Source: Ferruginibacter sp.
GTDB taxonomy: Bacteria > Bacteroidota > Bacteroidia > Chitinophagales > Chitinophagaceae
Direction of reading: 5' to 3'
Length of the DNA: 40,492 nt
Assembly (NCBI GenBank): GCA_017988335.1
Contig: JAGNRZ010000007.1
Span: 1 to 40,492, forward strand
Shown: positions 1 to 40,492 of the stretch, in pieces
How positions within the stretch are numbered: position 1 is the first letter of the stretch
Layout: each line of letters begins with the position of its first letter
Program-made: the position numbers and the translations under genes
Notes under the pieces: generated by a model
Seen by the model: the letters and a program-made list of their open reading frames with translations, nothing else
Databases searched by the model: none
What the model was told of the DNA's origin: nothing

Positions 1-1
1 C

Positions 2-43
2 TATGTAGCTATTGTGGAAAAATATTTATTAGCTTTGGCTTAA
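2..43 (+). CDS. Possible 3' end of a gene entering from the left edge
   Basis: The second reading frame is open from the window edge to a TAA at 41-43 and reads YVAIVEKYLLALA. It ends 11 bases before the Zeta-like gene and in the same direction, so it could be the tail of an upstream operon partner such as an antitoxin. Thirteen codons are too few to assign anything, and the frame may be chance. Confidence 0.15.
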   Translation, partial: YVAIVEKYLLALA

Positions 44-54
44 AATAATTAAGG

Positions 55-636
55 GTGCCAAATCTCTATATAATTTCAGGATGCAATGGAGCTGGAAAAA
101 CAACAGCATCGTTTACTATACTTCCTGAAATGTTTAATTGTAAAGAATTTGTAAATGCTGATGAAATTGCCAAAGGGCTTTCACCTTTTAAACCCGAAAG
201 TGTATCGTTTCAAGCTGGGAGAATTATGCTTGAAAGAATTGATGAACTCATAGATACTAAAGTTGATTTTGCTTTTGAAACAACATTAACTACTCTTTCT
301 TATGTAAACACTATCAAATATGCAAAAGAAAAGGGTTATTCTGTAACACTGTTATTTTTTTGGCTTAATCATGTAAATTTGGCTATTGAAAGGGTTAAAA
401 TTAGAGTAAGTGAGGGTGGTCATAATATACCAGAAGATACCATTAAAAGAAGGTATTTTAGAGGCCTTAATAATTTAACTAACAAATTTATTGAGCTTTG
501 TGATTTTTGGATTGTAATAAATAATTCAAGTAAACCATTTACTTTTATAGCAGAAGGTCAAGGTAAAATAAAAATAAAAATTTACGACGAGGCAGCTTGG
601 CAACAAATAAAAAATCAGAATAATGAAAAAGACTGA
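55..636 (+). CDS. Zeta-toxin-type P-loop kinase
   Basis: A 193-residue protein with the N-terminal pattern of the Zeta toxin / AAA_33 family: MPNLYIISG leads into a Walker A loop GCNGAGKT (residues 9-16). It is followed by VNADEIAKGLSP and FAFETTLTT, the usual substrate-binding and strand segments. Family members phosphorylate small substrates, classically UDP-N-acetylglucosamine, so poisoning cell-wall synthesis; others act as ordinary kinases. The start is a GTG, with AAGG directly upstream and an in-frame stop at 46-48. Starting here gives the family's normal N-terminus. The next gene overlaps its 3' end by 14 bases, suggesting a co-translated pair. The kinase fold is secure; toxicity and substrate are inferred. 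Confidence 0.75.
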   Translation: MPNLYIISGCNGAGKTTASFTILPEMFNCKEFVNADEIAKGLSPFKPESVSFQAGRIMLERIDELIDTKVDFAFETTLTTLSYVNTIKYAKEKGYSVTLLFFWLNHVNLAIERVKIRVSEGGHNIPEDTIKRRYFRGLNNLTNKFIELCDFWIVINNSSKPFTFIAEGQGKIKIKIYDEAAWQQIKNQNNEKD

Positions 637-790
637 AGTTGATATACAAAATCTTCGTGAACTAATACGCAAAGGGTTAGACTTAACATTTCAAAAACTT
701 CTTGCACAAAAGAAAGCTCAAAATGGCATTTTTGTTTTGTCTGACAAAGGGCAAATCAAAAAATTTAAAGCCTCCGAAATTAATAACTAA
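623..790 (+). CDS. Small partner protein of the Zeta-like kinase (possible antitoxin)
   Basis: A 55-residue reading frame starts at ATG 623, inside the last codons of the kinase gene, and ends at TAA 788-790. It begins MKKTEVDIQNLRELIRKG and ends KFKASEINN, is rich in lysine, and looks mostly helical followed by a short beta-like stretch (NGIFVLSDKG). The overlap implies translational coupling. Small proteins beside Zeta-type kinases often neutralise them, but I do not recognise this family. It is the only candidate partner visible, because the upstream side is cut off by the window edge. Confidence 0.55.
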   Translation: MKKTEVDIQNLRELIRKGLDLTFQKLLAQKKAQNGIFVLSDKGQIKKFKASEINN

Positions 791-893
791 CATTATTTCT
801 GTAATAAAACTAGTTTGAATTGAATAAACAAAAAGGCGAAAGTATAATTAATACCCTCGCCATTGTAACAGGAAATATCACCTGCTTGTAATT

Positions 894-910
894 CCCCGAT
901 AAAATCGGGG
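894..910. terminator. Hairpin between convergent genes
   Basis: CCCCGAT, a three-base loop, and ATCGGGG form a perfect 7-bp stem between the end of the kinase partner gene and the end of the ferredoxin gene. Only a weak T run follows on the plus strand, so termination is likely but not certain. It could also be one of the region's palindromic repeats. Confidence 0.45.
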
Positions 911-922
911 TTTATGAAAAAG

Positions 923-1270
923 TTAAAAATGCATTCTGTCTTTTTTAGCTAAAAGCTCATCCACAGTTTCTTTGTACATTTCATCTGGTACACAGCAATC
1001 TACTGGGCATACCGCAGCACATTGTGGCTCTTCATGAAAACCTTGGCACTCTGTACACTTGTTTGGTGTAATATAATAGGTATCTGCCGCTACAGGTGCA
1101 TTACGTACATCAGCATCTACTTGGCTACCATCCATTAGTGTAAACATTCCTTTTACACTTGTACCATCGGCTACAGCCCATTCTACCCCACCTTCGTAAA
1201 TAGCGTTATTAGGGCATTCAGGCTCACAAGCCCCACAATTTATACATTCGTCTGTTATTTTTATTGCCAT
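923..1270 (-). CDS. 4Fe-4S dicluster ferredoxin
   Basis: A 115-residue soluble electron carrier. The first cluster motif is C9, C12, C15 with C19 before proline (CxxCxxCxxxCP). The second is C72, C75, C84, C88 followed by proline, with an eight-residue spacer between the second and third cysteines. An insertion of about 50 residues separates the motifs, as in longer bacterial ferredoxins. C92 and C93 are additional. It is divergent from the acyl-CoA reductase gene, an arrangement I recall in Bacteroidota, so it may supply electrons to related acyl metabolism. That link is inference. Confidence 0.9.
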
Positions 1271-1307
1271 TTTCTATTCTATTTTAGATTTACGATTTTA
1301 GTTTCAA

Positions 1308-1315
1308 TAATTTTG
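1308..1315 (+). promoter_or_regulatory. Candidate -7 box for the acyl-CoA reductase gene
   Basis: TAATTTTG matches the Bacteroidota -7 consensus TAnnTTTG and lies 24 bases upstream of the chosen start at 1340. A clear -33 TTTG is not visible. Confidence 0.4.
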
Positions 1316-1339
1316 CTACACAAATGTAAACAAGGAATA

Positions 1340-2332
1340 ATGAAATTACAAAACAGGATTGAACTTTTAATAAAATTAGGTAATTATTTATTAGAAACCA
1401 ATGATGAATTACAAACAACCAAAGCAAGGGCATTTGTTGAAAATGGATGGTTTATACCCGAATTTGTAGATGCAGCTTTACACAATATAGCTACTCAATT
1501 TTTAGAGAAAGAAAAGCTAGAAAAATGGGTAAATCATTACCGTATAGATGATAATATTGGCGGCAAAAATGTAGGTATAGTTATGGCCGGCAATATACCT
1601 TTGGTAGGCTTTCATGATTTTTTATGTGTATTTATTAGTGGGCATAAACAAACCATAAAGCTTAGTAGTAAGGATAGCGTTTTGCTAAAACACATTGCTC
1701 AAAAAATGACAGATTGGAATGCTGACTTTGCCCACCATGTAGCCTTTGAAGATATGCTAAAAGGCTGCGATGCTTATATTGCTACTGGCAGTAATAATAC
1801 AGGTAGATATTTTGAACAATATTTTGGAAAATATCCCAACATAATTCGTAAAAATAGAACATCGGTGGCGGTGTTAACGGGTGAAGAAACTACAGCAGAA
1901 TTAGAAAAATTGGCAGATGATGTGCATTTATATTTTGGCTTAGGTTGCCGAAATGTTACTAAAATTTATGTGCCAGAAGGATATGATTTTGTACCTATTT
2001 TAAGAGCATTTGATAGCTATAAGTTTTTTGCCGACCATAATAAGTATAAAAACAATTACGATTATCAACTATCGCTTGCCTTGCTTAACAATATTTTTTA
2101 CATGACTAATGAGGCTACTCTGCTGATAGAAAATGAACAAATTTTTTCACCAATTAGTCAGTTAAATTATAGTTTTTACAACAATAACAGTTTATTAAAC
2201 GTTTTAAATAATAATGCAGATGTACAGTGTATTGTAGGGAAAAATTTTGTACCTTTTGGCATGGCACAACAGCCTGGCTTGATGGAATATGCAGATGGAG
2301 TTGATACTATGGAGTTTTTGTTAGGAATATGA
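1340..2332 (+). CDS. LuxC-like acyl-CoA reductase
   Basis: A protein of about 330 residues of the LuxC/acyl-CoA reductase family, which reduces activated fatty acyl groups to aldehydes with NADPH through a cysteine thioester. Visible marks are GIVMAGNIPLVGFHDFL in the nucleotide-binding half, TGSNNTGRYFE, and the catalytic-cysteine segment GLGCRNVTK. I start at ATG 1340 (MKLQNRIELL), which is preceded by AAGGA. A longer frame from a TTG at 1313 would overlap the -7 promoter box. It is divergent from the ferredoxin gene. The physiological acyl substrate is unknown; luciferase genes are absent. Confidence 0.8.
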   Translation: MKLQNRIELLIKLGNYLLETNDELQTTKARAFVENGWFIPEFVDAALHNIATQFLEKEKLEKWVNHYRIDDNIGGKNVGIVMAGNIPLVGFHDFLCVFISGHKQTIKLSSKDSVLLKHIAQKMTDWNADFAHHVAFEDMLKGCDAYIATGSNNTGRYFEQYFGKYPNIIRKNRTSVAVLTGEETTAELEKLADDVHLYFGLGCRNVTKIYVPEGYDFVPILRAFDSYKFFADHNKYKNNYDYQLSLALLNNIFYMTNEATLLIENEQIFSPISQLNYSFYNNNSLLNVLNNNADVQCIVGKNFVPFGMAQQPGLMEYADGVDTMEFLLGI

Positions 2333-2494
2333 CATGTACGAAACTCTTCCTAATTTAATGTTAAAGATCTCAGTTGGTAAATCTCATTTTGTCAGTACTT
2401 CGTTATTTTGTGGTGTTGGCAGGGAATTTGGGTTAAGAAAGTTTAGGGTTTAGATGTTTAGAGTTTAGAAAAGAAGATTTGAATTTGAGGGGAT

Positions 2495-2578
2495 GAATAA
2501 AGATATATCGTACAAGAGTGCGACGCCTATGCAGATGATTTTTGTACAAAAGTTGATAACAAAAAAGAAAAACAAAAA
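2495..2578 (+). repeat. Copy A of the GTACAAGAGTGCGACGCC repeat
   Basis: An AATAAAGATAT-like lead-in precedes an 18-base core, GTACAAGAGTGCGACGCC (2510-2527). After 24 variable bases comes GTTGATAAC (2552-2560), then an A-rich tail. The same layout occurs at 16474-16550 and, inverted, at 10571-10664. This copy ends 9 bases before the Deg protease start codon, in the same orientation. Confidence 0.8.
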
Positions 2579-2587
2579 GTATATAAA

Positions 2588-4135
2588 ATGAAAATTAAGC
2601 AAGTATTATTTACAGTAGGTATTAGTGCTGTTACTGCATTAGGTGTAATGTGGGGTTACAGCAAGTTTACAAAAAATAATAATACCTACGCTGGTCAGGA
2701 AAAAGGCAGCATGCCAAGTAATTACAAATACGCAGGTTTTTTTGATGGTGATGCCCCTCCGGGTCAAACTGCAGATTTTACGGCTCCATCGGCGGCGGCT
2801 ATACCTGCAGTGGTGCATATAAAAACAAAAACAAATGCTAAGCAAGTAACTAACAGTTTGCCAAAGCGTAATATGCCTAACAATCCGTTCAGCGATTTTT
2901 TTGGGGACGATGATTTTATGGAGCAATTTTTTGGTAACAGAAATAGAGTAATACCAGAGCAAAGAGCAAGTGGTAGCGGCGTTATAATTAGCGATGATGG
3001 TTACATTGTTACCAACAACCATGTGGTAGAAAATGCAGATGAAGTAACTATTACATTAAGCAATAAAAAAACATACAAAGCAAAAGTAATTGGTACCGAT
3101 CCATCTTATGATTTAGCAGTAATAAAAGTAGAAGCTGCTGGGTTACCATTTTTAGTATATGGGAATAGCGACGATGTAAAAATTGGGCAATGGGTTTTGG
3201 CTATTGGTTACCCTTTAAATTTAGAAACAACAGTAACCGCTGGTATTGTAAGTGCTAAAAGCCGCAGCCTTGGTTTAAATAAAGATAAAAGTGGTAGCAA
3301 AGCTGGTGGTGTAGAAAGTTTTATACAAACAGATGCTGCAGTAAACATGGGTAATAGTGGTGGTGCATTAATTAGTACAGATGCTAAATTGATAGGTATT
3401 AACAGTGCCATTGCCTCTCCTACTGGCTACTACAGCGGTTATAGCTACGCTATACCTGTAAATATTGTAAAAAAAGTAGTAGATGATTTAATAAAATTTG
3501 GTACAGTACAACGTGGTTTTTTAGGTATTCAATTTGTAGATGCTAGTAACTATACCGAAGAAGAAAAAAAGAAAATAGGTATTCCTGCAAATGCAGAAGG
3601 TATATATGCACAAGATGTACCTACTGATGGTGGTGCATATGCAGCAGGTATTCGTAAGGGTGATGTATTAACAAAAATAAACAGTACTCTTGTTTCATCT
3701 GGAGCAGAAATGCAAGGTGTAATTAGTGAATTTAAGCCCGGCGATAAAGTAAGCGTTACATATGTAAGAAACGGAAAAGAGAATGTAACAACAGTAACAC
3801 TTAAAAACAAAAGCGGCAATTTTGATGTAGTAAAAGCAGATGCTGCCTTAGATGCTTTAGGTGGTGAGTTTGTAACATTGGATAGTAAAAAAGCAAAAGA
3901 ATATGGTGTAGCTGGCGGTGTAGTGGTTAAAAAAATAAACCCCAACGGTGGCGCTTTAAACGATCAAACAAGAATGAAGGATGGCTTTGTAATTTTAAAA
4001 GTAAATGATGCCGATGTAAAAAGTGTAGATGATTTAAAAAAGCAAATTGGTGCTAATAAGAATATTACTATAAGTGGTTTTTATCCTGGCTATGATGGTG
4101 TGTATGAATATCCATTGAGTTTGGAAGGGGAATAA
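2588..4135 (+). CDS. HtrA/Deg-family periplasmic serine protease
   Basis: A 515-residue DegP/DegQ-type protease that degrades or refolds misfolded envelope proteins. Residues 7-24 form an N-terminal membrane anchor or signal peptide. The trypsin-like domain has the full catalytic triad: H145 in NNHVV, D175 in YDLAVIK and S257 in GNSGGAL. A PDZ domain starts near residue 310 (GFLGIQF) and a second PDZ-like domain covers roughly 420-510, giving the normal family length. The gene stands alone. Repeat copy A occupies its immediate upstream region and may shape its leader. A strong bidirectional terminator follows. Confidence 0.93.
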   Translation: MKIKQVLFTVGISAVTALGVMWGYSKFTKNNNTYAGQEKGSMPSNYKYAGFFDGDAPPGQTADFTAPSAAAIPAVVHIKTKTNAKQVTNSLPKRNMPNNPFSDFFGDDDFMEQFFGNRNRVIPEQRASGSGVIISDDGYIVTNNHVVENADEVTITLSNKKTYKAKVIGTDPSYDLAVIKVEAAGLPFLVYGNSDDVKIGQWVLAIGYPLNLETTVTAGIVSAKSRSLGLNKDKSGSKAGGVESFIQTDAAVNMGNSGGALISTDAKLIGINSAIASPTGYYSGYSYAIPVNIVKKVVDDLIKFGTVQRGFLGIQFVDASNYTEEEKKKIGIPANAEGIYAQDVPTDGGAYAAGIRKGDVLTKINSTLVSSGAEMQGVISEFKPGDKVSVTYVRNGKENVTTVTLKNKSGNFDVVKADAALDALGGEFVTLDSKKAKEYGVAGGVVVKKINPNGGALNDQTRMKDGFVILKVNDADVKSVDDLKKQIGANKNITISGFYPGYDGVYEYPLSLEGE

Positions 4136-4152
4136 ACAAAATAACTAAACAA

Positions 4153-4188
4153 AAAAAAATCCCCCGAAATAATTTGGGGGATTTTTTT
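4153..4188. terminator. Bidirectional rho-independent terminator
   Basis: ATCCCCC and GGGGGAT form a stem flanked by an A run on the left and a T run on the right. It works for both converging genes, the Deg protease (plus) and the amylase-family gene (minus). Confidence 0.9.
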
Positions 4189-4189
4189 G

Positions 4190-5584
4190 TTACTTCACAT
4201 ACACCAAATACTCCCACGGCTGCATTTCAAAATATTTTTCGTTGGTAAAATCATTTTCTACTAAGCTAAATGCACTTTTATATTTGCCCGTTATTAAAGC
4301 ATCTTTTACTTCAAAACGTAAAGTTTGTTTACACATATTAAGCATTACAAATACTTCTGAGTTACCATTTTTTCTGCTGCAAGCAAAAATATTAGGGTTA
4401 TCTGTTTGTATTAAATGTGTGGTTACATTAGCATCGGCAGTGCGTAAAGCAGGGTTATTTTTTTTGAGATTAAGCAGCGTTTTATAAAACGATTCAAGAG
4501 CATAGTTGCCATTCCATTCTATAACATCTTTCTCAAAAAATTTAAGTCTTTTCTTATTGGGCAACTCTTGGCCGCTATAAATCATTGGCATACCATTCCA
4601 AGTAAAACTAAATACTGCTAAGGCTTTTGCCATATCGCCGTACTTTTCGTATTCGCTGCCGTTCCAACTATTTTCATCATGGTTGGTAGTAAACCAAAGC
4701 GGAATTTTAGTATTGCCACAAATACTATCGTACTTACGTAAAACACTGTCCACTAAAAAATTTAAGCTATGCTTCCCTTCATAAAACTCTTTTGATTTGT
4801 GCATCCATTGCCAAGTATAACAAGCATCAAAAGCTTTAAAATATTCTGGCTTTTCAATGGGGTCGCTTTCTGCCAACCAAAATAATGTTTTTGTTTTTTC
4901 AAGTTCGGCTCTGGCTTGCAACCAAAAATCAAGCTCTACCCAAAAAGCTAAATCGCAACGGTAACCATCTATATCACATTCATCTATCCAAAATTTCATG
5001 GCATCAATCATGGCATTACGCATATCATAATTATTGTAATCCAATTCAATTATATCATCCATACCACTTGCTATTTTAAAATCATTCGTAGCACTATCTT
5101 TTAAATAATATTCTGGGTGTGTTTTTGTCCAAATATGATCCCAACCTGTGTGGTTAGCCACCCAATCTATAATTACTTTAAAGCCCATTTCATGTGCATG
5201 GGCTACAAATTTTTTAAAGTCTTCTACTGTGCCAAACTCCTTATCTACATCTGTATAATTACTACATGCATAATAACTACCTAAGCTACCCTTTTTTCCT
5301 TTTTGTGCAATAGGTGTTATTGGCATAAACCAAAGCGTTTCTACACCCATATCTTTCAACCTTGGCAACTCATTATAAAAAGCATTTATTGTACCTTCTT
5401 TACTATACTGCCTAAGATTTACTTCATACACATTAGTATTATTAATCCAATTAGCTACTTTAAATTCGTTTGGTATCATTACTGTTTTTACGTTTGTTTT
5501 GTTTTTATAAGAAGATTCATGTGTGGTATTATTGCAAGAAAATATACTTGCCAATAACAAACATCTAAAAATATTTTTAAGCAT
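4190..5584 (-). CDS. Alpha-amylase-family (GH13) lipoprotein
   Basis: A 464-residue GH13 glycoside hydrolase predicted to cleave or transfer alpha-glucans. The N-terminus is a lipoprotein signal ending LASIFSC, with lipidated C17. The TIM barrel carries the usual regions: VANHTG with H145, nucleophile D211 in GYRCDLAF, acid/base E239 in WLAESD, and D303 in TTNHDEN. A short beta-sheet C-terminal domain follows from about residue 385. The lipid anchor places it in the periplasm or on the outer membrane. No sus-type polysaccharide locus surrounds it, so its exact glucan substrate cannot be read from context. Confidence 0.88.
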   Translation of the reverse strand: MLKNIFRCLLLASIFSCNNTTHESSYKNKTNVKTVMIPNEFKVANWINNTNVYEVNLRQYSKEGTINAFYNELPRLKDMGVETLWFMPITPIAQKGKKGSLGSYYACSNYTDVDKEFGTVEDFKKFVAHAHEMGFKVIIDWVANHTGWDHIWTKTHPEYYLKDSATNDFKIASGMDDIIELDYNNYDMRNAMIDAMKFWIDECDIDGYRCDLAFWVELDFWLQARAELEKTKTLFWLAESDPIEKPEYFKAFDACYTWQWMHKSKEFYEGKHSLNFLVDSVLRKYDSICGNTKIPLWFTTNHDENSWNGSEYEKYGDMAKALAVFSFTWNGMPMIYSGQELPNKKRLKFFEKDVIEWNGNYALESFYKTLLNLKKNNPALRTADANVTTHLIQTDNPNIFACSRKNGNSEVFVMLNMCKQTLRFEVKDALITGKYKSAFSLVENDFTNEKYFEMQPWEYLVYVK

Positions 5585-5600
5585 ATTTAATTTTTATACT

Positions 5601-5608
5601 CAAATGTA
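5601..5608 (-). promoter_or_regulatory. Candidate -7 box for the amylase-family gene
   Basis: On the minus strand this reads TACATTTG, an exact TAnnTTTG match, 16 bases upstream of the start codon. Confidence 0.45.
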
Positions 5609-5655
5609 AGCATCAATACACAAAAACTAGCCTATACAAAATAAATTCAACCTTG

Positions 5656-5663
5656 TACCTTTG
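5656..5663 (+). promoter_or_regulatory. Candidate -7 box for ispH
   Basis: TACCTTTG matches TAnnTTTG exactly and ends 17 bases before the ispH start codon. Confidence 0.45.
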
Positions 5664-5680
5664 TAATTGTTATACTATTT

Positions 5681-6907
5681 ATGAAACAGTTTGATATTCC
5701 CATAATATATAGAAGCCCATTAATTACTGCTGTTAAAAACAAGCGTAAGGCGGCAGATAAAATGAAAAAGGATTTTACGCCTACCCTACTTGATTTTGGT
5801 GTTTTACAAATTTACTTGGCTAGGCATTTTGGGTTTTGTTATGGAGTAGAAAATGCAATAGAAATTGCTTTTAAAACAGTTGAAGAAAACCCGGGCAAGC
5901 GTATTTTTTTGTTGAGTGAAATGATACACAATCCACAAGTAAATGCAGATTTAATTAGCCGTGGCATTCAATTTTTACAAGATACTTATGGCAACAACAT
6001 TATTCCTTTTGATAGTTTAACAAAAGATGATGTAGTTATTATACCAGCATTTGGTACCACGTTGGCAATTGAACAAATGCTGAATGACAAAGGCATTGCT
6101 ACCGAAAAATACAATACCACTTGCCCCTTTGTAGAAAAAGTGTGGAACCGTAGTGAGCAAATTGCTACTAAAGGATATACTGTAGTAGTGCATGGTAAAC
6201 CCACACATGAAGAAACAAGAGCCACTTTTAGCCATGCTGCAAAAAATACACCTACAGTTATTGTAAATGATATGCAAGAAGCTATTGCATTAAGCAAATA
6301 TATTACTGGCGAAAAAGACAGTTCTCTTTTTTATGAAGAGTTTAAAAACAAATATAGTGATGGATTTAATGCTGCTACTGATTTACAGAAGATAGGTGTA
6401 GTTAATCAAACAACTATGCTAGCTAGCGATACACAAGCTATTGCCGATTTTTTAAAACAAGTAATGATTGAAAAATATCAATTAGATAATGCTACCATAG
6501 GAGAAAGGTTTGCAGACACCAAAGATACCTTATGCTATGCCACTAATGATAACCAAGGTGCTGTGTATGGCTTATTGGAAACGGCTGCCGATTTTGCCAT
6601 AGTAGTTGGCGGATACAATAGCAGCAATACCTCTCATTTAGTAGAACTATGTGAAGAAAAATTACCTACCTATTTCATAAACGATGCTAATAAAATAATT
6701 TCTTCTACTCAAATTCAACATTATAATTTTCATACAAAAGAAGAGATTACTACTTCAAATTTTTTACCCACTAATAAGCCTTGTAAAATTTTAATTACTA
6801 GTGGTGCTAGCTGCCCAGATGCTTTAGTAGAGGGTGTGATTGAAAAGTTAGTTTCATTTTTTCCTACTAGTAAAAGTATTGAAGAGGTTATGTGGCAATT
6901 TAATTAA
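5681..6907 (+). CDS. ispH: 4-hydroxy-3-methylbut-2-enyl diphosphate reductase
   Basis: A 408-residue IspH, the last enzyme of the MEP isoprenoid pathway, which reduces HMBPP to IPP and DMAPP with a 4Fe-4S cluster. The three cluster cysteines are C53 (GFCYGVENA), C148 (NTTCPFVEKV) and C378 (SGASCPDALVEG). The length is that of the longer plant/Bacteroidota-type enzymes, with about 40 extra residues at the N-terminus. The partner step ispG is at 30491-32401 in this window. It appears to be transcribed alone from the TACCTTTG box. Confidence 0.93.
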   Translation: MKQFDIPIIYRSPLITAVKNKRKAADKMKKDFTPTLLDFGVLQIYLARHFGFCYGVENAIEIAFKTVEENPGKRIFLLSEMIHNPQVNADLISRGIQFLQDTYGNNIIPFDSLTKDDVVIIPAFGTTLAIEQMLNDKGIATEKYNTTCPFVEKVWNRSEQIATKGYTVVVHGKPTHEETRATFSHAAKNTPTVIVNDMQEAIALSKYITGEKDSSLFYEEFKNKYSDGFNAATDLQKIGVVNQTTMLASDTQAIADFLKQVMIEKYQLDNATIGERFADTKDTLCYATNDNQGAVYGLLETAADFAIVVGGYNSSNTSHLVELCEEKLPTYFINDANKIISSTQIQHYNFHTKEEITTSNFLPTNKPCKILITSGASCPDALVEGVIEKLVSFFPTSKSIEEVMWQFN

Positions 6908-7048
6908 CAAGGCGGCTGTTAGCTCTGTATTAGACGATGTAAAATTCATGTGCAAAAGGTTGTCTTTTACTTTATCAAAAGGAACTACTGCAAAAAAATC
7001 GTGGCTATACTTTTGTAAAAGATGTGCTAACCTTATGGTATTATTCAT
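6854..7048 (-). pseudogene. Truncated 5' remnant, possibly of an M23-type peptidase gene
   Basis: A 64-codon minus-strand frame begins MNNTIRLAHLLQKYSHDFF, then AVVPFDKVKDNLLHMNFTSS. The pattern (leucine-rich helix, H-x-F, VVPF, KD-L, NFT-N-EL) is one I associate with the start of Bacteroidota M23-family (LytM-like) peptidases of about 200 residues or more. After about 45 residues the resemblance stops, and the frame runs over the end of ispH to a stop. It lies 57 bases downstream of leuS in the same direction. I read it as a gene start whose remainder was deleted. A chance frame or an intact small protein is possible. Confidence 0.4.
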
Positions 7049-7105
7049 ATCGTAAAGCTATGCTTAATTAAATACATCATTAAGCTTAAAAAATAAATTA
7101 ATTAT

Positions 7106-10100
7106 TTACAGCACCACATTCACCATTTTATTTTTTACAAAAATTATTTTTTTAGGCGGCTTGCCTTCTAACCATTTTTGTACTATTTCGTTTTGTAGTA
7201 CAATTTCTTCTACTTGCGGTTGTGTTAAATCTAACGCTAAAGAAATATTGGTACGCAATTTACCATTGATAGAAATAGGATAATCCTTACTACTCTCAAC
7301 CAACAATGCAGCATTGTACGTTGGATATTCAGCATCTAAAATAGAAGTAGTGTAACCCAACTGACTCCACAATTCCTCAGCAATATGTGGAGCATAAGGC
7401 ACTAATAAAATCAATAATTTTTCTAGCACTTCCTTTTTATGGCATTTAGCATCTGCCAGTTCGTTTACACAAATCATAAACGTACTTACAGCTGTGTTAA
7501 AGCTAAAGCGTTCTGTATCTTCTTCTATTTTTTTTATGGTACGATGTAGAATTTTTAATTCAGCATCACTTGCTTTTTCATCTGTCCATACTTTCTTTCC
7601 CTCATTCCCTGCCTTCGCTGAAGCTTCGGCAGGTGAATTAAACAACCTCCACAATTTTCTTAAAAAACGATGTACCCCTTCAATACCCTTTGTATCCCAA
7701 GGTTTGCTGGCTTCTACTGGGCCAAGGAACATTTCGTACATACGGAAAGTATCAGCACCGTATTTATCGCAAAGGTCGTTGGGGTTAACAGTGTTGTATT
7801 TAGATTTTGACATCTTTTCTGTTTCCACACCGCAGATATATTTGCCGTCTTCTAAAATAAATTCTGCATTTGCATATTCATCTCTCCATTTTTTAAAAGC
7901 ATCAATATCTAATTCAACTCCATCTACTATATTAACATCTACATGTAATTCAGATGTAGAAAGATTTGCCCAATTTGTAGGCTCCGCTCTATCTACACCA
8001 AAGAAATCATGCATAGCATTTTGAAATACATCAAACTCATTTTGATTTAGCGAATCTCTTTTATCATATAACCCTTTGCTTATAAAAATGTTTCTTCCGT
8101 TCACCCTATCTTTAATAGTATGACCTGTTTCATATTTATTAATCCTACACACAAACCTACTACTCCCCTGTATCATCCCCTGGTTCAACAACTTCTTAAA
8201 CGGTTCATCAAAACTAATATAACCAAGGTCGTATAACACTTTTGTCCACATACGGCTGTATAGCAAATGTCCTACCGCATGTTCTGTACCACCAACATAT
8301 AAATCTACTTGGTTCCAATAATCGCTTACGTTTTTATCACAAAAAGTAGTGGCGTTGTTTGGATCCATATAGCGTAAAAAATACCAACTGCTACCTGCAT
8401 AGCCGGGCATGGTGGAGGTTTCTCTTTTCACCTCACCCCTACCTCTCTCCAATGTAGAGGGGAAAGAAACCTCACCCCTAACCCCTCTCCCAAGGAGAGG
8501 GGAGTTAGTCTCTACACTTTCGCTAATTTCTTTTTTATTTAAGGTTTCTTCTATTTCTTTTAAAACAGTTTGTAGTGTATTGTTTACTTCATAGTTAGTA
8601 AAACGTAATAGGGTAAATCCATTTTCATTTAACCATATTTCTCTAGCAGCATCATATTTTTTTTGTTCAACTTCATCATGATAACCACCATCAATTTCTA
8701 CAATTAACTTTTTTTCCAAGCAAACAAAATCAGGTATGTATCCTGCTATAGGATGTTGCCTTCTAAATTTATACCCAGCAACATTTCTATTTCGCAATTC
8801 TTGCCACATAATATCTTCCTCTTCGGTAAGATTTTTTCTGTTTTCTTTTGCAAATGCAAGTGTTTTTATCCATTCATCTTTGGTACTGTTAATATAGCCG
8901 TATGAATCTTGCGTTTGCATTCCCCTCTCCTTTGGAGAGGGGTTAGGGGTGAGGTCAACCCATTCAACAATATTCGCCAAAGGTCCTTGTCCTTCTGGCC
9001 CTGGTCCATATTTTTCTACATAAGGCAATTGCAAAGGCAATTCATTTTTATCTAATGCCACAACCGTTCCCTCTTTCCATTGTATAGGAAAAGGCTCACC
9101 CCAATAACGTTGGCGGCTAAAGCCAGCATCTCTCATTCTGTAATTTACCTTGCGTTTACCAATGCCCTTTTCTACCAATTTATCAATCACAATTTTCATC
9201 GCCTCCTTCATGAGCACACCATTTAAAAAATCGCTATTTTCTAAAGTAGCTTCTTTGGTAGGGTTAGCTTCTTCACCCGTAAAATGTGTACCAATAATAT
9301 TGGTGATGGGTATATTAAAATGTTTGGCAAAAGCAAAATCTCTCTCATCGCCGCAAGGCACCGCCATTATTGCGCCAGTGCCATAGCCAGCCAATACATA
9401 CTCACTTATCCAAATAGGTATTTGCCTACCGTTAAAAGGGTTAATAGCATAAGCCCCAGTAAAACAACCCGTAATTTTTTTCTCCGCCATTCTATCTACA
9501 TCGCTACGGCTTTTTACATAAGCGATGTATTCCTCCACTGCAGTTTTTTGTTCTGCACTGGCAATAGAAGTTACAATGTCTAACTCTGGTGCCACCACCA
9601 TAAAGTCAACACCAAAAATGGTATCTGGTCGGGTAGTATATACAGTTATGGACGACTGACCACTGACTTCCGACGATGAACTTTGCACTTCAGTTGTCGG
9701 TTGTCCATTGTCTATTGTCTTTATAAAAAATTGTATTTCAGCTCCTTCACTTTTACCAATCCAATTGCGTTGCATATCTTTCATGCTATCGCTAAAATCC
9801 ACTGTTTCTAGGCCTTCTAGCAATCTATCTGCATAAGCTGTAATACGCAAATACCATTGCCTCATTTTCTTTTTTACTACAGGGTGGCCGCCACGTTCAC
9901 TTACACCGTTTACTACTTCGTCATTAGCTAAAACTGTACCCAATGCTTCACACCAGTTTACTTCGCCAAATTTGCTAAAAGCAAGGCGGCGTTGCATCAA
10001 CCATTCTTCTTTTTCGGCAGTAGTAAAATTATTCCATTGCTCAGCCGTAAACTTGCTACAGCCTTTTGTTTCATATTTTTTTACAAGCTCACTTATTGGC

Positions 10101-10564
10101 AATGCTTTTTTGCAAGTGTTACAGAAATAGCTATTAAATAATTCTAAAAAAATCCATTGCGTCCATTTGTAATAATTAGGGTCGCTGGTTTGTACTTCTC
10201 TTTCCCAATCGTAACAAAACCCAATTTTATCTAACTGGCTTTTAAAGGTTGCAATATTTTTTTCGGTAGTTACTTTAGGATGTTGCCCAGTTTCAATAGC
10301 ATACTGTTCTGCAGGCAAACCAAAACTATCAAAACCCATAGGATGCAATACGTTAAACCCTTTCAAGCGTTTGTACCTACTATAAATATCGCTAGCTATA
10401 TAACCCAAAGGATGCCCAACATGTAAGCCTGCACCACTTGGGTACGGAAACATATCCAGCACATAATACTTTGGCTTATCAAATTTGTTTTCAACTTTAT
10501 AAACATTATCGGCTTTCCACTTTTCTTGCCACTTTTTTTCAATATCGTTAAACTTATATTCCAT
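7106..10564 (-). CDS. leuS: Leucyl-tRNA synthetase carrying an internal DUF559 nuclease domain
   Basis: A class I synthetase that charges tRNA-Leu. At 1152 residues it is roughly 200 longer than the 920-950 I expect for Bacteroidota. Visible parts are the HIGH-type motif HVGH (48-51), the CP1 editing domain from about 245 to 430 (TTRPDT at 310-315, GTGAIMAVPCGDERD near 395-409), and SSWYFLRYMDP (725-734). The KMSKS loop is at 917-921, followed by the anticodon-binding helices. The reading frame is unbroken. Three stretches look foreign: residues about 285-306, about 538-713 (a complete DUF559 endonuclease domain) and about 977-989. Each coincides with repeat-like DNA. All catalytic signatures are intact and no second leuS is in the window, so the enzyme is presumably active. 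Repeat copy C lies just upstream of the start. Confidence 0.95.
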   Translation of the reverse strand: MEYKFNDIEKKWQEKWKADNVYKVENKFDKPKYYVLDMFPYPSGAGLHVGHPLGYIASDIYSRYKRLKGFNVLHPMGFDSFGLPAEQYAIETGQHPKVTTEKNIATFKSQLDKIGFCYDWEREVQTSDPNYYKWTQWIFLELFNSYFCNTCKKALPISELVKKYETKGCSKFTAEQWNNFTTAEKEEWLMQRRLAFSKFGEVNWCEALGTVLANDEVVNGVSERGGHPVVKKKMRQWYLRITAYADRLLEGLETVDFSDSMKDMQRNWIGKSEGAEIQFFIKTIDNGQPTTEVQSSSSEVSGQSSITVYTTRPDTIFGVDFMVVAPELDIVTSIASAEQKTAVEEYIAYVKSRSDVDRMAEKKITGCFTGAYAINPFNGRQIPIWISEYVLAGYGTGAIMAVPCGDERDFAFAKHFNIPITNIIGTHFTGEEANPTKEATLENSDFLNGVLMKEAMKIVIDKLVEKGIGKRKVNYRMRDAGFSRQRYWGEPFPIQWKEGTVVALDKNELPLQLPYVEKYGPGPEGQGPLANIVEWVDLTPNPSPKERGMQTQDSYGYINSTKDEWIKTLAFAKENRKNLTEEEDIMWQELRNRNVAGYKFRRQHPIAGYIPDFVCLEKKLIVEIDGGYHDEVEQKKYDAAREIWLNENGFTLLRFTNYEVNNTLQTVLKEIEETLNKKEISESVETNSPLLGRGVRGEVSFPSTLERGRGEVKRETSTMPGYAGSSWYFLRYMDPNNATTFCDKNVSDYWNQVDLYVGGTEHAVGHLLYSRMWTKVLYDLGYISFDEPFKKLLNQGMIQGSSRFVCRINKYETGHTIKDRVNGRNIFISKGLYDKRDSLNQNEFDVFQNAMHDFFGVDRAEPTNWANLSTSELHVDVNIVDGVELDIDAFKKWRDEYANAEFILEDGKYICGVETEKMSKSKYNTVNPNDLCDKYGADTFRMYEMFLGPVEASKPWDTKGIEGVHRFLRKLWRLFNSPAEASAKAGNEGKKVWTDEKASDAELKILHRTIKKIEEDTERFSFNTAVSTFMICVNELADAKCHKKEVLEKLLILLVPYAPHIAEELWSQLGYTTSILDAEYPTYNAALLVESSKDYPISINGKLRTNISLALDLTQPQVEEIVLQNEIVQKWLEGKPPKKIIFVKNKMVNVVL
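7608..7633. repeat. Palindromic unit inserted in frame in leuS
   Basis: CCTGCC and GGCAGG flank a GAAGCTTC centre. It encodes PAEASAKAG (near residues 978-986) between LWRLFN and KKVWTDE, where I expect a shorter loop. Its layout resembles the intergenic palindrome at 10948-10972. Confidence 0.65.
8469..8503 (+). repeat. Inverted repeat bounding the DUF559 unit, copy 1
   Basis: The repeat has a C-rich lead (CCTCACCCCTAACC) followed by a small hairpin, CCCTCTCC against GGAGAGGG. It differs from the reverse complement of 8921-8955 at one base. A weaker direct copy sits next to it at 8430-8463. Confidence 0.9.
8921..8955 (-). repeat. Inverted repeat bounding the DUF559 unit, copy 2
   Basis: This is the mirror copy of 8469-8503, with the CCCCTCTCC / GGAGAGGGG hairpin and a TTAGGGGTGAGG arm. 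The distal end marks the point where LeuRS sequence (NIVEWVD) stops and repeat-encoded peptide starts. Confidence 0.9.
9647..9712 (-). repeat. Repeat-like insertion in the leuS editing-domain region
   Basis: Plus-strand DNA here is built of short units such as GACTGACCACTGAC and GTTGTCGGTTGTCC. It encodes a low-complexity Gly/Gln/Ser/Thr stretch, NGQPTTEVQSSSSEVSGQ, just before TVYTTRPDT. The LeuRS family normally has only a short turn there, so about 20 residues look added. Confidence 0.6.
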
Positions 10565-10570
10565 TTTCTA

Positions 10571-10664
10571 CTTTGCCTACGGCGTTTTTTATTTTTTTGT
10601 TACCAACATTTTTTCTTTACTCAATTTCAATGGCGTCGCACTCTTGTACTGCATCTCTTTATTC
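10571..10664 (-). repeat. Copy C of the GTACAAGAGTGCGACGCC repeat
   Basis: On the minus strand the order is the AATAAAGA lead-in, the 18-base core (10649 down to 10632), 24 variable bases, GTTGGTAAC (10607 down to 10599) and an A-rich tail. The tail ends 7 bases before the leuS start codon, in the same orientation as leuS, as copy A does before the Deg protease gene. Confidence 0.8.
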
Positions 10665-10689
10665 ATCTTTTATCGTAGCGTATATTTTA

Positions 10690-10756
10690 ACACAGATACT
10701 TCGACAAACTCAGTACACAGATTATTATCACAGATTTACACAGATTTCTCTGCGTA
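10690..10756. repeat. CACAGATT-type repeat block
   Basis: Four short units of CACAGAT or CACAGATT occur within about 65 bases, ending in CTCTGCG. Related blocks lie at 19042-19120 and 21585-21690, all between genes. Confidence 0.6.
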
Positions 10757-10759
10757 AAC

Positions 10760-10779
10760 CCTGTCTGCCGACAGGCAGG
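10760..10779. repeat. CCTGTCTGCC/GACAGGCAGG palindrome
   Basis: An approximately 10-bp hairpin stem with one wobble pair and one mismatch. It is of the same type as the palindrome inside the beta-lactamase signal peptide at 35253-35268. Confidence 0.65.
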
Positions 10780-10932
10780 TCTTTTATTTCTTTTCTCTGC
10801 GGTGAATAGCAAATGCTAAATAAAAGTTATAATCGTTGCTTATGGGCAACAATATATACACCAATAAAAATATCTTTGGCAAACAATCGTTTTTGAGAAA
10901 GGCGAAAATACAAAAAAGCGACTAAAAACCTT

Positions 10933-10940
10933 TAAATTTG
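10933..10940 (+). promoter_or_regulatory. Candidate -7 box for ftsX
   Basis: TAAATTTG is an exact TAnnTTTG match 70 bases upstream of ftsX. A transcript from it would carry the 10948-10972 palindrome in its leader. Confidence 0.4.
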
Positions 10941-10947
10941 TGCCTCA

Positions 10948-10972
10948 TCCGCCATAGCTTAGCATCGGCGGA
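10948..10972. repeat. TCCGCC...GGCGGA palindrome
   Basis: Six-base arms flank a TAGCTTAGCAT-like centre. The order of blocks (GCC, GA-GCT, AGC, GGC) parallels the palindrome inserted in leuS at 7608-7633, so the two may be one family. Confidence 0.6.
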
Positions 10973-11010
10973 CAAGTCTAGAAAAACAAAACCCATTAAC
11001 ATAAGCATAT

Positions 11011-11895
11011 ATGTCACAAACTGGAAGATTAGGAAGCAAAAGAGGTAAACCCACCTATTTATATTCAATAATTGGAGTAGCATTAGTACTTTTTTTATTT
11101 GGTCTTATGGGATGGCTGGTTATTGGTATTCAAAAAACAGGAGATTTAGCAAAAGAAAAACTAAAAATTAGGGCTAATATTTTTAGATCAGCTTCCCCAA
11201 AACAAATAGATAGCATTAAAAGATTTGTAACTAATATTGGATATGCTACTAATATTGAATACATAAGCAAAGAAAAAGCTGCAGATGAATACACAGAAAT
11301 GGAAAAAGATACCTCTTGGAGAAAATACCTAGATGGCTATATACCTTTTGAACCTAGTTTACGATTTAATGTAAAAGCTGATTACTTAAAAAAAGATAGT
11401 TTAAATAAATTAGACTCTACACTACGCTATAATTATGGAGAATATTTATCATCTATCGAATATCCTTTAGAAACAGTTGATAATATTAATAAATATGCTA
11501 AATGGACAATTTGGGTTCTTCTAGGTTTAATTATTATAGTCGGAGTAATAGTTATTATATCTATCGACACTACAATTAGATTGGCGATGTATAGCAACCG
11601 TTTCTTAATGAAAACTATGCAAATGGTAGGAGCTACAAGAGGATTTGTTTTAAAACCACTTTTATTACGTTCTATTTTAAATGGTTTAATTGCAGCTGTA
11701 TTGGCAATAATTGGAGTTATTGGTTTTGTGGGTGTAATCGAAAAATTTGTACCAGAGTTTGCTTTAGTACGTAATAATAACTATATGCTAATGTTATTTA
11801 GTTTAATTATTATTTTAGGTATAGCTATTTGTTTTTTAAGTACTTACCGTTCGGTACTTAAATACTTACGCATGAAATTGGATGATTTATATTAA
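11011..11895 (+). CDS. ftsX: Cell-division ABC transporter permease FtsX
   Basis: A 294-residue FtsX, the membrane half of the FtsEX complex, which controls peptidoglycan hydrolases at the septum. Membrane segments lie near residues 17-40, 165-187, 220-243 and 258-277. A periplasmic loop of about 120 residues lies between the first two, the normal FtsX plan. MVGATRGF (206-212) is the conserved cytoplasmic coupling segment. The ATPase ftsE is not in the window, as is common in Bacteroidota. The gene heads a co-directional cluster with a DUF3098 gene (22-base gap) and uppP. Confidence 0.92.
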   Translation: MSQTGRLGSKRGKPTYLYSIIGVALVLFLFGLMGWLVIGIQKTGDLAKEKLKIRANIFRSASPKQIDSIKRFVTNIGYATNIEYISKEKAADEYTEMEKDTSWRKYLDGYIPFEPSLRFNVKADYLKKDSLNKLDSTLRYNYGEYLSSIEYPLETVDNINKYAKWTIWVLLGLIIIVGVIVIISIDTTIRLAMYSNRFLMKTMQMVGATRGFVLKPLLLRSILNGLIAAVLAIIGVIGFVGVIEKFVPEFALVRNNNYMLMLFSLIIILGIAICFLSTYRSVLKYLRMKLDDLY

Positions 11896-11917
11896 TTTGC
11901 ACACCTAACTATATTTT

Positions 11918-12193
11918 ATGGCTACTATAAAAGAAACAGAAAAAAAAATAAGCAAAGTTGAAAATGCTAATAATACATTGTTTAACAAGCAAAACTATAT
12001 GTGGATGTTGGCTGGCTTAGTTATTATGGCTATTGGTTTTATATTAATGGCTGGTGGTAAAAGTGCCGACCCTAAAGTATTTGACGATAGTGATGTAAAT
12101 GGTTTTAGACGCATTACTTTAGCTCCATTGTTAATAGTAGGTGGTTTAATAGTAGAAATATTTGCTATTATGAAAAAGCCGAAGGATAATTAA
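11918..12193 (+). CDS. DUF3098 small membrane protein
   Basis: A 91-residue protein with two predicted membrane helices, near residues 30-47 (MWMLAGLVIMAIGFILMAGG) and 68-86, and a charged N-terminal tail. Between the helices is DPKVFDDSDVNGFRRITLAP, a conserved DUF3098 segment. Its position between ftsX and uppP is a recurring Bacteroidota arrangement, which suggests an envelope or division role; the function is not known. A terminator follows its stop codon. Confidence 0.8.
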   Translation: MATIKETEKKISKVENANNTLFNKQNYMWMLAGLVIMAIGFILMAGGKSADPKVFDDSDVNGFRRITLAPLLIVGGLIVEIFAIMKKPKDN

Positions 12194-12222
12194 TAGTTAA
12201 TAATTGATAATTAATAATATTT

Positions 12223-12247
12223 GCGGAGCTATGCCTCCGTTTTTTTA
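12223..12247 (+). terminator. Rho-independent terminator after the DUF3098 gene
   Basis: CGGAG and CTCCG form the stem, followed by eight T bases. It separates ftsX-DUF3098 transcription from uppP, at least in part. Confidence 0.8.
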
Positions 12248-12320
12248 TTGTTTTATATTGATAACAATTTTCTTTCTTATTTTGCGACAAAATCAAAGAT
12301 TAATAAATCAAACATCTTAA

Positions 12321-13118
12321 ATGACTTCCATTCAATCCATCATCATTGCCATAGTTGAAGGTTTAACAGAATTTTTGCCCATTTCTTCTACTGCACACAT
12401 GCGTATTACAGAAAATTTATTGGGTATAGCTAATGAAGATAAATTTACACAAGTATTTACCGTAGCTATTCAATTAGGTGCTATACTTTCGGTAGTGGTA
12501 TTATATTGGAAAAAGTTTTTCAATTTTAAGCGTTGGGATTTTTATGTAAAACTTATTATAGCTGTAATACCAGCTTTATTATTTGGCAAATTATTTGCCG
12601 ATAAAATAGACACTCTTTTAGAAAAGCCCATTTTTATAGCTTGCATAATGTTAGTTGGTGGTGTTTTCTTTTTATTTGTAGATAAAATTTTTAAAGATGG
12701 TTACATTAAAGATGAAAACGATGTTAATGCACTTACTGCATTAAAAATTGGCTTGTTTCAATGTTTAGCTATTTTGTTGCCGGGCTTAAGCCGCAGTGCT
12801 GCCACCATTATTGGCGGTATGAGTGTAAAGCTTACTCGTAATGCGGCGGCTGAGTTTTCTTTCTTTTTAGCTGTACCTACCATGCTTGCAGCTACTGTTT
12901 ACAAACTCTACAAATACTATAGCGACAATGGAGGCTTTACTAATAACGAAATAACACAACTAGCCATTGGAAATGTTGTTGCTTTTATTGTTGCTCTACT
13001 TGCAATAAAATTTTTTATCGGCTTTTTAAAAAAACATGGCTTTAAAGTTTGGGGCTGGTACAGAATTATTGTTGGCTGTATTTTATTGCTATTAATTTGG
13101 CAAGGTATAATAAAATAA
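12321..13118 (+). CDS. uppP: Undecaprenyl-diphosphatase
   Basis: A 265-residue integral membrane enzyme of the BacA/UppP family. It dephosphorylates undecaprenyl diphosphate to recycle the lipid carrier for cell-wall synthesis. Both signature motifs are present: [14 protein letters not shown] (residues 13-26) and [11 protein letters not shown] (153-163). About eight hydrophobic helices span the rest, at normal family length. The family also confers basal bacitracin tolerance. A terminator lies between it and the DUF3098 gene, so it probably has its own promoter, which I could not place. Confidence 0.94.
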
Positions 13119-13144
13119 GAAATAGTAAAAGTTTTACTAACCGC

Positions 13145-13168
13145 CGTCAGGGCATAAAGCCGCTGATG
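13145..13168. repeat. Bulged hairpin between uppP and the transporter gene
   Basis: CGTCAGGGC pairs with GCCGCTGATG around an ATAAA loop, with one bulged base and one wobble pair. The T run nearby starts about 14 bases later, so it may be a weak uppP terminator or another repeat. Confidence 0.5.
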
Positions 13169-13200
13169 GGGTTCCTTGCAATTTTTTTCGGCAATCTCGG

Positions 13201-13230
13201 TTTTAATTATTAATTTTTCATTCTTAATTA
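13201..13230. repeat. AT-rich 30-base repeat upstream of the transporter gene
   Basis: This stretch is the reverse complement of 37305-37334, inside gldD, with one base different. It is partly self-complementary (TTAATTATTAA against TTAATTAA-type arms) and ends 8 bases before the transporter start. Confidence 0.75.
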
Positions 13231-13238
13231 AAACCACA

Positions 13239-14552
13239 ATGCAAACTGCACCAAAAAAAGTAATACATGGTTGGGCTATGTACGATTGGGCCAATAGTGT
13301 TTACAACCTTGTTATTACTTCTACTATTTTTCCAGCCTATTATGAGTATATAGCAAGAAATAATAAAGACACTAATGAAATTACTTTCTTAGGTAGAACA
13401 TACATCAATACTTCTTTATACAATTACGCCTTAGCTGCAGCTTTACTAATAGTTGCCGTAATGTTACCACTACTTACATCTATTGCAGATTACAGAGGTA
13501 CAAAAAAGCGTTTTATGAATTTCTTTTTTGTATTAGGTAGTTTAGCTTGTATGGGTTTGTATTTTTTTAAAGATGCTAGCACCTTAGGTTATGGCATTTT
13601 ATTTATGATGATTGCTTGTATTTGCTTTTGGAGTAGTTACGTTTTTAGCAATAGTTACTTGCCCGAAATTGCTGCACCACAAGATAGAGATAGAATAAGT
13701 GCTAGAGGCTTTGCTTATGGCTATGTAGGCAGTGTAATTTTACAAGTTATTTGTTTTGCAGTTGTAATGAAGTATGATTGGTTTGGAATTAGTAAAGATG
13801 ATGGCCCTAGAATTTCTTTTTTATTAGTAGGCTTATGGTGGATAATTTTTGGGTATTATTCTTTAGTAAGATTACCTAAGCCTTTGGCTGCAGGTGATAC
13901 ACCCTATCAAAGAAATGTGCTTACCGAAGGTTATTTAGAATTAGCCAAAGTATGGAAACAACTTAGAGCTTTGCCTGTAATTAAAAAATACTTAACCGCT
14001 TTTTTCTTTTACAATATGGGTGTGCAAACCGTAATGCTGGCTGCCACACTTTATGGCAAAAGCGAATTAGAAATACCTACGGAAAATTTAATTATTGCTA
14101 TTTTGTTAATACAATTAATAGCCATACCTGGTGCATTTGCAATTAGTAAACTATCAAGCAAAATTGGTAATATAAAAGCATTGATGGTTGTTGTGGCAAG
14201 TTGGGTATTACTTTGTATTGCTGCTTATTTTGCTCCTAAAGGCAATGTAATTGTTTTTTATGCATTAGGCACTGGTATTGGTTTTGTAATGGGTGGCATA
14301 CAAAGTTTAAGCCGCAGTACGTACAGTAAACTAATGCCGCAAACAAATGATACAGCATCTTTCTTTAGCTTTTACGATGTTACTGAGAAAGTAGCTGTAG
14401 TAATTGGTTTATTAGGCTTTGGTTATATTACAGAGTTGTTTAATGGCTCTCAACGTAATTCGGTATTAGCATTAGCCACTTTCTTTTTTATAGGGTTAAT
14501 ATGTTTGTACATAACATTAAAGGCTAGTAAGAAAGAGGGTGTAGAAATTTGA
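13239..14552 (+). CDS. UMF1-type major facilitator transporter
   Basis: A 437-residue membrane protein of the UMF1 (Atg22-like) branch of the major facilitator superfamily. It begins MQTAPKKVIHGWAMYDWANS, the family's typical start, and has about 12 hydrophobic helices. TYSKLMPQTNDTASFFSFYD is the conserved late segment. The ATG at 13239 is chosen because the longer frame from 13176 only adds residues encoded by the AT-rich repeat. The transported substrate is not known. It is not obviously coupled to the toxin-antitoxin genes that follow. Confidence 0.85.
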   Translation: MQTAPKKVIHGWAMYDWANSVYNLVITSTIFPAYYEYIARNNKDTNEITFLGRTYINTSLYNYALAAALLIVAVMLPLLTSIADYRGTKKRFMNFFFVLGSLACMGLYFFKDASTLGYGILFMMIACICFWSSYVFSNSYLPEIAAPQDRDRISARGFAYGYVGSVILQVICFAVVMKYDWFGISKDDGPRISFLLVGLWWIIFGYYSLVRLPKPLAAGDTPYQRNVLTEGYLELAKVWKQLRALPVIKKYLTAFFFYNMGVQTVMLAATLYGKSELEIPTENLIIAILLIQLIAIPGAFAISKLSSKIGNIKALMVVVASWVLLCIAAYFAPKGNVIVFYALGTGIGFVMGGIQSLSRSTYSKLMPQTNDTASFFSFYDVTEKVAVVIGLLGFGYITELFNGSQRNSVLALATFFFIGLICLYITLKASKKEGVEI

Positions 14553-14580
14553 TATTGATAATATTTTGTAACTTTAAAGT

Positions 14581-14811
14581 ATGGAAACAATAGTTGTAAA
14601 ACCAAAGAATAAAGAAGAATTGGATTTAGTATTTTCTATGCTAAAGAAAATGAATATTCGTTCTACTATTCAAAAAAAAGAAATTTTAGCTAAGAAAAAA
14701 GCTAAAGAAGAATTTTTAGATAGCTTGCCAAAACGTTTGAATGAAGTAAAACTTCACATGGAGGGCAAAATAAAATTGAAAGATGCTAGAAGTTTATTAA
14801 ATGAAATATAA
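14581..14811 (+). CDS. Antitoxin-like partner of a RelE-type toxin
   Basis: A 76-residue, lysine-rich, largely helical protein. It opens METIVVKPKNKEELDLVFSML, the common start of small Bacteroidota antitoxins paired with RelE/ParE toxins, in which a short N-terminal strand is followed by helices that wrap the toxin. Its stop codon overlaps the next start by 11 bases, indicating translational coupling. It would normally also repress its own promoter. Confidence 0.75.
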   Translation: METIVVKPKNKEELDLVFSMLKKMNIRSTIQKKEILAKKKAKEEFLDSLPKRLNEVKLHMEGKIKLKDARSLLNEI

Positions 14812-15127
14812 TTTAAAAACCATAGCCTCTTTTGATATTGAATTAAAAAGACTGGCAAAAAAATATCCATCGCTTAAACTAGAATATGCTCACCTTTTAG
14901 ATGTTTTAGAGCAAACACCCACAATAGGCACTCCGTTAGGTAAAGATTGTTACAAAATTAGGTTAGCCATTAAAAGTAAATCATCTGGTAAAAGCGGAGG
15001 AGCAAGAGTAATTACTTGTGTTAAAATAATTGCTAAAACGGTTTACCTTCTTTCTATTTACGATAAAGCAGATTTTGATAATATTAGCGATGCCAATTTA
15101 AAAGAACGCTTAAAAGAAATTAAATAA
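14801..15127 (+). CDS. RelE/ParE-superfamily toxin
   Basis: A 108-residue protein of the RelE/ParE fold. The opening helices (FDIELKRLAKKYPSL, EYAHLLDVLEQ) are followed by the beta core YKIRLAIKSKSSGKSGGARVI and VYLLSIYDKAD. Members either cut mRNA on the ribosome or poison gyrase; the basic, glycine-rich RVITCVKI and IYDKAD pattern is nearer to the RelE side. The start codon lies inside the antitoxin gene. The reading frame is intact, so the module is probably functional. Confidence 0.75.
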   Translation: MKYNLKTIASFDIELKRLAKKYPSLKLEYAHLLDVLEQTPTIGTPLGKDCYKIRLAIKSKSSGKSGGARVITCVKIIAKTVYLLSIYDKADFDNISDANLKERLKEIK

Positions 15128-15132
15128 TTACA

Positions 15133-16029
15133 ATGAAACTATATTCAATAAATGCAGGTTATTTTAAACTAGATGGTGGTGCTATGTTTGGAGTAGTGCC
15201 TAAAAGTATTTGGAACAAACTAAATCCTGCTGATGAAAATAATATGTGTAGCTGGGCTTTGCGTTGTTTGTTAATTGAAGACGAAGGCAAATTAATTTTG
15301 ATTGATAATGGCATGGGTAATAAACAAGATGCCAAGTTTTTTGGGCATTATTATTTGCATGGTGATGACACCTTAGAAAAATCTTTAGCCAAACATGGTT
15401 TTACAAAAGATGATATTACCGATGTTTTTTTAACACATTTACATTTTGACCATTGTGGTGGTAGCATTGAAAAAGATGGTGATAAATTTGTACCTGCTTT
15501 TAAAAATGCAACGTATTGGAGTAATCAAGCTCATTGGCAATGGGCAACAAAACCAAACGCAAGAGAAAAAGCAAGCTTTTTAAAAGAGAATATTTTGCCA
15601 ATTGAAGAAAGTGGGCAACTGAAATTTATTACGGTGAATAGTGAATTGTCAGTGGTGAGTGATGAAAGAAAACCAGTAATTACTAAGTTGCAAACTCACC
15701 ATTCACCAATCACTACTCACTTAGATGTAATGATTGTGAACGGCCACACCGATACTATGATGTTGCCTAAAATAAACTATAATGGAAAAACCATAGTGTT
15801 TGTGGCAGATTTGTTGCCTTCTACAGCACATATACCTTTGCCTTACGTAATGGGTTACGATATGTTTCCATTAACAACACTCAATGAAAAAAATGCTTTT
15901 TTAACAGAATCTGTAGAAAACAACTACATTTTATTTTTTGAGCATGACCCCGTAAATGAATGCTGCACTTTACAAATGACTGAAAAGGGAATAAGGGTGA
16001 AGGAGGTGTTTAAGTTGAGTGAGGTATAA
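15133..16029 (+). CDS. Metallo-beta-lactamase-fold hydrolase
   Basis: A 298-residue cytoplasmic MBL-fold enzyme with a complete dinuclear metal site: H102, H104, D106, H107 (THLHFDH), H205 (NGHTDTMM), D226 (VADLLPS) and H271. The family includes lactonases and other ester hydrolases, and the substrate cannot be told from sequence. Residues about 169-197 (ELSVVSDERKP through HHSPITTHL) are encoded by an inverted repeat and look like an addition between SGQLKFI and VMIVNGHTD. The gene begins 5 bases after the toxin gene, but probably belongs to the older chromosome. Confidence 0.85.
   Translation: MKLYSINAGYFKLDGGAMFGVVPKSIWNKLNPADENNMCSWALRCLLIEDEGKLILIDNGMGNKQDAKFFGHYYLHGDDTLEKSLAKHGFTKDDITDVFLTHLHFDHCGGSIEKDGDKFVPAFKNATYWSNQAHWQWATKPNAREKASFLKENILPIEESGQLKFITVNSELSVVSDERKPVITKLQTHHSPITTHLDVMIVNGHTDTMMLPKINYNGKTIVFVADLLPSTAHIPLPYVMGYDMFPLTTLNEKNAFLTESVENNYILFFEHDPVNECCTLQMTEKGIRVKEVFKLSEV
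15634..15720. repeat. Inverted repeat inserted in frame in the MBL hydrolase gene
   Basis: Arms at 15634-15660 and 15694-15720 (27 bases each, 22 matching when one is reversed) enclose 33 bases. The units GTCAGTGGTGAGTG and CACTACTCAC give the arm character. The segment encodes about 29 residues without breaking the frame. Confidence 0.7.
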
Positions 16030-16064
16030 AATTTTTTTTAAAACAATTTGTATTTATTTGTCTA

Positions 16065-16445
16065 ATGATTTACAAAGTAGCATCCTTCATTTATAAATTA
16101 TCATTAGTTATATTGATAATTATTTTCTTATTGGGAATGTTTGCAGCATTCGCCTCTGGTCATTCTGCTGTAGTTAAAATTACAGATATATTACAGTTAA
16201 TACTTTTGCCAATAACCCTAACAAACTTAATTATTTATCAAAAAAAGCAAAACAATCATATTTTTCGAATTAGTTTATTGTGCCTACTATTTATAAATAT
16301 ATTTTTCTTCACCTATTTAATATATGATACTGTTTTTATTTGCAAATGCTTTACACAAGAAGATTATTTAACAACATTTACAGCTGGATTTTTAGCAATT
16401 ATAGCTTTGATTGTTACAATAGGAGTGATTAAGTATAAATTATAA
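16065..16445 (+). CDS. Uncharacterised four-helix membrane protein
   Basis: A 126-residue hydrophobic protein with likely membrane segments near residues 11-31, 41-59, 68-87 and 104-122. A short cytoplasmic loop, YQKKQNNH, lies in the middle and FICKCFTQEDY comes before the last helix. I do not recognise a family. It starts 36 bases after the MBL gene and may be co-transcribed. Repeat copy B follows it. Confidence 0.6.
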   Translation: MIYKVASFIYKLSLVILIIIFLLGMFAAFASGHSAVVKITDILQLILLPITLTNLIIYQKKQNNHIFRISLLCLLFINIFFFTYLIYDTVFICKCFTQEDYLTTFTAGFLAIIALIVTIGVIKYKL

Positions 16446-16473
16446 AAAGTTTACTTACAAAACATAAAAGCCC

Positions 16474-16550
16474 AATAAAGATATACTGTACAAGAGTGCG
16501 ACGCCACTAAAGATGAAGTATGCACTTTGTTGGTTACCCAAAAACAAAAA
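16474..16550 (+). repeat. Copy B of the GTACAAGAGTGCGACGCC repeat
   Basis: An AATAAAGATATA lead-in precedes the 18-base core at 16488-16505. After 23 variable bases comes GTTGGTTAC (16529-16537), then an A-rich tail. Unlike copies A and C, it lies between convergent genes and faces no start codon. Confidence 0.8.
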
Positions 16551-16552
16551 AA

Positions 16553-16567
16553 GTTAGCAATGCTAAC
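16553..16567. repeat. GTTAGC/GCTAAC palindrome
   Basis: A perfect 6-bp stem around AAT, directly after the tail of repeat copy B. It may belong to that unit or to the following terminator. Confidence 0.5.
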
Positions 16568-16579
16568 CTCAAACTAATA

Positions 16580-16612
16580 AGACTACCGTAGTTTTTAAAA
16601 CTACGGTAGTCT
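16580..16612. terminator. Very long hairpin at the end of the DUF3108 operon
   Basis: AGACTACCGTAG and CTACGGTAGTCT form a perfect 12-bp stem. The TTTTT/AAAA loop can extend it to 16 bp, making 33 bases nearly fully palindromic. It lies 12 bases past the DUF3108 stop codon and between convergent genes. There is no good T run, so it may act in RNA stabilisation or be a repeat. Confidence 0.6.
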
Positions 16613-16623
16613 GCAAAATATTA

Positions 16624-17430
16624 TTATCGGACACTTATTAACGAACTTAATGGATGGCGTAAATTTTTATACCCCATCATATCTACTTTAATGCTACCTA
16701 CGCTAATAGGGCTTTCTACACGTAATAATAAGCGGTTGGCATCATCGCTAAACCAGGCATTCATTTTTTCGCCGCCTTCAAAAATAGTACCTTTCACAAG
16801 CAATGGTTTTATTTTTATAGCATTAAATTTTCCGTATTTAGTTTTTACTTTTTCTTTACCCATATAGCGTATGTATAAGTGATATACTTCATCATCTAAA
16901 AACATATCAAAGGGTATTTTGTCGTTTACCTTGTAGTTATCAAAATTTATATTACGGGCATAATACACAGCACTTACCACATCTTGTATACATGGCGTTG
17001 TTTTGTATGTGCCATTGGTACTTACCGCTGTGTTATTAGCTTGATTAAAAGTTACATTGTTATATTTTTTATATCCGCCTTCATCTACATTGCGTATAAA
17101 TTTATACGGCAGTAAGTTAGTAGTATCAGCATAACTTTCGTACCTATCTCTTACTTTAAAAAACTTATCAAAGAAAGAATACGATTTTCCTTCGCCTACA
17201 AAATGATATACAGGTTTACCATTATAACGCTCAATATTAGCACTAAAGGTAGCTTCGCCAGCCCCTATGTACATACCTAGTGTGCTGTAAAACACCTTCA
17301 TGGTTACTACTTCGCCATCTTTAAATACAGTGTTTCTAACGTTGCAAGGGTCGGCATAGTTATTTAGGGTAAAACTAAAACTACATAAGCCCAAAACAAT
17401 CAATCCAATTTTTGTAAACTTTGTTATCAT
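16624..17430 (-). CDS. DUF3108 exported protein
   Basis: A 268-residue protein with a hydrophobic N-terminal signal (residues 7-22) and a mostly beta-strand body. Features such as DGEVVTMKVFYSTLGMYIGAGEATF and YESYADTTNLLPYKF, and the late FSDDANRLLLRVESPI, fit the DUF3108 family of periplasmic proteins of unknown function. Its start overlaps the stop of the upstream membrane-protein gene by four bases (ATGA), so the two are translationally coupled. The pair probably acts together in the envelope. Confidence 0.8.
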   Translation of the reverse strand: MITKFTKIGLIVLGLCSFSFTLNNYADPCNVRNTVFKDGEVVTMKVFYSTLGMYIGAGEATFSANIERYNGKPVYHFVGEGKSYSFFDKFFKVRDRYESYADTTNLLPYKFIRNVDEGGYKKYNNVTFNQANNTAVSTNGTYKTTPCIQDVVSAVYYARNINFDNYKVNDKIPFDMFLDDEVYHLYIRYMGKEKVKTKYGKFNAIKIKPLLVKGTIFEGGEKMNAWFSDDANRLLLRVESPISVGSIKVDMMGYKNLRHPLSSLISVR

Positions 17431-18413
17431 TTTTCTTTAAAAATTTTCTTTCCTAAAATTAATAAACTGCCAATTATTGCTGGCATAAAAAGGTTGATGA
17501 ACCATATACCAAAAGTAGTACCAATTATGCCTGCTATATTATTACTGTATAATTTTAACAATGCTACAGCAAATTTACCCCGTATACCCAACTCTGCAAT
17601 GGCTATGGTAGGCACTACTGCCAATACCCAAAATAACACCGTTACTATCCAGAAAGCATGTAATATACTTATATGTACTTGCAATACTTGAAACAGTAAA
17701 ACGTACTGTATGACGAAAATAATGTACCTAAGGAACGACAGCAGTAGCAGTCTTAACAAAACTTTTACATCAAAGTTTTCTAATACGTTTATATACTTTT
17801 CAAACTTGTATGCGTAAGGCAGCTTATCTATAATACGAATAAGCCAACCTAATTTGAAAAAAAACAATAGCAGTAAAGCTGTACCCACAAAGGAAAGCCC
17901 CATAAATGTTTCTACCCAAAATTTTGAAAGCCCCATTAACTCATCCCCATCATTCATATTTAAAACCATATAAACTAAGCCCATACTGCCTAATAGCATA
18001 GTAATACTTAGCTGGGCAATACTACCAGCAATGGCTAATGATACAGATTGCAACCGCTTACCATCTTCAATAAACAACATTCTGCCACCATACTCACCAA
18101 TACGATTAGGTGTATTTAAAGAAAAAGTAACACCACTAAGTACAGATTGCAATGCAGTAAACCAACTTATTTTTTGAATTTTACTTACTAGCAACTTCCA
18201 TTTTACAGCCTCAACACCCCAGTTGCAAATAGCTAAAAAAATTATTATCCAAAATTTATAGCCTTGCTCTCCAAAAGGAGCTTGTTTTATTAAAGCAATG
18301 GCTTCATTAATACCCTGTTGAGTTTTTACCTGGTTGTATAACGAATAAAATAACCAGCAGGCTAATAATGGTCCAATAATCCAGTTGATTAATATTTTAA
18401 TACTTTTGTTCAA
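17427..18413 (-). CDS. Lysylphosphatidylglycerol synthase TM-domain / flippase-like protein
   Basis: A 328-residue integral membrane protein with about eight helices, of the UPF0104/AglD/MprF-TM superfamily, whose members are thought to move lipid-linked substrates. The hallmark NRIGEYGGR lies near residues 102-110. No aminoacyltransferase domain is attached, so it is not a full MprF. The start is a TTG; an in-frame stop lies 12 bases upstream and no ATG fits. It is divergent from ruvC across only 47 bases. Confidence 0.78.
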   Translation of the reverse strand: MNKSIKILINWIIGPLLACWLFYSLYNQVKTQQGINEAIALIKQAPFGEQGYKFWIIIFLAICNWGVEAVKWKLLVSKIQKISWFTALQSVLSGVTFSLNTPNRIGEYGGRMLFIEDGKRLQSVSLAIAGSIAQLSITMLLGSMGLVYMVLNMNDGDELMGLSKFWVETFMGLSFVGTALLLLFFFKLGWLIRIIDKLPYAYKFEKYINVLENFDVKVLLRLLLLSFLRYIIFVIQYVLLFQVLQVHISILHAFWIVTVLFWVLAVVPTIAIAELGIRGKFAVALLKLYSNNIAGIIGTTFGIWFINLFMPAIIGSLLILGKKIFKEK

Positions 18414-18460
18414 TACACAATGTTACTTACAATTATTTAGGTACTAAAATTTAAAGGCAT

Positions 18461-19042
18461 TTGCAGCAAAAAAATACAATAATATTAGGTGTTGACCCAG
18501 GTACATTGGTAATGGGCTATGGCTTAATAGAAATAAAAAACAACACTCCACACCTAATTGACTTGGGCGTATTAAAACCTGGCAAGGTAGATGATGTGTA
18601 TAAAAAACTTCAGCTTATTTTTAATACCGTTAGTGGTTTAATTACAAAATATCAGCCTACATCTTTTGCTATTGAAGCTCCTTTTTTTGGTAAAAATGTA
18701 CAAAGTATGCTAAAACTAGGCAGAGCACAAGGTGTGGCTATTGCGGCTGCTATGAGGCATGGATTAGATGTTACTGAATACTCTCCAAAAAAAGTTAAAC
18801 AAAGTGTAACAGGTAATGGCAATGCCGATAAAGAACAAGTGATGAAAATGTTGCAACATATTTTGCAATTTAAAGACAGCTCAAAATATTACGACGCTAC
18901 AGATGCTTTGGCCGTAGCCCTTTGCCATTTTTATCAAAGTGGCACATTGGTAAAAAAAGCAACTGTAAAAACTAAAACAAAAAAAGCAAAGGGCTGGGAT
19001 GAATTTGTAAAGAGTAACCCAGGGAGAGTGAAGAAGATTTAA
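18461..19042 (+). CDS. ruvC: Crossover junction endodeoxyribonuclease RuvC
   Basis: A 193-residue Holliday junction resolvase with an RNase H fold. The acidic tetrad is present: D12 (GVDPGT), E72 (IEAPFFGKN), D145 and D148 (YDATDALAVA). The start is TTG, with no upstream in-frame ATG; AAAGG just before it may be a weak ribosome site. The C-terminal 30 residues are lysine-rich (KTKTKKAKGWDEFVK), longer than in E. coli. ruvA and ruvB are not in the window. Confidence 0.93.
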   Translation: MQQKNTIILGVDPGTLVMGYGLIEIKNNTPHLIDLGVLKPGKVDDVYKKLQLIFNTVSGLITKYQPTSFAIEAPFFGKNVQSMLKLGRAQGVAIAAAMRHGLDVTEYSPKKVKQSVTGNGNADKEQVMKMLQHILQFKDSSKYYDATDALAVALCHFYQSGTLVKKATVKTKTKKAKGWDEFVKSNPGRVKKI

Positions 19043-19120
19043 ACACAGAGCTAACAGAGGTTAGCACAGAGTTACACAGAGGTTTTCTCTGTGTACTCTG
19101 TAACTCAGTATCTCTGTGTT
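19042..19120. repeat. CACAGAG repeat with nested hairpins after ruvC
   Basis: Outer arms AACACAGAG (19042-19050) and CTCTGTGTT (19112-19120) enclose a strong inner hairpin (19067-19081 against 19087-19100, with one bulge). It begins at the ruvC stop codon and could serve as its terminator. It is of the same type as the blocks at 10690 and 21585. Confidence 0.7.
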
Positions 19121-19204
19121 GATAATTCATTAACCGCTAATTAACATTTGTTATTTTATAATAATGAAACTTTGTAAAACAGGCTTTACCTATATTTCTG
19201 TAAC

Positions 19205-20479
19205 ATGACGATACGTTCCAAAACATTGCGGCTTGCTTTATTAATTAGTACTGTATTAGTAGCTATTATTATTGCTGTGCAATTATTTTGGTTACAAAAA
19301 ATATATAAGTACGAAGAAAAGCAGTTTAACATTAACGTATCAAAAAGTATTAAAAGCTTATACGCCAAGATGGAACTGGTAAACGATGTAAGCGATATTG
19401 TGCAAAAAGTAATTGAAAACCCAAAGCCAGATTTGTATTTAGTTAGAATTGATTGCACTCCTAACCTAAATGACTTATGGATAAACTTAAAAGAAGAGCT
19501 TACCGATTTTGATGTGTTTACCGATTGCCAAGCTGCCGTTTATAGTAAAGATGAAAAAAAATTTGTGGGAGAGCAATACATTGATTTGGCGGATAGTTAC
19601 AACTCTCCCGATAAAAAAAATCCTACCCCAGTTTTAAATAAAGATTACTCATACATTGAATTATTTTTTCCTCATAGAGGGCAGTATATAATAAAGCAGA
19701 TGGTGTTTTGGTTTGCCAGTAGTGCTTTGCTGCTATTAGTTTTGCTAGGGTTAAGTGCCAGTATATTTTACTTATACCGCCAAAAATTTTTAAACGAAAC
19801 CCAAAAAGATTTTGTAAACAATTTTACACATGAATTTAAAACGCCGCTATCTGTAATAAAAATTGCTGCTGATGTTTTACAACAAAAAGATATTAGCAAC
19901 AATCCTGAAAGATTGCAAAACTATGCTGCCATCATTTCTCAACAATCATCGCATTTACAAGGACAAATACAACGCTTGTTAGAAATTGCATATTCCGATA
20001 AAACAGCACTTATACTAGAAAAGTCGGAAGTAAATATAAAAGAACTTGTACAACAAGCAGTAAGTGGTATCCAACCTTTACTAAATCAAAAAAATGCAAA
20101 AGTAACAGTGGTAGAAGATGGAAGCAATATAATAGCTAATGTTGATAATAATTATTTGCAATTAGCCCTTATTAATATTTTAGAAAATGCTATAAAATAT
20201 TCTGCCACACCTGCAATTAAAATAAATATTGAAGAAACTAGTAACGACACTATAATTTCTATTGCAGATAATGGTATTGGCATACATGAAAAATATCATA
20301 AAAAAATATTTGATAAATTTTACAGAGTGCCTAATGGTGAAATACACCAAGCAAAAGGGTTTGGGCTTGGGCTTAGTTTTGTACAGCATGTTATTAAAGC
20401 ACATAACGGTAGCATTAAAGTAAATAGCCAGCCGGGTGGTGGAAGTACTTTTATTATTTCAATTCCTAAAAATAAATAA
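19205..20479 (+). CDS. Two-component sensor histidine kinase
   Basis: A 424-residue membrane sensor. Transmembrane helices lie at about 9-30 and 166-191, enclosing a periplasmic sensing domain of about 135 residues with no recognised family. The phosphoacceptor is H209 in NFTHEFKTPL. The ATPase half has the N box LINILENAIKYS, the G1 box ADNGIGI and the G2 box GFGLGLSFV. A near-match to the -7 box (TATATTTC, 19191) with TTTG at 19171 precedes it. The response regulator gene starts at the base after its stop codon, so the two form an operon and a cognate pair. The signal is unknown. Confidence 0.92.
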   Translation: MTIRSKTLRLALLISTVLVAIIIAVQLFWLQKIYKYEEKQFNINVSKSIKSLYAKMELVNDVSDIVQKVIENPKPDLYLVRIDCTPNLNDLWINLKEELTDFDVFTDCQAAVYSKDEKKFVGEQYIDLADSYNSPDKKNPTPVLNKDYSYIELFFPHRGQYIIKQMVFWFASSALLLLVLLGLSASIFYLYRQKFLNETQKDFVNNFTHEFKTPLSVIKIAADVLQQKDISNNPERLQNYAAIISQQSSHLQGQIQRLLEIAYSDKTALILEKSEVNIKELVQQAVSGIQPLLNQKNAKVTVVEDGSNIIANVDNNYLQLALINILENAIKYSATPAIKINIEETSNDTIISIADNGIGIHEKYHKKIFDKFYRVPNGEIHQAKGFGLGLSFVQHVIKAHNGSIKVNSQPGGGSTFIISIPKNK

Positions 20480-21169
20480 ATGAGTAAGCCTATTGTATTA
20501 TTAGCCGAGGATGATATAACCTTAGGTTTTGTAATTAAAGATAACTTAACCGAAATGGGATTTGATGTAACTCACTGCACCGACGGAGAGCAAGCCTGGC
20601 AACAGTTTCAAAAAAAGGGTTTTGATATTTGTTTGTTAGATATTAATATGCCTGTAAGAGATGGTTTTTCGTTAGCCAAAAAAATAAGGCAACAAAGCGA
20701 TATAATACCCATACTTTTTATTACAGCCAAAAGTTTAGAAGAAGATAAGATAAAAGGCTTTCAACATGGTGCAGATGATTATATAGTAAAGCCCTTTAGC
20801 ATACAGGAGTTAAAATTACGTATGGATGTTTTTTTACGCCGTACAAAAAAATTATTAGCAGATAATGTAGAGGAATACAAAATAGGTAAACTTAGGTTTG
20901 CTTACAACGAGTTGAAAATATATAATGGTGAAGAAACTACATCACTCACTCAAAAAGAATGTGATTTATTACGCTTTTTTGCACAACACATTAATAAAGT
21001 TTTAAAAAGAGAAGAAGTGTTATTAAATGTATGGGGCAAAGAAGATTATTTTTTGGGCAGAAGTATGGATGTATTTATTACCAAACTACGAAAGTACTTA
21101 AAAGCAGATGCTAATATTGTACTGGAAACTTTACATGGTGTGGGGTTTAGGTTGTTGGTGAAGGAATAG
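20480..21169 (+). CDS. OmpR-family response regulator
   Basis: A 229-residue transcription regulator. The receiver domain has the acidic pair E10/D11, phosphoacceptor D54 (CLLDINMP), T82/A83 and K104 (VKPF). The C-terminal winged helix (about 130-229) shows the OmpR/PhoB pattern, ending MDVFITKLRKYLK and ETLHGVGFRLL. It is the partner of the upstream kinase. Its stop codon touches the stop of the converging HIT gene with no gap, so there is no room for an ordinary terminator between them. Confidence 0.93.
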   Translation: MSKPIVLLAEDDITLGFVIKDNLTEMGFDVTHCTDGEQAWQQFQKKGFDICLLDINMPVRDGFSLAKKIRQQSDIIPILFITAKSLEEDKIKGFQHGADDYIVKPFSIQELKLRMDVFLRRTKKLLADNVEEYKIGKLRFAYNELKIYNGEETTSLTQKECDLLRFFAQHINKVLKREEVLLNVWGKEDYFLGRSMDVFITKLRKYLKADANIVLETLHGVGFRLLVKE

Positions 21170-21559
21170 TTACATATTCCCCAATATCATTTCCTGCACT
21201 TTCTTCAACTCATCTGCACTTGCCATTTTTTTAGGCTGGGTAAAATTTAAATCGTTGGCCGAATTAATAGGCACAAGGTGCATATGTGCATGTGGCACTT
21301 CAATACCAATAACACTAATGCCACATCTTTTACAATCAAATGTTTTTTCAATGGCTTTGGCAATGGGCTTAGCAAATACTAGCATCTCAGCTAAATAATC
21401 ATCAGGCACATCAAATATTTTATTGATTTCTAATTTTGGCACTACTAATACATGCCCTTGTACAATGGGTTCAATATCTAAAAAAGCAATAAACTTATTG
21501 CTTTCGGCAATTTTGCAACAAGGTATTTCGCCTACTATTATTTTTGAAAAGATGGTCAT
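21170..21559 (-). CDS. HIT-family (histidine triad) nucleotide hydrolase
   Basis: A 129-residue HIT protein (HinT/Fhit type) that hydrolyses nucleoside phosphoramidates or dinucleotides. The triad HAHMHLVP lies near the C-terminal third. I use ATG 21559 (MTIFSKIIVGEIP), the standard family start, rather than a GTG three codons upstream. CCKIAESN is the usual substrate-pocket region. It is downstream of greA on the same strand, separated by a terminator and a repeat. Confidence 0.9.
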   Translation of the reverse strand: MTIFSKIIVGEIPCCKIAESNKFIAFLDIEPIVQGHVLVVPKLEINKIFDVPDDYLAEMLVFAKPIAKAIEKTFDCKRCGISVIGIEVPHAHMHLVPINSANDLNFTQPKKMASADELKKVQEMILGNM

Positions 21560-21584
21560 AGTAGTCACAAATTAAATATTTTAC

Positions 21585-21690
21585 CACAGATTTTTAAGAT
21601 TATTTTTCAACGATTAAATAGAATGAATTAATGCTAAAGTCGTAATATCAATCTTTTAAATCTGTGCTACAATCGGTGTTAATCTGTGTT
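21585..21690. repeat. CACAGATTTT-type inverted repeat upstream of the HIT gene
   Basis: Arms at 21585-21601 and 21650-21666 match at 15 of 17 positions when one is reversed. A further AATCTGTG copy ends near 21688. The enclosed 48 bases show no gene. The block separates greA's terminator from the HIT gene. Confidence 0.6.
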
Positions 21691-21698
21691 TTTCCAAA

Positions 21699-21730
21699 AT
21701 AAAAAAGCTGCCTATTTACATAAGCAGCTT
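21699..21730 (-). terminator. Rho-independent terminator of greA
   Basis: On the minus strand AAGCTGC pairs with GCAGCTT, followed by a run of T bases, 22 bases after the greA stop codon. Confidence 0.85.
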
Positions 21731-21751
21731 ATAAAATTAAGTATGCGCTTT

Positions 21752-22225
21752 TTACAACCCTATGCCTTCAATTTTAAATTTTAATACACCTGCAGGTACA
21801 GTTACTTCTACCGTATCGCCTACTACTTTACCTAGCAAGCCTTTACCAATAGGTGAGGTTACCGATATTTTACCTAGTTTTAAATCAGCTTCTTTTTCCG
21901 ATACAATTTGGTAAGTAACTTGTTTTTTAGTGTTTAAGTTAGTTAAACTTACTTTAGTTAAAATACTTACTTTGCTAATATCAATATTTGTTTCGTCCAA
22001 AATTCTGGCAGTGGCAATAACGCCTTCAAGGTATTTTATTTTTGCTTCCAACATACCTTGTGCTTCCTTAGCAGCATCGTACTCAGCATTTTCTTTTAGG
22101 TCGCCTTTTTCTCTTGCTTCGGCAATAGCTTTGCTTGCCGCAGGCCTATCTACACTTTTCATTATGTGTAATTCTTCTTTCATTTTTTCGAAAGTGTCTT
22201 TTTTTACATAATTTGTTTCTGCCAT
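21752..22225 (-). CDS. greA: Transcription elongation factor GreA
   Basis: A 157-residue GreA that rescues backtracked RNA polymerase by stimulating transcript cleavage. The coiled-coil tip carries the acidic pair D42 and E45 in KGDLKENAEYDAAKE. The C-terminal domain has the characteristic SPIGKGLLGKVVGD. It has full family length and sits alone between terminators. Confidence 0.95.
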   Translation of the reverse strand: MAETNYVKKDTFEKMKEELHIMKSVDRPAASKAIAEAREKGDLKENAEYDAAKEAQGMLEAKIKYLEGVIATARILDETNIDISKVSILTKVSLTNLNTKKQVTYQIVSEKEADLKLGKISVTSPIGKGLLGKVVGDTVEVTVPAGVLKFKIEGIGL

Positions 22226-22245
22226 AAAAATCCTTTTAAGTATTC

Positions 22246-22284
22246 AAAAAAAATACAACGCCCCGTATTTACCAAGGCGTTGTA
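22246..22284 (-). terminator. Rho-independent terminator of the 2-hydroxyacid dehydrogenase gene
   Basis: On the minus strand TACAACGCC and GGCGTTGTA form a perfect 9-bp stem followed by eight T bases. It lies between the dehydrogenase stop codon and the greA start codon. Confidence 0.9.
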
Positions 22285-22291
22285 GTTAGTA

Positions 22292-22299
22292 CAAATGTA
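22292..22299 (-). promoter_or_regulatory. Candidate -7 box for greA, upstream of a terminator
   Basis: On the minus strand this reads TACATTTG. If active, transcripts toward greA would begin near 22285 and run straight through the terminator hairpin at 22254-22284, an attenuator-like order. A promoter nearer to greA was not found. Confidence 0.3.
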
Positions 22300-22307
22300 C
22301 AAAAAAT

Positions 22308-23240
22308 TTACATTCCCAACTTTTCTAATATCACTTTGCTCATTTTGTAAAAAGCTTCGTGGCTGTAGCCTGCAATATGCGGTGTAAGTATTACTTTGGG
22401 GTGTTTTGTTAAAAATTGTAACTGTTCTTTTTCTATTGGGTTGTAAGTGTTTACCTTTTCATTTTCAAGCACATCTAAAGCCGCCCCACTAATTTTATTT
22501 TGTTGTAAGCTCTTTATTAAAGCGGTAGTATCAATTACTTCCCCTCTCGAAGTATTAATAATTACAGGATTTAATTGAAGCCCTTCAAAAAAAGCATTAT
22601 TAGCAAAATGCTTTGTTTCACCAGTAAGCGGCACATGAAAACTAATTACATTGGCATAGCGTTGTATTTGCTCTACATTAGCCTCTTTTATATTACCAGC
22701 ACCAAAACCAAATTTATACTTATCGTACGCCAGTACTGTTATATTAAATACACTAAGTAGTTTTGCAAATGTACTTCCAGTGTTTCCGTAGCCAATAATA
22801 CCTACTGTTTTACCAAATAACTCTGTACCTCTGTTTTCATCTCTTATCCACTCCCCGTTGCTCACTTGCTTATTACCTGTGCAAATATTATTATACACAT
22901 TTAGCAACATGCCCAACGCATGCTCAGCAACTGCATTGCAGTTACCTTCTGGGCTGCTTACACATTTTATTCCTTTACTTTCTGCATAAGCCACATCTAT
23001 TAATTCCATACCGCTACCTAATCTTCCAATCCATTTTAAATGTTGGGCATTGTCAAGTACGGCCTTATCAATAGTAAGCCTTGTAGTAACTATTAAGCCA
23101 ACGGCGTTGGTAATAAGCACTTTTAATTCATCGTAACTAATAGTCCAATTATATAGTACTGTATAACCGTTTTGTTGCAGTGTATCAATTAAATAATTAT
23201 GTACTTTAGCAGTTACTATTACAGTTTTATTCGTTGCCAT
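22308..23240 (-). CDS. D-2-hydroxyacid dehydrogenase (phosphoglycerate dehydrogenase-like)
   Basis: A 310-residue NAD-dependent dehydrogenase of the SerA/D-isomer family. The Rossmann loop is [10 protein letters not shown] (G150, G152, G155). The catalytic triad is R232 (NTSRGEVID), E261 (DVLENE) and H288 (LTPHIAG). Residues [18 protein letters not shown] form the conserved hinge. There is no C-terminal ACT or regulatory domain, so it resembles the short SerA or a general 2-hydroxyacid reductase. Without serB or serC nearby the substrate is uncertain. Confidence 0.85.
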
Positions 23241-23323
23241 ACTTTAAAAATGATTAAAACCAAATTACTATTGCTAAGGTTACATTTTCTAATTAAAAAA
23301 GAAGCTTTTTAGTTAAATAGAAA

Positions 23324-23704
23324 TTACTTAGCTGCAATCATACTAATTTCTACATTTACATTTTTAGGTAGGCCTTTTACCGCTACGGTTTCTCTTGCCG
23401 GAAAATCTCCATCAAAATATTTACCGTAAATTTCATTTACCTCACCAAATAAAGCCATATCGCTTAAAAAGATAGTAGTTTTAGCTACATGGCTAAAATC
23501 CATACCGACCTCTGCCAATACAGATTTTAAGTTTTGCATTACTTGGTGTGTTTCTTCAATTACATCTGCGTTGGCTAATTCGCCACTACCAGGTTTTAAA
23601 GCTACTTGACCACTAATGAAAAGCATATCACCCACCATTACTGCCTGATTGTAAGGGCCAATTGGCGCTGGAGCATTAACTGTATTTATAATTTGTTTTG
23701 CCAT
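23324..23704 (-). CDS. ridA: RidA family enamine/imine deaminase
   Basis: A 126-residue Rid protein that hydrolyses the reactive 2-aminoacrylate-type enamines made by PLP enzymes. The active-site arginine R104 lies in FPARETVAV, and E119 in NVEISMIA is the usual partner. GPYNQAV (16-22) and LFISGQV are family marks. It is a single gene, divergent from the 3-hydroxyacyl-CoA dehydrogenase-like gene. Confidence 0.92.
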   Translation of the reverse strand: MAKQIINTVNAPAPIGPYNQAVMVGDMLFISGQVALKPGSGELANADVIEETHQVMQNLKSVLAEVGMDFSHVAKTTIFLSDMALFGEVNEIYGKYFDGDFPARETVAVKGLPKNVNVEISMIAAK

Positions 23705-23751
23705 TTTTACGGTTATTTTTTAAAATGCAAATATATCTTTTATCAACCACC

Positions 23752-23759
23752 TATTTTTG
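23752..23759 (+). promoter_or_regulatory. Candidate -7 box for the 23774 gene and tsaB
   Basis: TATTTTTG is an exact TAnnTTTG match ending 14 bases before the ATG, so the leader would be only a few bases long. Confidence 0.45.
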
Positions 23760-23773
23760 TAAAAAGATTAAGT

Positions 23774-24382
23774 ATGCCAATTGTTTTTTTAGGAACTAAT
23801 GAGCAGTGGAATGAAATTAGCAAAACCAATGCTGATAATGAGTGCATTAGAGTACATAGTTTAGATGAATTGTATAGCACCCAAGGCACATTATATATGT
23901 ATTTACTAAATGATGAAGCTTTAGTTGATTTTTCAAAATTTACAGCTCCTGTTTTAATAAATGCTGTTTGCAACACTTTACATGGCTTAGGTGTACCAAA
24001 TAATATTTTACGTATTAATGGTTGGCATAGTTTTTTACAACGCCCTATTTGGGAAATAGCAGGTAATGTAACAGATGATGTGAGGCTACAATTATCAACT
24101 TTACAAAAAAAAATAATTGAAGTGCCAGATGAAATTGGTTTTGCAAGTACAAAAGTTGTAAGTATGATTATTAATGAAGCTTATTTTGCACTACAAGAAA
24201 ATGTAAGTACAAAAGAAGAAATTGATATTGCAATGAAACTAGGTACTAACTATCCTTATGGTCCATTTGAATGGGCCAGTATAATTGGTGTACAACATAT
24301 TTATATGTTGCTACATCAATTAAGTGTTAATCAAAAAAGATACACACCAGCCACATTATTAAAAGAAGAAGCACAAGCATAG
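23774..24382 (+). CDS. 3-hydroxyacyl-CoA dehydrogenase-like protein lacking the NAD-binding domain
   Basis: A 202-residue protein. Its C-terminal part (about 115-202) matches the 3HCDH C-terminal domain: IGFASTKVVSMIINEAYFAL, then AMKLGTNYPYGPFEWA. The N-terminal part (MPIVFLGTNEQW) lacks the GxGxxG nucleotide loop. It still keeps an end segment, LGVPNNILRINGWHSFLQRP, like the tail of the full enzyme's Rossmann domain. It therefore looks like a degenerate or repurposed enzyme. The ATG at 23774 is chosen because the longer frame runs back through ridA. tsaB follows after 3 bases, so the two are co-transcribed. Confidence 0.75.
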   Translation: MPIVFLGTNEQWNEISKTNADNECIRVHSLDELYSTQGTLYMYLLNDEALVDFSKFTAPVLINAVCNTLHGLGVPNNILRINGWHSFLQRPIWEIAGNVTDDVRLQLSTLQKKIIEVPDEIGFASTKVVSMIINEAYFALQENVSTKEEIDIAMKLGTNYPYGPFEWASIIGVQHIYMLLHQLSVNQKRYTPATLLKEEAQA

Positions 24383-24385
24383 GTA

Positions 24386-25075
24386 ATGGCATTAATTTTA
24401 AATATAGATACTTCAACCGAAAATGCTTTAGTGTGTTTAGCTAAGGATGGCGAAGTAATAGATAGTTTGCAAAACACCAATCAAAAAGATCATGCCAGTT
24501 TTTTGCAGGTAGCCATAAATGTTATATGCAAAAAAAATAATATTATTTTAAAAAATATTGATGCAGTAGCCGTAACAGAAGGCCCAGGTTCTTATACCGG
24601 CTTACGTGTGGGGCTGGCTAGTGCTAAAGGAATTTGCTATGCTTTAAATAAACCTTTAATATTATTAAATACATTAAAAGTAATTGCCTATTCTGCCATT
24701 TCATCATCGGCAGTATTTGCAAAAAATAATACGGCTCTTATTTGCCCTATGATTGATGCTAGGCGTATGGAAGTTTTTACTGCTGTGTATGATAAGCAAT
24801 TAAATGAAATTATTAGTCCTTGTGCTTTAATACTAAACGAACAATCCTTTATTGAAATATTAGAACAAAGCCCCATATTATTTGTTGGAAATGGAGCAAA
24901 AAAAATAAACTTAGTACAACAAACTCATTTCAATATCGTATTAGATGAAATAAATGCTTCAAACACTGCTATCTCTTATTTAGCAAATCAATCCTATGTT
25001 AATCAATTATTTACTTCAGTAATTTATTCCGAACCATTATATATTAAACCTTTTTTAAATCAAACTACATTGTAG
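24386..25075 (+). CDS. tsaB: tRNA threonylcarbamoyladenosine biosynthesis protein TsaB
   Basis: A 229-residue ASKHA-fold protein that partners TsaD in making the t6A modification at tRNA position 37. The first strand is LILNIDTSTENALVCLA. The signature EGPGSYTGLRVGLASAKG lies at about residues 65-82, followed by PLILLNTLKVIAY and the conserved CPMIDARRMEVFTAVYD. It is full length. tsaD, tsaC and tsaE are not in the window. Confidence 0.93.
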   Translation: MALILNIDTSTENALVCLAKDGEVIDSLQNTNQKDHASFLQVAINVICKKNNIILKNIDAVAVTEGPGSYTGLRVGLASAKGICYALNKPLILLNTLKVIAYSAISSSAVFAKNNTALICPMIDARRMEVFTAVYDKQLNEIISPCALILNEQSFIEILEQSPILFVGNGAKKINLVQQTHFNIVLDEINASNTAISYLANQSYVNQLFTSVIYSEPLYIKPFLNQTTL

Positions 25076-25134
25076 ATTTATTACTACAACGGCAAAAAAC
25101 ACGTTTTTGAATAATTGTTGATAAGCAATAAGTG

Positions 25135-25142
25135 TATATTTG
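25135..25142 (+). promoter_or_regulatory. Candidate -7 box for the ArsR-type gene
   Basis: TATATTTG matches TAnnTTTG exactly, with a TTG about 17 bases upstream as a possible -33 element. The leader would be about 40 bases. Confidence 0.5.
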
Positions 25143-25186
25143 CATGTTCAAACATTGTTCAAGCATTATTAAAAAATTAATTTATC

Positions 25187-25540
25187 ATGATGGCAGTCCC
25201 AGCAGTTAGTGTCCACACTACATCCTTCGAAAAGTTAAACCCAGGCTTGTTATTAGACCTCGATTTCCATGCAGTAAAAAAAGCTGCCATGGTTTTGAGG
25301 GCATTAAATCACAAATTGCGTCAACAACTTTTAAAAACAATTGAAGACGAGAAAAAAATTACAGTTACAGAAATTTATGTTAAGTTAAGACTTGAACAAT
25401 CTGTAGCCTCTCAACATTTAGCAATTTTGCGTAAAGCCGAAATTGTAGCTACCGAAAGAGATGGTAAGTTTATTTACTATACTGTAAACCACAAGCGTAT
25501 TCAAGAAATTAATGCATTTGTTAAGGATTTAATTGGATAA
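25187..25540 (+). CDS. ArsR-family winged-helix transcription regulator
   Basis: A 117-residue DNA-binding protein. The winged helix runs from RALNHKLRQQLLKTIEDE through VTEIYVKLRLEQSVASQHLAILRKAEIV to the wing RDGKFIYYTVN. An N-terminal arm of about 35 residues precedes it. The classic metal-binding cysteines (ELCVCDL type) are absent, so it is not a canonical metal sensor. The next gene is a persulfide dioxygenase/rhodanese protein, and sulfur-responsive ArsR regulators exist, but it has no cysteine at all, which argues against thiol sensing. Two adjacent ATG codons (25187, 25190) could each serve. Confidence 0.88.
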   Translation: MMAVPAVSVHTTSFEKLNPGLLLDLDFHAVKKAAMVLRALNHKLRQQLLKTIEDEKKITVTEIYVKLRLEQSVASQHLAILRKAEIVATERDGKFIYYTVNHKRIQEINAFVKDLIG

Positions 25541-25559
25541 CTGATTTTTTTTAAATGTT

Positions 25560-25600
25560 AAAAGCGTTCTGTTTCATAAGCAGAACGCTTTTTATTTTTT
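25560..25600 (+). terminator. Rho-independent terminator of the ArsR-type gene
   Basis: AAAGCGTTCTG and CAGAACGCTTT form an 11-bp stem followed by a long T run. Confidence 0.92.
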
Positions 25601-25608
25601 TATATTTG
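25601..25608 (+). promoter_or_regulatory. Candidate -7 box for the persulfide dioxygenase/rhodanese gene
   Basis: TATATTTG lies directly after the T run of the preceding terminator and ends 15 bases before the ATG at 25624. Confidence 0.5.
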
Positions 25609-25623
25609 CAAAAAAAAAATAAA

Positions 25624-27027
25624 ATGTTTATACAGCAATTATATACTAGCTGCTTAAGTGAAGCCGCCTATTTTATTGAAAGTGAAGGCGAAGTGGCTAT
25701 TATTGATCCTTTAAGAGATACCGATGTGTATTTAGAAATGGCTAACAAAAAAAATGCAGCGATTAAATATATTTTTGAAACACATTTTCATGCCGATTTT
25801 GTAAGTGGGCATATTGATTTAAGCAAACAAACTGGTGCTCCCATAATTTATGGTCCTAATGCCAACACAAATTTTAAAGCACATAATGCAAAAGATGGCG
25901 AAATTTTTAAACTAGGCAAAATCAGCATTGAGGCTATACACACACCTGGGCATACGCTTGAAAGTACATGTTATTTATTAAGAGATGAAAACAATAAACC
26001 ACATGCTATTTTTACAGGTGATACGTTATTTGTAGGCGATGTAGGCCGTCCAGATTTAAGCAGCGGTAATATGACAAGTGAAGAGTTAGCTGCAATAATG
26101 TACGATACTATTCAAACTAAATTGTTACCACTAGCCGATGATATAATTGTATATCCTGCACATGGTGCTGGCAGTAGCTGTGGTAAAAACTTAGGCCCCA
26201 ATACATTTAGTACAATGGCAGAGCAAAAGAAAACTAATTATGCTCTACAATCACAAACTAAAGAAGAATTCATTAAAGCCGTTACTAATGGGCTAGGTGC
26301 AGCACCAAAATATTTTGCAATAAATGCACAAATAAATATGCAGGGTTACGATAGTTTGGAAAATGTAAAACAAAAAGGATTAACACCACTTTCAATAGCA
26401 GCATTTAAAAAATTAATGAGTGAAGATGTGTTAGTATTAGACACAAGGCATGCAAATATTTTTACACAAGGCCTTATACCTAGTAGTATTTTTATTGGGC
26501 TAGAGGGAAGATTTGCAGAATGGGCTGGTAGTATTTTATCTTTTACTAAACCTATAATTTTAGTAACTGAAAAAGGCAAAGAGGAAGAAACAGTAGTACG
26601 CCTTAGCCGTGTAGGTTTTGATAAAATGCAAGGCTACTTACAAGGCGGTTTTGAAGCATGGCAAGCCGCTGGCGAAAAAGTAGATATGATTATTGATGTA
26701 GAAGCAGATGAACTAGCTATGGATATACCACACGACCCCAATTTGGTAGTAGTAGATGTACGCCGAGAAACCGAGTATGCAGATGGTCATATTAAAGATG
26801 CACAAAACTTACCCCTAAGTGAAATGACAGATGTAGCACACTTAGCACAATTTGAAGACAATCAAAACCTGTATGTACACTGTGCAGGTGGCTACCGTAG
26901 CGTAATTGCAGCAAGTATCTTAAAAAAAGAAGGTATCCATAATTTACGTAATGTATTAGGTGGCTGGAGTAAAATAAAAGAAGAAAAAACAATTAAGGTG
27001 GAAAAAGATGTGAGTGTGTTGAATTAA
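25624..27027 (+). CDS. Persulfide dioxygenase-like MBL protein with two rhodanese domains
   Basis: A 467-residue protein in three parts. Residues 1-225 are an MBL domain of the ETHE1/persulfide dioxygenase type: H54, H56, D58 (THFHADFVSGH), H110, D133 and H180. Residues about 255-350 form a rhodanese fold without the catalytic cysteine, with LVTEKGKEEE at the loop. Residues about 365-460 form an active-looking rhodanese with C420 in CAGGYRS. The probable role is oxidation or transfer of sulfane sulfur in sulfide detoxification, like CstB-type proteins. The start at 25624 gives the family N-terminus MFIQQLYTSCLSEAAY; a longer frame would run through the terminator hairpin. Confidence 0.9.
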   Translation: MFIQQLYTSCLSEAAYFIESEGEVAIIDPLRDTDVYLEMANKKNAAIKYIFETHFHADFVSGHIDLSKQTGAPIIYGPNANTNFKAHNAKDGEIFKLGKISIEAIHTPGHTLESTCYLLRDENNKPHAIFTGDTLFVGDVGRPDLSSGNMTSEELAAIMYDTIQTKLLPLADDIIVYPAHGAGSSCGKNLGPNTFSTMAEQKKTNYALQSQTKEEFIKAVTNGLGAAPKYFAINAQINMQGYDSLENVKQKGLTPLSIAAFKKLMSEDVLVLDTRHANIFTQGLIPSSIFIGLEGRFAEWAGSILSFTKPIILVTEKGKEEETVVRLSRVGFDKMQGYLQGGFEAWQAAGEKVDMIIDVEADELAMDIPHDPNLVVVDVRRETEYADGHIKDAQNLPLSEMTDVAHLAQFEDNQNLYVHCAGGYRSVIAASILKKEGIHNLRNVLGGWSKIKEEKTIKVEKDVSVLN

Positions 27028-27058
27028 TTAGAACAGGAACGCTGATTGGTTATGATGC

Positions 27059-27086
27059 TTATGATTTTTTAAGATAAAAATCATAA
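27059..27086. terminator. AT-rich hairpin after the rhodanese gene
   Basis: TTATGATTTTT and AAAAATCATAA form a perfect 11-bp stem around six bases. It may terminate the rhodanese gene or be a palindromic repeat. The decayed gene fragment begins inside its right arm. Confidence 0.5.
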
Positions 27087-27204
27087 TTTATCGCCAGGCA
27101 ACACTTCGTTAACTATACCTACTACAAATTTTTTAAAAAGAATATATGATGTAACCGTACAGTATGGTAATGTTAAACAAACCTTATCTGTATTGAAAGA
27201 ATAG
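27073..27204 (+). pseudogene. Remnant of a type IX secretion C-terminal sorting domain
   Basis: An open stretch without a start codon ends at TAG 27202-27204 and reads LSPGNTSLTIPTTNFLKR, then IYDVTVQYGNVKQTLSVLKE. The spacing of LspG-n-sl-i, the Y-V-V strand and the final basic strand fits the tail of Por-secretion (type A) sorting domains, which direct proteins through the type IX system. A normal terminator follows 31 bases later. I read it as the 3' end of a secreted-protein gene whose body has been lost. Forty codons do not allow certainty. Confidence 0.45.
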
Positions 27205-27235
27205 TAATGTAGAGATGTTTTCTTATGCTTGAATT

Positions 27236-27264
27236 AGCCGAACCTTTTTAGGTTTGGCTTTTTT
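27236..27264 (+). terminator. Rho-independent terminator behind the sorting-domain remnant
   Basis: AGCCGAACC and GGTTTGGCT (one wobble pair) form a stem with a T run. It faces the plus strand and most likely belonged to the lost gene. Confidence 0.8.
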
Positions 27265-27298
27265 ATAGATGATATCTTTTCAAAAGATGTCATCTATA
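27264..27298. repeat. 17-bp hairpin after the LpxL-like gene
   Basis: Two 17-base arms around a single base differ at one position when compared as inverted copies (ATAGATGA and TCATCTAT at the ends). It lies 6 bases past the minus-strand acyltransferase stop codon. There is no U run, so the role is open. Confidence 0.6.
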
Positions 27299-27304
27299 AA
27301 AACA

Positions 27305-28183
27305 TTAGATATATATTTTTCCATACTCTTCCTTATACTCATACTTAAATCTGCGGTGTGTCCATAAATAATTAGCAGGGTCTTGGCGTATGGTTTCTTC
27401 TACTTTGTTTTTGTACAATAATGTTAATTCACCTGTAGCAGTGTGTGTATCTGGCTCGGCTAATAAAGTGGCTTCAAAATGATAGTACCCTCTTTTAACT
27501 TTTTTAAATTGTACATATACACTGGCTAAGTTATGCCTTATGGCTCCTTTTTCTGGCCCTGTTAAAAAAGGGGTAGGCTTGTTAAAAAACATCATCCAGT
27601 AGCCCCAGCTTGGGTTGGGTGGGTTTTGATCGGCAGCTAAGCCCATAGCAAACCTGCCATTAAATACTTGGTGCATACGGGTTTTAAATTCTGTAGCACT
27701 TACCAATACAGTGCCATATCTTTTTCTTAACTTAAAAATTATTTTATCAAAAGCCTTGTTACTAATGGGCATATATATTCCTACAAAGGGTATGGTTAAA
27801 TTCATACTATACAAATGGTTAACATACTCCCAATTAAATTGATGTGCTGCTAACAAATTTATATTATATCCCTTTGCTTCAAGTTCATGTATCATTTCAA
27901 AATTACCAGTAGTACGTTTTAAAAATTCTTTTTTTGAAATAGATATAAACTTAATAGTTTCTATAAATGTGTCGGTAAAATAGCGGTAAAATTGTTTGGC
28001 AATTTTTATTCTCTCCGCCTCAGTTTTTTCTGGAAAGGCAATTAATAAATTATTCATTACTACATCTCTTCTGTACTTTAATGCATGGTAAAGAAATGCT
28101 GCGATACCATTACTAATACCATAAAGCACAAAGAAAGGTAATAAGGAAATTAAATACAGTAAGGGATATATGATGTAATACAT
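27305..28183 (-). CDS. LpxL/HtrB-like lysophospholipid acyltransferase
   Basis: A 292-residue membrane-anchored acyltransferase of the lipid A late-acyltransferase family. An N-terminal hydrophobic helix (about 3-28) anchors it. The catalytic H-x4-E motif is H114 to E119 (AHQFNWEY). Downstream, AADQNP and FLTGPEKGAIRHN are usual family blocks. It would add a secondary acyl chain to lipid A or a related lipid. Its start directly abuts the nadB stop codon, so it is the last gene of the ispG operon. Confidence 0.87.
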   Translation of the reverse strand: MYYIIYPLLYLISLLPFFVLYGISNGIAAFLYHALKYRRDVVMNNLLIAFPEKTEAERIKIAKQFYRYFTDTFIETIKFISISKKEFLKRTTGNFEMIHELEAKGYNINLLAAHQFNWEYVNHLYSMNLTIPFVGIYMPISNKAFDKIIFKLRKRYGTVLVSATEFKTRMHQVFNGRFAMGLAADQNPPNPSWGYWMMFFNKPTPFLTGPEKGAIRHNLASVYVQFKKVKRGYYHFEATLLAEPDTHTATGELTLLYKNKVEETIRQDPANYLWTHRRFKYEYKEEYGKIYI

Positions 28184-29788
28184 TTAAAGAATTGTGTTTT
28201 GTAAAATAGAATTGTGTTGCAAATAATCAGTTGTATAATGCAACCCCCTACTCTCATGTCTAAACTGTGCACTTTTTACAATTAAGTAAGCTACTGTAAT
28301 CATATTACGCAACTCACACAACTGCGGACTAATTACTGTTTTTTTGTATAGTTCTTCTGTTTCCTCAAACAATAAATCAAGGCGTTTCATGGCACGGTGC
28401 AAACGTTCGTTATTACGTACAATACCAACATAGTCGCTCATTAGTAATTTTAATTCTTTAATGCTTTGTGTAATTAAAATCATTTCTTTTGGCGAAGATG
28501 TGCCATCTGTATTCCATGCCCCTAACCCTTCTAAAGAAAATTTGTTAGTGGCTTGCATATTTTTAGTTGCATGCAAATAAGCTCTATGTGCAAATACCAT
28601 AGCCTCTAACAAACTATTACTGGCCAACCTATTTGCACCATGCAAACCAGTGCTTGCACACTCTCCAGCGGCATACAAATTTTTAATAGAAGTTTGTCCA
28701 TGTTCATCTGTTTTAATACCGCCACAGCTATAATGTGCTGCTGGTGCTACAGGTATCATGTGTTGCGTAATATCTATACCAATACTCATACACTTAGCGT
28801 AAATATTAGGGAAATGCTCTACAAATTTTTCTTTACTAAAATGTCTGCAATCTAAATACACATACTCTGTACCATTTACTTTCATTTCGTTATCTATGGC
28901 TCTTGCCACAATATCTCTAGGTGCTAAATCTTTTCTTTCATCGTAGCGTTCCATAAAAGCTTCGCCTTTATCGTTACGTAAAATACCACCATCGCCACGT
29001 ACAGCTTCGGTTATTAAAAAACTTTGTCCACGTACACCAGCCTCATACAAAGCTGTTGGATGAAATTGAATAAACTCCATATTTTCAATTCTTCCTTTTG
29101 CCCTATACACCATAGCCACACCATCGCCTGTGGCAATGCTAGGGTTGGTAGTGGTACGATATACTTGCCCGTTACCACCTGTAGCCAATAAGGTAATATC
29201 GGCTACAATTTTTTCAATTTTATTGGTTTGTATATTTAATGCATACACACCATAACATTCCACATCGGGTGTGCTTTTTGTAATTAAATAACCTAAGTGA
29301 TGCTGTGTAATTATATCCACCACAAAAAAATGTGTAAGCAATTCAATATTTTTTTGTTTGGCTATTGCTGCAAGTAAAGCTCTTTCCATTTCTTTACCTG
29401 TTACATCTTTATGATGCAAAATTCTAAACTCACTATGCCCACCTTCTTTACCTAATTTATAATCACCAGTTGGGTCTTTATCAAAATTGGCACCCCATTC
29501 AATAATTTCATTAATGCGCTGCACACCTTCTTTTACTACAATTTCTACCACGGCTTTATTACACAAACCATCGCCAGCTATCAATGTATCTTGAATGTGT
29601 TTATCAAAACTATCTTCATCAAAATTCATTACACCAGCAATGCCGCCTTGTGCATACTTGGTGTTGGTTTCATCGCTTTGCGTTTTGGTTAGCACCATTA
29701 TCTTTTTATCAGGAAATTGTTGTGCTGCTTTTAATGCATAGGTTAAACCTGCAATGCCACTGCCTATTACTAAAAAATTTGTTTGCAT
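28184..29788 (-). CDS. nadB: L-aspartate oxidase
   Basis: A 534-residue FAD enzyme that converts aspartate to iminoaspartate, the first step of de novo NAD synthesis. The FAD loop is GSGIAG (9-14). ENMEFIQFHPTALYEAG, PRDIVARAIDNEM and LHGANRLASNSLLEA mark the flavin and substrate sites, and the helical C-terminal domain is complete. I start at ATG 29788 (MQTNFLVIGSG). An ATG three codons upstream lies in a CCCCAACCC-type repeat. nadA and nadC are not in the window. It is in the operon with ispG, the YhhN gene and the lpxL-like gene. Confidence 0.93.
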   Translation of the reverse strand: MQTNFLVIGSGIAGLTYALKAAQQFPDKKIMVLTKTQSDETNTKYAQGGIAGVMNFDEDSFDKHIQDTLIAGDGLCNKAVVEIVVKEGVQRINEIIEWGANFDKDPTGDYKLGKEGGHSEFRILHHKDVTGKEMERALLAAIAKQKNIELLTHFFVVDIITQHHLGYLITKSTPDVECYGVYALNIQTNKIEKIVADITLLATGGNGQVYRTTTNPSIATGDGVAMVYRAKGRIENMEFIQFHPTALYEAGVRGQSFLITEAVRGDGGILRNDKGEAFMERYDERKDLAPRDIVARAIDNEMKVNGTEYVYLDCRHFSKEKFVEHFPNIYAKCMSIGIDITQHMIPVAPAAHYSCGGIKTDEHGQTSIKNLYAAGECASTGLHGANRLASNSLLEAMVFAHRAYLHATKNMQATNKFSLEGLGAWNTDGTSSPKEMILITQSIKELKLLMSDYVGIVRNNERLHRAMKRLDLLFEETEELYKKTVISPQLCELRNMITVAYLIVKSAQFRHESRGLHYTTDYLQHNSILQNTIL

Positions 29789-29790
29789 AT

Positions 29791-29810
29791 ACCCCAACCC
29801 TCTAAAGGGG
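29791..29810. repeat. ACCCCAACCC/AAAGGGG repeat before nadB
   Basis: A small hairpin (AACCC against GGGGTT) directly upstream of the nadB start. Its composition resembles the DUF559-bounding repeats (CCCCTAACCCC, AAGG, GGGG), so it may be a shortened relative. Confidence 0.5.
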
Positions 29811-29838
29811 TTTTATTTATGTTTTGTTATCAATTATT

Positions 29839-30477
29839 TTATTGTTTGCCATTTTTTATTACTCCACTTGTTATAAATAATTGTGCTAATCCATAGGTAA
29901 GCATAATTAAAAATGATGCCCATGCAAAAGGTACATAAAACTTATTAATGGCTAACAAAGAATCACTTATTACAAAAAGTACTGCACCTATGGCAAAAAA
30001 TTTGTTTATTGGTATGTGCAATGCTGCAATTAACATTGTACAAATAGTAGCGGCATATACTATTACAGGCAACTGCATATCGCCAAGTTTGGGAAATAAA
30101 ATAGCCACTAAAGAAACTCCATAAACAAGTGCTCCCAATATTATAAGCAAATTCCATTTTGAAACGCCACTTTGCTTTTTAATTTTCAAAAAATAAATTA
30201 TGTAGCAAATATGTGCAATTAAAAAAGCAACTAATCCAAAAATAAAATACAGGCTATTCCGTTCTTGAAAAATTAGCAGCACATCTCCCAACAAAGAAAA
30301 TACTAATGCTAAAAATACAATAGTGATAAATTTTGTGTTAGATAAAAAGTAAGTAATTAGGCTAAGTAATAAAAGCGGTTTTGTATAAACAGCAATAGCA
30401 TTCCACTTACACAAAAGTGAAAGCAAATGAATGCTAAAAAAAATAACGAATATGTATATTGATTTAAAATATTTCAT
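29839..30477 (-). CDS. YhhN/TMEM86-family lysoplasmalogenase-like membrane protein
   Basis: A 212-residue protein with about eight membrane helices. The family core is visible as FSLLGDVLLIF, then FIFGLVAFLIAHICYIIYF, where the acidic residue and the histidine sit in the helices of the presumed active site. Family members hydrolyse the vinyl-ether bond of lysoplasmalogens in animals; the bacterial role is poorly known. It lies 13 bases after ispG in the same operon. Confidence 0.82.
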   Translation of the reverse strand: MKYFKSIYIFVIFFSIHLLSLLCKWNAIAVYTKPLLLLSLITYFLSNTKFITIVFLALVFSLLGDVLLIFQERNSLYFIFGLVAFLIAHICYIIYFLKIKKQSGVSKWNLLIILGALVYGVSLVAILFPKLGDMQLPVIVYAATICTMLIAALHIPINKFFAIGAVLFVISDSLLAINKFYVPFAWASFLIMLTYGLAQLFITSGVIKNGKQ

Positions 30478-30490
30478 TCTAAGTATTTAA

Positions 30491-32401
30491 TTAAGCATCA
30501 ATCCATGCGTTGTTTTCTTTCAACAAATTTATTAATTCATCTACTGCTATTTCACTAGGTATATTTTTCTTTACCACTTCTTTGCCCTTGTATAATGTAA
30601 TTTTTCCTACGCCGCTACCTACATAACCAAAATCAGCATCGGCCATTTCGCCAGGGCCATTTACAATACAACCCATAATTGCAATTTTCAATCCTTTTAA
30701 ATGATTAGTAACGGCTCGTATTTTTGCAGTAGTTTCTTGCAAATCAAATAATGTTCTACCACAGCTTGGGCAACTAATGTACTCAGTTTTGCTAATGCGT
30801 TTACGAGTAGCTTGTAAAATACTAAAGCTTGTATTGTTTAAAAATTGATGATTATTTTGTACAGGCAAGTATGTTCTACCACTTGCCTTTGCATTGATTA
30901 GGCTTGCTGGGTCGTTAATTAACCAAACGCCATTGCCAATATTATCTAAAAACAATGCCCCTGCTTTTTGACTAAAATCTATTAATTGCTCATCTACCGT
31001 ATTGTAATAACTTTCTACACAAATAATTACTGGCTTGGTAGTAAGAGATGCAAAATATTTGCACTGCTCTACAGCATTGGGCATATTGCTGAAAATACAA
31101 TACACCACAGTAGAGTCATTATAGGTTGCTGCTAATATATCTTCGTTATTGTATGAAACATCAACTGCTACAAAATTTAATATTTCACTTTTAGCAATAT
31201 CAGTTCCATATTGTACTCCTTGAAACAATGGAAAGTATTTTGTTTTGTTTTTACATTGCTGCCACTCAATAGCATCTACAATTACTTTTAATGTGCCGGG
31301 TAAATTAAAATCTAATTCTTTAATACCTGTATAAATAAAATCAGCAGCGGCATCACTTATATTCCATTTGTCTGTTGCTTCATTATATGTATAGCCAATG
31401 CTTTGTAAATCGTTATGTGTTATTTTTTCAGCCTGCATAAAATCTGCAACTACCACAGGCACATGCCCTCTCCCAATGTTAGAAACAACAATATCAATTC
31501 CTTTTACAGGCTGCTGAATTACAATTTCATTTGTTAATTCTTTATCTACTTCGTTCAACAAAACTAAATCTTTACATACAGGTATTTCAAACTCTGGGTC
31601 TTCTGTAAGGCTTACTCTTATGGTATCACCAATGCCTTCTTGCAATAATGTGCCAATACCAATAGCACTTTTAATTCTTCCATCTTCACCATCACCTGCT
31701 TCGGTTACACCTAAGTGTAAGGGGTAGCATTCGTTAAACTCTTCTTGCATGTGTTTTACCAAAAGGCGATAAGCCTCAACCATTACAATAGGGTTACTAC
31801 TTTTCATACTCAACACAATATTATGATAGTTGTTATCCCTTGCAATACGTAAAAACTCCATGGCACTTTCTACCATGCCAATTGCTGTATCGCCATAGCG
31901 ACTCATAATTCTATCGCTTAGGCTACCATGGTTTGTGCCAATACGCATGGCAGTGCCATGCTCCTTACAAATTAAAACAAGTGGGGTAAAGCGTTCTCTT
32001 ATTCTATCAATTTCTTCTGCATATTCTGCATCGGTATATTCAATTTGTTCAAACTTTTTCTTGTCAACATAATTACCAGGATTTACTCTTACTTTTTCTA
32101 CAATTTTTGCAGCAATTTCCGCCGCATTGGGAGTAAAATGAATATCAGCAACTAATGGTGTGGTGTACCCTCTTTTATACAATTCATCTTTTATGTTTTG
32201 CAAATTTTCTGCCTCGTTTTTACTGGGTGCTGTTATCCTCACTAACTCTGCCCCAGCTTCAATACATCGTATGCTTTGCTCCACCGTTGCCATGGTATCC
32301 ATAGTATCGGTAGTAGTCATGGTTTGTATACGAATAGGATGACCATTGCCTAAAAGCAAATTGCCTATTTTAACTTCTCTTGTTTTTAAACGAAAACTCA
32401 T
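30491..32401 (-). CDS. ispG: 4-hydroxy-3-methylbut-2-enyl diphosphate synthase (long form)
   Basis: A 636-residue IspG/GcpE, the penultimate MEP-pathway enzyme, which makes HMBPP for IspH. It is the three-domain form found in plants, Chlamydia and Bacteroidota. The TIM barrel (1-270, e.g. VRVNPGNYVDKKK) is followed by an inserted second barrel-like domain to about 500. The C-terminal domain has cluster ligands C544, C547 (CPSCGRTLFD), C578 and E585 (GCIVNGPGE). I start at ATG 32401 (MSFRLKTREV); the longer frame would include the -7 box. It is the first gene of a four-gene operon. Confidence 0.94.
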   Translation of the reverse strand: MSFRLKTREVKIGNLLLGNGHPIRIQTMTTTDTMDTMATVEQSIRCIEAGAELVRITAPSKNEAENLQNIKDELYKRGYTTPLVADIHFTPNAAEIAAKIVEKVRVNPGNYVDKKKFEQIEYTDAEYAEEIDRIRERFTPLVLICKEHGTAMRIGTNHGSLSDRIMSRYGDTAIGMVESAMEFLRIARDNNYHNIVLSMKSSNPIVMVEAYRLLVKHMQEEFNECYPLHLGVTEAGDGEDGRIKSAIGIGTLLQEGIGDTIRVSLTEDPEFEIPVCKDLVLLNEVDKELTNEIVIQQPVKGIDIVVSNIGRGHVPVVVADFMQAEKITHNDLQSIGYTYNEATDKWNISDAAADFIYTGIKELDFNLPGTLKVIVDAIEWQQCKNKTKYFPLFQGVQYGTDIAKSEILNFVAVDVSYNNEDILAATYNDSTVVYCIFSNMPNAVEQCKYFASLTTKPVIICVESYYNTVDEQLIDFSQKAGALFLDNIGNGVWLINDPASLINAKASGRTYLPVQNNHQFLNNTSFSILQATRKRISKTEYISCPSCGRTLFDLQETTAKIRAVTNHLKGLKIAIMGCIVNGPGEMADADFGYVGSGVGKITLYKGKEVVKKNIPSEIAVDELINLLKENNAWIDA

Positions 32402-32405
32402 AGTA

Positions 32406-32413
32406 CAAAAATA
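32406..32413 (-). promoter_or_regulatory. Candidate ispG promoter giving a leaderless transcript
   Basis: On the minus strand TATTTTTG (TAnnTTTG) ends only 4 bases before the ATG. Transcription usually starts 5-7 bases after this box, so the message would begin at or next to the start codon. Confidence 0.45.
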
Positions 32414-32417
32414 ACAT

Positions 32418-32442
32418 AAAAAAAGCCCCAAAGGTTGGGGCT
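32418..32442 (-). terminator. Rho-independent terminator of the Bat fusion gene
   Basis: On the minus strand AGCCCCA pairs with TGGGGCT, followed by seven T bases. It sits back to back with the ispG promoter. Confidence 0.92.
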
Positions 32443-32482
32443 GTATTTATTTATATTATTGAATTATAATTTCAATACACTA

Positions 32483-34168
32483 CTACCAATCCTTTTCTGG
32501 CTTTTGTGGTGATGCTGCTCCTACTTTTTTTAATTTGTCTTGCAACTCCTTTTCTTTTTGCTGCAATGATATTAGTTTTTCCTCAGCATCTTGCTTACTA
32601 ATTTTTGAAGGCTGTGGTTTGGGCTGATTATTTTTTTGGTCTTCGTCTTTGGGCTTTTCTTTTTCCTTTTTGTTTTCGTCTTCTTTAGGCTTTTTCTTTT
32701 TATCTTCTTTTTGCTTTTTTTGTTGCTCTTTTAATTGCTGTAACGCTTTTTGTAAATTTTGCCTAGCATCATCATCATTGGGGTTTATTTTTAAAGCTTC
32801 TTTATACGCTTCAATACAGCCAGGCAGGTTTTGTATTTTTTGCAATACTACTCCTTTATTGTAGTAGGCTTTACTTTTTAAATTTTTATCTGTTGCGGTT
32901 TTTATAGTATTATCAAATGCTTGTACAGCCTCATCTACCTTACTTTTTTTGTACATGGCATTACCTAAATTATATTGTGCTGTGGTATTGCTTGGCGATT
33001 TTTCAACAACCTTTTTATATGTTGCAGCAGCTTTTTCATAGTCTTGATTTTTATAAGCGATGCTTCCTTGTTTTAAAAGCTTTTGTTGGCTTTGTGCTAC
33101 AGTTGTTTGTGGAAATACCAAATACGAAATAAAGAATAAGATATAAGAAAGATTGGCTGTTTTTAGTTTCTCTTTTTTTGCATTTTTTACTTCAGAAATA
33201 AACAATTCAATAAATAATAATAACAACGCCAATGCCAAAAACCATTGATAGTAGGATGTATAACTAGTATTGGACTCTTCAGTTACTAAACGTTTATCCA
33301 TATTGTTTAACTGAAATTGTAATGCTGTTACAGTTTGGTTTGTACTGCTAAACAATTGATAAATACCATTGCCAGCTTGGGCTATTTCTTTTAAAACATT
33401 TTCGTTAAGCTTTGTAATAACTGTATTACCTGCTGCATCTTTTTTTGTTTCGTTGGTAATTTCATCAATAATGGTAGAACCTTCTGGTGAGCCTATACCA
33501 ATAGTACTTACCATTACACCTTCTAATGCCATTTTTTTTGTTATGCTTATGGCCTCTTCGTCATGGTTTTCGCCATCTGTAATTACCACAACTAGTTTAT
33601 ACTTTTTTTCTTTGGTGTTAAAAGATGAGTAACACATTTTTAAAGCATCGGAAATTACAGTGCCTTGTGTAGGCACAGCATCTGTACTTGCTGTGTTGAT
33701 AAGCATTTTAGCGGCTGCATAGTCTGCAGTTAGTGGCATTTGCAAATAAGCTTTGCCAGCAAATAATACAATGCCTATTCTATTATTACCTAAAGCATCT
33801 ACTAATTTTGACACTAGTTGTTTGGCTCTAGTAAGGCGGTTGGGTTCAACATCTTGAGCCAACATACTTTTGCTTACGTCCAAAGCAATCATAATGTCTA
33901 TGCCATTTTTGCTAACAGTTTCTCTGCCATTTACACTACGCAAATTCGCTAATGCTAAAACACATAAAGCGAATGCACCTGTAACTAACGCAAATTTTAT
34001 AGCAAATTTTTTGTTGGAGTGATGTTTAGTTAATTCATTTACTAAACGTTCATCGCCAATTTTTTTCTTTGTATTTTTTTTCCATTGTAAAATATAAAAA
34101 TAAAGAGCAATAAAAATGGGTATTGCTAAAAGTGTATATAAGTATGATATGTTTTGAAATGAAGGCAT
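32483..34168 (-). CDS. BatB-BatC fusion: VWA domain with TPR repeats
   Basis: A 561-residue membrane protein. Helices lie at about 7-27 and 57-75. A von Willebrand A domain (about 90-285) carries the MIDAS set D97, S99, S101 (ALDVSKS), T170 and D198 (ITDGE). A further helix lies at 308-323, followed by residues 341-360 (SYILFFISYLVFPQTTVAQS), which look like a retained signal peptide. Three TPR units (about 363-475) follow, then a Lys/Glu/Pro-rich tail. In the Bacteroidota Bat (aerotolerance) cluster, BatB and BatC are usually separate; here they are one chain. ATG 34168 (MPSFQNISYLY) is chosen over a longer frame. batA and batD are not in the window. Confidence 0.87.
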   Translation of the reverse strand: MPSFQNISYLYTLLAIPIFIALYFYILQWKKNTKKKIGDERLVNELTKHHSNKKFAIKFALVTGAFALCVLALANLRSVNGRETVSKNGIDIMIALDVSKSMLAQDVEPNRLTRAKQLVSKLVDALGNNRIGIVLFAGKAYLQMPLTADYAAAKMLINTASTDAVPTQGTVISDALKMCYSSFNTKEKKYKLVVVITDGENHDEEAISITKKMALEGVMVSTIGIGSPEGSTIIDEITNETKKDAAGNTVITKLNENVLKEIAQAGNGIYQLFSSTNQTVTALQFQLNNMDKRLVTEESNTSYTSYYQWFLALALLLLFIELFISEVKNAKKEKLKTANLSYILFFISYLVFPQTTVAQSQQKLLKQGSIAYKNQDYEKAAATYKKVVEKSPSNTTAQYNLGNAMYKKSKVDEAVQAFDNTIKTATDKNLKSKAYYNKGVVLQKIQNLPGCIEAYKEALKINPNDDDARQNLQKALQQLKEQQKKQKEDKKKKPKEDENKKEKEKPKDEDQKNNQPKPQPSKISKQDAEEKLISLQQKEKELQDKLKKVGAASPQKPEKDW

Positions 34169-34200
34169 ATTTATTGCCACAGAGGCACAGAATGTATTTA

Positions 34201-34347
34201 TTAAAAATCTATCGCTCCAAAACCATCTATCCAAGAGTCGTCCTTTGGCTTTTCAGCTTTACCCTTTTTTATACGATACCTAAGAATTAATATTCCAATT
34301 AATGGAAGGAAAAAAAATAAGAAAAAGCCTATTAAACTTAGTATCAT
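34201..34347 (-). CDS. 48-residue membrane protein upstream of the Bat fusion gene
   Basis: The frame starts MILSLIGFFLFFFLPLIGIL, a single membrane helix. A basic stretch RYRIKKGK follows, and the protein ends KPKDDSWIDGFGAIDF, a short acidic/aromatic tail. It ends 32 bases before the Bat gene on the same strand. The clean layout of helix, positive inside charges and tail makes it more than a chance frame. I do not know its function; a Bat-complex subunit is possible. Confidence 0.6.
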   Translation of the reverse strand: MILSLIGFFLFFFLPLIGILILRYRIKKGKAEKPKDDSWIDGFGAIDF

Positions 34348-34448
34348 ATTAATGATTGTAAAAAGCAATATTATTTAATTCCCAGAAACCAAAATGTTAA
34401 ACTATTTGAATGGCAATTAGCACATTAGCAAATTATCGAATTATCACA

Positions 34449-35300
34449 TTACTTTTTCCCTTCAAAAAAGCCCAACTGCTTTAAAATTTCTTTAGTAATA
34501 TTTAATCTAATAGCTTTCATATCCACTTCTTTTTGCGGTGCTTTTACAAAAGTTACAAAAAAGTAAACATGATTATTTTCTTCTATCCAGCCTGTTATCC
34601 ACCCTAATGCATTTCCATCTTCGCCAAAACCCCAGCCCGTTTTATAACTCAATTTGTATGCCGTATTTTGCTCTTGCAGCATTACATTACGTACCATTTC
34701 ATGCACACTTTTTCTAAAGGGTAGTTTATCAAAATATAAACGCTTCATTAAACCCAATTGCTCATCTGGAGAAATTTTTAAGGTGTTATCTAACCAAAAA
34801 GTATCTATTCTACTTCTTGTATTTTTATTACCATAACCAATACTATCAATCCATTTTTGCATGGTATCTTTTCCTATTCGCCTTGCCACTTCTTGATAGT
34901 AAGGCACAGAACTAACTTTAAAAGCTTCCTTCATACCCATATCTTTATTCCAGTCATCTTTCCAGCGTTTTATACCATCCCATTTTATTACCATGCTATC
35001 ATTTTCAATAACGCCAATTTGTAATCCAATTAATGAGTTTACAATTTTAAATGTACTGGCCGGTGTAAACCTTGTAGTATCTAATGCCATATTGTACACC
35101 GTTACTTCGCCACTGGCATTGTTGTACATAGTAAAGCAACCATCCACTTTGTTTTCATCAAAATATTTTTTTAGACTGTTATCTATTTTAGCTTTGTTTG
35201 CCGAACATGATGCTAATAACAAGCAACAAATTATTATTGAATATTGAATACCTGCCTGCCGGCAGGCAAGGTTGAATATTGAATATTTTTTTAAAATCAT
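34449..35300 (-). CDS. Class D (OXA-type) beta-lactamase, lipoprotein
   Basis: A 283-residue serine beta-lactamase with all class D motifs in order: S82-T-F-K85 (PASTFKIVNSL), S130-S-V132, YGN (156-158), LDN (170-172) and KTG (220-222, YKTGWGFG). The N-terminus ends in the lipobox LLLASC with C32, so the enzyme should be membrane-anchored. The front of the signal peptide (NLACRQAGIQYS) is encoded by a palindrome between two direct repeats. No integron or transposase flanks it, which points to an intrinsic chromosomal gene. Actual resistance cannot be told from sequence. The DUF3109 gene lies 4 bases upstream in the same direction. Confidence 0.9.
   Translation of the reverse strand: MILKKYSIFNLACRQAGIQYSIIICCLLLASCSANKAKIDNSLKKYFDENKVDGCFTMYNNASGEVTVYNMALDTTRFTPASTFKIVNSLIGLQIGVIENDSMVIKWDGIKRWKDDWNKDMGMKEAFKVSSVPYYQEVARRIGKDTMQKWIDSIGYGNKNTRSRIDTFWLDNTLKISPDEQLGLMKRLYFDKLPFRKSVHEMVRNVMLQEQNTAYKLSYKTGWGFGEDGNALGWITGWIEENNHVYFFVTFVKAPQKEVDMKAIRLNITKEILKQLGFFEGKK
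35237..35285. repeat. Palindrome between direct repeats inside the beta-lactamase signal peptide
   Basis: Two copies of TTGAATATTGAATA (35237-35250, 35272-35285) flank 21 bases that hold the perfect 16-base palindrome TGCCTGCCGGCAGGCA (35253-35268). The palindrome matches the type at 10760-10779. The 14-base flanks look like a target duplication or a composite repeat. Confidence 0.8.
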
Positions 35301-35304
35301 GATA

Positions 35305-35895
35305 TTATTTATTTTCTGAATTGTTTATATGATTGGCTGTAGCATCTAGTGCATTAAAAAAATCTTCTCCGTATTTTCGGGTAAGTGGCTCTTTTAAAAA
35401 TTGATATACTGGTACTTTTAATTTTTTACCCAATGCACATGCTGCTTTGCAATTATCTTCTCTGGGTTCGTAATTAACATACTCGTTTGTAGTACGTTTG
35501 CTTTTTTTAATTATAATGGGAAATAAATGACAGCTAATTGGCTTTTTCCATTTCACTTTTCCATCTAAATAAGCTTGTTCTATTCCGCACTTAACAATGC
35601 CTTGCTTATCTGTAATGCCATACACACAAATTTTACTTTCTATAGTAGGTGTTACCCAACCAAATTCTTTATCATATACATATCTACCTTGTCTATCTAT
35701 TTCTTTTTTGCTTTCCTCATTTAAGTAAGGTAACACTGCATCAAACACTTCATTAATATTTTGCAATTCTTCTTTATCCAAAGGTGCACCAGCATCTCCA
35801 TCAACACAGCAAGCCCCTTTGCATTTAGTTAAATCGCATACAAATTGCTCTTTTACTACTTCATCGCTAATTAAAATATTATCTATTGCAATCAT
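35305..35895 (-). CDS. DUF3109 cysteine-rich protein
   Basis: A 196-residue cytoplasmic protein with nine cysteines: C20, C25, C29, C30 (CDLTKCKGACC), C90, C103, C122 (ISCHLFP), C149 and C153 (DNCKAAC). The pattern fits DUF3109, related to the YkgJ-type zinc/iron cluster proteins. The function is unknown; a metal- or cluster-binding role is probable. It is the first gene of a pair with the beta-lactamase, and its promoter sits almost at the start codon. Confidence 0.82.
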   Translation of the reverse strand: MIAIDNILISDEVVKEQFVCDLTKCKGACCVDGDAGAPLDKEELQNINEVFDAVLPYLNEESKKEIDRQGRYVYDKEFGWVTPTIESKICVYGITDKQGIVKCGIEQAYLDGKVKWKKPISCHLFPIIIKKSKRTTNEYVNYEPREDNCKAACALGKKLKVPVYQFLKEPLTRKYGEDFFNALDATANHINNSENK

Positions 35896-35900
35896 GGGTG

Positions 35901-35908
35901 CAAAGGTA
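35901..35908 (-). promoter_or_regulatory. Candidate DUF3109 promoter giving a leaderless transcript
   Basis: On the minus strand TACCTTTG (TAnnTTTG) ends 5 bases before the ATG at 35895, so the message would start at or next to the initiation codon, as for ispG. Confidence 0.45.
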
Positions 35909-36027
35909 CTAAGGATAGTAATGCCAATAAAGAAATATTCACTTCATTAATTTCATAAAAACGCTTAATTTTACAAAAAGAATGAGTAAATTTTACCCGC
36001 CAAATTTTATTAATAAACTAGTAAAAA

Positions 36028-36693
36028 ATGAAAACAATCATTTACTCTTTCCTGCTTTTTATTTCTTTCTCGACCTATAGCCAAAACAAACTTAGCTTCT
36101 TGCCTAAACTTAATGTGGGTATAGCATACAGATTACCTGCAATTGAATTTGGCAGCAAGCCAGTTTATCCCAAATTGCAAACCTATCAACAAAATAGCAA
36201 TAAATTTTACCACAACCTTAGTGTAAATACTGATATTACTCAGACTATAATTAATGAAAGAATTTTAGCCCAACTTAGCGGCTATTTACGATATGGACAT
36301 AAGTTTTATGATAAAAATAATCTAGGATTATCTGTTTATGGCGAAAATGAAAAAAAAGTAATTAAAACAGATTTGTTTTTTGACATTCGCTACCTTTTAA
36401 ATAAGAAAAATGAAAACGCTTGGCAGTTTAGCATTGGGGCTGGGTATGGGTGGTTGAACAGCGGCACAAAATATAAAGATAGTATAGCGATAAATAACAA
36501 TCAACCAAACTTAAAAGTTGAAATTGTAAAAAGTTATAAAGAAAATGCTCCTCGACTATTAATTGGTATGCAAAAAGATAACTATAATTTATTTTTAATT
36601 ATACATGGCATAAGTGCACCACAAAAAACAGGTAATCCTACGATTTGGATTGAAACTAAATTCAACTACACTATTTGGAAATTGAAAAAGTAA
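36028..36693 (+). CDS. Uncharacterised exported protein
   Basis: A 221-residue protein with a clear signal peptide (MKTIIYSFLLFISFSTYSQ, cleavage after about residue 19). The body is rich in alternating polar and aromatic strands (YLRYGHKFYDKNNLGLSVYG, AWQFSIGAGYGWLN) and ends in a strand with aromatic residues, TKFNYTIWKLKK. That suggests a small outer-membrane beta barrel or a periplasmic beta protein. I do not recognise the family. It is converging on gldD with 6 bases between stop codons. Confidence 0.65.
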   Translation: MKTIIYSFLLFISFSTYSQNKLSFLPKLNVGIAYRLPAIEFGSKPVYPKLQTYQQNSNKFYHNLSVNTDITQTIINERILAQLSGYLRYGHKFYDKNNLGLSVYGENEKKVIKTDLFFDIRYLLNKKNENAWQFSIGAGYGWLNSGTKYKDSIAINNNQPNLKVEIVKSYKENAPRLLIGMQKDNYNLFLIIHGISAPQKTGNPTIWIETKFNYTIWKLKK

Positions 36694-36699
36694 TAGATT

Positions 36700-37395
36700 T
36701 TATTTACCCACCCATTTAAACGTATTGATTAAATGTTCAATATCTTTTTGCAAAAAATCTTGAACAGGCCTTAAACTATCGGCATTAGGCGTTACATCAA
36801 AATACAAAGCCCCACGTAAAAAATGGGTGGTAGTATCGCTTAAAAAAAACTGTTTGGCCGTAGCTGCATTACCGCCTACTTTAAAATAAATACCCGTAAT
36901 GCCATTTTTGGTATTCATTAAACTATCTTTTATAGAGGTGGCAAGCACTTCGTTTTTATTGGTAAGTTTAAAGGCATCGGCCACCATTTTATCAAAATAA
37001 TTAATGCCAGTGCTGTCTTTATACTTACCATCGGGTTGTTTTATTTTATATAAAGCTTTACCGCCTACTTTTTTGTAGCTTAAAAATATTCTACTGCCAA
37101 AAGTGGGGAAATCAATATTGTACCAAAATGGACTTTCGGGGTCATTATCAAAATACGTACTGTCTTTTACAATATTGGCATAGGTAGGATATTCAAATGT
37201 GTAAGGCACTCCTTCTTTACTAAATGTTTGGTAACCCCTTTCAGGAAAATCTATTTTGTAATAGCCTCTTTTTTTGGAGGTATAGGTAGAGTTGCAAGCA
37301 ACAATAATTAATAATGAAAAATTAATAATTAAAAATGGTAGTAGCTTAAACGCTTTATAATAAAAATATACTTTGCCTGTAAAAAAATTATTCAT
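36700..37395 (-). CDS. gldD: Gliding motility lipoprotein GldD
   Basis: A 231-residue lipoprotein with lipobox IIVAC (C34). The body reads YYKIDFPERGYQTF and PYTFEYPTYANI, then DSTYFDNDPESPFWYNIDFP, all conserved GldD features. GldD is needed for gliding and type IX secretion in Flavobacterium, although many non-gliders keep it. It is 9 bases after gldE. Much of the hydrophobic part of the signal peptide (PFLIINFSLLI) is encoded by the AT-rich 30-base repeat. Confidence 0.9.
   Translation of the reverse strand: MNNFFTGKVYFYYKAFKLLPFLIINFSLLIIVACNSTYTSKKRGYYKIDFPERGYQTFSKEGVPYTFEYPTYANIVKDSTYFDNDPESPFWYNIDFPTFGSRIFLSYKKVGGKALYKIKQPDGKYKDSTGINYFDKMVADAFKLTNKNEVLATSIKDSLMNTKNGITGIYFKVGGNAATAKQFFLSDTTTHFLRGALYFDVTPNADSLRPVQDFLQKDIEHLINTFKWVGK
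37305..37334. repeat. AT-rich 30-base repeat within the gldD signal peptide
   Basis: This is the reverse complement of 13201-13230 with one base different. Similar TTAATTATTAATTATCAATT stretches lie at 12191-12218 and 37395-37420, mostly next to gene starts. Confidence 0.75.
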
Positions 37396-37404
37396 TCTTA
37401 ATTA

Positions 37405-38739
37405 TTAATTATCAATTTTCTTTACTACTACTTTCACCTTATCAATTCTATTTTTCTTAATTTCTAAAGGAATAAAAGTAAAATCGCCACTTACTATCTC
37501 TTCATTTATTTGTGGAAATTCTCCAGCTATTTCTAATACTAATCCGGCTAATGAATCGCTATCGCCACGTACTTCTTCAAAAACATCGTTGCTTAAATTC
37601 ATTACTTTTACAACATCGTTAATCATTGTTTTTCCTTCAAAAATAAAAGTGTAGTCATCTATTTTTTTATTGCCACTTTCCTCATCATCAAATTCATCTT
37701 TTATCTCTCCAATAATTTCTTCCATTATATCTTCCAAAGTAATAATGCCGCTTGTGCCCCCAAACTCATCTACTACCACTGCAAAGTGTATTCTTTTATT
37801 TCTAAATTCTTGCAGTAAATCTTCTACCAGTTTTTGCTCATGCACAAAATAGGGTTGACGCATAAGGCTATGCCAATCAAAATTTTCAGCTTCGTGTAAA
37901 TGCGGTAGCAAATCTTTTGTATGCAACATACCTACTACTTCATCTAAATTATTTTTATATACTGGTAAGCGGCTGTAATGTAGCTGTTCTAACTTTTGTA
38001 CTACTGCTGTAAAATTGGTGTTATAATCAATACCGCTTACATCTAACCTAGTATGCATTACTTGCTTTACTGTGGTATCTCCAAACTTTCGTATGCCTTT
38101 TAAAATTTGTTTTTCCTCTACAGTAGCTTCATGATCGGGTAGTAAATCTATTGCATCGTCCAAATGGCTATTATCAAGGTTAGATGATTTATCTGTAGCA
38201 AATTTCTTTTCTATACCATCGCTAAACTTTACCAAGCGTTTACTAAAATTGTAAAACAAGCTGTTAAAAATTTCAACAATTAAAGAGGCGTTGGATGCAA
38301 ATATTACTTTATGATGTGTAGCCCATACTTTGGGTAAAACTTCGCCAAACAAAACCAATAAAAAAGTAACACTTAAAAGTTTAATAAAAAATATTAGCCA
38401 AAAGTTTTGGGTAAAAGTTGCCAGTACCCCATCTAACAAAATATTTGAAATTAAAATAATGCCAATATTTACTAAACAATTAGCAATAAGCATGCCTGCT
38501 AGCAAGGTTTTGGGCTGCTCAAGCAAGGTTACTATTCTTCTAAAAGATGGTTGCTGTTTAGTTTTAAGTACGTTTAAATCTTTTTGTGTTAACGAAAAAA
38601 AAGCTACTTCGGAGCCAGCTACAAAAAATGATAATACTAAAAGTACAAGTAAAACAAAGGCCAACACTACAGTTGCAGCAGGTGCTATAGTTAATAAAGT
38701 AATCGGAAAGTTTATTCCTAAAACCGAATGATAGTCCAA
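37405..38739 (-). CDS. gldE: Gliding motility-associated CBS/CorC protein GldE
   Basis: A 444-residue membrane protein. The DUF21/CNNM domain has about four helices in residues 15-190 (VAGSEVAFFSLTQKDL is the family start). A CBS pair follows at about 215-335 (VMHTRLDVSGID, FAVVVDEFGGTSGIITLEDIMEEIIGEI), then a C-terminal CorC/HlyC domain. The family includes Mg/Co efflux proteins; GldE overlaps GldD function in Flavobacterium. The start is TTG, with no usable ATG nearby. It is part of the mutY-ssb-gldE-gldD block. Confidence 0.9.
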   Translation of the reverse strand: MDYHSVLGINFPITLLTIAPAATVVLAFVLLVLLVLSFFVAGSEVAFFSLTQKDLNVLKTKQQPSFRRIVTLLEQPKTLLAGMLIANCLVNIGIILISNILLDGVLATFTQNFWLIFFIKLLSVTFLLVLFGEVLPKVWATHHKVIFASNASLIVEIFNSLFYNFSKRLVKFSDGIEKKFATDKSSNLDNSHLDDAIDLLPDHEATVEEKQILKGIRKFGDTTVKQVMHTRLDVSGIDYNTNFTAVVQKLEQLHYSRLPVYKNNLDEVVGMLHTKDLLPHLHEAENFDWHSLMRQPYFVHEQKLVEDLLQEFRNKRIHFAVVVDEFGGTSGIITLEDIMEEIIGEIKDEFDDEESGNKKIDDYTFIFEGKTMINDVVKVMNLSNDVFEEVRGDSDSLAGLVLEIAGEFPQINEEIVSGDFTFIPLEIKKNRIDKVKVVVKKIDN

Positions 38740-38772
38740 AACAGTTGTTTTAATTAAAAAATATGTGCAGTA

Positions 38773-39198
38773 TTAAAAGGGTAATCGTTCTGCACCTTCA
38801 TCCATTGGTGGTATATCTGTAGGGTTAATTCCATCAACTCCATCTACAGTACCACCGCTACCATCGGCTCTTTTATCTAACATAATTAAATTATCGCCAA
38901 CAATTTCGGTAGCAAATTTTTTATTGCCTTCTTTATCTTCCCAACTACGGGTTTTTAATCTTCCTTCAATATATACTAGGCTACCTTTGTGTAAATATTT
39001 TTGTGCAAGCTCTGCTAAGCCACGCCAAAGTACTACTGTATGCCACTCTGTTTGCGATATTAATTTGCCGCTTCTGTCTTTGTACGTTTCGGTAGTAGCT
39101 AACGAAAATTTAGCTACTGCAATATTGCCTTCCAAAAATTGGATATCGGGGTCTTTCCCCAAATTACCAATTAGCATTACTCTGTTTACGCCTCTCAT
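38773..39198 (-). CDS. ssb: Single-stranded DNA-binding protein
   Basis: A 141-residue SSB. The OB fold begins MRGVNRVMLIGNLGKDPDI and includes FSLATTETYKDRSG, TEWHTVVLWRGLAELAQKYL and VYIEGRLKTRSWED. The short linker ends in the acidic tip DEGAERLPF, which recruits repair enzymes. I start at ATG 39198; a longer frame from a TTG at 39231 overlaps the promoter box. Confidence 0.95.
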   Translation of the reverse strand: MRGVNRVMLIGNLGKDPDIQFLEGNIAVAKFSLATTETYKDRSGKLISQTEWHTVVLWRGLAELAQKYLHKGSLVYIEGRLKTRSWEDKEGNKKFATEIVGDNLIMLDKRADGSGGTVDGVDGINPTDIPPMDEGAERLPF

Positions 39199-39229
39199 AG
39201 TATTAATTAATTGAGTATGTTTTATTAAC

Positions 39230-39237
39230 AAATTTAA
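39230..39237 (-). promoter_or_regulatory. Candidate ssb promoter overlapping the mutY stop codon
   Basis: On the minus strand TAAATTTG (TAnnTTTG) includes the mutY stop codon (39234-39236), leaving a leader of about 25 bases before ssb. ssb can thus be made independently of mutY. Confidence 0.5.
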
Positions 39238-40301
39238 AGATACTTTTTATCTTGTAAAAACGTATTAATATATTTTGGAAATGATAATTTTTTAAGTTGG
39301 CTTTTTTGCACCCATTTGTAGCCTGATATTTCTATTTTTTGTTGTAACTCAATTTCAATAAAATTACCTCTAATGTGTTGATGGCTAAGCTGTTGCAAAT
39401 ATGGCACGGAAATATTATCTATCATAAATTTTGTTGTGGGTAGTTGTTCCTCAACTAGTTTTACAGCTTGCTTAGTAAGATTTTTTATTTGCTTAGGTTG
39501 TTCTACCAAAATAAATTCTGTAAGGTTTTGCCAAATATCTTTATTAATTCGTTCTTTTATTAGCACTTCAGTTTTATAACTTGCTACTATATAATAAAAC
39601 CATCTATCTTTTATCGCCAGCTTTTTATTTTTTATAGGCAATACTTCTATTTTATTATTTGCTAGTGCAAAGCAATTTTTTGACAATACGCATTCACTGC
39701 ACAATGGGTTTTTCGGCTTGCAAACAGTAGCTCCAAAATCCATTATGGTCTGGTTATAATTTGCGGCATTTTTTTTATCGATTAACTGATTAGCTAACTC
39801 AAAAAATATTTTTTTCCCTTGAGTACTATCAATAGCCGTATCAATACCAAAAAATCTTGCTAAAACCCTATTTACATTGCCATCCACCACAGCGTAGGGC
39901 AAATTATATGCAAATGAAACTATAGCTGCTGCAGTGTATGTACCTATACCTTTTAAGTTAAGTACATCGTTATAATTATTTGGAAAAACACCCTTTAAAT
40001 TATTAGCAATAAATTTTGCAGTAGCTATTAAATTACGGCAGCGGCTATAGTAGCCCAAACCTTCCCATAATTTAAACACATCTTTTTCATTTGCAGCCGC
40101 CAATTTTTTTATGGTGGGATATTTTTTTACGAATCGATTATAATAATCTAATCCTTGCTCTACCCTGGTTTGTTGCAGAATTATTTCACTTATCCAAATT
40201 TTGTAAGGATCCTTTTCGCCTTTCCAAGGCATTTGCCTTTTATTATATGTAGCATTCCATTTTAAAAGGTTTTTGGTAAAAAACGGCTGTAGTTTCTTCA
40301 T
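39234..40301 (-). CDS. mutY: A/G-specific adenine glycosylase
   Basis: A 355-residue MutY that removes adenine mispaired with 8-oxoguanine. The catalytic residues are E39 (ISEIILQQT) and D140 (VVDGNVNRV). The helix-hairpin-helix is LKGIGTYTAAAI (116-127). The 4Fe-4S ligands are C194, C201, C204 and C210 in the usual Cx6Cx2Cx5C spacing. A NUDIX-like recognition domain occupies about 225-355. It is full length and the first gene of the conserved mutY-ssb-gldE-gldD block. Confidence 0.95.
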   Translation of the reverse strand: MKKLQPFFTKNLLKWNATYNKRQMPWKGEKDPYKIWISEIILQQTRVEQGLDYYNRFVKKYPTIKKLAAANEKDVFKLWEGLGYYSRCRNLIATAKFIANNLKGVFPNNYNDVLNLKGIGTYTAAAIVSFAYNLPYAVVDGNVNRVLARFFGIDTAIDSTQGKKIFFELANQLIDKKNAANYNQTIMDFGATVCKPKNPLCSECVLSKNCFALANNKIEVLPIKNKKLAIKDRWFYYIVASYKTEVLIKERINKDIWQNLTEFILVEQPKQIKNLTKQAVKLVEEQLPTTKFMIDNISVPYLQQLSHQHIRGNFIEIELQQKIEISGYKWVQKSQLKKLSFPKYINTFLQDKKYL

Positions 40302-40492
40302 CTAAAAATAAAAGTAATATTATTACAAGTAATATATTACATATTTTGTATTTATTGTATATAATTGAAAATTAGTCATTTATAAAATTTTAAAAATCGT
40401 TTACTAAAAAATTGCTATAAACATATTGATTATCACCCCTTTATTTTGGGATTTCGAGTTTATTTAGTAATTTACTGCCTCAAACCTTAACC
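40302..40492. other. AT-rich region upstream of mutY with no gene seen
   Basis: The 191 bases to the window edge hold no convincing frame. AAGTAATATTATTAC and GTAATATATTAC form imperfect inverted copies near 40310-40340. The mutY promoter should lie here, but no exact TAnnTTTG box was found. Confidence 0.5.

Follow-up and report, generated by a model that had tools for sequence, protein, structure and literature searches.

We analysed a 40,492-nucleotide stretch of DNA from Ferruginibacter sp. (contig JAGNRZ010000007.1 of assembly GCA_017988335.1), called the window below. Its leucyl-tRNA synthetase (LeuRS) gene, leuS, contains a nuclease-encoding insert in the host reading frame. The features of the locus are as follows.

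7106..10564, minus strand: leuS, the leucyl-tRNA synthetase host gene, 1152 aa, a single open frame through the insert.
8430..8956, minus strand: inserted unit at site B, aa 537–712, about 175 codons, missing from most related LeuRS examined.
8921..8955, minus strand: 5′ terminal hairpin repeat (left repeat), encoding the peptide DLTPNPSPKERG in the host frame.
8540..8860, minus strand: DUF559 nuclease domain (PF04480), aa 569–675, E 8.1e-35 (Pfam), between LeuRS domains.
8469..8503, minus strand: 3′ terminal hairpin repeat, inverted copy (right repeat), encoding the peptide SPLLGRGVRGEV in the host frame.
8430..8462, minus strand: decayed second copy of the 3′ end, encoding the peptide FPSTLERGRGEV and adjoining the right-hand repeat.

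The initial annotation had described about 175 in-frame leuS codons that encode a DUF559 domain with D612, E623, and D625 and are translated through, bounded by 35-base inverted repeats that match at 34 positions and can each form a hairpin, with a third, decayed copy adjoining one end. Each of these features was confirmed. The three acidic residues are all intact, the repeats at 8469–8503 and 8921–8955 are complementary at 34/35 positions (97%), a perfect 9-bp hairpin lies within each 35-nt repeat, and the decayed copy is on the right-hand side. The hairpin CCCCTCTCC-NNN-GGAGAGGGG occurs three times in the window (at 8442 with 2 mismatches, at 8482, and at 8922) and was not found in 100 shuffles. 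The 3′ arm of the left hairpin, AAAGGAGAGGGGAATG (8918–8935), resembles a ribosome-binding site and precedes an in-frame ATG (M549), from which a separate nuclease product might start, as read from the sequence. By eye, a Met similar to M549 is present in L033 and absent from several other units.

Across 102 aligned DUF559 domains, E25, W29, D54, E65, G68, H71, and D80 were invariant and D67 was present in at least 90%. D54, E65, and D67 of the alignment correspond to D612, E623, and D625 of the window LeuRS; in its numbering, E583, W587, D612, E623, H629, and D638 are invariant among the 102 relatives and D625 is found in at least 90% of them. The insert thus belongs to the DUF559/EDxHD nucleases by a PF04480 match above the cut-off and by its conserved acidic residues. 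The closest embedded pairs gave dN/dS values of 0.04–0.29, some with dS >1, and one stand-alone pair with very few changes gave 0.93. Judging from these substitution ratios, purifying selection acts on the nuclease. The domain model (pLDDT 87.7) had its best PDB matches with 3HRL, an endonuclease-like protein, and then with the homing endonuclease I-Bth0305I (3R3P; structure match E 6e-4, prob 1.00), while PvuRts1I and Vsr matched more weakly; profile matches gave E 4.5e-35 for 3HRL and E 1.3e-6 for 3R3P. As modelled, the nuclease folds like the catalytic domain of I-Bth0305I and is in this respect related to a known homing endonuclease.

Structure prediction of the 1152-residue protein, proposed as a check in the initial annotation, placed a folded nuclease between low-confidence repeat-encoded stretches. 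The full-length AlphaFold model had a mean pLDDT of 77.6, a pTM of 0.65, and nine stretches below pLDDT 50; two of these, aa 540–565 and 679–710, hold the repeat-encoded peptides and flank the nuclease. As a prediction, the model supports a role of these peptides as linkers. No intein splicing family was found among the Pfam matches listed for 21 proteins or the NCBIfam matches listed for 10. The frames were collected because they are open, so their openness is no test of removal as an intron at the RNA level.

The genome of the window (3.08 Mb) contains two DUF559 matches, both inside larger frames. The second is an in-frame fusion at the start of a nucleotidyltransferase, whose best NCBIfam match, MurU, is under the cut-off (118 of 250 bits), and the leuS-type hairpin gave 0 matches at this locus. 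The leuS repeat gave 47 matching rows in the genome (E up to 10), which we counted as 27 places, 2 in leuS and 25 outside. At the 22 non-leuS loci inspected, most copies were in short frames; two solo hairpins without nuclease lie in frame in long purL-like (L007) and nitrilase-like (L025) frames (near 1501–1536), these host names being judged by eye. A LeuRS search gave 2 matches at E≤1e-60, which were taken as the two halves of the one leuS, and no second LeuRS was found among the matches listed.

We compared LeuRS frames at two positions, site A (before TTRPDTIFG) and site B (the site of the window insert). In related LeuRS, the loop from EW to RETSTMPGYAGSSWYFLRY consists of a few variable residues in most genomes and holds a unit in G000, G004, and G008. 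Among 115 LeuRS frames, 80 had no nuclease at either site, and 74 of these had ordinary short loops; a unit was present at site A in 24 and at site B in 13, two of them with both sites occupied, counts that give no prevalence because many frames were picked for being occupied and that include L249 twice and perhaps L215 as well. A longer loop without nuclease was found at one or both sites in 16 of the 115, these solo states being defined by length cut-offs and the repeat peptides among them judged by eye. A bare repeat peptide occurs at site A in L041 (TPNPSPKGEG) and L328 (IPNPSPGGKG) and at site B in L131, L136, L214, and L348. Site B of L158 and L328 resembles, by eye, the right end of a deleted unit. 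The window itself has an unusually long loop at site A (QPTTEVQSSSSEVSGQSS, 9647–9718), which may be a relic of an earlier unit, and L035 and L319 have long loops of a different kind. The prospect that all related LeuRS carry the domain at the same place is contradicted, since most of those examined have no domain at site B. The alignment of related leuS genes suggested in the initial annotation accordingly provided empty sites; it did not provide the precise junction also sought, and no exact nucleotide junction or target was obtained from congener alignments because the loop is too variable.

We searched for the unit in other genes and found it in many unrelated housekeeping genes. DUF559 is present in 95/195 genomes of the window's family, and the open frames listed fall into a short class, mostly of 120–175 aa, and a long class of up to 1447 aa. 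The family set comprised 87 DUF559 domains in 84 frames from 84 loci, some of these frames not lying in a recognised gene (L119, L159); it was built from the listed rows with frames of at least 200 aa, all but G169:C6, plus the two of the window genome (70 regions), with ten further units added and at least G005, G017, G031, and G035 left out. By motif, 75 of the 87 domains were assigned to a host site and 12 were classed as other. The assigned sites, in units, were LeuRS A (20) and B (10), two MetH sites (7 and 2), IcmF (7), ArgB (6), AroC (5), CinA (4), MurU (4), two MetRS sites (3 and 2), two acetyl-CoA synthetase sites (2 and 1), and adenine deaminase (2). In HMM scans of 20 examples, DUF559 was accompanied by host domains of acetate-CoA ligase, CinA, MetH, adenine deaminase, chorismate synthase, IcmF, amino acid kinase, Lhr, GHMP kinase, and HisA in a first group, and of RecG, IleRS, DegT, PaaZ, Ham1, YgbB, PriA, Lhr, GcpE, and MetRS in a second. 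In ArgB, MurU, HisA, and some others, DUF559 is an N-terminal addition and not an internal insert. Across Bacteroidota, units were found in leuS (two sites), metG, ileS, metH, aroC, argB, icmF, acs, cinA, recG, lhr, and others.

A further set of loci from named genomes consisted of the best 80 of at least 581, chosen by similarity, and this ranking favours embedded forms. In this set, 57/80 domains were in frames of at least 250 aa, a cut that counts L222, apparently no fusion. Four domains were excluded because their flanks were too short, the single locus L230 accounts for three of the 80 rows, and L215, L249, and L254 were counted in both the family and the named-genome sets. By name, 78/80 loci belong to Bacteroidota; the exceptions are an alphaproteobacterial MAG (L267) and an Anaerolineales MAG (L274). 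In L267 (3823–6717), a DUF559 unit with near-identical inverted ends of about 100 nt lies in frame in priA. Two DUF559 domains occupy different sites of one host protein in L093, L097, L164, and L255, the hosts being LeuRS in two genomes, acetyl-CoA synthetase, and a MetH-like frame. In L230, from Pedobacter, three near-identical stand-alone DUF559 copies with inverted hairpins lie in one locus.

Inverted ends were scored against dinucleotide shuffles. Among the embedded units, 63/87 had ends with p<0.05 and 55/87 with p<0.01, and in the remaining 24/87 the inverted repeat was not significant; the metH units scored 8–11.5 against a shuffle 95% point of 10.5. The stand-alone copies gave p<0.05 in 28/41 and p<0.01 in 25/41, and the top inverted pair of this set, in L202, has ends of about 100 nt with a score of 90. 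In the named-genome set, p<0.05 was reached in 71/80 (52/57 in frames of at least 250 aa and 19/23 in shorter frames). Under a stricter control, in which left and right ends were paired across genomes, 34/87 passed the 95% point and 12/87 the 99% point, which we attribute to similar end types that many units have in common. The suggestion that DUF559 genes elsewhere might lack such repeats did not hold, as they are often flanked by inverted hairpin repeats.

For 56 clear-ended units compared between different genomes and host sites, end similarity dropped with nuclease divergence (Spearman −0.25, 1333 pairs), a value as low being obtained in 0/1000 permutations. At the same host site, the relatedness of ends and nucleases gave a Spearman of −0.70 (194 pairs). 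End similarity was not clearly higher within a genome, a comparison of 13 same-genome pairs only. The ends follow the nuclease, and we take them as parts of the element; genome-specific repeats as the source of the ends are unsupported, on the same 13 pairs. In the window's genus, 23 genomes have both the repeat and DUF559, 5 the repeat only, 7 DUF559 only, and 24 neither (Fisher p 4.6e-6; window-type repeat at E up to 0.001 and DUF559 at E below 1e-20), in a table whose related genomes are not independent and in which the repeat matches include the ends of the units themselves. DUF559 is present in all 12 genomes of the genus with five or more repeat matches. No target-site duplication was detected: with end positions that are approximate, a repeat of at least 2 nt was present in 13/126 units with ends scoring at least 14, against about 12 expected from shuffled pairs. 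No junction base motif or target motif was found among the units tested.

We compared the descent of the units with that of their hosts. Most mid-gene units fell into a single group of 67 rows with weak support (SH-aLRT 87), within which host site was the main divider, in a tree with 25 host-site changes; L117 (site B) and several single cases were outside this main embedded group, and the unit trees, built on 102 columns, have low resolution. At leuS site A (n = 22), insert and host distances gave r = 0.10 (p 0.18, bootstrap −0.10 to 0.30). The two halves of these hosts gave r = 0.78, and host windows of 102 columns gave r of at least 0.42, so the shortness of the insert does not explain the discordance at site A. 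In regards to site B (n = 12), the insert follows the host (r = 0.55). A larger set of 877 same-site pairs gave r = 0.06 for site A and 0.56 for site B; at other sites r was 0.03–0.77 (at least 6 pairs), and MetRS gave 1.00 with 3 pairs. L215, L249, and L254 were left out of the correlations, as was L263 on an unchecked assumption. These comparisons reject vertical fusion as the sole cause at site A, given the empty sites and the insert–host discordance, and do not reject it at site B.

The congeners L136/L142 and L128/L131 have similar hosts (pN 0.07 and 0.09) and unlike inserts at site A (pN 0.33 and 0.32). In L252/L266, two Cyclobacteriaceae MAGs, the insert had a dS of 0.11 against 1.35 upstream and 1.37 downstream in leuS, with graded borders (dS 0.43 in the 25 codons before the insert and 0.39 in the 40 codons after it). 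The leuS of this pair is uneven (pS 0.36–0.48 in codons 1–120), and the insert is still lowest. This dS trough with graded flanks is a homing-like signature of short co-conversion, although ordinary recombination may have affected the insert by chance. No other clear trough occurs among the 877 same-site pairs; the values of the other flagged pairs are high and near saturation. Insert and host are about equally similar in L102/L118, L275/L284, L093/L143, and L149/L158, and these pairs, like site B, look vertically inherited from their sequences. L105/L107 has a small insert excess (99.3% vs 95–96%). Spread between lineages into the same allelic site is thus indicated at leuS site A, and a co-conversion signature was seen in one pair.

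The nuclease unit is genuine, recurs in a patchy distribution, and shares the reading frame of its host proteins. The reading that we favour, and consider probable, is a non-splicing mobile element of the homing type that survives as a translated, linker-flanked domain. Homing is preferred because of the discordance at one site and, most heavily, because of one genome pair. The proposal of the initial annotation, that the host tolerates an in-frame nuclease unit as a domain and that the hairpins are the ends of this unit, is supported by empty sites, by relics at the same site, by the association of the ends with the nuclease, and by one pair with a homing-like transfer.

The units could also be hairpin-ended transposons or MITE-like elements, with DUF559 as a transposase-like end nuclease or a passenger and with same-site recurrence reflecting insertion-tolerant hot spots. 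Across different genes the ends go with the nuclease, the hairpins are scattered and, within the genus, co-occur with DUF559, and the inverted ends of stand-alone units are long, with one pair of about 100 nt reaching a score of 90. However, the target-site duplication of a DDE-type transposon was not found in 126 units, the L252/L266 trough with graded flanks at the same site points to homologous transfer, and the named enzyme with the most similar fold is a homing nuclease; we regard a transposon as unlikely. A still less probable explanation is that DUF559 has another job, in repair or defence, and that the units spread by ordinary interspecies homologous recombination and are kept as harmless. 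It fits poorly with one nuclease family that occurs with cognate ends in many unrelated genes, with congeners that hold unlike units at the same site, and with the L252/L266 tract, which is centred on the unit while the gene elsewhere is at dS 1.35; it gains from site B and several close pairs, which look vertical, and from the Caulobacter DUF559 protein VsrA, which has been proposed to act in mismatch repair (PMC12907096).

A normal domain fusion, in which the LeuRS of this lineage acquired a nuclease domain that is of use to it, would agree with purifying selection on the domain and with the largely vertical site B. It is already contradicted, and we give it very little credence, by the 80/115 LeuRS frames without nuclease at both sites (74 with ordinary short loops), by the DUF559 domain in metabolic enzymes, helicases, and other synthetases, and by the hairpin ends and relics. 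The chance that the units are assembly or binning artefacts is negligible. Many of the genomes are MAGs, but units are also present in strain records, namely in leuS of Ilyomonas limi 17mud1-8 and Dysgonomonas sp. PF1-14 and in metH of Flavobacterium cucumis DSM 18830, and six genomes (four not labelled as MAGs and two MAGs) each have one LeuRS frame, which bears the insert.

The probable homing-type element shares with EDxHD (Vsr-like) homing endonucleases of the I-Bth0305I type the nuclease fold, a fixed site in a conserved gene, and, in one pair, co-conversion-like flanks. I-Bth0305I is a mobile intron protein according to its PDB entry, whereas no intron or intein was recognised here; moreover, the matches included no separate DNA-binding domain, and here hairpin repeats enclose a nuclease domain that is in frame with the host protein. 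Inteins with homing endonucleases are likewise in-frame nuclease units in conserved proteins, but the present units have no splicing family among the Pfam and NCBIfam matches listed, have hairpin ends, and leave hairpins as relics. REP sequences with RAYT transposases are dispersed hairpins together with a gene flanked by inverted copies, and RAYT is an HUH enzyme. The dispersed hairpins and the gene between inverted copies are similar here, whereas the nuclease is of the PD-(D/E)XK type and not HUH, and the units insert in frame inside genes. Rickettsia palindromic elements (RPEs) are also palindromic and in frame inside protein-coding genes (PMC10969869). They are about 150 bp long, and the account of them in that source names no nuclease, whereas the full unit here encodes a nuclease that is under selection and so differs from a short palindromic unit without its own enzyme; the solo in-frame hairpins here resemble RPEs. 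Caulobacter VsrA belongs to the same domain family but has its own gene and is proposed for repair, with no mobility reported in the source's account of it (PMC12907096), where this DUF559 protein is described as Vsr-like. A DUF559 gene has been assigned to the EDxHD family of homing nucleases in a passage that deals with inteins (PMC9403480), and homing is described as independent of the intron or intein itself and as co-converting the flanks (PMC3943268). Among titles and the beginnings of abstracts in open-licence PMC, we found no description of an in-frame, non-splicing, hairpin-ended nuclease element; it may be in print elsewhere.

We propose the following cycle for the element. The unit, a single nuclease domain of the EDxHD/Vsr-like (DUF559) kind bounded by its cognate inverted hairpin repeats, which are open in the host frame, would occupy a loop that varies in an otherwise conserved protein. 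The repeats would be translated as flexible Pro/Gly-rich linkers, the nuclease would fold as an extra domain, and the host enzyme would stay functional. The nuclease may then cut an empty allele in another cell, and repair from the occupied allele would copy the unit with short flanks, which is homing. Rarely, a unit with its ends might land in frame in a new gene. Later, the unit would decay to a solo hairpin or be lost, and the site would be open to reoccupation. We infer cleavage, mobility, the direction of transfer, tolerance by the host protein, and a single-chain product, as well as the mode of entry into different genes, which would need a step beyond homing alone. More tentatively, and with less than even expectation, the units might form a separate class of element, in which the nuclease has its own cognate hairpin ends as substrate and thereby spreads to alleles by homing, enters new genes in frame by jumping, and moves solo hairpins in trans. 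If so, host proteins would gain ready-made linker–domain–linker inserts, and the spread of palindromic repeats inside genes would be explained.

Homing nucleases in essential genes are tolerated because the intron or intein removes them. The pattern described here suggests a way for such gene parasites to live in genes without splicing out. Non-removal with the terminal repeats as linkers would be a third solution, beside introns and inteins, and a widespread one among the Bacteroidota, where LeuRS, MetRS, IleRS, and methionine synthase are among the enzymes concerned. Two puzzles are thereby connected, namely the palindromic repeats found within coding sequences and the function of DUF559 proteins; both are testable since some of the occupied genomes are recorded as those of strains. 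Furthermore, the units may show, by natural example, where domains can be inserted safely into essential enzymes.
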